A stretch of 37,119 nt of DNA, from NCBI GenBank assembly GCA_035764505.1, contig DASTZC010000276.1, positions 1 to 37,119 on the forward strand, in the 5' to 3' direction. A program made the translations under genes and the position numbers. Source of the stretch: Candidatus Polarisedimenticolia bacterium (GTDB taxonomy: Bacteria > Acidobacteriota > Polarisedimenticolia > Gp22-AA2 > AA152). Each line of letters starts with the position of its first letter. Within the stretch, counting starts at the first letter, position 1. The notes below the pieces were generated by a model. It was given only the letters and a program-made list of their open reading frames with translations, did no database searches and was not told the DNA's origin. This document shows, piece by piece, positions 1-37,119 of the stretch.

Positions 1-873
1 GCGCGGGTCGGGCTCAACCAAGTGGAGAATTTCCTGCACTCGGACGCCTTCTTCACGCACGGTAACAGCGGCGGCCCCTTGGTCGACGTACAGGGGCTGG
101 TGCTCGGGGTCAACGACATGACCTACGGCGCCTTCAAGGCCCAGGGGTATTCCATCCCTTCGCGGATGGCTCGATGGGTGGTCGAGAGGATCCAGAAAGA
201 CGGTGCCTATCGCCGTGGGTTCGTCGGCCTCCAGGTCCGGCCGGCCGATGCGGAAAGCCTCAAGAAGTTCTCCCTCAAGCGGAATCGCGGACTGCTGGTG
301 GAATCGGTGCTCAAGGGAACCCCCGCGGAAGGGGCGGGCTTTCACGTCGGCGATCTCCTGTTCGGCATCAATGGCCGCGGTGCGACGGAGATGTACCTCC
401 TCCAGGAGGCGGTGTCGAGCGTGGGGCCGGATGCCCCGCTGACCTTCAACCTGGAGCGCGCCGGCGCCGAGACGACCCTGTCCGTGAAGACGGCGTTGCG
501 CCCCGCGACGCCCCGCATCGATCCGCTGAAGGACCTGGAGCGCTATCTGCAGGCGGAATTCGTCGAGGACCCGAGAGGGGGTCGGGTGGATCTGCGCATC
601 TTCAACAACTTCAGCATCGCGGGAAGCTACCACCTGGTGGACAACGAGAGGGTGCTGGACGTGCTCCCGGCCCAGGACTGGAAAGAGCAGCCGCTGAGGC
701 CCGAGGTCTTCAGAGCGCTGTCGCCCCATTCGGTGAAGAGCCTCGCGGATCTGCGGGAGGCGCTGGTGCGGATGTACCTGGGAGGGCGGATCGGCGTGGC
801 GCTGAACCTGAAGGCGCAGCAGCAACGTGTCGTCTCCGTCGTCATCGAGGAGAACTGGGCGGTCATTCTATGA
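1..873 (+). CDS. Trypsin-like serine protease with PDZ domain, C-terminal part
   Basis: The reading frame is open from the first base, so the true start lies upstream. The visible 290 residues begin just before the catalytic-serine block GNSGGPLVD, which matches HtrA/Deg-type proteases; the His and Asp of the triad must lie outside the window. After it come a PDZ domain (about residues 70-160, with a GLLVESVLKGTPAEGAGFHVGD core) and a second, weaker C-terminal domain of roughly 110 residues that I cannot name. The family degrades or refolds misfolded proteins in the cell envelope. The stop codon overlaps the start of the next gene by four bases, so the two are probably translationally coupled. 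This is the only one of the three neighbouring protease-like genes that keeps its catalytic serine. Confidence 0.85.
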   Translation, partial: ARVGLNQVENFLHSDAFFTHGNSGGPLVDVQGLVLGVNDMTYGAFKAQGYSIPSRMARWVVERIQKDGAYRRGFVGLQVRPADAESLKKFSLKRNRGLLVESVLKGTPAEGAGFHVGDLLFGINGRGATEMYLLQEAVSSVGPDAPLTFNLERAGAETTLSVKTALRPATPRIDPLKDLERYLQAEFVEDPRGGRVDLRIFNNFSIAGSYHLVDNERVLDVLPAQDWKEQPLRPEVFRALSPHSVKSLADLREALVRMYLGGRIGVALNLKAQQQRVVSVVIEENWAVIL

Positions 874-2429
874 AAAGCACACTCACCCGCGCGGCGCTGT
901 TGCTGGTGGTGGCGGCACTCCTGGCGGTGGGCGCCTCGGCGGCGCTCCCGGACCAGGGGCCGGCCGGGGTCGCCTCCGAGACCGTCTGTCCCCGGTGCGG
1001 CTACCGCTCCCAGGCCGGATGGCGTCACTGCGCCGCCTGCGGATGGGACCTCCGGGTCCTCGCCGGTGCCGAAGGCGCGGCGCGATTGCAGAAAGTCGGC
1101 GCCTCCGTGGTCGGCCTGATCCTGGTGAAGGAGCCGCCGAGCATTGAGGAAGCCTTCCCGCCACAACTGGTCCGGCAATTCTCCTCGGGGTTCCTGGCGC
1201 GCTACCTGCCGCGCCGCACCAAGCGGTTCGCGACCGCCTTTCCCTATTCCCGGCCGGGGCTGTATGTCACCAGCGCGCGGGCCCTCGAATGGGTCGAGGT
1301 GGCCGACGTCCGCACCTACAACAACAGGATTGTGTCCGCACAAATCCTGGGATACGACCTTCCCTCGGGCATCGGAGTGTTGCAGGCCAACGTTCCCGAC
1401 GCCCTCCCGCTGGCGGCGTCGGAATTGGTCCCGGGAGAGCTGGATCCCGCATGGGCCATCTGCTATCCCGTCGCCGTGGGAGATGGAACGGTCGACTACC
1501 TCCCGGAGGCTTTCCATCGCGGCCGAATCTCTGCCGTGGAGCAGGACGGAACCAACCTGATCGCCTTCGAGCACCTGCTGCGGACCGACCACACGCTCGA
1601 GGAGGGGTGCCAGGGTGGACCGCTGCTCGACGCTTACGGCGCGGCGGCTGGCATGGTGCTCAGCTCCCCCGATCCCGGAATCAACTTCGCGGTTCCGGCG
1701 GCGGATCTGAAGGGAATGGTCGAGCTGCTGGCCGAGAAGAAGAAGGCGGAGCGCCCGTATTTCGGCGTCGGGCTGGTGAAGATGGACGAACGGCGGCGGG
1801 CGCGCTTCGACCTTCCACCGGACACGATGCTTCCCGTGGTCTCGTACCTCGTTCCCGGCTCGCCCGCGGAAAAGGCCGGAGTGCAGCCCGGCGATCTCCT
1901 CGGGGGCGTCGGCAGTGAAGCGGTCCACAGCGTGGCCGGAGCGGGATCCTTGCTCCTGCGCTCGGTCCCGGGAACCGCCGTGTCCTTGAAGCTGATGCGC
2001 CGCGGCAAGGAGATGACGCTCGCCGTGAATCCGACTCCCAGACCGGCGAAGATCCTGCTCGCTCCCGCCGACGAGATCCAGGAAGGGTTGCAGGCCAACC
2101 TGGTGGAAGTCGACACCGGGTCCACGTCGCAGCAGGGGCTCCGCTTCCAGAACCTGGTGCGTGGCGGCCGCGGGGAGAAGGAGGGCTTCCATGAAGGCGA
2201 CCTGTTGATTTCGGTCGACGGCAAAGGAGTTCGCCACCTCGAGACCCTCAACCAGATTGTGAGGGGCGGCAACGTCCACATCTTCGGGGAAAAGAGTGCG
2301 GCGGCAGGGCCGCCGCGGCTGGCGACCTATGCCATGCAGCTCAGCGTGAAGACCGCGGAGAAGGGAGAAAAGGAGGAGCGCTATTATTGGAACCTCTTTC
2401 CCGACGTCCTTTCAGCCCCCGTCTACTGA
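870..2429 (+). CDS. Exported zinc-ribbon, trypsin-fold pseudoprotease with two PDZ domains
   Basis: 519 residues, starting at the ATG inside the previous stop (ATGA). Residues 1-25 form a signal peptide. A double-CxxC zinc ribbon follows (Cys40, Cys43, Cys54, Cys57), then a trypsin/HtrA-like domain (about 75-290) and two PDZ modules (about 295-390 and 400-490). Aligning by eye with the HtrA blocks TNAHVV, SDLAVL and GNSGGP gives TSARAL, SGIGVL and GCQGGP: His becomes Arg137, Asp becomes Gly167 and Ser becomes Gln248. All three triad residues are therefore gone while the fold motifs remain. I infer a non-catalytic binding or regulatory partner of the upstream protease. A zinc ribbon directly behind a signal peptide is unusual, since such ribbons are mostly cytoplasmic. 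The N-terminal helix could instead act as a membrane anchor. Confidence 0.85.
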   Translation: MKSTLTRAALLLVVAALLAVGASAALPDQGPAGVASETVCPRCGYRSQAGWRHCAACGWDLRVLAGAEGAARLQKVGASVVGLILVKEPPSIEEAFPPQLVRQFSSGFLARYLPRRTKRFATAFPYSRPGLYVTSARALEWVEVADVRTYNNRIVSAQILGYDLPSGIGVLQANVPDALPLAASELVPGELDPAWAICYPVAVGDGTVDYLPEAFHRGRISAVEQDGTNLIAFEHLLRTDHTLEEGCQGGPLLDAYGAAAGMVLSSPDPGINFAVPAADLKGMVELLAEKKKAERPYFGVGLVKMDERRRARFDLPPDTMLPVVSYLVPGSPAEKAGVQPGDLLGGVGSEAVHSVAGAGSLLLRSVPGTAVSLKLMRRGKEMTLAVNPTPRPAKILLAPADEIQEGLQANLVEVDTGSTSQQGLRFQNLVRGGRGEKEGFHEGDLLISVDGKGVRHLETLNQIVRGGNVHIFGEKSAAAGPPRLATYAMQLSVKTAEKGEKEERYYWNLFPDVLSAPVY

Positions 2430-2439
2430 GGAGGCAGGA

Positions 2440-3951
2440 GTGAACCTTCCAGCGCTTTGTCCTGGGACGAAACGATCCAGAAGCTCGAGCTCCCGGGCCT
2501 GGATTGCCGCGCTGCTGATTCTCCTCATGGGCACCGCGATCTCCTGGAGCCAGGCGCCGCATTGCCCGAAGTGCGGCGCCGAGGTGGAGACAGGAGATTC
2601 GTACTGCTCGCAGTGCGGCGCGAAACTGGAGGGAATCGCCGCGGCCGCGGGCACCGCCGCACCCCAGCCCAGGGAATCGCTGATCCAGGTCGTGGCCATC
2701 CACGACCGAGAGGCCACTTCCGTGTACGAGGCGATGGCCAACGGCGCCACCGTACGCGTGGACTCGCTGCTTGGCAGCGGGTTTTCTCTGGGCGGAGGCG
2801 AGTTTCTGTCGGATGCTTCCCTCCTGATGGGAGCGCGCGAGATCCGGATACGGGACGCGCGCGGGAGAACGGGATCGGCGCGAATCACGGCCCTGGATCC
2901 TCTCGTCGGCGTGGGACTGCTGTCGTCGGATCTCAACGACATCCCTCCGCTGGCGCGCCGTCAGGCGGAGCCGATGCGCGAGGGAGAAGAGCTGCTGGCC
3001 CTCGGCTACACGTCGGCGAGCGGCATGGCCCCGGCGGTGACAAGCACGCCGGGCGTGGTGAGCGGACTGCATCGATCCGGATTCGGGATCCATCCGGTCG
3101 AGGACTACCTGCAGAGCGATGTCTCGCTGCCCCGCGGGTTCGCGGGCGGCCCCGGGGTCGATGCGCAGGGCCGGCTGGCGGGCATGTGCACCGCCATGCA
3201 GTTCGGACAGAATTTGATGCAGGGGATGACGGGTATCGGATTGCTGATCCCGGCGGAATGGCTGGACCGCAGCCTGGCCTGGATGCGGGCCGGCTCTCCT
3301 CCTCGAGTCTGGATAGGCGCCCACGTGGAGCCGGCCGATTCCGACTCCCGGAAACTCTTCTCTTTGGGTCCCAACATCCGCTGGGTCGTGGAGGATGTCT
3401 TCCCCGACAGCCCCGCCCAGCAGGCGGGAATGCGACGTGGAGATGGGCTTTCGAAGGTACACGGAGAGGTCCTGACCACCCTGGCTGTCGTACAATCAAT
3501 CCTGCTGCAGGCTGCCGCCGGAGACAAATGGGTCGTCGAAGTCCAGCGCGAAGGGAAGGCCGTGCCGATCGATCTGGTCCTGGCACGGCGGCCCGACCGC
3601 CCGCGTCTGACGGGTCGTGACGCTCTGCGGCTGTACGGCGGCTTCGAGATCCAGCCTGAGAGCGACTCGCGTCTGGTGATCTCGCGGGTCCAGGCCGGTA
3701 GCGAAGCATCGGACAGCAAGCTGCAGCCGGGCGATGCGCTGGCTTCCTTCTTCACCAAGAAGGACATGGAGCATGTGGAGCGCTCCGACGCACGCTGGAG
3801 AAGCGTCAAGGATCTGGGCGATCTGGAGACGCAGATCCAGCGGGCCTATTCCGATCTCGATTTCTTCCTCGGGTTGCGGTTCCGATGCAAGGACGGCGAG
3901 AAGCGGACCCTTTTCCTGTACCAGATGTTGACGGCTACGAACGCGCTATGA
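2440..3951 (+). CDS. Second exported zinc-ribbon, trypsin-fold pseudoprotease with PDZ domain
   Basis: 503 residues from a GTG at 2440, ten bases after the previous gene, preceded by GAGGCAGGA. It repeats the layout of its upstream neighbour: basic N-terminus, hydrophobic export segment (about 20-38), double-CxxC ribbon (Cys42, Cys45, Cys56, Cys59), a trypsin-like domain and a PDZ domain (about 295-390), then a second PDZ-like region. The HtrA blocks align clearly but read SDASLL, VGVGLL and GFAGGP, so His is Ser127, Asp is Gly157 and Ser is Ala235. The context YLQSDVSLPRGFAGGPGVDA mirrors the normal catalytic-serine region, so the loss is not an alignment slip. It is probably a paralogue from tandem duplication and a likely scaffold or sensor. 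The stop overlaps the next gene's ATG. Confidence 0.83.
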   Translation: MNLPALCPGTKRSRSSSSRAWIAALLILLMGTAISWSQAPHCPKCGAEVETGDSYCSQCGAKLEGIAAAAGTAAPQPRESLIQVVAIHDREATSVYEAMANGATVRVDSLLGSGFSLGGGEFLSDASLLMGAREIRIRDARGRTGSARITALDPLVGVGLLSSDLNDIPPLARRQAEPMREGEELLALGYTSASGMAPAVTSTPGVVSGLHRSGFGIHPVEDYLQSDVSLPRGFAGGPGVDAQGRLAGMCTAMQFGQNLMQGMTGIGLLIPAEWLDRSLAWMRAGSPPRVWIGAHVEPADSDSRKLFSLGPNIRWVVEDVFPDSPAQQAGMRRGDGLSKVHGEVLTTLAVVQSILLQAAAGDKWVVEVQREGKAVPIDLVLARRPDRPRLTGRDALRLYGGFEIQPESDSRLVISRVQAGSEASDSKLQPGDALASFFTKKDMEHVERSDARWRSVKDLGDLETQIQRAYSDLDFFLGLRFRCKDGEKRTLFLYQMLTATNAL

Positions 3952-6605
3952 TTGGCCAGGGAGCTCCCGTGACGGCTCGACGCCTTCCGCACAGGATCGT
4001 GATTCTCGCGGCACTTTTGGCCACGGGCACGTCGCTGTCCGGCGCGGCGGTCAAGACCAGCGCCCACTCGGGCGGCTGGAACAAACATTCCACCTGGGTG
4101 GGCGGCGCCGTGCCTCTCCCATCCGACGAGGTGGTGATCGCCTCCGGGCACCGCGTCGTTTTCACCCAGTTTGCCAACGGCGTCGACGAATGCGCCCGGC
4201 TCGTGGTTGAGAGCGGGGGCGAGATGGTGATTTCGGGAAACCGGGTGGTGTTCGAGATGGGCGGCAACGGCGTGGGAGTAGCGGGCGGCGTCGACATTTC
4301 CGGCCGGATGAGCCTCATCGGCGGCGTCACCCTGAGCCTGCGTCCCGACGGCAACGCCACGGCGGCGGAGGACGGCGTGCGGGTGCGCGCCGGCGGGCTG
4401 CTCCAGGTCAAGGGAGATATCCTGCATCAGGGGACGGTGGCTTCGGTCATCGCCGATGACGGAACGTCGGACATCTACCTCACCGATCCCTCGCTGCCGT
4501 CGCTGGTCTACAGTCCGGAGTTGCGGGTCGCCTGGCGCTCGGGGCAGCGCAAGGGGCGCTGGTACGATCTGACGTCTTTGTCGGGGAGCACCTTGCTGCT
4601 CGACTACGACAGCCGCAGCAACGCGCAGCGCACCGGACAGCCCGACTACCGGACAGGCCTGGCGTCGGTGTCGGGGAAGAACGTGACCGGGTCCGGGACC
4701 TTATGGAACAACGCGCTCGCGGCGGGCTCCTGGTTCTGGTGTGATGCCGACGGGATCGGGACCAGGGTCCGCGTCGAGAAAGTGGTGTCCGCGACGTCGC
4801 TCGTCCTGGCCTTCGCGATACCGGGCTCGGCCTGCTTGTCACCCGGCGCCTACACGCTGCGCGACGAGAACCAGCCCTATCCGGCCTCCGACGTATCCGA
4901 GAAGGTGGGCGTCGGCGACCAGTACCAGATCCTCCGCCCGGCCGTGATACGCGGCGCCGGAGCCTCGGACACCGATTTCGACCATCAGATCTTCGTCCGC
5001 GTGGAGCCCGGCGCAGGCTATGACTTCGAGGCGGCTTCCTTCGAATCGGTCGGCAAGGAAGCCTGGGCCACGGGAAGCGGCAGCGGCATTTATATCCAGG
5101 GCTACACGGGAGGCGGCGCATCGACCGGGATCTTCGACACGGTGGAGATCTATCGTTACGCCGGCGAGGCGGCGATCGAATGGGAGGACTCGACGCGCTT
5201 CGATGTCGACTGGCTCTTCCTGCACTGGGCGCATCCGATGATCACGGCGCGAAACGAAGGACACGGCCTGAAGATCGAGCATACACGACCGGAGCTCTCC
5301 GCCGACGACGTGCACGTCCGCAACGCCCGCTTCGATCGGACGAATGACGATTTTGTCTGGTGGTCCTCGAAAGCCGGGGGGAGCTCCGGGGTCTACGACA
5401 GCATCGGCAAGTACTGCCCGAACACCGCCTCCGGCGACTCGTGCGACGCGGTCGATACCCTCGATCAGGTCGGAAGCCCCGGAGGGCAGCTGCGCATCGA
5501 GCACAACCTCTTCGCCAACATCGGCGCGGACGATGGCGGTTCCTGCCTGCAGGTCGCCTCGATCGGCAGCGGCGCCACACCGGCCTGGACCGGCCAGGGC
5601 TGGGTGGCGCGCGACAACGTCTGCCTCAACCTGCAAAGCACTTCCTGCTTCATCACGATCGGGTCTACGCGCACCTGGGACCGGGAGAGCATCTGGGCCG
5701 TTAATAACGTGTGCGTCAGCGTGTTGGGCAACGGCATGGAAGCGATTCCGCGCGCCTTCCAGAACGAGATTCTGCAGTTCGGGCTGGTCCGCAACATGGC
5801 GGCGGACGGCATCCGGGATGCCTACCAGGCGCGTGGCAACATCGTGCGCGGCGCCGACCGCCGAAGCATCGACACCTCCTTCTTTCCGCGCGGCATTTCC
5901 GTGGGGGTCGGATTGCCTAACCACTCCGCCTGGATGGGCACCGGCTGGTCGGTCACCGACAATGCGGTGCTGGTTTCGGGGCTCGGCATGATGGTCCTTT
6001 CATGGTCGTCGGCCGCCTATCCTTCGACCCAGGATGGCTTCCTCCTCCACAATCTTTTCATGCGTCCGCCGCGTGATAACCCCGCTATCCAGATGACCGG
6101 CCTCTTCGACGCGCATGTGGAGCCCGCCGCCGCGCGCATCAACATCACCGACAATATCTTCGAGGCCATGGGAGCGATGATGTGGAAGGCCGGCGTGGGC
6201 TACGGGAATTCGATGTTGGATTTCCTGAACTACAGTCTGGTCAACAGGCTCTCCGGCTCGGGAGCCGACTGGATTGGATCTCTGACGTCGATTTCCCAGG
6301 TCAGCGGGACGACCGGCCTCCAGGGAACCAGCAGCATGGGCCTGGAGATCCTGCCGGGCACGGCGGCATGGCTGGCACCGACCAGCGACGGCTCCCGGAT
6401 CGGCCCGCGCTATGCCGGGACAGACCCGGCCCGGCTTCCGAGCGTTCCCGCCGAGCTCTTCCTGCCGGTCGATCCCGACCACGACGATCTCGACTCCGAT
6501 GGCGACGCTTTGATCGACCGGTGGGACAACTGTCCTGCAGTGCCGAATCCCGGATGGGCCGATTCCGACGGCGACGGGATCGGGGATGCCTGCGATCCAA
6601 GCTGA
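3948..6605 (+). CDS. Secreted G8/parallel-beta-helix protein with thrombospondin type 3 calcium-binding tail
   Basis: 885 residues from the ATG that overlaps the previous stop; a GTG eight codons later is an alternative start. Residues 1-35 are an export signal (hydrophobic run RIVILAALLATGTSLSGAA). The N-terminal part has GGWNKHSTWVGGAVPLPSDEVVIASGHRVVF, split here into the motifs W-x-GG-x-P and V-I-A-S-G-H, typical of G8-like carbohydrate-associated domains. The middle 600 residues show the repetitive short-strand pattern with asparagines (DNVCLN, VNNVCV, TDNIFE) expected of a right-handed parallel beta-helix. The last 45 residues carry DxDxDG repeats and a Cys pair (NCPAVPNP, DACDPS), the thrombospondin type 3 calcium-binding signature. 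I expect a surface or secreted polysaccharide-binding or lyase-like protein; no catalytic residue can be assigned. Confidence 0.75.
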   Translation: MIGQGAPVTARRLPHRIVILAALLATGTSLSGAAVKTSAHSGGWNKHSTWVGGAVPLPSDEVVIASGHRVVFTQFANGVDECARLVVESGGEMVISGNRVVFEMGGNGVGVAGGVDISGRMSLIGGVTLSLRPDGNATAAEDGVRVRAGGLLQVKGDILHQGTVASVIADDGTSDIYLTDPSLPSLVYSPELRVAWRSGQRKGRWYDLTSLSGSTLLLDYDSRSNAQRTGQPDYRTGLASVSGKNVTGSGTLWNNALAAGSWFWCDADGIGTRVRVEKVVSATSLVLAFAIPGSACLSPGAYTLRDENQPYPASDVSEKVGVGDQYQILRPAVIRGAGASDTDFDHQIFVRVEPGAGYDFEAASFESVGKEAWATGSGSGIYIQGYTGGGASTGIFDTVEIYRYAGEAAIEWEDSTRFDVDWLFLHWAHPMITARNEGHGLKIEHTRPELSADDVHVRNARFDRTNDDFVWWSSKAGGSSGVYDSIGKYCPNTASGDSCDAVDTLDQVGSPGGQLRIEHNLFANIGADDGGSCLQVASIGSGATPAWTGQGWVARDNVCLNLQSTSCFITIGSTRTWDRESIWAVNNVCVSVLGNGMEAIPRAFQNEILQFGLVRNMAADGIRDAYQARGNIVRGADRRSIDTSFFPRGISVGVGLPNHSAWMGTGWSVTDNAVLVSGLGMMVLSWSSAAYPSTQDGFLLHNLFMRPPRDNPAIQMTGLFDAHVEPAAARINITDNIFEAMGAMMWKAGVGYGNSMLDFLNYSLVNRLSGSGADWIGSLTSISQVSGTTGLQGTSSMGLEILPGTAAWLAPTSDGSRIGPRYAGTDPARLPSVPAELFLPVDPDHDDLDSDGDALIDRWDNCPAVPNPGWADSDGDGIGDACDPS

Positions 6606-6611
6606 GGAAGG

Positions 6612-7094
6612 ATGCCGCGCGACTCCAGCACGTTGCGAGTGGGCTCGTCCGCGCCCGATTTCACGCTGCGCACCGCGGAAGGGGAAGCCTTCACGCTGCG
6701 CGACGCCGGCGGCCCGCTGGCGCTCATCTTCATCCGGGGCACCTGGTGACCCAACTGCCGCAGGCAGCTGGCTCAGTTGGAGCCGGCGGAAGCGGAGTTC
6801 GCCGGGCGGCGCGCCAGGCTGTGGATGGTCGCGGCGCAGAAACCCTCGGGGCTGTCGGACCCGCGCGGGCTCCTGAGCAAGCCACGGTGGTTCCCGATCC
6901 TGCTCGATTCGGATCGCGGTGTAACGAAGGCGTACGGTGTCTATCACGCCTTGTCGGTGGACGCCTACCGCATCGCCCGGCCCTCGGCCTTCGTGATCGG
7001 AAAGGATCGCCGCATTTCCTTCATCTTCGTCTCTTCCAATCAGTGGGAGCGCGTCCCCCTGGCCGATCTCCTCGCCGCGCTGGAGGGCGCTTGA
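6612..7094 (+). CDS. Peroxiredoxin/redoxin-family protein with in-frame TGA (probable selenocysteine, Sec46)
   Basis: 160 residues if the TGA at 6747-6749 is read through as selenocysteine. The ATG at 6612 follows GAGGAAGG. Translation upstream of the TGA gives VGSSAPDFTLRTAEGE and LALIFIRGTW; downstream in the same frame it continues PNCRRQLAQLEP to a normal stop at 7094. In AhpC/TSA-type redoxins this block is RGxWCPxCRRQL, so the TGA sits exactly on the peroxidatic/first cysteine and makes a UxxC motif (Sec46, Pro47, Asn48, Cys49). No frameshift is needed and the rest of the thioredoxin fold is intact (SAFVIGKDRRISFIFVS). There is no signal peptide, so it should be a cytoplasmic thiol peroxidase or oxidoreductase. 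A sequencing error or true nonsense mutation is the alternative. The downstream M42-like gene starts inside this stop (TTGA). Confidence 0.82.
6751..6780 (+). promoter_or_regulatory. Candidate bacterial SECIS hairpin for Sec46
   Basis: Starting two bases after the TGA (6747-6749), CCAACTG (6751-6757) is perfectly complementary to CAGTTGG (6774-6780). Inside, GCC can alternatively pair with GGC (6757-6759 with 6770-6772), leaving an apical loop CAGGCAGC with a GG at 6763-6764, about 14 bases after the TGA. Bacterial SECIS elements lie directly behind the UGA inside the coding sequence and present a G in a small apical loop to SelB. A competing local fold, CTGCC-GCA-GGCAG (6755-6767), also exists, so the precise structure is uncertain. 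Confidence 0.55.
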
Positions 7095-8200
7095 GGTCGC
7101 TGCGTCGCTTTCTCCCGACAGCGCTGGCCTGCTTCTGCCTCGTCTCTTCTTTGCAATCCCAGGACCTCGAGTCGCTGCGTGCGCTGATTCGCGCCCAGGG
7201 CGTCTCGGGGCGCGAAGCGAATGTGCGCGACGCGATCCAGTCACGCCTTCCGGCGGGACGCCGCGCGGAAGTGGACAATCTCGGGAACCTGGTGCTCGTC
7301 CTGGGAAGCGGCCGGCCGGTGAGGCTCGTCATGGCGGCGATGGACGAAGCTGGCTTCGTCGTGACGCAGATACGCCCGGATGGCTACTTGCGCGTGCGAC
7401 GTCCCGCCCGGGAGCCGCTGCCGCCCCGCTTCAACGCCTATTTCGTCGGACAGCCCCTGCTCATCGGCGCCGCCGAGGGGCGGGATCCCATTCCCGCGGC
7501 CGGCGCGATCCTGTCGACGCACCTGCAGCGGGGCCGCGCCGATAACGCGGCCCCGGCCCCGCCGCCGCGCGACGAGGATCTCCTGGTGGATGCCGGGGCG
7601 CGCAGCGAGGCCGAAGCGAAGGCGGCGGGCATCCGTCTGCTGGCGCCCGTGACCCTGGAGAAAGACCTGGCGGTGCTGGGGGGAGGCATGGTGGCGGGAT
7701 TCGCGATGGACGGCCGCGCCGGCTGCGAGGTGCTGCTGCAGCTGGCACGCAATGTCACACCGCCGAAAGAGGGATCGCTCGTCCTGGCCTGGGCGGCGCA
7801 GAGCTGGTCGGGGGAGCGGGGGGCCCAGCGGCTGGCGAAGCGCTTCGAGGCGGACGAGGTCCTCGTTCTGGATTTCTACTCCGCCGCCGCGGCGGATGAG
7901 ACCGGGAAGCCGCCGGGCGGCCGGGCGGGGCGCGGTCCCTTCCTGGCCGATTCCCCCGAGAAGGACGCGGCCTCCCGCGCCCTGCGCGCCGGGATTCGCG
8001 CGAAAGCCCATGCCCTCGGCATTCCTCTCCAGAGTGTCCGTTTCCCTTCCACCCATGATGGCAAGCCCTTCGCGGGGCGCCCCCTGGCGGTCCTCGGCGT
8101 CCCGGTCCGCTTTCCGGGAACTCCGGTGGAGACGGTGTCGCTCGACGATCTCGACACGCTCATCCGGCTGATGGACGCTTATCTCGAGTCGCTGCGGTGA
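7091..8200 (+). CDS. M42-family peptidase homologue, catalytically degenerate, exported
   Basis: 369 residues from a TTG at 7091 that overlaps the selenoprotein stop; no better start keeps the signal peptide (residues 1-23). The fold matches glutamyl aminopeptidase/M42 proteins and aligns along its length with the next gene. Comparison shows loss of essential positions: the first metal-binding His of AHMDE is Ala83 (AAMDE), the catalytic/ligand pair EE of VQEEIG is Ser238-Trp239, and the last ligand His of HSPVE is Gly343. Asp207 (MDGRAG) and Asp261 remain. I infer an inactive paralogue, perhaps a partner subunit in the large tetrahedral assemblies formed by this family. It is not an obvious pseudogene, as the frame is intact and packed between overlapping neighbours. 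Confidence 0.78.
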   Translation: MRSLRRFLPTALACFCLVSSLQSQDLESLRALIRAQGVSGREANVRDAIQSRLPAGRRAEVDNLGNLVLVLGSGRPVRLVMAAMDEAGFVVTQIRPDGYLRVRRPAREPLPPRFNAYFVGQPLLIGAAEGRDPIPAAGAILSTHLQRGRADNAAPAPPPRDEDLLVDAGARSEAEAKAAGIRLLAPVTLEKDLAVLGGGMVAGFAMDGRAGCEVLLQLARNVTPPKEGSLVLAWAAQSWSGERGAQRLAKRFEADEVLVLDFYSAAAADETGKPPGGRAGRGPFLADSPEKDAASRALRAGIRAKAHALGIPLQSVRFPSTHDGKPFAGRPLAVLGVPVRFPGTPVETVSLDDLDTLIRLMDAYLESLR

Positions 8201-9309
8201 GGCGCGCCCGGGTGGCGGCGATCGCGGCGCTGGCCCTCGCCTTGGGTGCGCTCGAAAGGCCGCCGTCGGGTGCCGCGGAGAAAGACTCCCGCAGCTTCAC
8301 GGTCCTGGAGCCGTTGATGCTGGCTCCCGGAGTGTCGGGACGCGAGGAGAAGGTCCGCGAAGCGATCCTGCGGCTCCTTCCGGCATGGGCCCGCCAGAGC
8401 GCCACCGTCGACGGCAGCGGCAATCTGCTGGTGCGCACCGGGTCGGGAGGCGAGCGGATCCTGTTCATCGCCCACATGGACGAGACCGGGTACGAGATTA
8501 CCGGGCTCGAAGCCGACGGCACGGCGCGGGTGAAATCGCTGGGCGGCTTCTTCGCCACGCTCTACGAGGCGCAGAGAGTCGTGGTGCACACCCGTGCAGG
8601 AGAGCTTGCCGCAATCGTCCGTCCCCGCTCCGACTACCTGGACGCACGATCCGCCGCGGCGCCTTTCTTGGAGAAGGATCTGACGGTCGATTTCGGCACT
8701 TCAACCCTGGAGGAAACCCGGCAACTGGGGGTTTCCCGCGGAGATTGGATCACCATTCCCAAGATTTTCCGCCGTCTGGCGGGGGATCGGGCGACCGGCC
8801 GAAGCGTCGATGATCGAGCCGGATGCACGGCCCTGGTCCAGGCGATCGGCAGGCTGGATCCGAAGAGCTTGAAGAACAGGGTCACCTTCGCCTGGTCCGT
8901 CCAGGAAGAGATCGGGCTGAAAGGGGCGGAGGCGATCGCCGCCCACGACCCCTTTGACGTGGTATTTGCGGTGGATACCTTCGTCTCCTCAGACTCGCCC
9001 CTGGAGACTCCCGCCTTTGCCGACGCCATCCTTGGGGAGGGGCCCGTCTTGAGGGCGATGGACAACTCCAACCTGGCTCCCGAAGCGGGCCTGGAAAAAG
9101 TCGAGCGAATCGCCGCGGCCCGCAAGCTGCCCCTGCAGATCGGCCTGACCCATGGAGGCAACGACGGCTCGGTTTTTCCCCCGTACGGCGCCATCGACAT
9201 TCCGCTTTCCTGGCCGACCACCTACTCCCATTCCCCGGTGGAAGTGATCCACCAGCGCGATCTCGATAACCTGGGGCGGCTCGTAGCTATCCTCGCAGAG
9301 GAATGGTAG
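8197..9309 (+). CDS. M42-family metallo-aminopeptidase, exported
   Basis: 370 residues from a GTG inside the previous stop (GTGA). An N-terminal hydrophobic stretch (residues 5-18) suggests export. All M42 metal and catalytic positions are present: His93 and Asp95 in AHMDETG, Asp205 or Asp206 in SVDDRAG, Glu237-Glu238 in VQEEIG, Asp260 in FAVDT and His345 in SHSPVEV. Such enzymes are cocatalytic zinc or cobalt aminopeptidases that trim peptides and often form dodecameric tetrahedra. It ends what looks like a seven-gene unit beginning upstream of the window; the next gene has its own promoter. Compared with the adjacent degenerate copy it is the probable active member of the pair. Confidence 0.88.
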   Translation: MRRARVAAIAALALALGALERPPSGAAEKDSRSFTVLEPLMLAPGVSGREEKVREAILRLLPAWARQSATVDGSGNLLVRTGSGGERILFIAHMDETGYEITGLEADGTARVKSLGGFFATLYEAQRVVVHTRAGELAAIVRPRSDYLDARSAAAPFLEKDLTVDFGTSTLEETRQLGVSRGDWITIPKIFRRLAGDRATGRSVDDRAGCTALVQAIGRLDPKSLKNRVTFAWSVQEEIGLKGAEAIAAHDPFDVVFAVDTFVSSDSPLETPAFADAILGEGPVLRAMDNSNLAPEAGLEKVERIAAARKLPLQIGLTHGGNDGSVFPPYGAIDIPLSWPTTYSHSPVEVIHQRDLDNLGRLVAILAEEW

Positions 9310-9328
9310 GCGTCGGCGGGATTCCTGC

Positions 9329-9357
9329 TTGACAGGGGATCGAAATGAGCATACCTT
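9329..9357 (+). promoter_or_regulatory. Sigma-70-like promoter for the two carboxypeptidase-regulatory-like genes
   Basis: A perfect TTGACA (9329-9334) is followed after 17 bases by TACCTT (9352-9357), or CATACC two bases earlier. It lies in the 108-base gap after the M42 gene, about 60 bases before the next ATG. The -35 is strong and the -10 is mediocre. Confidence 0.5.
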
Positions 9358-9417
9358 CGCCCCGCTTTTTGAATGGGTGTCGATGGAAAAGGACGTCAAC
9401 GAAGGAGATACGCGACG

Positions 9418-10002
9418 ATGAACGGTTCGATACGTCGAACGGCGGTCGTTCTTTTGATCTTCGCGCTGGTCCTGTCGTGGTCACCGGGGGTCGTGCGGGC
9501 GCAAGCCGATGCCTCGGGTCAGGGTCCGTCGACCGCCAGTATTCAGGGACGCGTGTTCGGCGCCGACCGGGTGACGCCGGTGTCCGGGGCCGTCGTACGG
9601 GTCGTCAAGGGAGACGGCGTGCAGGTCTACTCGAGCCTGCCGACCGATGAAAAGGGCAACTATTCCATCAGCGGGATCTCGCCGGGAAACTACGAGATCG
9701 TGGTCGAGGTGGAGGACGGCGTGTTCCTGGTCGAGAAGCCCATGGCGCTCACCGAAGCGAAGTCTTACGGCCTTTCGCTGGCAAATGTTCCCTCCGAAAA
9801 CGTCGAGAAGCGGGTCCCGGCAATCGACAAGCCGGTGAAGGGGTACGCCTGGACGCTCGAAGGAAAGAACCCCAAGGGTGCTTTCTGGAAATCGCCCGGC
9901 GGAATCGCTATCATCGCAGGCGGTGCGCTGGCCCTTCTTCTGCTGGCCCTGAACGACGACGACAACGGCGACAACACCAAGGGAAGCAGCAGCACTCCCT
10001 GA
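9418..10002 (+). CDS. Exported carboxypeptidase-regulatory-like (beta-sandwich) protein with C-terminal membrane segment
   Basis: 194 residues; ATG at 9418 preceded by a good ribosome binding site, GAAGGAGA (9401-9408). A signal peptide (about 1-29, ending VRAQA) is followed by one carboxypeptidase D regulatory-like/CNA-B-type domain (about 38-118: SIQGRVFGADRVTPVSGAVV, DEKGNYSISGISPGNYEIVV). A hydrophobic segment near residues 159-175 (IAIIAGGALALLLLAL) precedes a tail of Asp, Asn and Ser. The arrangement resembles a protein held in a membrane by its C-terminus, but the tail is acidic rather than basic, unlike LPXTG- or PEP-CTERM-type sorting tails. Function unknown; the next gene is a clear paralogue. 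Confidence 0.75.
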   Translation: MNGSIRRTAVVLLIFALVLSWSPGVVRAQADASGQGPSTASIQGRVFGADRVTPVSGAVVRVVKGDGVQVYSSLPTDEKGNYSISGISPGNYEIVVEVEDGVFLVEKPMALTEAKSYGLSLANVPSENVEKRVPAIDKPVKGYAWTLEGKNPKGAFWKSPGGIAIIAGGALALLLLALNDDDNGDNTKGSSSTP

Positions 10003-10042
10003 GGCTCCGGCTGGCGGGGAGTGAGCTGCCGCGAGGTCCGCA

Positions 10043-10723
10043 ATGTCCGGATCCAGACGTGGATGTGCGCGCATGCTCAGCGGTCTGCTCGCCTGCCTGC
10101 TCGCCTTCCCGCTTTCCGGAACCGTCTTCGCGCAGAACGCTCCTCCACCCCCGAGCCCGCCGCCCCAGACCGAGCCTGAAAAAGCCCAGGCTCCGCCGGA
10201 ACCGGAAGGAGACCTTCCTCCCGACGAGACCGAAGCGCCCGCGCCATCCGTCATCGTGGGAGCAACGCTCAAGGGAAAGGTCACCGGCACCGATCGCAAG
10301 ACTCCCCTGGAAGGCGCGCGCGTGCACGCCATCGCGAAGGACGGTCGTGTCGTGACCTCGTCGCCGACGGATGCCAAGGGAAGGTACCAGCTGAAGGGGG
10401 TTCCGGCGGGAACGTATCACGTCGCGGTTTCCACCGGGGAGGGAGTCTATACGGTCGAATCGGAGGTGGGAATCGCGTCGGCGAGCAACTTCACGGTGAA
10501 TCTGGCGACCATTCCGGCCGAGGCGGCCCGCGGCACGATTCCCGGCATGGACCTGTCGCCGCGCGGCTACGCCGCCATCGTGAACGGCAACGACAAGAAG
10601 CCGTTCTGGGGCTCTGCCAAGGGCATCATCCTGATCGGAGTGACCGCCGCCGCGCTGGCGCTGATTCTGTCGAATTCCGACGGCGACGAGGACCCGAAGT
10701 CGATCAGCCCTTCCTCTCCTTGA
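10043..10723 (+). CDS. Paralogous exported carboxypeptidase-regulatory-like protein with proline-rich linker
   Basis: 226 residues from the ATG at 10043; ATG 10073 is a weaker alternative. Signal peptide (about 1-30, ending VFAQ), then a Pro/Glu-rich linker (30-72) of the kind that spans cell-wall material, one regulatory-like beta-sandwich domain (about 75-155, with DAKGRYQLKGVPAGTYHVAV), a short conserved stretch shared with the upstream paralogue (RGYAAIVNG vs KGYAWTLEG, then KPFWGS vs GAFWKS), a hydrophobic segment (191-206) and an acidic/serine tail. The two probably share a transcript, 40 bases apart. The 3' end overlaps the convergent diguanylate cyclase gene by 20 bases. Function unknown. 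Confidence 0.75.
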   Translation: MSGSRRGCARMLSGLLACLLAFPLSGTVFAQNAPPPPSPPPQTEPEKAQAPPEPEGDLPPDETEAPAPSVIVGATLKGKVTGTDRKTPLEGARVHAIAKDGRVVTSSPTDAKGRYQLKGVPAGTYHVAVSTGEGVYTVESEVGIASASNFTVNLATIPAEAARGTIPGMDLSPRGYAAIVNGNDKKPFWGSAKGIILIGVTAAALALILSNSDGDEDPKSISPSSP

Positions 10724-11783
10724 GCTCCTCTCCCCGATCGCCGGGCCTGCGGCGCGGCGACTCCTCCTCATAGGAAGCATCGAAGATCGGCGACAGGTCG
10801 CCGTCGAGGATCTTGGACGGCATCGATGCGCGATCGACGATCACCTTGTTCCTGCCCGCCTCCTTGGCGCGGTACAGGGCCTCATCGGCCGCCCGCAGGA
10901 ACTGCTCTTCTTCGCGCACCTCGCGGTTCGTCGGGATGGAGCTGATCCCCGCGGAGGCGGTGATCCGCAGGATCTGATCCTGGACCTGGAACAGGTGCTC
11001 CTCGGTGGCCTTGCGCACCCGCTCCCCCACGATCGCCGCCTTGATCCCGTCGGTATTCGGCAGGACCATCAGGAATTCCTCTCCCCCGTACCGGCCCACG
11101 ATGTCGATCTCGCGCGCGTTGTCCACCAGGATTCCGCCGAACTGCAGCAGCACCGCATCGCCGAACTCGTGCCCGTAGCGGTCGTTCACGCTCTTGAAAT
11201 GATCCAGGTCGAGCAGGATTACCGACAGGGCCGTGCCGTAGCGCATCGAGCGCTTGAACTCCTCCGAAAGGCGCTGGCGCAGGTAGCGATCATTGTAGAG
11301 CCGGGTCCGATCGTCGGTGACCGAGAGCTTCATCAGCTGTGTGTTGGCCGCCTGCAGGCGCTGGTTCGCCTCCTCGAGAGCGGTGTAGAGGCGGCGCTTC
11401 TCCAGCGCCGCCTGGAGCGTGGCGTCGAGCTCGTCCCAATGGAACGGCTTGGTCACGAAATCCTCGACGCCCAGCTTGATGCACTCCACGCGGGTCTGGG
11501 CGTCGCGCCGCACCGAGGTCACGATGAGCGGGATCGTGCGGGTGGCCGGGTCCTCCTTGAGGGCGCGCGCCACCTCGAGCCCTTCGGGGGCCGGCAGCTT
11601 CACGTCGAGCAGGATCAGATCGGGAGGCGAGGATCGGATGCGCTCCAGCGCTTCGCGTCCCGAGCGGGCGATGGAGAGATCGTGCCCCTGCAGGGCCAGC
11701 CACTGCCACATCAGCTCGAGGCTTTCGCCGTCATCGTCGACGATGAGGATGCGGACCTTCTGCGGAGCGAGAGTGCCGCCCAT
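10704..11783 (-). CDS. Response regulator with REC and GGDEF domains (diguanylate cyclase)
   Basis: 359 residues. The REC domain (about 10-125) has the acidic pocket Asp16-Asp17, phospho-acceptor Asp60 (DLILLDVKLP) and Lys112 (TKPF). A short coiled linker leads to a GGDEF domain (about 155-320) with an active-type GGEEF motif (233-237) and an inhibitory-site RxxD (Arg224-Asp227) five residues before it, so product inhibition by cyclic di-GMP is expected. The architecture is like PleD with a single receiver domain. No partner histidine kinase is in the window. A good promoter lies at 11832-11860 on the same strand, so it is probably transcribed alone. The last 35 residues are charged and disordered-looking. 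Confidence 0.93.
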   Translation of the reverse strand: MGGTLAPQKVRILIVDDDGESLELMWQWLALQGHDLSIARSGREALERIRSSPPDLILLDVKLPAPEGLEVARALKEDPATRTIPLIVTSVRRDAQTRVECIKLGVEDFVTKPFHWDELDATLQAALEKRRLYTALEEANQRLQAANTQLMKLSVTDDRTRLYNDRYLRQRLSEEFKRSMRYGTALSVILLDLDHFKSVNDRYGHEFGDAVLLQFGGILVDNAREIDIVGRYGGEEFLMVLPNTDGIKAAIVGERVRKATEEHLFQVQDQILRITASAGISSIPTNREVREEEQFLRAADEALYRAKEAGRNKVIVDRASMPSKILDGDLSPIFDASYEEESPRRRPGDRGEELKERKG

Positions 11784-11831
11784 GTCCCGCGGGCTTCCTT
11801 TCCATGTGCGCCGAGTGCTGAAAGTGGCCTA

Positions 11832-11860
11832 ATTATACGTCGCTCCCGGGGGTGCGCCAA
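11832..11860 (-). promoter_or_regulatory. Sigma-70-type promoter for the REC-GGDEF gene
   Basis: On the minus strand TTGGCG (11860-11855) and a perfect TATAAT (11837-11832) are separated by 17 bases, 49 bases ahead of the start codon at 11783. Confidence 0.7.
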
Positions 11861-11928
11861 CGGGAATCGGGATCGGGGCCTGTGCTGAAACCCTTGTGGA
11901 GCAAGGAAAATTCGCGATCCGCACGCGG

Positions 11929-11959
11929 AGGGGCGCAGTCGGTTTCCTGACGCGCCCCT
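11929..11959 (-). terminator. Hairpin behind the CPBP protease gene, possible terminator
   Basis: AGGGGCGC (11929-11936) pairs perfectly with GCGCCCCT (11952-11959) around a 15-base loop, ten bases after the stop codon at 11970. No run of T follows directly on the minus strand (a short one lies some 18 bases on), so intrinsic termination would be weak. Confidence 0.35.
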
Positions 11960-11969
11960 CGGTCCGGTG

Positions 11970-12806
11970 TCAGGAGGCCGCCGGTCCCCCGGATTCCGTG
12001 GTGAGGCTGCGGATGGCCGCCGTCCCCAGGAGGAAGGCGGCGGCCGCGCCGGCGAGCCAGATTCCCGGAAGGTGCACCGGCTCCTGGCTCTGCGCCCCGA
12101 CCACCTGCAGGAAGGGGGTACGCTCCGGATCCACGCGCGTGGCGAGCACCGGCAGCAGGTTGAATATGGCGTGCGCCGCGATCGGCACGGCGATCGATCC
12201 CGATCGCAGCAGCAGCCATCCAAGGAAGAGACCCATCAGGGCGGCGGTCACCACCTGCCACGGGAGGATGTGGAACACGCCGAAGCAGACCGCCGAGCCA
12301 ATCACCGCGGTGCGCGGCGAGTAGCGCTCCAGGAGGCGGCTGAGGAACAATCCGCGAAACAGGACTTCCTCGGTCACCGGCGCCACCACCACCAGGAAAA
12401 AGAAGACGCCCGCGAACTCGATCGCGGTGTGGTATTCGAGCGCCCGGCGGAAGATCTCCATGACCCATTCGGGCGCCGGGAAGATTTCCTCGATCCAGGT
12501 GTCGAGCTCGGCCGCCAGCAGCGCGAGGCCCAGCGTGGCCAGCGCCACGCCGGGGAGGAGGATCCAGCGCGGCGGTCGCAGGAACAGGACCTGCGACGCG
12601 GGAGCGGGAGATTCTTTCAGACCCAGCAGGAGAACGAGGCTGATTCCCAGGAGATTGGGAAGGAAGTTGAGCGCGGTGCGCAGCGGCGCGCTGTCGGGAA
12701 GCGCTTTGAGCGCGGCGAGCATCGCCACGGAAGCGGCGAAAATCGCCAGCCAGCCCGTCACCATCCAGAGCGCGCAGGCCGCCCAGGGAGCGAGACGAGG
12801 TCTCAA
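11970..12806 (-). CDS. CPBP-family intramembrane glutamic endopeptidase
   Basis: 278 residues from a TTG at 12806, 13 bases after ilvE; the start is uncertain. The protein is mostly hydrophobic with about eight membrane segments. It has the CPBP/Abi (CAAX protease, Rce1-like) motifs in order: Glu146-Glu147-x3-Arg151 (TEEVLFRG), F-x3-H with His179 (FGVFHILPW), and His212-x3-Asn216 (AHAIFN). Bacterial members cleave membrane proteins or peptides, and some serve in bacteriocin maturation or immunity. The target cannot be predicted here. It is probably co-transcribed behind ilvE, which has no evident functional link. Confidence 0.9.
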   Translation of the reverse strand: MRPRLAPWAACALWMVTGWLAIFAASVAMLAALKALPDSAPLRTALNFLPNLLGISLVLLLGLKESPAPASQVLFLRPPRWILLPGVALATLGLALLAAELDTWIEEIFPAPEWVMEIFRRALEYHTAIEFAGVFFFLVVVAPVTEEVLFRGLFLSRLLERYSPRTAVIGSAVCFGVFHILPWQVVTAALMGLFLGWLLLRSGSIAVPIAAHAIFNLLPVLATRVDPERTPFLQVVGAQSQEPVHLPGIWLAGAAAAFLLGTAAIRSLTTESGGPAAS

Positions 12807-12819
12807 CTTGGGACCTGGC

Positions 12820-13743
12820 TCAGGCGGGAACTCGCGTGATCCAGGAGGCGTACTTGGAGACCTGGCCGCGGACGACGCGGCCGTAGAGATCCTTCAGCCG
12901 CGCGGTGATCGGCCCCATCTTCCCGTCTCCCAGGTTGCGGCGGTCGATCGAACCGACAGGAGCCACCTGGGCCGCCGTTCCGACCAGAAAAGCCTCGTCC
13001 GCCACGTAGAGCTCGGTGCGGTCCATCTGACGCTCTTCGACCGTCAGCCCAAGCTCCTCGCGCGCGAGCGACCGGATCGAGTCTCGGGTCACCCCTTCCA
13101 GCAAGTTCGCCGAGACGCTGGGCGTGATGAGTCGGCCGTCGCGGACGAGATAGAGGTTCATGCCGGCCGCTTCGGAGACGTGCCCGTCCTCGTTGAGCAG
13201 GATCGCCTCGTCGAATCCCGAGGCGCGCGCGTCGGAAGCCGCCAGGGCGAGGTTCACGTACGAGCCGTTCACCTTGGCCCGGCTCGGAATCGCGTTGTCC
13301 TCGCTGCGCCGCCAGCTCGAGACTCCCAGCGCCAGGGGCCGGTCGTCCTCGAGGTACTTGCCGAAAGGCACCACCACGATGACCAGCTCCGATTCATCGC
13401 TCAGGTGCACGCCGATGCGCTCCGCCGACTTGTAGGCGATCGGGCGGATGTAGAGGTCCTCGCGCAGGCGATTGGCCGCCACCAGCTCGGAGGTGATCCG
13501 GCACAGAGCATCCACGTCGTGCGCCAGACGGATATTGAGGATCTTGCAGCTCTTCTCGAGGCGCTGGTAGTGCTCGCGCAGCCGGAAGATCAGCACGTCG
13601 CCCCCGGTGGAGGCGCGGTAGCCGCGGATTCCTTCGAAAACCGCCGTGCCGTAGAGGAAGGCGTGGGTCAGGACGCTGACGGTGGCGTCCGCGAGCGGCA
13701 CCTGACGCCCGCCGAAGTAGGCGAGGAGTCCTTCTTTTTTCAT
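12820..13743 (-). CDS. ilvE: Branched-chain amino acid aminotransferase
   Basis: 307 residues, the usual length for this fold-type IV PLP enzyme, which interconverts Leu, Ile and Val with their 2-oxo acids using glutamate. Lys157 in RAKVNGSYVN should carry the PLP; EAAGMNLY, LEGVTRDSI and VGTAAQVAPV are the expected cofactor and substrate blocks, and GTAVFEGIRGY is the N-terminal signature. The ATG at 13743 has a strong ribosome site, GGAGGAGGA, about eight bases ahead. It diverges from the small Cys-rich gene at 13833 across an 89-base gap. D-amino acid transaminase is the main alternative but fits less well. Confidence 0.95.
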   Translation of the reverse strand: MKKEGLLAYFGGRQVPLADATVSVLTHAFLYGTAVFEGIRGYRASTGGDVLIFRLREHYQRLEKSCKILNIRLAHDVDALCRITSELVAANRLREDLYIRPIAYKSAERIGVHLSDESELVIVVVPFGKYLEDDRPLALGVSSWRRSEDNAIPSRAKVNGSYVNLALAASDARASGFDEAILLNEDGHVSEAAGMNLYLVRDGRLITPSVSANLLEGVTRDSIRSLAREELGLTVEERQMDRTELYVADEAFLVGTAAQVAPVGSIDRRNLGDGKMGPITARLKDLYGRVVRGQVSKYASWITRVPA

Positions 13744-13795
13744 GGAATGATTCCTCCTCCGGGAAGACGTAAGCCTAGCATACCCTTCCCCCCTT

Positions 13796-13823
13796 TTGCT
13801 GCCGGCGAAGCGTTTGTTAGAAT
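13796..13823 (+). promoter_or_regulatory. Weak promoter ahead of the Cys-rich small protein
   Basis: TAGAAT (13818-13823) is a good -10; the best -35 is TTGCTG (13796-13801), 16 bases upstream, matching only its first half. The ATG lies ten bases behind the -10, so the mRNA would have almost no leader. Confidence 0.35.
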
Positions 13824-13832
13824 GGCGCCTCG

Positions 13833-14117
13833 ATGAGGCACCTGGCGCTCGTGAAACCTAATGTGGCCCGCCCCCGTGACGAGCGAGGGCGCGCCGGAAG
13901 ACTGCCGGAGGAGATGCTTAAATGCTCCTACCGGCCGGGCGATGCCGACTTCTACTGCTGGCGCTTCAAGATCTGGTACAACACGCTCGATTGCGCCTAC
14001 CGTACCCGCTACCGCACCTTCGACGGCTGCTCGCACTGCTCGCAGGGCGATTTCAACCTGGCGGCGCGTCGCCGGGATCTTCCGGCGAAAGGTCCGTCCG
14101 GCACGCCCCGGACCTGA
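13833..14117 (+). CDS. Small Cys- and aromatic-rich protein of unknown function
   Basis: 94 residues from the ATG at 13833. I do not recognise the family. The core (about residues 27-78) is rich in Tyr, Trp, Phe and Arg and has five cysteines in the pattern LKC, YCW, LDC and CSHC, which could bind a metal or an Fe-S cluster. There is no signal peptide or membrane segment. The stop-free frame is longer than expected by chance for such unusual composition, and it stands alone between divergent ilvE and a lipoprotein gene. The start is uncertain: no Shine-Dalgarno sequence is visible and the -10 sits ten bases ahead, so a leaderless transcript is possible; the ATG at 13914 is a shorter option. 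Confidence 0.6.
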   Translation: MRHLALVKPNVARPRDERGRAGRLPEEMLKCSYRPGDADFYCWRFKIWYNTLDCAYRTRYRTFDGCSHCSQGDFNLAARRRDLPAKGPSGTPRT

Positions 14118-14182
14118 CCTTCCCCCTCCTGTCCTTCCTTCGGGTATCATGACGCCCCACGTTTCGCAGGGTTGAGATCGGC

Positions 14183-15943
14183 ATGCGCAAGTTCCCGGGG
14201 CTGATGCTCATCGCCGCGCTGGTCGCCTGCCGCGGCTCCGCGGAGCCTCCCTCGCCTCCCGCCACCCCTTCCAGCGATTCGGCAACCACGGTGCCGGCCG
14301 CGCCGGATACGCCCCCGACGGTCCGCGGTGAAGTGCGGTTCGAGGAGCGTGCGCGCGCGGCAGGCATCGATTTCATCCACGTGAACGGGGCCTTCGGCAA
14401 GAAATGGCTGCCCGAGACGATGGGCTCGGGCGCCGTCTTCCTCGACTACGACGGTGACGGCGATCAGGATCTGTTCCTGGCCAACGGCAGGAGCTGGCCG
14501 GGCCGGATAGCCGCCGGCCGCGCCGGAGGGGCGCTCTACCAGAACGACGGCAAGGGAAGCTTTCGCGACGTGACGCGCCGCGCCGGGCTGGCCCTGGAGC
14601 TTTACGGCATGGGCGCCGCGGCCGGAGACGTCGACAACGACGGCGACGTGGACCTCTACCTGACCGGTCTGGGAAGCGCCCACCTTCTCCTCAACAATGG
14701 TGACGGGACCTTCCGTGATGCGACCGCGTCGTTCGGCGTCGGAGATCCGGGTTGGAGCACCAGCGCCGCCTTCCTCGATTTCGACCATGACGGCGATCTC
14801 GACCTTTTCGTCTGCAACTACGTGGCATGGACCCCCGAAACCGACCTGTTCTGCACCCTGGACGGCAAGAAGAAGAGCTATTGCACTCCCGAGTCGTACC
14901 GCGGGCTCACCAGCCGCCTGTACCGCAACGAGGCGGGGAAGCGCTTCACCGACGTTTCCGATGCCGCAGGAATCGCCAAAGGAGGAGGCAAGTCCCTGGG
15001 AGTGGCGACGCTCGATTACGACGAGGACGGGTGGATGGATCTGGCGGTGGCCAACGACACGCAGCCCAACCAGCTCTTCCGGAACCGCGGCGACGGGACC
15101 TTCGAGGAGAAGGGGGTTGAGACCGGCATGGCCTACAGCGAGAGCGGCGTGGCGCGCGGGGCCATGGGGATCGACGCGGGGGACTATCTGAACCGCGGTC
15201 CCGAGAGCCTGCTGATCGGAAATTTCTCCAACCAGATGCTCGCGCTGTACCACAACTCCGGGAAGGTCTTCATCGACAAGGCTCCCGCTTCGGCGCTGGG
15301 CCCGACGAGCCTGCTGTTCCTGGCCTTCGGGCTCTTCTTCTTCGACTACGACCTCGACGGCTACGCCGACATCCTGGTCGCCAACGGCCACGTCGAGGAC
15401 GAGATCCAGGCGGTGCAGGAGCGCGTCTCGTACGAAGAGCGCCCCCTGCTGTACCGCAATCTCGGGGACGGGAACTTCGAGGAGGTGGGAATGAGCAGCG
15501 GTCCCGACATGGCGAAGCCGGTGGTGGGCCGCGGGGCGGCCTACGCCGACGTCGACGGGGACGGCGACCTGGACTTCATCATCAGCGTCAACCATGGCGC
15601 GCCGCGGCTGCTCATCAACCGGCTTCCGGCCCAGCAGCGCCACGCCATCCGCCTGACGGCCGAGGGAGTCACCGGGAACCGCAGCGCCATCGGCGCCCGG
15701 TTCCGCCTGCGCGCGCAGGGCAAAGAGCAGCGTCGCTGGGTCAAGAGCGGCTCGTCCTACTGCTCGCAGAGCGAGCTGCCCATTACCTTCGGCCTGGGCG
15801 CGGCGACCGCGGCCGACGAGGTCGAGGTCACCTGGCCGGGGGGAAAGCAGGAAGCGCTGGGCCGGCTCGAGGCCGGCCGCGCTTACGTCGTGCGCGAAGG
15901 GAAGGGGATTGTCGATTCCCGGCCGCTCGCGGGCCTGGATTGA
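14183..15943 (+). CDS. CRTAC1-like FG-GAP/VCBS repeat lipoprotein with ASPIC/UnbV domain
   Basis: 586 residues. The signal peptide ends in a lipobox (ALVAC, Cys16), so it should be a lipoprotein. After a Ser/Pro/Thr linker come the CRTAC1 opening FEERARAAGIDFIHVNG and a series of FG-GAP/VCBS calcium-binding repeats (DYDGDGDQDLFLANG, DVDNDGDVDLYLTG, DFDHDGDLDLFVCN, DYDEDGWMDLAVAN, DYDLDGYADILVANG, DVDGDGDLDFIIS), forming a beta-propeller. The last 90 residues are an ASPIC/UnbV domain (VKSGSSYCSQSELPITFGLG, VTWPGG). The role in bacteria is unknown; surface adhesion or carbohydrate binding is the usual guess. The next gene follows after ten bases. Confidence 0.9.
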   Translation: MRKFPGLMLIAALVACRGSAEPPSPPATPSSDSATTVPAAPDTPPTVRGEVRFEERARAAGIDFIHVNGAFGKKWLPETMGSGAVFLDYDGDGDQDLFLANGRSWPGRIAAGRAGGALYQNDGKGSFRDVTRRAGLALELYGMGAAAGDVDNDGDVDLYLTGLGSAHLLLNNGDGTFRDATASFGVGDPGWSTSAAFLDFDHDGDLDLFVCNYVAWTPETDLFCTLDGKKKSYCTPESYRGLTSRLYRNEAGKRFTDVSDAAGIAKGGGKSLGVATLDYDEDGWMDLAVANDTQPNQLFRNRGDGTFEEKGVETGMAYSESGVARGAMGIDAGDYLNRGPESLLIGNFSNQMLALYHNSGKVFIDKAPASALGPTSLLFLAFGLFFFDYDLDGYADILVANGHVEDEIQAVQERVSYEERPLLYRNLGDGNFEEVGMSSGPDMAKPVVGRGAAYADVDGDGDLDFIISVNHGAPRLLINRLPAQQRHAIRLTAEGVTGNRSAIGARFRLRAQGKEQRRWVKSGSSYCSQSELPITFGLGAATAADEVEVTWPGGKQEALGRLEAGRAYVVREGKGIVDSRPLAGLD

Positions 15944-15953
15944 CGGGAGCGCG

Positions 15954-17609
15954 ATGTTCGACTTGATCCTGCGCGGAGGATCGGTGGCGGACGGCACCGG
16001 CGCGCCGCGCTTTCCCGCCGACGTCGCCGTCCAGGGCGGCCGCATCGTGGAGATCTCGCCGAAGCTCGCCGCTTCCGCAAGCGGTGAGATCGATCTCGAC
16101 GGTCTCGTCCTCGCACCCGGATTCATCGACCTGCATTCCCACTCCGACCTGCTGTTCACCCTGCCGGAATCTCAGCAGCGCCAGCTGTTGGGCGGGCGGC
16201 TGCGGCAGGGCATCACCACCGAGCTGGTCGGCAACTGCGGCTACGGCCCCGCGCCGGTCACCGAGGAGAGCCTGCCGCTTTTGCAGAAGATCAACGGCTT
16301 CATCACGCCCGACGGGGTCTCCTGGGACTGGAGATCCTTCGCCGAGTTCCTCGAGGTGGCCGAATCGCGCGGTCCCCTCCTGAACATGGCGGCGCTGGTG
16401 TCGCACGGTGCGGTACGGATCGCCGCGATGGGGATGAAGCCGGACCTTCCTTCCACGGAAGAGTTGCGCTCCATGGATCGATCGATTCGCGACGCGCTGG
16501 CGGCGGGGGCCTATGGAATCTCGTACGGCCTGATCTATCCCCCGGGACAGTTCGCGCGCACCGACGAGCTGGTTTCCACCGCCGCCTCGGCCGCGGCGGG
16601 AGGAGGCTTCGCGGCTTTCCACCAGCGCGGCAGCGGGGTGGACACCTGCCTGGCGGCGGTGGAGGAGATCCTGGAGGTCGGCCGGCGCGGTCGCTGTCCG
16701 GTGCACCACTCGCACGAGGAATCGGTCGGTCCCGATGCCTGGGGCCTGGTGGAGAGCGTCATTCGCCGGGAGGAGCGGGCGAGGCGCGAAGGGATCGAGC
16801 TGACCATGGACGTGATCCCCTATACCTGGGTCTGCACCACCATGCTCGCCGTATATCCGCCCTGGGCGCTGGAAGGAGGGGTGGAGGCTTTCCTGGAGCG
16901 GCTGCGCGATCCTTTCCTGCGCTCCCGCATGAAGCGGGAGGTGGGAAGCGCTGCCCCGTCCTGGCCGCCCTGGGAGGGCAACGGCTGGATCATGAACCTG
17001 GTGCGCGAGGTGGGTTGGGAGCGGATCCATGTGGGACACGTCAACAGCGAGGCGAACCGCTCCGCGGTCATGCTGAACCTGGTCGAGCTCGCCGCCGCGC
17101 GCCGGCGCGAGCCCTTCGACGCGCTCTCCGATCTGATGCTCGAGGAGAAGGGGGTGGTCACCCAGCTGATCTTCGGCATCTCCGGGGACGCGCGCACCGA
17201 CCTGCCGCTGCTGCCGCTGATCGCACATCCCGACCGCGCCCTGGTGAGCGACGCCTGGGACATCGGCAAGGGCTCCCCTCACCCCGGTGCCTATGGAGCC
17301 TTCCCCCGGGTGCTCGGGCACTACGTGCAGGAGCGCGGCCTGCTCACCCTGGAGGAGGCGATCCGGAAAATGACGTCGCTGCCGGCGGCGCGGCTGGGGG
17401 TTTCCGATCGGGGGGTCGTACGCCCCGGGGCGCACGCCGACCTTGTGGCCTTCGACCCCGTGCTTGTGCGCGATCGGGCCACCTGCGCCGATCCGCGCCT
17501 CTATCCCGATGGCATCGAGCTGGTCGTCGTCAACGGTACGGTGGCGGTTCGCGGCGGGGAGATCGTCGCCGCGCATGCGGGCCGCGTATTGCGCCGGGGC
17601 GCCGCGTGA
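15954..17609 (+). CDS. N-acyl-D-amino-acid deacylase family amidohydrolase
   Basis: 551 residues. The ATG at 15954 has GGGAGC a few bases ahead and begins with the amidohydrolase opening FDLILRGGSVADGTG. Family marks are the HxH metal motif in FIDLHSHSDLLF, the D-aminoacylase VGNCGYGP with its metal-bridging Cys, VHHSHEE, GHVNSE and the C-terminal SDAWDIGKGSPHPGAYGAFPR, written here as SDAWD and HPGAYGAFPR. Such enzymes hydrolyse N-acyl-D-amino acids or related cyclic amides to free D-amino acids; the exact substrate is open. There is no signal peptide. It is sandwiched between two FG-GAP/ASPIC proteins and overlaps the next gene by four bases (GTGA). Confidence 0.9.
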   Translation: MFDLILRGGSVADGTGAPRFPADVAVQGGRIVEISPKLAASASGEIDLDGLVLAPGFIDLHSHSDLLFTLPESQQRQLLGGRLRQGITTELVGNCGYGPAPVTEESLPLLQKINGFITPDGVSWDWRSFAEFLEVAESRGPLLNMAALVSHGAVRIAAMGMKPDLPSTEELRSMDRSIRDALAAGAYGISYGLIYPPGQFARTDELVSTAASAAAGGGFAAFHQRGSGVDTCLAAVEEILEVGRRGRCPVHHSHEESVGPDAWGLVESVIRREERARREGIELTMDVIPYTWVCTTMLAVYPPWALEGGVEAFLERLRDPFLRSRMKREVGSAAPSWPPWEGNGWIMNLVREVGWERIHVGHVNSEANRSAVMLNLVELAAARRREPFDALSDLMLEEKGVVTQLIFGISGDARTDLPLLPLIAHPDRALVSDAWDIGKGSPHPGAYGAFPRVLGHYVQERGLLTLEEAIRKMTSLPAARLGVSDRGVVRPGAHADLVAFDPVLVRDRATCADPRLYPDGIELVVVNGTVAVRGGEIVAAHAGRVLRRGAA

Positions 17610-20600
17610 AGAGGACGCCTCTCGCCGTCCTCCTGGGCCTCGCCGTTCTGTGCGGCGCGTTGCTGCCGTGCTGCGAGAAGTCTTCTGCCTCCAGGGAATC
17701 GTGGATGGTCAAGGCCACGATCCCGGCCGGCACCGATCTGGAGGCGGTGCTGCACGCCAACAACCTCGGCGTGGCACACCTGGAGCGCCACCACTACGGC
17801 GAGGCGGCCAAGGAGTTCGAGAAGGTGGTGGCGGCGGTCCCTTCGTGGGCGGAAGGACACGTCAACCTGGCCATCTCCCGGCTGAGCCTCCATGACGATG
17901 CCGCGGCCGACGAGTTCCGCAAGGCTCTGGAGATCGCGCCGCGACAGCCCTATGCCCACTACGGCCTCGGGCTTCTCTACAAGCAGGGAGGCGACACCGG
18001 GAAGGCCTTCGAGGAGTTCAACAAGGTCCTGGAGGTCGACCCGGAAGATCCCGACACACTCTACAACCTGGGCCTGCTGTATGCGCGGGAGGGGAAGCAC
18101 GCGGAAGCCATCGCGGCCCTGCGCAAGACGCTGTCGGCCCAGCCGGCGAATGTCTCGGCGCGCTTTCGCCTCGCCTCATCGCTTCTGGCGATGGGCAACA
18201 AGCAGGAAGGCGAGGCGGAGATGGCGCGATTCAAGGAGCTCTCCGCCTCGGGGACCGGAATCACGCTGGGGCTGCAGTACTCCGAGCAGGGGAAGTACTC
18301 CTTCGCCACGACCGACTATCGCGCCCTGCCGGTGCCGCCGGCCGCGCAAAGCAGCAAGTCATCCCTCCGCTTCACCTCGGTTGCCTCGTCCGAAAGCGGT
18401 CTCGTCCTTGTCTCCGGAAAGGCACCGGAATCGGTCCCGATCGCGGGCTGCGACCCGGGGGGAGGGATCGCCGCCGAGGACGAAGACGCCGATGGCGACG
18501 TCGACCTTTTCTTCCCGGGGTGCGGCGCGGGCGACGGTTCCCGTCCGGCGCTGTTCCGCAACAACGGCGCCGGGCGGTTCGAGGAGGCCACGCGCAAAGC
18601 CGGCCTCCAGGATCTGCCGCCCTCGCTGGGAGCCGCTTTCGGCGATTACGACCACGACGGGTTTCCCGACCTCGCCGTCGCCGGCCCGCAGGGGGTCCGC
18701 CTGCTCAGGAACCTTGGAAACGGAAGCTATCGGGACGTCACATCGGAGGCGCACCTGGCGGCACAGGGGGTCGGCTCCGGAGTCTCCTGGGCCGACGCCG
18801 ACCACGACGGCGATCTCGATCTCGTCGTGGCGCGTATCGGCGCTTCCGCGGGAGGATCGCCGCAGTCTTTGCCGTTGCTCTTCTACAACAACGACGGCAA
18901 GGGCAGCTTCCGGGAGGTGGCTGCCGAAAAGCGGCTCGGCGATCCCGTCTCGGCGCTGGGAGCGACCTTCTCCGATCTGGACGACGACCGGGACATCGAT
19001 TTCGTCCTGACGCCCGTGCGGGGCCCTCTACGAGTTTTCAGCAACGACCGCACGGGAACCTTCACCGAGCTGCCCAAGGAATATGCCTCCGCCGAGGCCT
19101 CGGGGGACGCCGCGCTGCTGGCCGACCTGGATGGTGACGGCTGGCAGGATCTGGTGCTGCCGTCAGTGGGCTGGCTGCGCAACCGTGCAGGGAAGGGGTT
19201 CGCCCTCGCGAAGGGGCTGGCGGGAATCCGCGGCGCGCGCGGCGCCTCGGTCGCCGACTACGACAACGACATGGACCTCGATCTGGCGGTGGCCGGCGAC
19301 GGTGTGCGCCTTTTCTCCAACGACGGCGCGGGGAGCTTCTCCGACATCACGGAAGCGGCCGGCCTGGAGGCAGCCAAGAAAGCACCTGACGCGCGGGGGG
19401 TCGTCTCGGCCGACCTCGACGGTGACGGTGATATCGACCTGGTGGTGGCGCGGCATGGGTCGGCTCCGCTGTTGTTCCGCAATGAAGGAGGAAACCTGAA
19501 CAATTGGCTCGACGTGAAGCTCGCCGGGCTCCACAGCAACGCACCGGGGGCCGGCACGAAGGTCGAGCTGCACGCCGGACCGGTCACGCAGCGGCGCGAG
19601 GTCCGGCTGGGGGGAGGCTATCTTTCCCAGGAGCCGGCTCGAGTGCACTTCGGGCTGTCCGGGCGCGCCCAGGCAGATTTCCTGCGCCTCATCTGGCCGG
19701 GAGGCGTCCTCCAGTCGGAGCTCGAGGTTTCCGGCCGCTCCGCCGTCGAAGTGCAGGAGCTGGACCGCAAAGGATCCTCCTGCCCGATTCTGTTCGGATT
19801 CGACGGCCGGCGGTATCAGTTCATCACCGACTTCCTGGGAACGGGAGGGCTCGGCTTCCTGCTGCGTCCGGGAGTCTACGCGCCGCCCGATCCCGACGAA
19901 TACGTGAAGATCGAGGCGAAGCAGCTGGCGCCGAAATCGGGCTATTACGTCATGCAGGTGCTCGAGAATCTCGAGGAAGTGAGCTACCTGGATCGGGTGC
20001 AGCTCTGGGTCGTGGACCACCCCGCCGGCACTTCCGTGTATCCCAATGAGCACTTCGGGGGCAGCAGCCCGCCGGCGCAGGAAATCTTCGAGTTCGAGAA
20101 GCCGATCCCGCTGCTGCGCGCGTTCGATGACGACGGCACGGAGGCCACCCGCGCGCTGGCGGCCATCGATCGGACCTATCCCGATCGCTTCCGGATCGAG
20201 GAGCGTCTGCCGGGGTTCGCGCAGACTCACACGCTGACCCTCGATTTCGGCAGCGAGGCGAGAGGGAAGGACAACCTGGTCCTCTTTCTCTACGGCTGGG
20301 TGGACTACGGCTACTCCTCGTCGAACCTGGCGGCCTCGCAAGCCGAGATGGCGCCGCAATCGCCGCGCCTCGAGGTGGCGGGGCCGGACGGCGAATGGAA
20401 AGTGCTCGAGGAGGACATGGGATATCCCGCGGGCCTGCCACGGATGATGACGGTGGACCTCAGGAAGGCGGGGCGTCTCGAGGACCCGCGTCTGCGGATC
20501 ACGACCAACCTCCGGATTTACTGGGACCAGATCTTCCTGGCGCAGGTGAACGGGGAGCCTCCCTCGAAGATCACCAAGCTGCCGGCGGCCTACGCCGACC

Positions 20601-21040
20601 TCCATACCCGCGGCTATCCGCGGGAGCATTCTCCGGACGGCAGGAAGCCGCTGATCTACGACTACGGCATCATGGATCGCACCTCCCCGTTCCGTAACAT
20701 GGCGGGCGACTACACCCGTTTCGGTGTGGTAACCGATCTCCTGAAAGACGTCGACGATCGCTACGTGATTTTCGGGCGAGGCGAGGAGATCACGCTGAAG
20801 TTCCGGGCGGAGGGGCTGCCTCCCCTGCAGCGCGGCTGGAAGCGCGACTACCTGTTCGTCTCTTACGGGTGGTGCAAGGACATGGATCCCAATACCGCTT
20901 TTCCCGATACCGTCGAGCCCCTGCCGTTCGCGGGGATGTCGAGCTACCCCTATCCGGAGGGGGAGCACTATCCCGACGACCCGGCCCACCGGGAATACCT
21001 GAAGACCTACAACACGCGGAAAATCAGCGGGCGTCCTTGA
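17606..21040 (+). CDS. Large exported TPR, FG-GAP and ASPIC/UnbV protein with novel C-terminal domain
   Basis: 1144 residues from a GTG inside the previous stop. A signal peptide ends near LLPCCEKSS (a lipoprotein site is possible but not canonical). Four or five tetratricopeptide repeats span about 48-210 (YAHYGLGLLYKQGGDTGKAFEEF, here YGLGLLYKQGGDTGKAFEEF; LYNLGLLYAREGKHAEAI). FG-GAP/VCBS repeats follow (about 290-620: DEDADGDVDLFFPG, DYDHDGFPDLAVAG, DADHDGDLDLVVAR, DLDGDGDIDLVVAR), then an ASPIC/UnbV domain (about 630-710). The final 420 residues, opening SCPILFGFDGRRYQFITDF, have many aromatic residues and few charged repeats, and I cannot assign them to a family. It overlaps the convergent lipase gene by 17 bases at its 3' end. 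Confidence 0.87.
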   Translation: MKRTPLAVLLGLAVLCGALLPCCEKSSASRESWMVKATIPAGTDLEAVLHANNLGVAHLERHHYGEAAKEFEKVVAAVPSWAEGHVNLAISRLSLHDDAAADEFRKALEIAPRQPYAHYGLGLLYKQGGDTGKAFEEFNKVLEVDPEDPDTLYNLGLLYAREGKHAEAIAALRKTLSAQPANVSARFRLASSLLAMGNKQEGEAEMARFKELSASGTGITLGLQYSEQGKYSFATTDYRALPVPPAAQSSKSSLRFTSVASSESGLVLVSGKAPESVPIAGCDPGGGIAAEDEDADGDVDLFFPGCGAGDGSRPALFRNNGAGRFEEATRKAGLQDLPPSLGAAFGDYDHDGFPDLAVAGPQGVRLLRNLGNGSYRDVTSEAHLAAQGVGSGVSWADADHDGDLDLVVARIGASAGGSPQSLPLLFYNNDGKGSFREVAAEKRLGDPVSALGATFSDLDDDRDIDFVLTPVRGPLRVFSNDRTGTFTELPKEYASAEASGDAALLADLDGDGWQDLVLPSVGWLRNRAGKGFALAKGLAGIRGARGASVADYDNDMDLDLAVAGDGVRLFSNDGAGSFSDITEAAGLEAAKKAPDARGVVSADLDGDGDIDLVVARHGSAPLLFRNEGGNLNNWLDVKLAGLHSNAPGAGTKVELHAGPVTQRREVRLGGGYLSQEPARVHFGLSGRAQADFLRLIWPGGVLQSELEVSGRSAVEVQELDRKGSSCPILFGFDGRRYQFITDFLGTGGLGFLLRPGVYAPPDPDEYVKIEAKQLAPKSGYYVMQVLENLEEVSYLDRVQLWVVDHPAGTSVYPNEHFGGSSPPAQEIFEFEKPIPLLRAFDDDGTEATRALAAIDRTYPDRFRIEERLPGFAQTHTLTLDFGSEARGKDNLVLFLYGWVDYGYSSSNLAASQAEMAPQSPRLEVAGPDGEWKVLEEDMGYPAGLPRMMTVDLRKAGRLEDPRLRITTNLRIYWDQIFLAQVNGEPPSKITKLPAAYADLHTRGYPREHSPDGRKPLIYDYGIMDRTSPFRNMAGDYTRFGVVTDLLKDVDDRYVIFGRGEEITLKFRAEGLPPLQRGWKRDYLFVSYGWCKDMDPNTAFPDTVEPLPFAGMSSYPYPEGEHYPDDPAHREYLKTYNTRKISGRP

Positions 21041-22508
21041 GGTAGCCCGGACTCCCGTCGAGCGCCAGCGCCGGCGCCGGTGGGGCGGCCGCGTCCTGCT
21101 CGTACAGCAGGAGATAGAGGAGATTGTTCTGGAAGATCGGATTGTTGGTCAGCAGTCCGTGGCTGTCGCACACGAAGAAGGCGGAGCTCAGGGCCAGGGG
21201 ACCTCGCACTCCGGCGGGGTCCTCCCCTTCCAGGATCTCGGGCAGGGCGAGAAGGCTTTCCATCAGGACGGTGCCGTCGCCGGCGCCATAGAGGAGCTTG
21301 TCGATGCGCTCGCCCACCGGATCCCGGCGATAACGCCCTTGATCGAAGTAAATCTTCGTCTCTCCCTTCTCCTCGATGGCCACGGCCGTTTTCAGGGTAG
21401 GGACGCAGTCGCTCCCGAAGGCATAGAAAACGGGAACCTTCCCGGCGGGCGCCGGGGCCTCCAGGGCCGTCTGGAACCGCCGTGCCCGGGCCAGCTGGCG
21501 CTGCAGGAAATCGCGATACTCATCGTTCCGCTCCAGAAGCGAATCGGCGCCGCCTCCCTGCAGGCGGATCTTCCGGGCGATCTCATCCTGGCTCGTCGGA
21601 GAGAACACGGAGAGTTTCTGGCGCTGCCACAGGTCGGGATCGTAGAGATCCATGTGAACCGGGGTCCCGTCCAGAGAGGAGAAGTGGACGGCCGCGGGCG
21701 GGGGCAGCATCTGATAGAGGGCGGGCATCGTGAAGGTGACCGACGGGTCCATCGGCATGAAGCCTTTCTTCAGGCCGAGGTGGAGGATCTTCATCGCCTC
21801 GAGCGTCCCCTGGTTGGGCGTTCCCACCAGGATCACCTTGTTCAGCCTGGCGGCCCCGGCACCGTCGGGCAGAGGGTCTTCCTGTTGGAGCACGTCTTTG
21901 CCGCCGTACAGGGCGTAGTAGCGGGCGATCAGTCCTCCCTGGCTGTGGGCCACGATGTCGAAGGTGACGCGGCTCCCGCCCAGGGAGGTCTGCAGGCGCT
22001 CGAGGGTCTGGGCGAAGCGTCCGGTCGTCTCGGCGATGTCCTTGCGCCAGTCGTACACGAAGACGAAGGCGTTGTCCCCCGGAGCCGGGTTCGCGATGTC
22101 GCCCAGCCGGTAGCCTCCGGCCTCTTTCAGGATGCGCAGCGTCTTGCGGTAGTACTCGACTCCCCACAGGCTCTCGTACAGGGCGAAGGCCTCCAGGTCG
22201 TCCTGGCTGCCGGAGTCTCCCGGGTTCAGCGGGCAGGCGAGGCGATCGCAGTGGTCGTGCGTGAGGATGTTCGACATGTTTCCCCACAGCACGCGACCGG
22301 TGCGTTGATCACGCAGCTTCGAGCCGAGGAACCCGGGGATGAAGATGAGGGGATGGCGTGGCTTGCGGAGCCGGGCAATCTCCAGAGTGCGACTCATGTC
22401 GGGCTTCTTGAGAATGCCGCAGGCGGGCTGAGCGAGCGAGGCAAGCAGTAGGAAGGCGGCGGCGCACGCGCGCATCCGGGACGAAGGCGTGGGAAACTTC
22501 AGAGGCAA
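21024..22508 (-). CDS. LCAT-like alpha/beta-hydrolase lipoprotein (lipase/acyltransferase)
   Basis: 494 residues when read from the TTG at 22508. The lecithin:cholesterol acyltransferase-like fold shows PLIFIPGFLGSKL (oxyanion region), the nucleophile elbow AHSQGG with Ser189, an acid in GAGDGTV and the catalytic His in CDSHGLL. The signal sequence ends LAQPAC, so Cys30 is probably lipidated. It likely acts on phospholipids or acyl esters at the envelope. The start is unclear: AAGGAG (22515-22510) is one base from the TTG, but seven bases from an in-frame CTG at 22502; ATG 22475 would also keep the signal peptide. A promoter lies at 22533-22561. Confidence 0.88.
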   Translation of the reverse strand: MPLKFPTPSSRMRACAAAFLLLASLAQPACGILKKPDMSRTLEIARLRKPRHPLIFIPGFLGSKLRDQRTGRVLWGNMSNILTHDHCDRLACPLNPGDSGSQDDLEAFALYESLWGVEYYRKTLRILKEAGGYRLGDIANPAPGDNAFVFVYDWRKDIAETTGRFAQTLERLQTSLGGSRVTFDIVAHSQGGLIARYYALYGGKDVLQQEDPLPDGAGAARLNKVILVGTPNQGTLEAMKILHLGLKKGFMPMDPSVTFTMPALYQMLPPPAAVHFSSLDGTPVHMDLYDPDLWQRQKLSVFSPTSQDEIARKIRLQGGGADSLLERNDEYRDFLQRQLARARRFQTALEAPAPAGKVPVFYAFGSDCVPTLKTAVAIEEKGETKIYFDQGRYRRDPVGERIDKLLYGAGDGTVLMESLLALPEILEGEDPAGVRGPLALSSAFFVCDSHGLLTNNPIFQNNLLYLLLYEQDAAAPPAPALALDGSPGYLKDAR

Positions 22509-22532
22509 ACTCCTTCATAGAGGCCTGATTTG

Positions 22533-22561
22533 AATATAGGGGCGCGGCCAGCCGGAAGCAA
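22533..22561 (-). promoter_or_regulatory. Promoter for the LCAT-like lipoprotein gene
   Basis: On the minus strand TTGCTT (22561-22556), a 17-base spacer and TATATT (22538-22533). Transcription should begin near 22526, giving a very short leader that contains AAGGAG. Confidence 0.6.
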
Positions 22562-22566
22562 TGTTA

Positions 22567-22580
22567 GGGCGCCGGCGCCC
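22567..22580. promoter_or_regulatory. Perfect 14-base palindrome between divergent promoters
   Basis: GGGCGCCGGCGCCC is its own reverse complement. It lies six bases upstream of the minus-strand -35 box (22556-22561) and 23 bases ahead of the plus-strand -35 box (22604-22609), a natural place for an operator. GC-rich palindromes arise easily by chance in such DNA. Confidence 0.25.
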
Positions 22581-22603
22581 CGTCGCCGCGGGCCAAAAAC
22601 TCC

Positions 22604-22631
22604 TTGAATTCAGGGGTCAGGGTGGTAAGAT
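22604..22631 (+). promoter_or_regulatory. Promoter for the RidA-family gene
   Basis: TTGAAT (22604-22609), a 16-base spacer and TAAGAT (22626-22631). It leads into a leader of roughly 90 bases before the ATG at 22731. Confidence 0.5.
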
Positions 22632-22730
22632 GACGCCGCCGTGGACGACTCGGCGAAGCTGGCGGAGCCTGCGCAAGGCGATGCGCCGGCGGGCGGCGCG
22701 GGAACTGAGAGGAACTTGGGAGGCGGCAGG

Positions 22731-23195
22731 ATGGCCGGAGACGCAGAGAGGACTCTGGAAGCTTTGGGTTGGAAGCTGCCCGAGGTAGGCAAGCCGCTGG
22801 GCTCCTATGTCAATTCGGTCCGCACCGGGAATCTGCTGTTCCTGTCGGGGAAATTCCCCAAGGAGAACGGCAAGCTGAAATACGTCGGCAAGGTGGGACG
22901 CGAGATTACCGAAGAGCAGGCGCAGGACGCGGCGCGGCTGGCGGCCCTCAGCTGCCTGGCGGCGACCAAAGCCGCGGTCGAGGATCTCGATCGGGTGCGC
23001 CGGGTGGTGAAGCTGACCGGCTACGTCGCCTCGGCACCGGGGTTCTACGATTCCGCCAAAGTCCTGGACGGAGCCTCCGACGTGCTGACGCGGATCTTCG
23101 GCGAGCGCGGCAAGCACACGCGCCTGGCGGTCGGGGTTTCGGAGCTTCCTCTCAATGCCTGCGTGGAGCTGGAGCTGGTCCTGGAAGTGGAATAG
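22731..23195 (+). CDS. RidA/YjgF-YER057c-UK114 family protein
   Basis: 154 residues. I chose the ATG at 22731 because GGGAGG (22718-22723) stands seven bases ahead; an in-frame GTG at 22641 would add 30 low-complexity residues. The sequence (GWKLPEVGKPLGSYVNSVRTGNLLFLSG, here GSYVNSVRTGNLLFLSG; LTGYVASAPGFYDSAKVLDG) matches the longer, about 150-residue RidA branch. Classical RidA proteins hydrolyse reactive enamine/imine intermediates of PLP enzymes with a conserved Arg near the C-terminus; here the equivalent block reads PLNACVELE, with Asn at that position, so imine deaminase activity is doubtful. It is monocistronic: own promoter and a strong terminator. Confidence 0.88.
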   Translation: MAGDAERTLEALGWKLPEVGKPLGSYVNSVRTGNLLFLSGKFPKENGKLKYVGKVGREITEEQAQDAARLAALSCLAATKAAVEDLDRVRRVVKLTGYVASAPGFYDSAKVLDGASDVLTRIFGERGKHTRLAVGVSELPLNACVELELVLEVE

Positions 23196-23222
23196 GCGCC
23201 GGCACTCCGAAGAGAGCTGTCG

Positions 23223-23264
23223 AGGCGCGGGATTGGGGCGAAGGCCCGGTCCCGCGCCTTTTCA
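23223..23264 (+). terminator. Rho-independent terminator after the RidA-family gene
   Basis: AGGCGCGGGA (23223-23232) pairs perfectly with TCCCGCGCCT (23250-23259) over ten base pairs, followed directly by TTTTCATTT. It starts 28 bases after the stop codon. Confidence 0.85.
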
Positions 23265-23302
23265 TTTCGGCGCCGCTCCCGGCGCCGTCGTCGGGCCTGC
23301 CG

Positions 23303-23329
23303 TTGCGGCGCGTGCAGAAACGCTATAAT
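23303..23329 (+). promoter_or_regulatory. Promoter of the GTP-derived cofactor cluster
   Basis: A perfect TATAAT (23324-23329) lies 64 bases before the ribA ATG. The -35 is TTGCGG (23303-23308) with a short 15-base spacer, so it may be weak or need an activator. Confidence 0.6.
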
Positions 23330-23392
23330 CGAGACCGGGTCTGCGATGGATGCTCTCACGCCCCCCCGCCGATTCCGGAAAAAGGCGAGCCG

Positions 23393-24007
23393 ATGCGTAT
23401 CAGCGAGCTGGCGAACCTGCCGACGCGCTTCGGAAAGTTCCGGGTCCGTGCGGTGAGCGCGGGGCCGGGAGACCGCGAGCACCTCGTGGTGCTGCGCGGG
23501 CGGGTGGCGGGCAAGCGCCGGGTCCCTCTGCGCGTCCATTCGGAGTGCCTGACCGGCGACGTCATGGGCTCTTTGCGCTGCGATTGCCGCTCCCAGCTGG
23601 AGAAGTCTCTCCGTATGCTGGCGCGCCGGCCGGAAGGGGTCCTGCTGTACCTTCGCCAGGAAGGTCGCGGCATCGGGCTGATGAACAAGATCCGCGCCTA
23701 TGCGCTGCAGGAGCGAGGCTATGACACCGTGGAGGCCAACCGCCGTCTCGGCTTCCGGGATGATCTGCGCGAATACTCCGCGGCGGTGCGCATCCTGAAG
23801 CGCCTCAAGGTTCGATCGGTGGCGCTCATCACCAACAACCCGGGCAAGATCGAGGCGCTTGAGCGCGGCGGCATCCCGGTGGACCGCCGCATTCCCCTCG
23901 TCGTCCCGGCCAACCGGCACAATGCAGGATATCTGATGACCAAGCGCGACCGGCTAGGCCACCTGAGCGCGTCTCCCGCGCCGGCAGCGCGCCGGAGGAA
24001 ACCTTGA
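23393..24007 (+). CDS. ribA: GTP cyclohydrolase II
   Basis: 204 residues, a stand-alone enzyme not fused to RibB. It opens GTP to 2,5-diamino-6-ribosylamino-pyrimidinone phosphate, formate and pyrophosphate, the first step of riboflavin synthesis. Zinc ligands are Cys52, Cys63 and Cys65 (SECLTGDVMGSLRCDCR), and the catalytic block YLRQEGRGIGL is present. The ATG at 23393 has AAAGGCGAG ahead and follows a TATAAT promoter. It overlaps folE (TTGA). The last 20 residues are a basic, Ala/Pro-rich tail. A partial RibD-type reductase occurs at the far end of the window, in a separate operon. Confidence 0.95.
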   Translation: MRISELANLPTRFGKFRVRAVSAGPGDREHLVVLRGRVAGKRRVPLRVHSECLTGDVMGSLRCDCRSQLEKSLRMLARRPEGVLLYLRQEGRGIGLMNKIRAYALQERGYDTVEANRRLGFRDDLREYSAAVRILKRLKVRSVALITNNPGKIEALERGGIPVDRRIPLVVPANRHNAGYLMTKRDRLGHLSASPAPAARRRKP

Positions 24008-24606
24008 AGCGGGCGCAGCGGGGCCGCATCCTGGATCGCGCCAAGATGGAGCGCGGCATCCGGCTCTTCCTCGAAGGGCTGGGCCCGGTATTGCCGGAGC
24101 GCCTCCTGCGGCAGACTCCCGTCCTGGTCGCGCGCGCCTACAGCGAGGAGCTGCTCTCGGGATACCGGGAAGGGGAGAAGCCATTGCTGAGGCCGCTGCG
24201 GGAGCCGGCGCCCGACGCGCTGGTGGTGGTCCGAGGGATACGCTTCGTCTCGGTATGTCGGCACCACCTGCTTCCGTTTCACGGCGTCGCCTCGGTTGCC
24301 TACTGGCCAACGCAGCGTCTGGCCGGCTTCTCCTCCATGGCCCGGCTCGTCGAAGCGATGGCCCGCCGGCTGCAAATCCAGGAAGAGCTTTCGGAGGAGA
24401 TTCTGGATCGCCTGGAAGATTCGCTCTCCCCGAAGGGCTCGGCCTGCCTGATCGAAGCCACTCATGAATGCATGACCTGCCGTGGCGCGAAGCAGCCCGG
24501 CAGCCGGGTGACCACCCTGCGGGTGCGCGGCATCTTCGAGCGGGGAGCCGCCCGCCGCGAGGTTGCGGCGATGCTGCGGGTGCCGCAGAGCGGTGGTGCG
24601 GAATGA
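24004..24606 (+). CDS. folE: GTP cyclohydrolase I
   Basis: 200 residues from a TTG that overlaps the ribA stop. The enzyme turns GTP into 7,8-dihydroneopterin triphosphate, the precursor of folate, queuosine and biopterin. The zinc ligands are visible: Cys85 and His88 in CRHHLLPFHG (Arg replaces the usual Glu after Cys) and Cys156 in EATHECMTCRG; LAGFSSMARLVE and RRLQIQEELS are the expected fold and substrate blocks. An extra cysteine, Cys159, stands near the third ligand. The stop overlaps the start of the HAD gene (ATGA). It fits the type IA fold, not the zinc-independent FolE2. Confidence 0.93.
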   Translation: MKRAQRGRILDRAKMERGIRLFLEGLGPVLPERLLRQTPVLVARAYSEELLSGYREGEKPLLRPLREPAPDALVVVRGIRFVSVCRHHLLPFHGVASVAYWPTQRLAGFSSMARLVEAMARRLQIQEELSEEILDRLEDSLSPKGSACLIEATHECMTCRGAKQPGSRVTTLRVRGIFERGAARREVAAMLRVPQSGGAE

Positions 24607-25334
24607 GCGGCGCGGGAAGGGAGTGCATTCGCCTGATCAGCTTCGACGTGGGCGGGACGCTCATCCACCCCGATCCTCCCGTCGGCGCTGTTTATGCGGA
24701 GGTGCTTACCCGCCGCGGCCTCCCTTGCCGGGAGGCGGAGGTCGAGCGCGCCTTCGAAGAGTCGTGGGAGGCGGCCTCCGGCGGCGTCGCGGAGGCGGAA
24801 GAGAGGTACAGCCGCGCGCCGCACGGCGAGCGGGGCTACTGGCGCGACCTGCTTTCAGACACCGTGCGGCGGTTGGGGGGCTCGCTGGTCCCACCCGGAG
24901 CGGCGGACGAGCTCTTCGAGCGGTTTGCGCACGCCGAGTGCTGGAAGGTCTATCCTGAAGTGTTCGATACGCTCGCCGCCCTAAAGCGGCGCGGCCTGGA
25001 AATGGCGGTGGTTTCCAACTGGGACAGCAGGCTTCCGGCGCTGCTGCGGGAGCTGGGCCTGAGGCGCCACTTCGGGCCGCTGATTGTCTCCGCCATCGAA
25101 GGGGCCGAGAAGCCCGATGCGCGTCTCTTTCGCCTGGCGGCCGACCGCGCCGGCGTGCGTCCCGCCGAGGTGCTGCACGTCGGGGACCGGCTGCGGGAGG
25201 ACGTGCAGGGCGCGTTCGGCGCCGGGTTCGCCGGATTGGCTATCGATCGATCCGCCGCGGGCGGGGAGGCACTCGACAAGGTGCTCGACTGGCTGGATGC
25301 GCCTTTTCCGGCAATCCGTGAGGTGCCCCCATGA
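24603..25334 (+). CDS. HAD-superfamily hydrolase, HDHD3-like
   Basis: 243 residues from the ATG inside the folE stop. HAD motifs are: I, SFDVGGTL with nucleophile Asp15 but Gly17 where most phosphatases have the second Asp; II, VVSNWDSRL; III, the Lys of AEKPDARLF; IV, HVGDRLREDVQGA. The helical cap lies between residues about 25 and 110. The DxGGT form occurs in HDHD3-like members, whose substrates are mostly unknown. Its position between folE and a 6-pyruvoyl-tetrahydropterin synthase homologue suggests that it might dephosphorylate a pterin or pyrimidine phosphate of these pathways; this is inference only. Confidence 0.87.
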   Translation: MSGAGRECIRLISFDVGGTLIHPDPPVGAVYAEVLTRRGLPCREAEVERAFEESWEAASGGVAEAEERYSRAPHGERGYWRDLLSDTVRRLGGSLVPPGAADELFERFAHAECWKVYPEVFDTLAALKRRGLEMAVVSNWDSRLPALLRELGLRRHFGPLIVSAIEGAEKPDARLFRLAADRAGVRPAEVLHVGDRLREDVQGAFGAGFAGLAIDRSAAGGEALDKVLDWLDAPFPAIREVPP

Positions 25335-25678
25335 TTCTGAGCAAGCGCTTCCGTTTCGAGGCGGCGCACCGGCTGCCGCGCTATGAAGGACCCTGTTTTG
25401 ATCTCCACGGCCACAGCTATGAGCTGCACGTGACGCTGGAGATGCCGGTGGATCCGGAGTCGGGGATGACCCTCGACTTCTTCCACCTGGAGGACGTGGT
25501 CCGCGAACGGGTCCTTTCCCGGCTCGATCACAAGAACATCAACGACACGCTCGACAACCCGACCGCCGAGAACATCGCCATCTGGATCTGGAACGAGCTG
25601 AAGCCCGTCTTTCCGGCGATGATCGAGATCAAGCTGCACGAGACCCAGGACAGCTCCGTGACCTATCGAGGAGAGTAG
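25331..25678 (+). CDS. queD: 6-pyruvoyl-tetrahydropterin synthase / 6-carboxy-tetrahydropterin synthase (QueD-like)
   Basis: 115 residues, typical length. Zinc ligands are His13 (FEAAHRL), His26 and His28 (LHGHSY); the catalytic Cys22 stands in the CxxxHGH form used by QueD and PTPS proteins, not the ExxxHGH form of the folate-specific PTPS-III. Asp66-His67 and Glu103 complete the catalytic set. It takes the dihydroneopterin triphosphate made by FolE. The ATG overlaps the HAD stop. No queE or queC is present in the window, so queuosine is only one of the possible end products; tetrahydrobiopterin-like pterins are another. Confidence 0.87.
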   Translation: MILSKRFRFEAAHRLPRYEGPCFDLHGHSYELHVTLEMPVDPESGMTLDFFHLEDVVRERVLSRLDHKNINDTLDNPTAENIAIWIWNELKPVFPAMIEIKLHETQDSSVTYRGE

Positions 25679-25694
25679 GAAGGATGGAAGAAGC

Positions 25695-25922
25695 ATGAAG
25701 GACCGCGACCAGCTGCTCGTAGAGATCCGCCGCTATCCCCACGCGAGCTGGGGGACCGTGCCGCGCCGCGACGGGACCTGGGAGTGCTTCTTCGAGATCG
25801 CCGGGCCGCGCGGGACCCAGAGGCTGCATGCCTTCGGCAAGGACGAGATCGAGGCGCTCGAGAAGCTGCTGGAGATCCTGCGGCGCGAGCGCATCACGAA
25901 GGAGGAAGGGAGCGGCGGATGA
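25695..25922 (+). CDS. Small protein of unknown function between the PTPS and moaA genes
   Basis: 75 residues; the ATG at 25695 follows GGAAG, and the stop overlaps the moaA ATG by four bases, which supports real translation. I do not recognise the family. The protein is charged, with two short beta-like stretches (GTWECFFEIAG, TQRLHAFG) followed by one helix (about 47-67, KDEIEALEKLLEILRRERI). There is no membrane segment and only one cysteine. Being locked between two enzymes that handle GTP-derived pterins, it may assist one of them; nothing in the sequence proves it. Confidence 0.6.
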   Translation: MKDRDQLLVEIRRYPHASWGTVPRRDGTWECFFEIAGPRGTQRLHAFGKDEIEALEKLLEILRRERITKEEGSGG

Positions 25923-26917
25923 GCTTTCCCCTGGTCGACGGATACGGCCGCGTCCACCGCAGTCTGCGCCTGTCGGTCACCGATCGCTGCAATTTCAGGT
26001 GCCCGTACTGCATGCCGGAGGAGAAGGTCGTCTTCCTGCCGCGGGGCGAGCTGCTCAGCTATGAGGAGTTCGAGACGCTGGTGCGCGTGGGACGGCGCCT
26101 GGGAATTCGGGAAGTGCGCATCACCGGCGGGGAGCCCCTGGTGCGCCGCGACGTTCCCGCGCTGGTGAGCAGGCTCGCGGCAATCGAGGGGATTGAGGAT
26201 TTGAGCCTGACGACCAACGCTTTCCACCTCGAGGAGCTGGCCGTCCCGCTGAAGGAAGCGGGGCTGCGGCGGATCAACGTCAGTCTCGACACGCTCCGCG
26301 CCGAGCGGTTCCGCCTGCTGTCGGGGGCGGACGGTCTGCCGCGCGTGCTGCGCGGCATCGCGGCGGCGCGGGAAGCGGGATTGGCGCCGATTAAGGTGAA
26401 CGCGGTGCTGCTGCGCGGCGTCAACGAGGACGAGGCCTTGGACCTGGTTGCCTGGGCGCTCGCCGAAGGCGTTTCCTTCCGCTTTATCGAGCTGATGCCG
26501 ATCGGCGGCGGGCCGATGCGCGGCGCCGAGCATCTGGTGCCGGGGGCCGAGGTGAAGCGGCGCCTGGATGAGGTTTACCGGCTGGTTCCCCTGCGGGACG
26601 GCGATGACTCTTCTCCCGCCCGCACTTACCGGATCGTGGAAGGGGGAGGCGAAGTCGGTTTCATCAATCCCGTCACCGAGCCTTTCTGCATGCGCTGCGA
26701 CCGGGTCCGCATCACCGCCGAAGGAAAGATCCGGAATTGCCTGTTCGATCGCGGCGAGCTGGATCTGCGCGGGCCGCTGCGGGCCGGAGCCTCTCCGGAG
26801 GAGCTGGAGTCGATCTGGTGCGAAGCCGTGCGCCGCAAAGGGCCCGGAGGCTGCCTCGATCTGAGCGCCGAGTCGGAGCCGGGGGGCTCTCGCCGCATGT
26901 GGCAGATCGGGGGCTAG
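25919..26917 (+). CDS. moaA: GTP 3',8-cyclase MoaA (molybdenum cofactor synthesis)
   Basis: 332 residues. Radical-SAM enzyme that cyclises GTP in the first step of molybdopterin synthesis. The N-terminal 4Fe-4S/SAM site is Cys24-x3-Cys28-x2-Cys31 (CNFRCPYC); RITGGEPLVRRD follows. The second, GTP-binding cluster is in FCMRCDRVRITAEGKIRNC, a CxxC-x13-C pattern. The C-terminus ends Gly-Gly, as required of active MoaA. The start overlaps the previous gene. MoaC, MoaD, MoaE and MoeA are not in the window, so this is a partial pathway here. Confidence 0.96.
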   Translation: MSFPLVDGYGRVHRSLRLSVTDRCNFRCPYCMPEEKVVFLPRGELLSYEEFETLVRVGRRLGIREVRITGGEPLVRRDVPALVSRLAAIEGIEDLSLTTNAFHLEELAVPLKEAGLRRINVSLDTLRAERFRLLSGADGLPRVLRGIAAAREAGLAPIKVNAVLLRGVNEDEALDLVAWALAEGVSFRFIELMPIGGGPMRGAEHLVPGAEVKRRLDEVYRLVPLRDGDDSSPARTYRIVEGGGEVGFINPVTEPFCMRCDRVRITAEGKIRNCLFDRGELDLRGPLRAGASPEELESIWCEAVRRKGPGGCLDLSAESEPGGSRRMWQIGG

Positions 26918-26926
26918 CAGGAGCGC

Positions 26927-27697
26927 ATGCTCTTCTCCTGGCTCGCCGCGGCGCTGGCTGTGGGAGGTCTCGCCTCCCTGCTCATCGTCGAGCCCGCCGA
27001 TTTCGGCCGTGCCTTCCATCGATTCACCGGCTTTCTGGCGCTTCTCCTTCTCGCCGCCGGTCTCGCGGGCGGCGCCCTCGGCGGCACGTTGGGCTGGCTC
27101 GCGCTGGCCACCTGCCTGGTCTGGCTCTGTATGGTGCAGTGGGGCCCGCTGCGCTGGGTTCGTCCCGGTCTGTGGCTTCCCCTGGCCGCCGCCGTTACCG
27201 CGCTGCTCAACGGTCCGGAGTTTCCGCCGCAACGACCTCTCCTCGACCTGACCGACTGGGCGCCGGCCGCGAACAGTCTGGCGGCCGCGCTGCTTCTCGG
27301 AGCGGTCTCGGTGGCGCTGCTGCTTGGCCACTGGTATCTGGTCCTGCCGGGGCTCGCTTTGCGGCATCTCCGGAGAATGACCCTCTGCCTGGCGCTCGCC
27401 CTGGGGTTGCGGCTCCTATTGGGCGCGCTGGTCCTCTCGAGCGCGGAGCCGGCCGGGAAGCTGTCGGGTGTGACCACCGCCTGGGGAGTGGCGGCGGGAG
27501 CGGCGGGGTTTTTCTTCTGGCAGCGCGTCGGGATCGGCCTGCTGGCCCCGGGGATTCTCACGGCGCTGGTGGACCGTACGGTGCGCATCGGCTCGACGCA
27601 GTCGGCCACGGGGCTGCTGTACGTGACCAGCATCTTCGTCCTGATGGGCGAGATGATCGCACGCTATCTCTTCCTGACGCTGGGGATTCCTGGATGA
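26927..27697 (+). CDS. Multi-pass membrane protein of unknown function
   Basis: 256 residues from the ATG at 26927, with AGGAG (26919-26923) ahead. About eight hydrophobic helices cover almost the whole length. Conserved-looking features are a GHWYLVLPGLALRHLRRM loop near the middle and a C-terminal STQSATGLLYVTSIFVLMGE, which I write only in part as STQSATGLLYV and MGEMIARYL. A His in the membrane (GHWY) and a buried Glu could bind heme or a quinone, but this is speculation and I do not recognise the family. Nine bases separate it from moaA, so it probably shares that transcript. Confidence 0.8.
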   Translation: MLFSWLAAALAVGGLASLLIVEPADFGRAFHRFTGFLALLLLAAGLAGGALGGTLGWLALATCLVWLCMVQWGPLRWVRPGLWLPLAAAVTALLNGPEFPPQRPLLDLTDWAPAANSLAAALLLGAVSVALLLGHWYLVLPGLALRHLRRMTLCLALALGLRLLLGALVLSSAEPAGKLSGVTTAWGVAAGAAGFFFWQRVGIGLLAPGILTALVDRTVRIGSTQSATGLLYVTSIFVLMGEMIARYLFLTLGIPG

Positions 27698-27719
27698 GCC
27701 GCACTCCGGAAGCGGCGGA

Positions 27720-28166
27720 ATGACGGTCCAGTTCCTCTGCCCGGAATGCGAGCAGGAGAACCGCAGTCCGCTGCCGCTGCCAGGAAAGTCCTGGTGCTGC
27801 GCCCGCTGCGGCCGCGAGTTCCCCGGACACGCCTCCCCGGAGCTGGCGGAAGGGAAGCCGCTGAGCCGCTGTGTCATATGCGCAGGGGAGCGCTTCTACC
27901 GGCAGAGGGATTTCAACCAGCGGATCGGCTGTGTCATCGCCGGCGTGGGTGCGGCGCTCAGTCCTTTCACCTACGGGTTGAGCCTGCTGGTCTGCCTGGC
28001 CATCGACTTCGTCCTTTACTTCCTTCTCAAGGAAGCAACGCTCTGCTATCGTTGCGGCGCCGTTTACCGTGGTACCCCAAGGAATCCGGACCTCGGCCCC
28101 TTCGATCTGCACGTCGCCGACGTGGAGATGCAGGAGAGCCGGTATCTCAGGAAGGACATTCCGTGA
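27720..28166 (+). CDS. Zinc-ribbon membrane protein of unknown function
   Basis: 148 residues. Two CxxC pairs at the N-terminus (FLCPECEQ and WCCARCGR) form a zinc ribbon; a third CxxC (SRCVICAG) follows. Then come one or two membrane helices (about 69-103, GCVIAGVGAALSPFTYGLSL and onwards) and a last CxxC (LCYRCGAVYRG). The layout suggests a small membrane-bound metal or redox protein with ribbons on one face. It lies between the eight-helix protein and the HEAT-repeat protein, and overlaps the latter by four bases (GTGA). Not recognised further. Confidence 0.75.
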   Translation: MTVQFLCPECEQENRSPLPLPGKSWCCARCGREFPGHASPELAEGKPLSRCVICAGERFYRQRDFNQRIGCVIAGVGAALSPFTYGLSLLVCLAIDFVLYFLLKEATLCYRCGAVYRGTPRNPDLGPFDLHVADVEMQESRYLRKDIP

Positions 28167-29047
28167 GCGACTCCCCATCCGGCGGACCCGCCGCCGGCGG
28201 AGAAGCGCGCAGCGACGCGAGCGTAGTCACCCAGTTCTTCGTCCTCCCGCTCCTGGTGGTCGCGGGTCTGGTTGGCATCTTTCTCCTTTTCACGATGGCC
28301 ACTCGCTCCAAGCCGACCAAGGAGGAGCATCTCAAGACCCTGCAGAGCGGGCGATTCAACCAGCGCTGGCAGGCTGCCTTCGAGCTCTCCAACCTTCTGA
28401 AGGAGAAGAGGGGAAAGGTCGACGCCGAGTTCGGAGGAGAGCTCCTCCGGGTCTTCGAAGCCTCCCTGGCGAATCCGGACGATGACCCCAGGGTGCAGCG
28501 CTATCTGGCGCTGGCACTTGGGGATGCCGGCTGGCTCGGAGCCGCCCCGTCTCTGGTCAAGGCGGCGACCTCAGCGGAGGACCATGAGACCCGGCTATAT
28601 GCACTGTGGAGCCTTGGGCAGCTGCAGGCCCCGGAAGCTGCCGGGGTCCTGGTCGCAGCGCTTTCCGACAAGGACTCGGCAGTACGCTCCGTTTCGGCCT
28701 TCGGTCTGGGCCGTCTGGCGGCGCCGGAGGCGTTGGAGGAGGTCAGAGGGCTGCTGGAAGATCCGGTGGCGGAGGTCCGCTGGAATGCCGCGTTGGCGCT
28801 GGCGAGGAACGGCGACCCGATGGGAGAACCGATACTAATTCAGATGTTGGATCGAAAATACCTGAGCGAATTTTCCACACTCGATGCCGAAGAGCAAAGG
28901 AACCTCATATTGAATGCGCTGCGCGGATTGAAGCAGCTGAAAACACTTGATTTGGAAGAAAAACTGCAGCGTCTGGCAACGCAGGATCCAGATCCAGCCG
29001 TCCGCAAAGCGGCGTCGAGCTGGACCGAAGTCCCCTCCGGGACCTGA
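28163..29047 (+). CDS. Membrane-anchored HEAT-repeat protein
   Basis: 294 residues from a GTG inside the previous stop, with AGGAAGG upstream. A single membrane helix (about 20-46) follows a short Gly/Ser-rich N-terminus. From about residue 55 the protein is a chain of alpha-hairpin HEAT/PBS-lyase-type repeats (VQRYLALALGDAGWLGAAPSL, split as RYLALALGDAGW and AAPSLVKAAT; TRLYALWSLGQLQAPEA; VRSVSAFGLGRLAAPEAL; VRWNAALALARNGD). Such scaffolds bind other proteins. The last 60 codons use more A/T than the surroundings. No intrinsic terminator is obvious, though a short ACAA-TTCG-TTGT hairpin before a T-rich run lies about 20 bases behind the stop. Confidence 0.82.
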   Translation: MSDSPSGGPAAGGEARSDASVVTQFFVLPLLVVAGLVGIFLLFTMATRSKPTKEEHLKTLQSGRFNQRWQAAFELSNLLKEKRGKVDAEFGGELLRVFEASLANPDDDPRVQRYLALALGDAGWLGAAPSLVKAATSAEDHETRLYALWSLGQLQAPEAAGVLVAALSDKDSAVRSVSAFGLGRLAAPEALEEVRGLLEDPVAEVRWNAALALARNGDPMGEPILIQMLDRKYLSEFSTLDAEEQRNLILNALRGLKQLKTLDLEEKLQRLATQDPDPAVRKAASSWTEVPSGT

Positions 29048-29104
29048 TCGCTCCTAAGCTCGACAATTCGTTGTATTTTATTGAGTTGTCAACGCTTTAA
29101 TTCC

Positions 29105-29134
29105 TTGACACCCCTTTGTGCGTGCGGCTAGAAT
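29105..29134 (+). promoter_or_regulatory. Strong sigma-70-type promoter
   Basis: Perfect TTGACA (29105-29110), 18-base spacer, TAGAAT (29129-29134). The preceding 60 bases are unusually A/T-rich for this genome and could serve as an UP element. Transcription should start near 29141. Confidence 0.75.
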
Positions 29135-29140
29135 AACCCC

Positions 29141-29309
29141 TCGAAGGAAGTAGTACCACTGCCTTCCAAAGCCTCCGACTTCGGTCGGAGGAGTAAAAGC
29201 CGGATCCTTAGAAAAGAGTCCCGGTCGCAGCGAAGAGACGGACCGCAAGTTCAAGGCGGTCGATCAGGGGGCCCCCACCTGACGACACGAGTTTCCCGGG
29301 GCCTTGATC
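29141..29309 (+). ncRNA. Unassigned structured RNA or 5' leader
   Basis: The 190 bases between the promoter and the IscU-like gene hold several stable hairpins: GGAAG/CTTCC (29146-29150, 29163-29167); an eight-pair stem closed by a TTCG tetraloop (CCTCCGAC 29172-29179, GTCGGAGG 29184-29191); GACCGC/GCGGTC (29241-29246, 29256-29261) with loop AAGTTCAAG; and GATCAGGG with CCTTGATC (29262-29269, 29302-29309), extended inward by CCCC/GGGG. No open frame explains the stretch. The last stem lies just ahead of the ribosome site and could control translation. It may be a riboswitch-like leader or an independent small RNA such as 6S; I could not assign it to a family by eye. Confidence 0.5.
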
Positions 29310-29328
29310 GTTCCTGCGGAGTCCCACG

Positions 29329-29727
29329 GTGAGCCTGCACCCCGAATACTCGCAGAAGCTCCTGGATCATTACCGCAGCCCCCGGAACGTCGGAGAGATC
29401 GAAGGGGCGGATGCCATCGTGACCGTCGGCAATCCCGGCCATGGCGATGTCCTCAAATTGAGCCTCCGGATCGATGGGGGAAAGGTTGCCGAGGCGAGAT
29501 TCAAGAGCTTCGGCTGCGCCGTGGCCATCGCGGCGGGCTCCGTGACCACCGAGATCGTCCAGGGAATGCGTCTCGAGGATCTTACGGGCGTCACCAACTC
29601 GCAGGTGGCCGAGGCACTTGGGGGTGTCCCGGAAGGAAAGATGGAGTGCTCGGTGCTTGCCGAGCGCGCCATCCGGGAGGCGGTTGCAATGGTCCGGGGT
29701 CGTCCTGAGGAGGGCGCCGGGCCTTAA
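29329..29727 (+). CDS. IscU/NifU-N-like Fe-S scaffold homologue with Cys-to-His change
   Basis: 132 residues from a GTG at 29329 with GGAG seven bases ahead. The fold motifs of IscU/NifU are plain: YSQKLLDHYRSPRNVG at the start, FKSFGCAVAIA with Cys63 and KMECSVLAERA with Cys107. The first scaffold cysteine, normally in GNPxCGD, is His38 here (GNPGHGD), while Asp40 is kept. IscU assembles a 2Fe-2S cluster on three cysteines, so this protein would have a Cys2/His site or a different role, for example in the Fe-S-rich enzymes coded downstream. No IscS/SufS partner is nearby. It may be the first gene of the unit behind the structured leader. Confidence 0.85.
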   Translation: MSLHPEYSQKLLDHYRSPRNVGEIEGADAIVTVGNPGHGDVLKLSLRIDGGKVAEARFKSFGCAVAIAAGSVTTEIVQGMRLEDLTGVTNSQVAEALGGVPEGKMECSVLAERAIREAVAMVRGRPEEGAGP

Positions 29728-29846
29728 GGTTTTCAGACTATCGGGGCCCCGCCGGCGGTCCGGCGGAAGAGGTCCACGCGAGCCTAGGCATCCTCCCTGT
29801 ATCGCTGAAGAAACAGCGCCGGGAGAGGATTGGGAGGAACCCGAAG

Positions 29847-30536
29847 GTGGCAACAGTGCGCCAGATCGAACAGACTTTCGACGAGGTTACTCCGGGATAC
29901 GAGCAGATTTTCCCGCGCGTCTCGCTTCGTTACCGGGAAATCCATGAGGTGATGCTCTATTTCCTCACTTCGTTGGGCAGGGATTTCATCGACATCGTCG
30001 AGCTGGGAGTGGGCGGAGGCGAGCTTACCACCGAGGTGCTGAAGCGCTTTCCCGAAGCCGGGGTCGAGGCGATCGACCTGTCGCCGAAGATGCTGGAGGT
30101 GGCGGGGCAGAAGCTGCTCCCCTACAAGGATCGGGTGAACCTGATCCACTCCGATTTCGGCACCTACGAGTTCATGCGGGAATACGATCTCGCCATCTCC
30201 TCGATGGCGATGCACCACCTGCCGGACAAGGACAAGCTCAAGCTGATGAAGAGCATTCATCGCTCCCTGAAGGAGGAGGGCGTGTTCCTGTTCGGCGATC
30301 TGATCCAGTCGCCGTCTTCTTACCTCGACAAGAAGTTCTTCCGCATCTGGAAGAACTACCTCCGCTTCAACGGGCTGTCGAAGGACGAGATCGATTCCAA
30401 GGTCAAGATCCAGCTCAACAACGATCTGCCGGCGACCCTTCCGGAGCTGCTGCACTGGATGAAGGAAGCAGGCTTCCGTGACGTCGACTGCCTGTGGAAG
30501 TACTTCAACCACGCGGTGGTGGTGGGGATCAAGTAG
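29847..30536 (+). CDS. Class I SAM-dependent methyltransferase
   Basis: 229 residues from a GTG at 29847, preceded by GGGAGGAA. The SAM-binding loop is VELGVGGGELTTEVL, followed by the acidic strand end VEAIDLSPKML and the motif ISSMAMHHLPDKDK. The C-terminal 80 residues form a helical cap (SSYLDKKFFRIWKNYLRF). The closest look is to small-molecule methyltransferases of the UbiE/TrmB-like type; the substrate is not evident. Because it sits before nuoI and nuoB, a quinone or respiratory-protein substrate is conceivable. The preceding 119 bases hold a GC-rich hairpin (CCGCCGG/CCGGCGG) but no T-tract. NuoI starts immediately after its stop. Confidence 0.85.
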   Translation: MATVRQIEQTFDEVTPGYEQIFPRVSLRYREIHEVMLYFLTSLGRDFIDIVELGVGGGELTTEVLKRFPEAGVEAIDLSPKMLEVAGQKLLPYKDRVNLIHSDFGTYEFMREYDLAISSMAMHHLPDKDKLKLMKSIHRSLKEEGVFLFGDLIQSPSSYLDKKFFRIWKNYLRFNGLSKDEIDSKVKIQLNNDLPATLPELLHWMKEAGFRDVDCLWKYFNHAVVVGIK

Positions 30537-31028
30537 TTGCTCGTCCAGCGGCCCCGCTCCCTCACCCTTGGCGAGCGGGTCTATCTGCCCGGAATCCTCA
30601 AGGGGATGTGGCTGACCTTCCGGCACATGTTCCGCAAGAAGGTCACCATGCAGTACCCCGAGGAGAAGTGGAAGGTCCCCGAGTATTACCGGGGAGTCCC
30701 CGCCCTGGTCTCCGATCAGAATGGCCGCACCAAGTGCGTCGCGTGCTACCTCTGCCAGTGGGTATGCCCGCCCAGGGCCATCACCATCCAGGCCCAGGAG
30801 CTCCCTTCGAGCAACGTGGAAAAGGGGCCGCGCGAGTTCGAAATCAACATGCTGCGCTGCATCATGTGCGGGTACTGCGAGGAGGTCTGTCCGGAAGAAG
30901 CGATCTTCATGAGCAAGGAATATGAATTGACGGGACGCAGCCGCCAGGAGCTGATCTTCGGCAAGGAAAAGCTCCTCAAGATTGGCGGCAAGCGGCCCGA
31001 TCCGGTGCAGAAATGGGCTCACAAGTAA
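30537..31028 (+). CDS. nuoI: NADH-quinone oxidoreductase subunit I (NuoI)
   Basis: 163 residues. The TTG at 30537 touches the preceding stop; a start further in would lose the N-terminal [23 protein letters not shown] helix typical of NuoI. Two 4Fe-4S motifs are complete: [16 protein letters not shown] and [16 protein letters not shown], which hold clusters N6a and N6b in the arm that carries electrons from NADH to quinone. The 3' end overlaps nuoB by 16 bases. The other twelve subunits are missing from the window, so this is a detached piece of the complex I gene set; a formate-hydrogenlyase-type ferredoxin is less likely. Confidence 0.9.
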
Positions 31029-31543
31029 GCGGCGGGGCGGGCGCCGCAGGCGCCTCGGCCGATCCCTACGGACCGGGAGCCGCGGACGACTCTCTGCAGC
31101 AGACTCTCTTCACCACCCGACTGAACGATCTCGTCTCCTGGTCGCGCAAGAACTCCCTGTGGCCGATGCCGATGGGACTGGCCTGCTGCGCCATCGAGAT
31201 GATGGCGGTCGTCGGTCCCCGCTTCGACCTGGCCCGCTTCGGGGCCGAGGCGCTCCGCTTCTCCCCCCGGCAGGCTGATCTGATGATCGTCGCCGGCACC
31301 GTGTCGAAGAAGATGGCCCCGGCGGTCAAGAAAGTCTTTGACCAGATGCCGGAGCCGAAATGGGTGATCGCCATGGGGGCCTGCGCCTCATCGGGCGGCA
31401 TGTTCCACTCCTACAGCACCGTTCAGGGGGTGGACGAGATCATCCCGGTGGACATCTACATTCCCGGCTGTCCGCCGCGCCCCGAAGCCCTGATCGCGGG
31501 CATCCTGGAAATCCAGAAGAAGATTACCGCCGAGAAGCCATGA
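31013..31543 (+). CDS. nuoB: NADH-quinone oxidoreductase subunit B (NuoB)
   Basis: 176 residues from an ATG at 31013, inside nuoI. The N-terminal 28 residues are Gly/Ala-rich and unlike the family core. All four N2-cluster ligands are visible: the tandem cysteines in [11 protein letters not shown], one Cys in [15 protein letters not shown] and one in [11 protein letters not shown]2 passes electrons to quinone. The stop overlaps the start of the MidA-type methyltransferase by four bases (ATGA), which makes coupled expression likely. Confidence 0.94.
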
Positions 31544-32733
31544 GCTCCTCCCCACCACTTCCCCTCGCCGGAGAAGAGGTCGATCTCCGCCTCCTGGAAG
31601 TCCTTCACGACCGCATCCTGCATCAGGGCCCCATTTCATTCGCCGAATTCATGGAGCTCGCCCTGTACCACCCCGAGCTCGGGTACTACGCCCGGCCCGA
31701 GGACCCGGTAGGTGCCGAGCCGGGCAGGGATTTCTACACCGCCCCCACGTGCCACCCGGCCTTCGGCGCCTTGGTGGGAAGGCAGGTGGCCGAATGTCTC
31801 CAGCGCGTCGGAGGATCCCGGCGCCAATGGGTGGAGTTCGGTCCCGGCTCGGGCGCCATGGCAGCAGCCATCCTGGCGGAGCTGCGTTCCTTGGGCCTGG
31901 GAGAGGCCGCGGGGATTGAAGCGGTTCTGGTGGAGGCCAATCCTCATCGCCGCGCCTGGCAGAGGCGGCTGCTCGAATCCTCCGGACCGCTCGACGGAGT
32001 TATCTGGATGACCCCGTCGGAGTGGGAGCGCGAAAGCCCCAGGATGCGCGGATGCCTCCTGGCCAACGAGCTGCTCGACGCTTTGCCGGTGCACCGCTAT
32101 CGCTGCGAGGCAGGAGAGATCCGCGAGCTGAAAGTCGGATGGGATGACGGACCGGTGGAAGTCTCGAGCTCCACGAATCTCCCGCCAGGCCCTTTCGAAG
32201 GGCCTCCCAGCCCTTCCGAGGGACAGGAATGGGAAGTCGGGACGGCAATCAGGCGCTGGCTGGAGATCTCGGCCAGCCGGCTGGAGCGCGGCTACCTCCT
32301 GCTGCTGGATTACGGGCACCTCTCTCCCGAGATCTATTCGCCCCGCCGCCGGCGCGGCACGCTGATGGCCTACCATCGTCACCGGGTCTCGGAAGACTAC
32401 CTGGCCCGCGTCGGCCGGCAGGATCTGACGGCCCATGTGAATTTCTCCTCCGTCCTCGAGGCCGCCGCGCGCTGCGGACTGTCGGCCCGCGGACCGATCC
32501 CGCAGGGGCGCTTCCTGATGGCGCTGGGAGCGATGGAATTCCTCTCCGGCGGGCAATCCTGGAACGGCCTGGAGGAGTTTCGGTCGCGCAAGACGCTGCA
32601 GGAGCTCATCCTCCCCGGGGGAATGGGGGAGAGCCACCAGGTCCTGGTCCTGGCGACACCGGCGTGCGACCTGGACTTGCAGGGGCTGCGCCCGCCCGGG
32701 CGCTGGCCTCTTCCCTGCGGCACGGCGACCTAG
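31540..32733 (+). CDS. MidA/NDUFAF7-family methyltransferase (possible complex I assembly factor)
   Basis: 397 residues. The family signature is clear: [21 protein letters not shown] near the start (here [17 protein letters not shown]), [13 protein letters not shown], the SAM-binding [16 protein letters not shown] and [15 protein letters not shown]. In mitochondria, NDUFAF7 dimethylates an arginine of the NuoD-equivalent subunit and is needed for complex I assembly. Here the gene starts inside the nuoB stop codon, so the same job in this bacterium is a fair inference. NuoD itself is not in the window. A run of acidic/proline residues near 210-230 is a non-conserved insert. Confidence 0.9.
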
Positions 32734-32756
32734 TCAAGTACATCGGGGGAAGGATC

Positions 32757-34448
32757 GTGGAACGGGAAGTCCTGGAAGTCGATGTTCTCTTCGTGGGCGG
32801 CGGGCCGGCCTGCCTGGCCGGCGCCTATCGGCTGGCCCAGCTGGTGAAAAACCACAACGAAATCGCTGCTTCCGGCGGCGAGAAGCGGCTGGAGCCGAGC
32901 ATCGCCCTGATTGAGAAGGGACCCGACATCGGCTCGCACGCCTTTTCCGGGGCCGTTCTGGATCCGGCGGCGCTGGCGGAGCTGATTCCCGACTATCGGG
33001 AGAAAGGCGCTCCGGTGCAGCCGGTCCTCAAGGACGAGGTCTCGCTACTGTCCCGCTCGCGGCGCTTCAGGCTCCCGATCATCCCGCCGCCGCTGCAGAA
33101 TCATGGCAATTACATCATCTCCCTTGGACAACTGGCGAAGTGGCTGGCGGCGCAGCTCGAGGAGATGGGCGGGGTCGATCTCCTCCCCGGCTTCGGCGGC
33201 CGGGAAGTTCTCTACGAGGGCAATCGGATTGTGGGCGTGCGCACCGGCGACAAAGGAATCGACAAACACGGGGCGCACAAGGTGAATTTCGAGCCGGGGA
33301 TCGATATCCGCGCCAAGGTGACGATATTCGGAGAAGGTCCCCGGGGGACGCTGGTCAAGGCCATGACGGCCAAGCTGGGGCTGGAAGAAGGAAGGAGCCC
33401 GCAGGTCTATTCGACCGGTGTCAAGGAGCTCTGGTCGATCCCGGCGGGGCGAGGCATTCACGGGCTGGTCTCCCACACCATGGGCTTTCCCCTGGACAAT
33501 TCGACCTTCGGCGGCGGGTTCCTCTACGGGCTGTCGGAGGATCGCTTGGCGGTCGGCCTGGTCGTCGGACTCGACTACCGCAATCCGACGCTCGACCTGC
33601 ACCACGAGTTCCAGCGCTTCAAGCAGCACCCCTACCTCGCGGCGCTCCTCGAGGGAGGCAAGGTCGTTTCCTACGGGGCGAAGGCGATTCCGGAAGGAGG
33701 CTACTACGCGGTGCCGAAGCTGGCGCTGGACGGAGGCCTGATCGTCGGCGATTCCGGAGGATTGCTGAACGCGATGCGCCTGAAGGGAATCCATCTCGCG
33801 ATGAAATCGGGGATGCTCGCCGCCGAGACGGTGTTCGAGGTGCTGCGCCGGGGAGGGGAGGGCGCGGCGGCGGAGCTGCAATCCTACGAGAAGCGCCTGG
33901 GCGACAGCATGGTGATGAGCGAGCTGTACCGGGTCCGCAACTTCCACCAGGGCTTCGAGCACGGTTTGTGGGCCGGGCTGCTCAATTCCGGCCTGCAGAT
34001 GATCACCGGCGGGCGCGGGCTGCGCGAGCAGCGCAGGTTCCCCGGAGGCCACGAGCGCATGCGCAAACTCCGGGATTATTTCGCGGGGGAAGTCCCGGCG
34101 CTCGAGGAGACGCGGGTCCGCTTCGACGGGGTGACCACCTTCGACAAGCTCACCGACGTCTATTACTCGGGCACCAAGCACGAGGAGGATCAGCCGCCGC
34201 ACCTGCTGGTGGCCGACACCGATCTCTGCCGGACCCGCTGCGCGCAGGAGTACGGAAACCCTTGCCAGCACTTCTGCCCTGCCAAGGTCTACGAGATGGT
34301 GGACGCCGGGGACGGCCACGGCAAGCGCCTGCAGATCAACGCCTCCAACTGCGTCCACTGCAAGACCTGCGACATCATGGATCCCTACCAGGTGATAACC
34401 TGGGTGCCGCCCGAGGGGGGCGGCGGTCCGCGATACCAGGATCTCTGA
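32757..34448 (+). CDS. Electron-transfer-flavoprotein:quinone oxidoreductase
   Basis: 563 residues from a GTG at 32757 with GGGGGAAGG just ahead. The FAD-binding start is VLFVGGGPACLAGAYRLAQL (third Gly of the usual motif is Cys), followed by the ETF-QO blocks IGSHAFSGAVLDPAAL and GLVSHTMGFPLD. The C-terminal 4Fe-4S site has Cys in FCPAKVYEM and NCVHCKTCDIMDP. Three further cysteines (CRTRCAQEYGNPC) precede it; they are absent from the mitochondrial enzyme as I remember it and may belong to a bacterial subgroup. The enzyme passes electrons from acyl-CoA dehydrogenases via ETF to quinone. EtfA and EtfB are not in the window. Confidence 0.93.
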   Translation: MEREVLEVDVLFVGGGPACLAGAYRLAQLVKNHNEIAASGGEKRLEPSIALIEKGPDIGSHAFSGAVLDPAALAELIPDYREKGAPVQPVLKDEVSLLSRSRRFRLPIIPPPLQNHGNYIISLGQLAKWLAAQLEEMGGVDLLPGFGGREVLYEGNRIVGVRTGDKGIDKHGAHKVNFEPGIDIRAKVTIFGEGPRGTLVKAMTAKLGLEEGRSPQVYSTGVKELWSIPAGRGIHGLVSHTMGFPLDNSTFGGGFLYGLSEDRLAVGLVVGLDYRNPTLDLHHEFQRFKQHPYLAALLEGGKVVSYGAKAIPEGGYYAVPKLALDGGLIVGDSGGLLNAMRLKGIHLAMKSGMLAAETVFEVLRRGGEGAAAELQSYEKRLGDSMVMSELYRVRNFHQGFEHGLWAGLLNSGLQMITGGRGLREQRRFPGGHERMRKLRDYFAGEVPALEETRVRFDGVTTFDKLTDVYYSGTKHEEDQPPHLLVADTDLCRTRCAQEYGNPCQHFCPAKVYEMVDAGDGHGKRLQINASNCVHCKTCDIMDPYQVITWVPPEGGGGPRYQDL

Positions 34449-34491
34449 GCCGCCCCATCCCCATTTCCCCGATCGCTCCATGGAGGCCGGC

Positions 34492-35250
34492 ATGGCCCGC
34501 CTGCAAGGGAAGACCGCCCTCGTCACCGGAGCCGGCACGGGCATTGGACGCGCCGCAGCGTTGCTGTTCGCCCGGGAAGGCGCACGTGTCGGATTGGTGG
34601 GACGCCGTCGCGCCCCTCTCGAAGAGACCGCCCGGACCATCCGTCGCGAGGGGGGGAGTGCCGTCGCGATCGCCGCCGACCTGGCACGCGCCGAAGGAGC
34701 CCGGGGGGCCGTGCGGGAAATCATCCGCGCCTTCGGCGCGCCCGCCGTCCTGCTCAACAATCACGGCATTTTTCTCCCCGGCTCGGTCGAGAAGACCTCT
34801 GAGCGCGCCTGGGATCGCATCCTCGACGTGGATCTGAAGTCGGTCTATCTCCTGTGCCGCGCCGCTCTGCCGAAGATGAAGCGGCACGGCGGGTCGATCA
34901 TCAATACCGCCTCGACCCTGGGGATCGTGGCAATGCAGGATGCGGCGGCCTATTGCGCGGCCAAGGGGGGACTGGTGCAGCTGACGCGGGCCATGGCGCT
35001 GGATTGCGCCCCTGACGGCATCCGGGTCAACGCCATCTGTCCGGGAGTTGTCGACACCCCGATGTTTCGGTCCCGAAGAGACCGATCGGGGAGGCCGCTC
35101 GCACGCCGCCGGTTCGACGCGCTCCACCCGCTGGGGAGGATGGGCACGCCCGAGGACGTGGCCTACCTGGCTCTCTACCTCGCCTCCGACGAGTCCTCCT
35201 GGATGACCGGCAGCGTTCTCACTCTGGACGGCGGTCTCACCGCTTTCTGA
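34492..35250 (+). CDS. SDR-family oxidoreductase
   Basis: 252 residues. I chose ATG 34492 because TGGAGG (34481-34486) lies five bases ahead; ATG 34480 would overlap that site. Classical short-chain dehydrogenase motifs: cofactor loop TGAGTGIG (about 13-20), NNHG in place of NNAG, catalytic Ser in INTAST, and Tyr-x3-Lys in AAYCAAKGG. The C-terminal SWMTGSVLTLDGGLT is typical. GRR after the second beta strand suggests preference for NADP(H), by analogy. The substrate is unknown; a 3-oxoacyl reductase-like role would suit the neighbouring ETF-QO, but that is weak evidence. Confidence 0.9.
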   Translation: MARLQGKTALVTGAGTGIGRAAALLFAREGARVGLVGRRRAPLEETARTIRREGGSAVAIAADLARAEGARGAVREIIRAFGAPAVLLNNHGIFLPGSVEKTSERAWDRILDVDLKSVYLLCRAALPKMKRHGGSIINTASTLGIVAMQDAAAYCAAKGGLVQLTRAMALDCAPDGIRVNAICPGVVDTPMFRSRRDRSGRPLARRRFDALHPLGRMGTPEDVAYLALYLASDESSWMTGSVLTLDGGLTAF

Positions 35251-35361
35251 TCCCTTCCGGCTTGATCACCCGCCGAGGTGAGGTTAACCTACGGAGGCGA
35301 TTCCCACCATATTGAGGTTCGCCTGCGGTCCGTCCGCCGAAATTCATTAGCGAGGAGAAGC

Positions 35362-36357
35362 ATGCATCGACCGAATCGAGTCTGGCTCGTGATCCCTCTT
35401 TCCCTTGCGCCGCTGGGCTTTGCGCAAGGCTGGGCCAGACCGGCTTCGGCCTCTTCCCCTCCGCAGGCGGCCACGACGCTGGCGCGCGTCAATGGGGTCG
35501 ACATTCCCACGAACCGGCTCGAGCAGCGGGTGCGGATGACTTTGAACCGCATGTCGCGCAATCCCTCCGAGCTGTCGCCGGAGGAGCTGCAGGCGCTCCG
35601 CTCGCAGATGCTCGACATGCTGGTCCAGGAGGAGGTCCTGCGCCAGGCGAGCGTCCAGGCCGGGATCAAGATCGGCGATCCCGAAGTCGAAAAACGGCTG
35701 GCGACGATGGAGGCCAGCTTTTCGACTCCTGAGGGTTATGCCCGTAGTCTGGAAGAGCAGGGGCTCAGCGCCGCCGAAGTGCGCGAGCAGATTCGCCAGA
35801 ACCTGGCAATCGAGGCGCTCATCAAGTCCAAGGTGACCGACCAGGTAGCGGTTTCGAAGGAAGAGGTCGCGCAGTATTTCTCGGCGAACCGCGAGAAGCT
35901 GCGGCGCGCCGAGTCGGCGCACGTGCAGGAAATCTACGTCCCGCTTCGCGGCAGCGTCCAGCAAAAAACCCAAACGCGCCAGGCGATGGAAGGAGTGCTG
36001 CGCGAGGCGCGCGGCGGCAAGGATTTTTCCCAGCTGGCCCGTGAGTTTTCCCGGGGTGCGAACGCATCTTCGGGAGGAGACATCGGCTGGCTGACGCGCA
36101 ACGGCCCCAAGCCCTTGCTGGCCGCTGCCGCATTGAAGCTGAAGCCCGGGGAAATCAGCGATATCGTCGAGACCCCGGGTGGGTTGCACTTACTGAAGGT
36201 TCTGGAGATTAAGCCGGCCAGCAATGTCTCCCTTGAGGAGGCGCAGGCGCAGATTGAGGCCAAGCTCCGCGAAGACAAAGACCAAGCGGCGCTCGAGCGG
36301 TACGTCTCGGACCTGAAAGCCGGGGCCCGAATCGAGATTCTCGCGGCGTCGCCTTGA
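35362..36357 (+). CDS. Exported PpiC/SurA-type peptidyl-prolyl isomerase chaperone
   Basis: 331 residues from ATG 35362, with GAGGAG (35352-35357) ahead; frames further upstream lack a ribosome site. A signal peptide (1-30) leads to a SurA-like N-terminal helical region (about 36-180, with EQRVRMTLNRM and VREQIRQNLAIEALI) and one parvulin/PpiC domain (about 195-300: VQEIYVPLRG, FSQLAREFSRGANASSGGDIGW, here AREFSRGANASSGGDIGW; KLKPGEISDIVETPGGLHLL). It likely helps fold outer-membrane or exported proteins. The 111-base gap before it holds a palindrome, AGGTTAACCT (35280-35289), but no convincing promoter. Confidence 0.92.
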   Translation: MHRPNRVWLVIPLSLAPLGFAQGWARPASASSPPQAATTLARVNGVDIPTNRLEQRVRMTLNRMSRNPSELSPEELQALRSQMLDMLVQEEVLRQASVQAGIKIGDPEVEKRLATMEASFSTPEGYARSLEEQGLSAAEVREQIRQNLAIEALIKSKVTDQVAVSKEEVAQYFSANREKLRRAESAHVQEIYVPLRGSVQQKTQTRQAMEGVLREARGGKDFSQLAREFSRGANASSGGDIGWLTRNGPKPLLAAAALKLKPGEISDIVETPGGLHLLKVLEIKPASNVSLEEAQAQIEAKLREDKDQAALERYVSDLKAGARIEILAASP

Positions 36358-36410
36358 GCGGCCACGGAGCCGGGCAGCGCATCGCCCGGAGCCGCGACCG
36401 GGAGGATTCC

Positions 36411-36626
36411 ATGGCCAAAGGTATCGTCAAATGGTTCAACCGCGTGAAGGGTTACGGGTTCATCCAATCGGAGGATGGCGCGGATATTTTTGTGCATCGA
36501 ACGGCAATCAAGGCGGGCGGCAAGGCGCCCACGCTCAAGGAAGGCGACCCGGTGAGCTTCGAAGTGGAGAACGGCGAGCGGGGCCCGAAGGCCGTGAACG
36601 TCGTGCGGAGCGGCGAGCAGGTGTGA
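36411..36626 (+). CDS. Cold-shock domain protein (CspA family)
   Basis: 71 residues from ATG 36411, with GGAGG (36401-36405) five bases ahead. One cold-shock domain with the RNA-binding motifs KGYGFI (RNP1) and DIFVHRTAI (RNP2). It binds single-stranded RNA or DNA and loosens RNA structure. The 53-base gap behind the chaperone gene holds a hairpin (CCGGGC 36370-36375 with GCCCGG 36384-36389) that could affect translation at different temperatures. It overlaps the Rieske gene (GTGA). Confidence 0.95.
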   Translation: MAKGIVKWFNRVKGYGFIQSEDGADIFVHRTAIKAGGKAPTLKEGDPVSFEVENGERGPKAVNVVRSGEQV

Positions 36627-36997
36627 GCGGGGAGGGGGGGACTTCCCGCTTCATCGTCGGCAAGGCGCGCGAGCTTCCGCCCGGCCTGTCGCGCAGTCTC
36701 TGGATCGGAGGGCGCCGCGTCGCTCTATTCAACCGCGACGGCGAGCTTTTCGCGATGGATGCCGCCTGCCCCCATATGGGAGCCGACCTCGGCAACGGCA
36801 GCGTCTCGGGCGATACCCTCACCTGCGCCTGGCACCACTGGCAGTTCCATCTCAGAACGGGAGACGGCCTGACCCGCCCGTGGGCGCGGCTGAAGCTGCA
36901 CCGGCTGGTGCGCGAGGGGGAAGATCTGGTGCTGGAGCTGTGCGAGGCCCCGGCGCCGCCGGGAGGCGCCCTGGAAGGCGGCGAGCCCGCCTCGTGA
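36623..36997 (+). CDS. Rieske 2Fe-2S ferredoxin-like protein
   Basis: 124 residues from a GTG inside the cold-shock gene's stop. The Rieske cluster ligands are Cys49 and His51 (CPHMGADL) and Cys68 and His71 (CAWHHWQF). The short length and lack of a membrane anchor point to a soluble ferredoxin of the NirD/BphF kind, a small electron carrier or reductase component. No partner oxygenase is present. Its stop overlaps the start of the next, partial gene (GTGA). Confidence 0.92.
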   Translation: MSGEGGTSRFIVGKARELPPGLSRSLWIGGRRVALFNRDGELFAMDAACPHMGADLGNGSVSGDTLTCAWHHWQFHLRTGDGLTRPWARLKLHRLVREGEDLVLELCEAPAPPGGALEGGEPAS

Positions 36998-37119
36998 GCG
37001 TCCGCCGGGCGGCCGCTCGTCCTCGCTGCTTCCTCAACGTCGCGATGAGCCTGGACGGCAAGATTGCTTCTCCCGGCCGCGAGCTTCCCTCCTTCCCAAG
37101 CGCCCGGGACCGGGCCCTG
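36994..37119 (+). CDS. RibD-C-type reductase (riboflavin-pathway or DHFR-like), N-terminal fragment
   Basis: The frame is open to the end of the window from a GTG at 36994 overlapping the Rieske stop; only 42 residues are visible. They read PRCFLNVAMSLDGKIASPG then LPSFPSARDRAL, the typical opening of the RibD C-terminal/DHFR-like reductase fold, in which AMSLDGKIA binds the nucleotide cofactor. The family includes the diaminopyrimidinone phosphate reductase of riboflavin synthesis and related enzymes. There is no N-terminal deaminase domain, so it would be a stand-alone reductase. The exact substrate cannot be decided from the fragment. Confidence 0.8.
   Translation, partial: MSVRRAAARPRCFLNVAMSLDGKIASPGRELPSFPSARDRAL

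Follow-up and report, generated by a model that had tools for sequence, protein, structure and literature searches.

The locus analysed here raises a two-part question: is the internal TGA of a redoxin gene read as selenocysteine (Sec), and, if it is, which active-site residue does Sec replace? The gene lies in a window (the whole stretch of DNA analysed, 37,119 nucleotides) that corresponds to contig C276 of a nominally 100%-complete, 4.46-Mb draft assembly of 288 contigs. Positions 6612-7094 of the forward strand translate to MPRDSSTLRVGSSAPDF...LIFIRGTW*PNCRRQL...LLAALEGA*, with a single internal TGA at codon 46 (6747-6749), located between RGTW and PNCRRQL and followed by 114 open codons; the terminator of the gene, at 7092-7094, is itself a TGA. 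The read-through product matches the Pfam AhpC-TSA profile (1.9e-20) over residues 10-136, which covers both flanks of the TGA, and scores lower with the Redoxin profile (1.1e-16). The features of the gene are as follows:

6604-6611, forward strand: strong Shine-Dalgarno-like sequence GAGGAAGG, directly 5' of the ATG, as seen in the sequence
6612-7094, forward strand: gene for a predicted 160-residue Prx-like (AhpC/TSA-fold) UxxC redoxin whose residue 46 is Sec (profile match, alignment, AlphaFold2, Foldseek)
6747-6749, forward strand: in-frame TGA, predicted to be read as Sec (U46), which opens the active-site motif UPNC (column conservation, Cys homologues)
6756-6758, forward strand: TGC codon of C49, the predicted resolving Cys of UxxC (aligned to the peroxidatic residue, Cys or Sec, in true peroxiredoxins)
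6758-6795, forward strand: predicted SECIS hairpin, with an 8-bp upper stem (GCUGGCUC/GAGCCGGC) and a lower stem CCGC/GCGG (folding)

The first-pass annotation of this DNA had described a probable selenoprotein, namely a full-length redoxin broken only by the TGA at 6747-6749, which retains a UxxC motif and which a standard annotation would split or drop. These claims hold. The AhpC-TSA match spans the TGA and the arrangement recurs in other genomes, the motif U46-P-N-C49 is confirmed, and a mechanical ORF list gives, in the redoxin frame, the gene tail 6777-7094 alone, in line with the expected splitting. Sec genes, conservation of the TGA, a SECIS-type hairpin, selection and gene coupling all agree with the selenoprotein assignment. 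A scan of the window for other in-frame TGAs near Cys codons returned many, as expected in G+C-rich DNA, and only that at 6747 falls within a recognisable redox family. Judging from sequence, we estimate at about 0.9 the probability that the redoxin gene encodes a selenoprotein, its internal UGA being read as Sec.

The first-pass annotation had also proposed searching the genome for selA, selB, selC and selD, and all four are present: selA scores 543 bits (cut-off 268), selB 336 bits (cut-off 242) and selD 366 bits (cut-off 125), while selC is a tRNA-Sec of 73.8 bits, over the Rfam cut-off, which ARAGORN names tRNA-SeC with anticodon TCA. The window itself, scanned with Rfam at gathering thresholds, gave zero matches. 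The selD gene (L017, G000:C274:16176-17102, minus strand) is predicted to be a selenoprotein gene too, as it has a single in-frame TGA within SGGUAAK; the U of SGG-U-AAK is the usual Sec site of SelD. The Sec motif of SelD has been given as UxxK (PMC13188914). At least five predicted Sec genes occur in the source genome, and they include three further candidates:

G000:C19:26586-27053: L023, a Prx-like UxxC redoxin with an in-frame TGA (RGHWUPYC)
G000:C232:7357-7701: L025, a Prx-like UxxC redoxin with an in-frame TGA (SADWUPYC)
G000:C119:3966-4346, minus strand: L027, a secreted-looking BCP/PrxQ-type peroxiredoxin with predicted Sec at the peroxidatic position (FTGGUTAEC)

Across the sampled genomes, selA was found in 25 of the 26 with a TGA-type match (the lone exception is 75% complete) versus 6 of the 13 whose best match is free of in-frame stops (Fisher p 7e-4), some genomes being classed in this tally by whether their match contains one TGA rather than by alignment column. 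In G201, a relative of the same genus with an 89%-complete genome, tRNA-Sec was not found, though selA is present.

Conservation of the TGA was assessed in 396 genomes of the phylum, 69 of which have a match with an E-value no higher than 1e-10; the majority of these matches contain exactly one TGA. In an alignment that drew on the best loci of this search, TGA occupies the column of the window's TGA in 25 loci from other genomes (24 phylum-sampled loci and L061, an Acidobacteriota record), always with Cys at +3, and also in two paralogues of the source genome; C49 is invariant. Alignment with Cys homologues, another check put forward by the first-pass annotation, places the in-frame UGA over a Cys codon (TGC/TGT) in six of them (L050, L052, L054, L056, L058, and L060), which is the pairing used as a membership test. 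The independent genome G201 has the same TGA in a protein 70% identical to that of the window; given this and the recurrence of TGA at the same column in the 25 other-genome loci, chance and sequencing error can be dismissed. Between the window gene and this relative, the sequence after the TGA has a dN/dS of 0.22/1.33, or ~0.17 (NG86), and is thus under purifying selection. In a tree of 28 rows, at least two changes between Sec and Cys are needed, and the branch holding the window gene comprises 14 Sec rows and one Gemmatimonadota Cys row.

A published model of bacterial SECIS elements specifies a loop of 3-9 nt, a G at either of the first two loop positions, a distance of 16-37 nt from the UGA and an MFE <= -7.5 (PMC13188914). 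The window hairpin lies within all of these limits, as its apical loop, AGUUG (6775-6779), is 25 nt past the TGA and its MFE in the bSECIS test is -13.8. The hairpin region folds at -22.2 kcal/mol (z -2.5). As a fold of the full 60 nt span gave a z of only -1.05, we used hairpin-centred and synonymous-recoding tests. A stricter rule (stem >=6 bp, loop G then G or U) is satisfied by 23 of 28 TGA genes, five TGA homologues failing it, and by 0 of 6 Cys genes; among background TGAs, 64 of 1072 (6.0%) pass. Synonymous recoding of the post-TGA codons, which parts RNA from protein constraint, showed a more stable fold for TGA genes than for the recoded versions (mean z -1.5; Stouffer pooled -7.6, a statistic that overstates significance and independence because the homologues are kin), together with longer stems (6.7 vs 4.4). 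The corresponding values for Cys genes are a z of +0.2 and stems of 3.3 vs 3.7. Covariation in the stem is weak: four pairs changed on both sides, slid controls gave similar counts, and the register of the stem shifts by one nucleotide between subclades.

The neighbourhood of the gene provides further context. Two peptidase genes follow the redoxin gene:

7091-8200, forward strand: M42-family peptidase with a signal-peptide-like N-terminus and a probable TTG start overlapping the redoxin stop (overlap TTGA)
8197-9309, forward strand: second M42-family peptidase, overlapping the first (profile match; same order in the relative)

The overlap between the redoxin stop and the M42 start is kept in G201, as ATGA instead of the TTGA of the window, and so is the order of a pair of HtrA-like proteases, the redoxin and two M42 peptidases. 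A general operon with M42 peptidases was rejected, as the link is found within the genus only. The protease pair consists of tandem trypsin/PDZ (HtrA-like) proteases (174-2429 and 2440-3951), each with a zinc-ribbon match, and is retained in G201. Between this pair and the redoxin, the window contains a 906-residue ORF (3885-6605) with C-terminal repeats of the DxDxDG calcium-binding type and zero Pfam match, which is absent from G201. Further along, an FG-GAP/ASPIC-UnbV repeat protein (14183-15943) adjoins an amidohydrolase (15909-17609).

Could the TGA have a meaning other than Sec? It is one base away from Cys codons and the 288-contig assembly is a draft, so that a TGC or TGT may have mutated, leaving a pseudogene, or been misread. 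However, cross-genome conservation of the same TGA at 25 loci already refutes this explanation, and purifying selection after the TGA and a SECIS signal in TGA copies alone also speak against it; we consider its probability negligible. Decoding of UGA as another amino acid (Cys or Trp, for example) by a suppressor tRNA or through a code change would fit the Cys found at the homologous position, and an inserted Cys would also yield a working enzyme. Yet TGA terminates genes here too, including the redoxin gene itself, the genome encodes the full set of Sec pathway components, a UCA tRNA-Sec among them, and the hairpin accompanies TGA copies while being absent from the tested Cys copies, all of which makes such decoding highly improbable. 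Finally, because termination and Sec insertion compete at selenoprotein genes in general, the UGA might be a selenium-dependent switch between a 45-residue peptide and the full protein, and the coupling of the M42 gene to the far end of the redoxin gene could be viewed in the same light. This seems very unlikely, as our analysis gives the 45-residue product no functional support and the M42 coupling is lost outside the genus. Sec insertion, our preferred reading, is supported by sequence data of several independent kinds, namely the Sec machinery, the conserved TGA, the hairpin, post-TGA selection and the fold. SelB bound to the SECIS hairpin just 3' of the UGA would allow the ribosome to insert Sec from tRNA-Sec (UCA) without termination.

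The second part of the question concerns the residue replaced. The AlphaFold2 model of the redoxin has a mean pLDDT of 90.8, and the nearest folds retrieved by Foldseek belong to peroxiredoxins, Bcp4 and AhpE among them (TM about 0.8). A phmmer alignment with the peroxiredoxin 2cx3 sets IRGTWCPNC over FPAAFSPVC, with U46 on the Ser of PxxxSxxC and C49 on the peroxidatic Cys, the residue marked by the PxxxT/SxxC motif. Similarly, in a joint alignment, the Sec of the TxxU peroxiredoxin from the same genome (L027) falls on C49, not U46. The first-pass annotation had proposed that the TGA replaces the peroxidatic Cys; this part must be corrected, as U46 sits at the Thr/Ser column and C49 corresponds to the peroxidatic position. 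On the alignments with the solved Prx 2cx3 and with the same-genome TxxU Prx, we rejected U46 as a counterpart of the peroxidatic Cys. At the positions of the peroxiredoxin signature (PxxxT/SxxC(U) plus Arg), the redoxin has R42, U46, C49, and P124, of which only C49 fits: U46 and P124 (at the conserved Prx Arg column) stand in for the catalytic Thr and Arg. Its UxxC is thioredoxin-like, and R-P is at the cis-Pro-like position. As judged from alignments and the predicted model, the redoxin is a Prx fold with a thioredoxin-like UxxC active site, and it displays the combination used to recognise Prx-like UxxC proteins, an AhpC-TSA/Prx fold with UxxC for TxxU.

Correcting the position of Sec replaces a peroxidase by thiol:disulfide exchange as the chemistry to be expected, and sequence features make such exchange the probable activity rather than peroxide reduction. 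A true peroxiredoxin, in which Sec would be the peroxidatic residue of a Sec-dependent peroxidase, is suggested by the closest folds (Bcp4, AhpE), by weak matches to NCBIfam thiol peroxidase models and by the capacity that a selenolate could have to attack peroxides. Nevertheless, the protein is without PxxxTxxC, its Sec is at the Thr/Ser column with a Pro at the conserved Arg column, and a separate TxxU peroxiredoxin exists in the same genome, so we regard a Sec-dependent peroxidase as unlikely. Under thiol:disulfide exchange, the product would be a cytosolic Prx-fold thiol:disulfide oxidoreductase with U46-P-N-C49 as its site. The U46 selenolate would act as nucleophile on a disulfide, or possibly on peroxide, C49 would resolve the intermediate as a selenenylsulfide between U46 and C49, which a thioredoxin-type partner would then reduce to recycle the enzyme.

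Proteins of this kind have been described. A Sargasso Sea study reported Prx-like proteins with distant Prx homology in which UXXC replaces TXXU (PMC1088965), and a 2026 catalogue contains both a Prx-like thiol:disulfide oxidoreductase (PF00578, UxxC/UxxU) and a Redoxin family protein (PF08534, UxxC) (PMC13188914). On the basis of these published proteins and catalogue entries, and as far as sequence comparison goes, the redoxin is a member of the Prx-like UxxC selenoproteins. It shares with them (PF00578; PMC1088965; PMC1794560; Prx-like 1, PMC2398784; PMC13188914 Table 1) the AhpC-TSA domain, the distant Prx homology, the thioredoxin-like UxxC for TxxU and the existence of Cys homologues; it differs in belonging to an Acidobacteriota clade with RGTWUPNC and a DAxxIAxP block. 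Compared by description with the Redoxin family selenoprotein (PF08534; PMC13188914 Table 1; compare Prx-like 3, PMC2398784), it likewise has a Redoxin match and UxxC, but scores higher with AhpC-TSA. Its best NCBIfam model is the SelL-related redox protein NF040769, which matches in the same active-site region; membership was rejected, as 47.7 bits is far under the curated cut-off of 120 bits. SelL is characterised by UxxU, unlike the window redoxin with its UxxC. Sec-peroxiredoxins (TxxU, e.g. PrxU), with one member in the source genome (L027), have the same fold but a peroxidatic Sec, whereas that of the window redoxin is three residues earlier.

Annotation routinely cuts selenoprotein genes short or overlooks them, and the redoxin gene is an example. 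Sec was already known in Acidobacteriota, for which a 2006 survey listed four selenoproteins from three selenoprotein families (PMC1794560) and three selenoprotein genes were reported in Occallatibacter (PMC12013277); here, many of the sampled Acidobacteriota genomes encode the Prx-like UxxC type with a predicted Sec. It is conceivable, though we find it quite doubtful on sequence grounds, that an Acidobacteriota-centred redoxin clade normally carries Sec, with Cys as the exception, and would then represent a distinct selenium-dependent enzyme and not an ordinary Cys enzyme in a Sec version. If so, the enzyme of this clade would perhaps carry out a peroxide or protein-disulfide reduction tied to the adjoining protease cluster.
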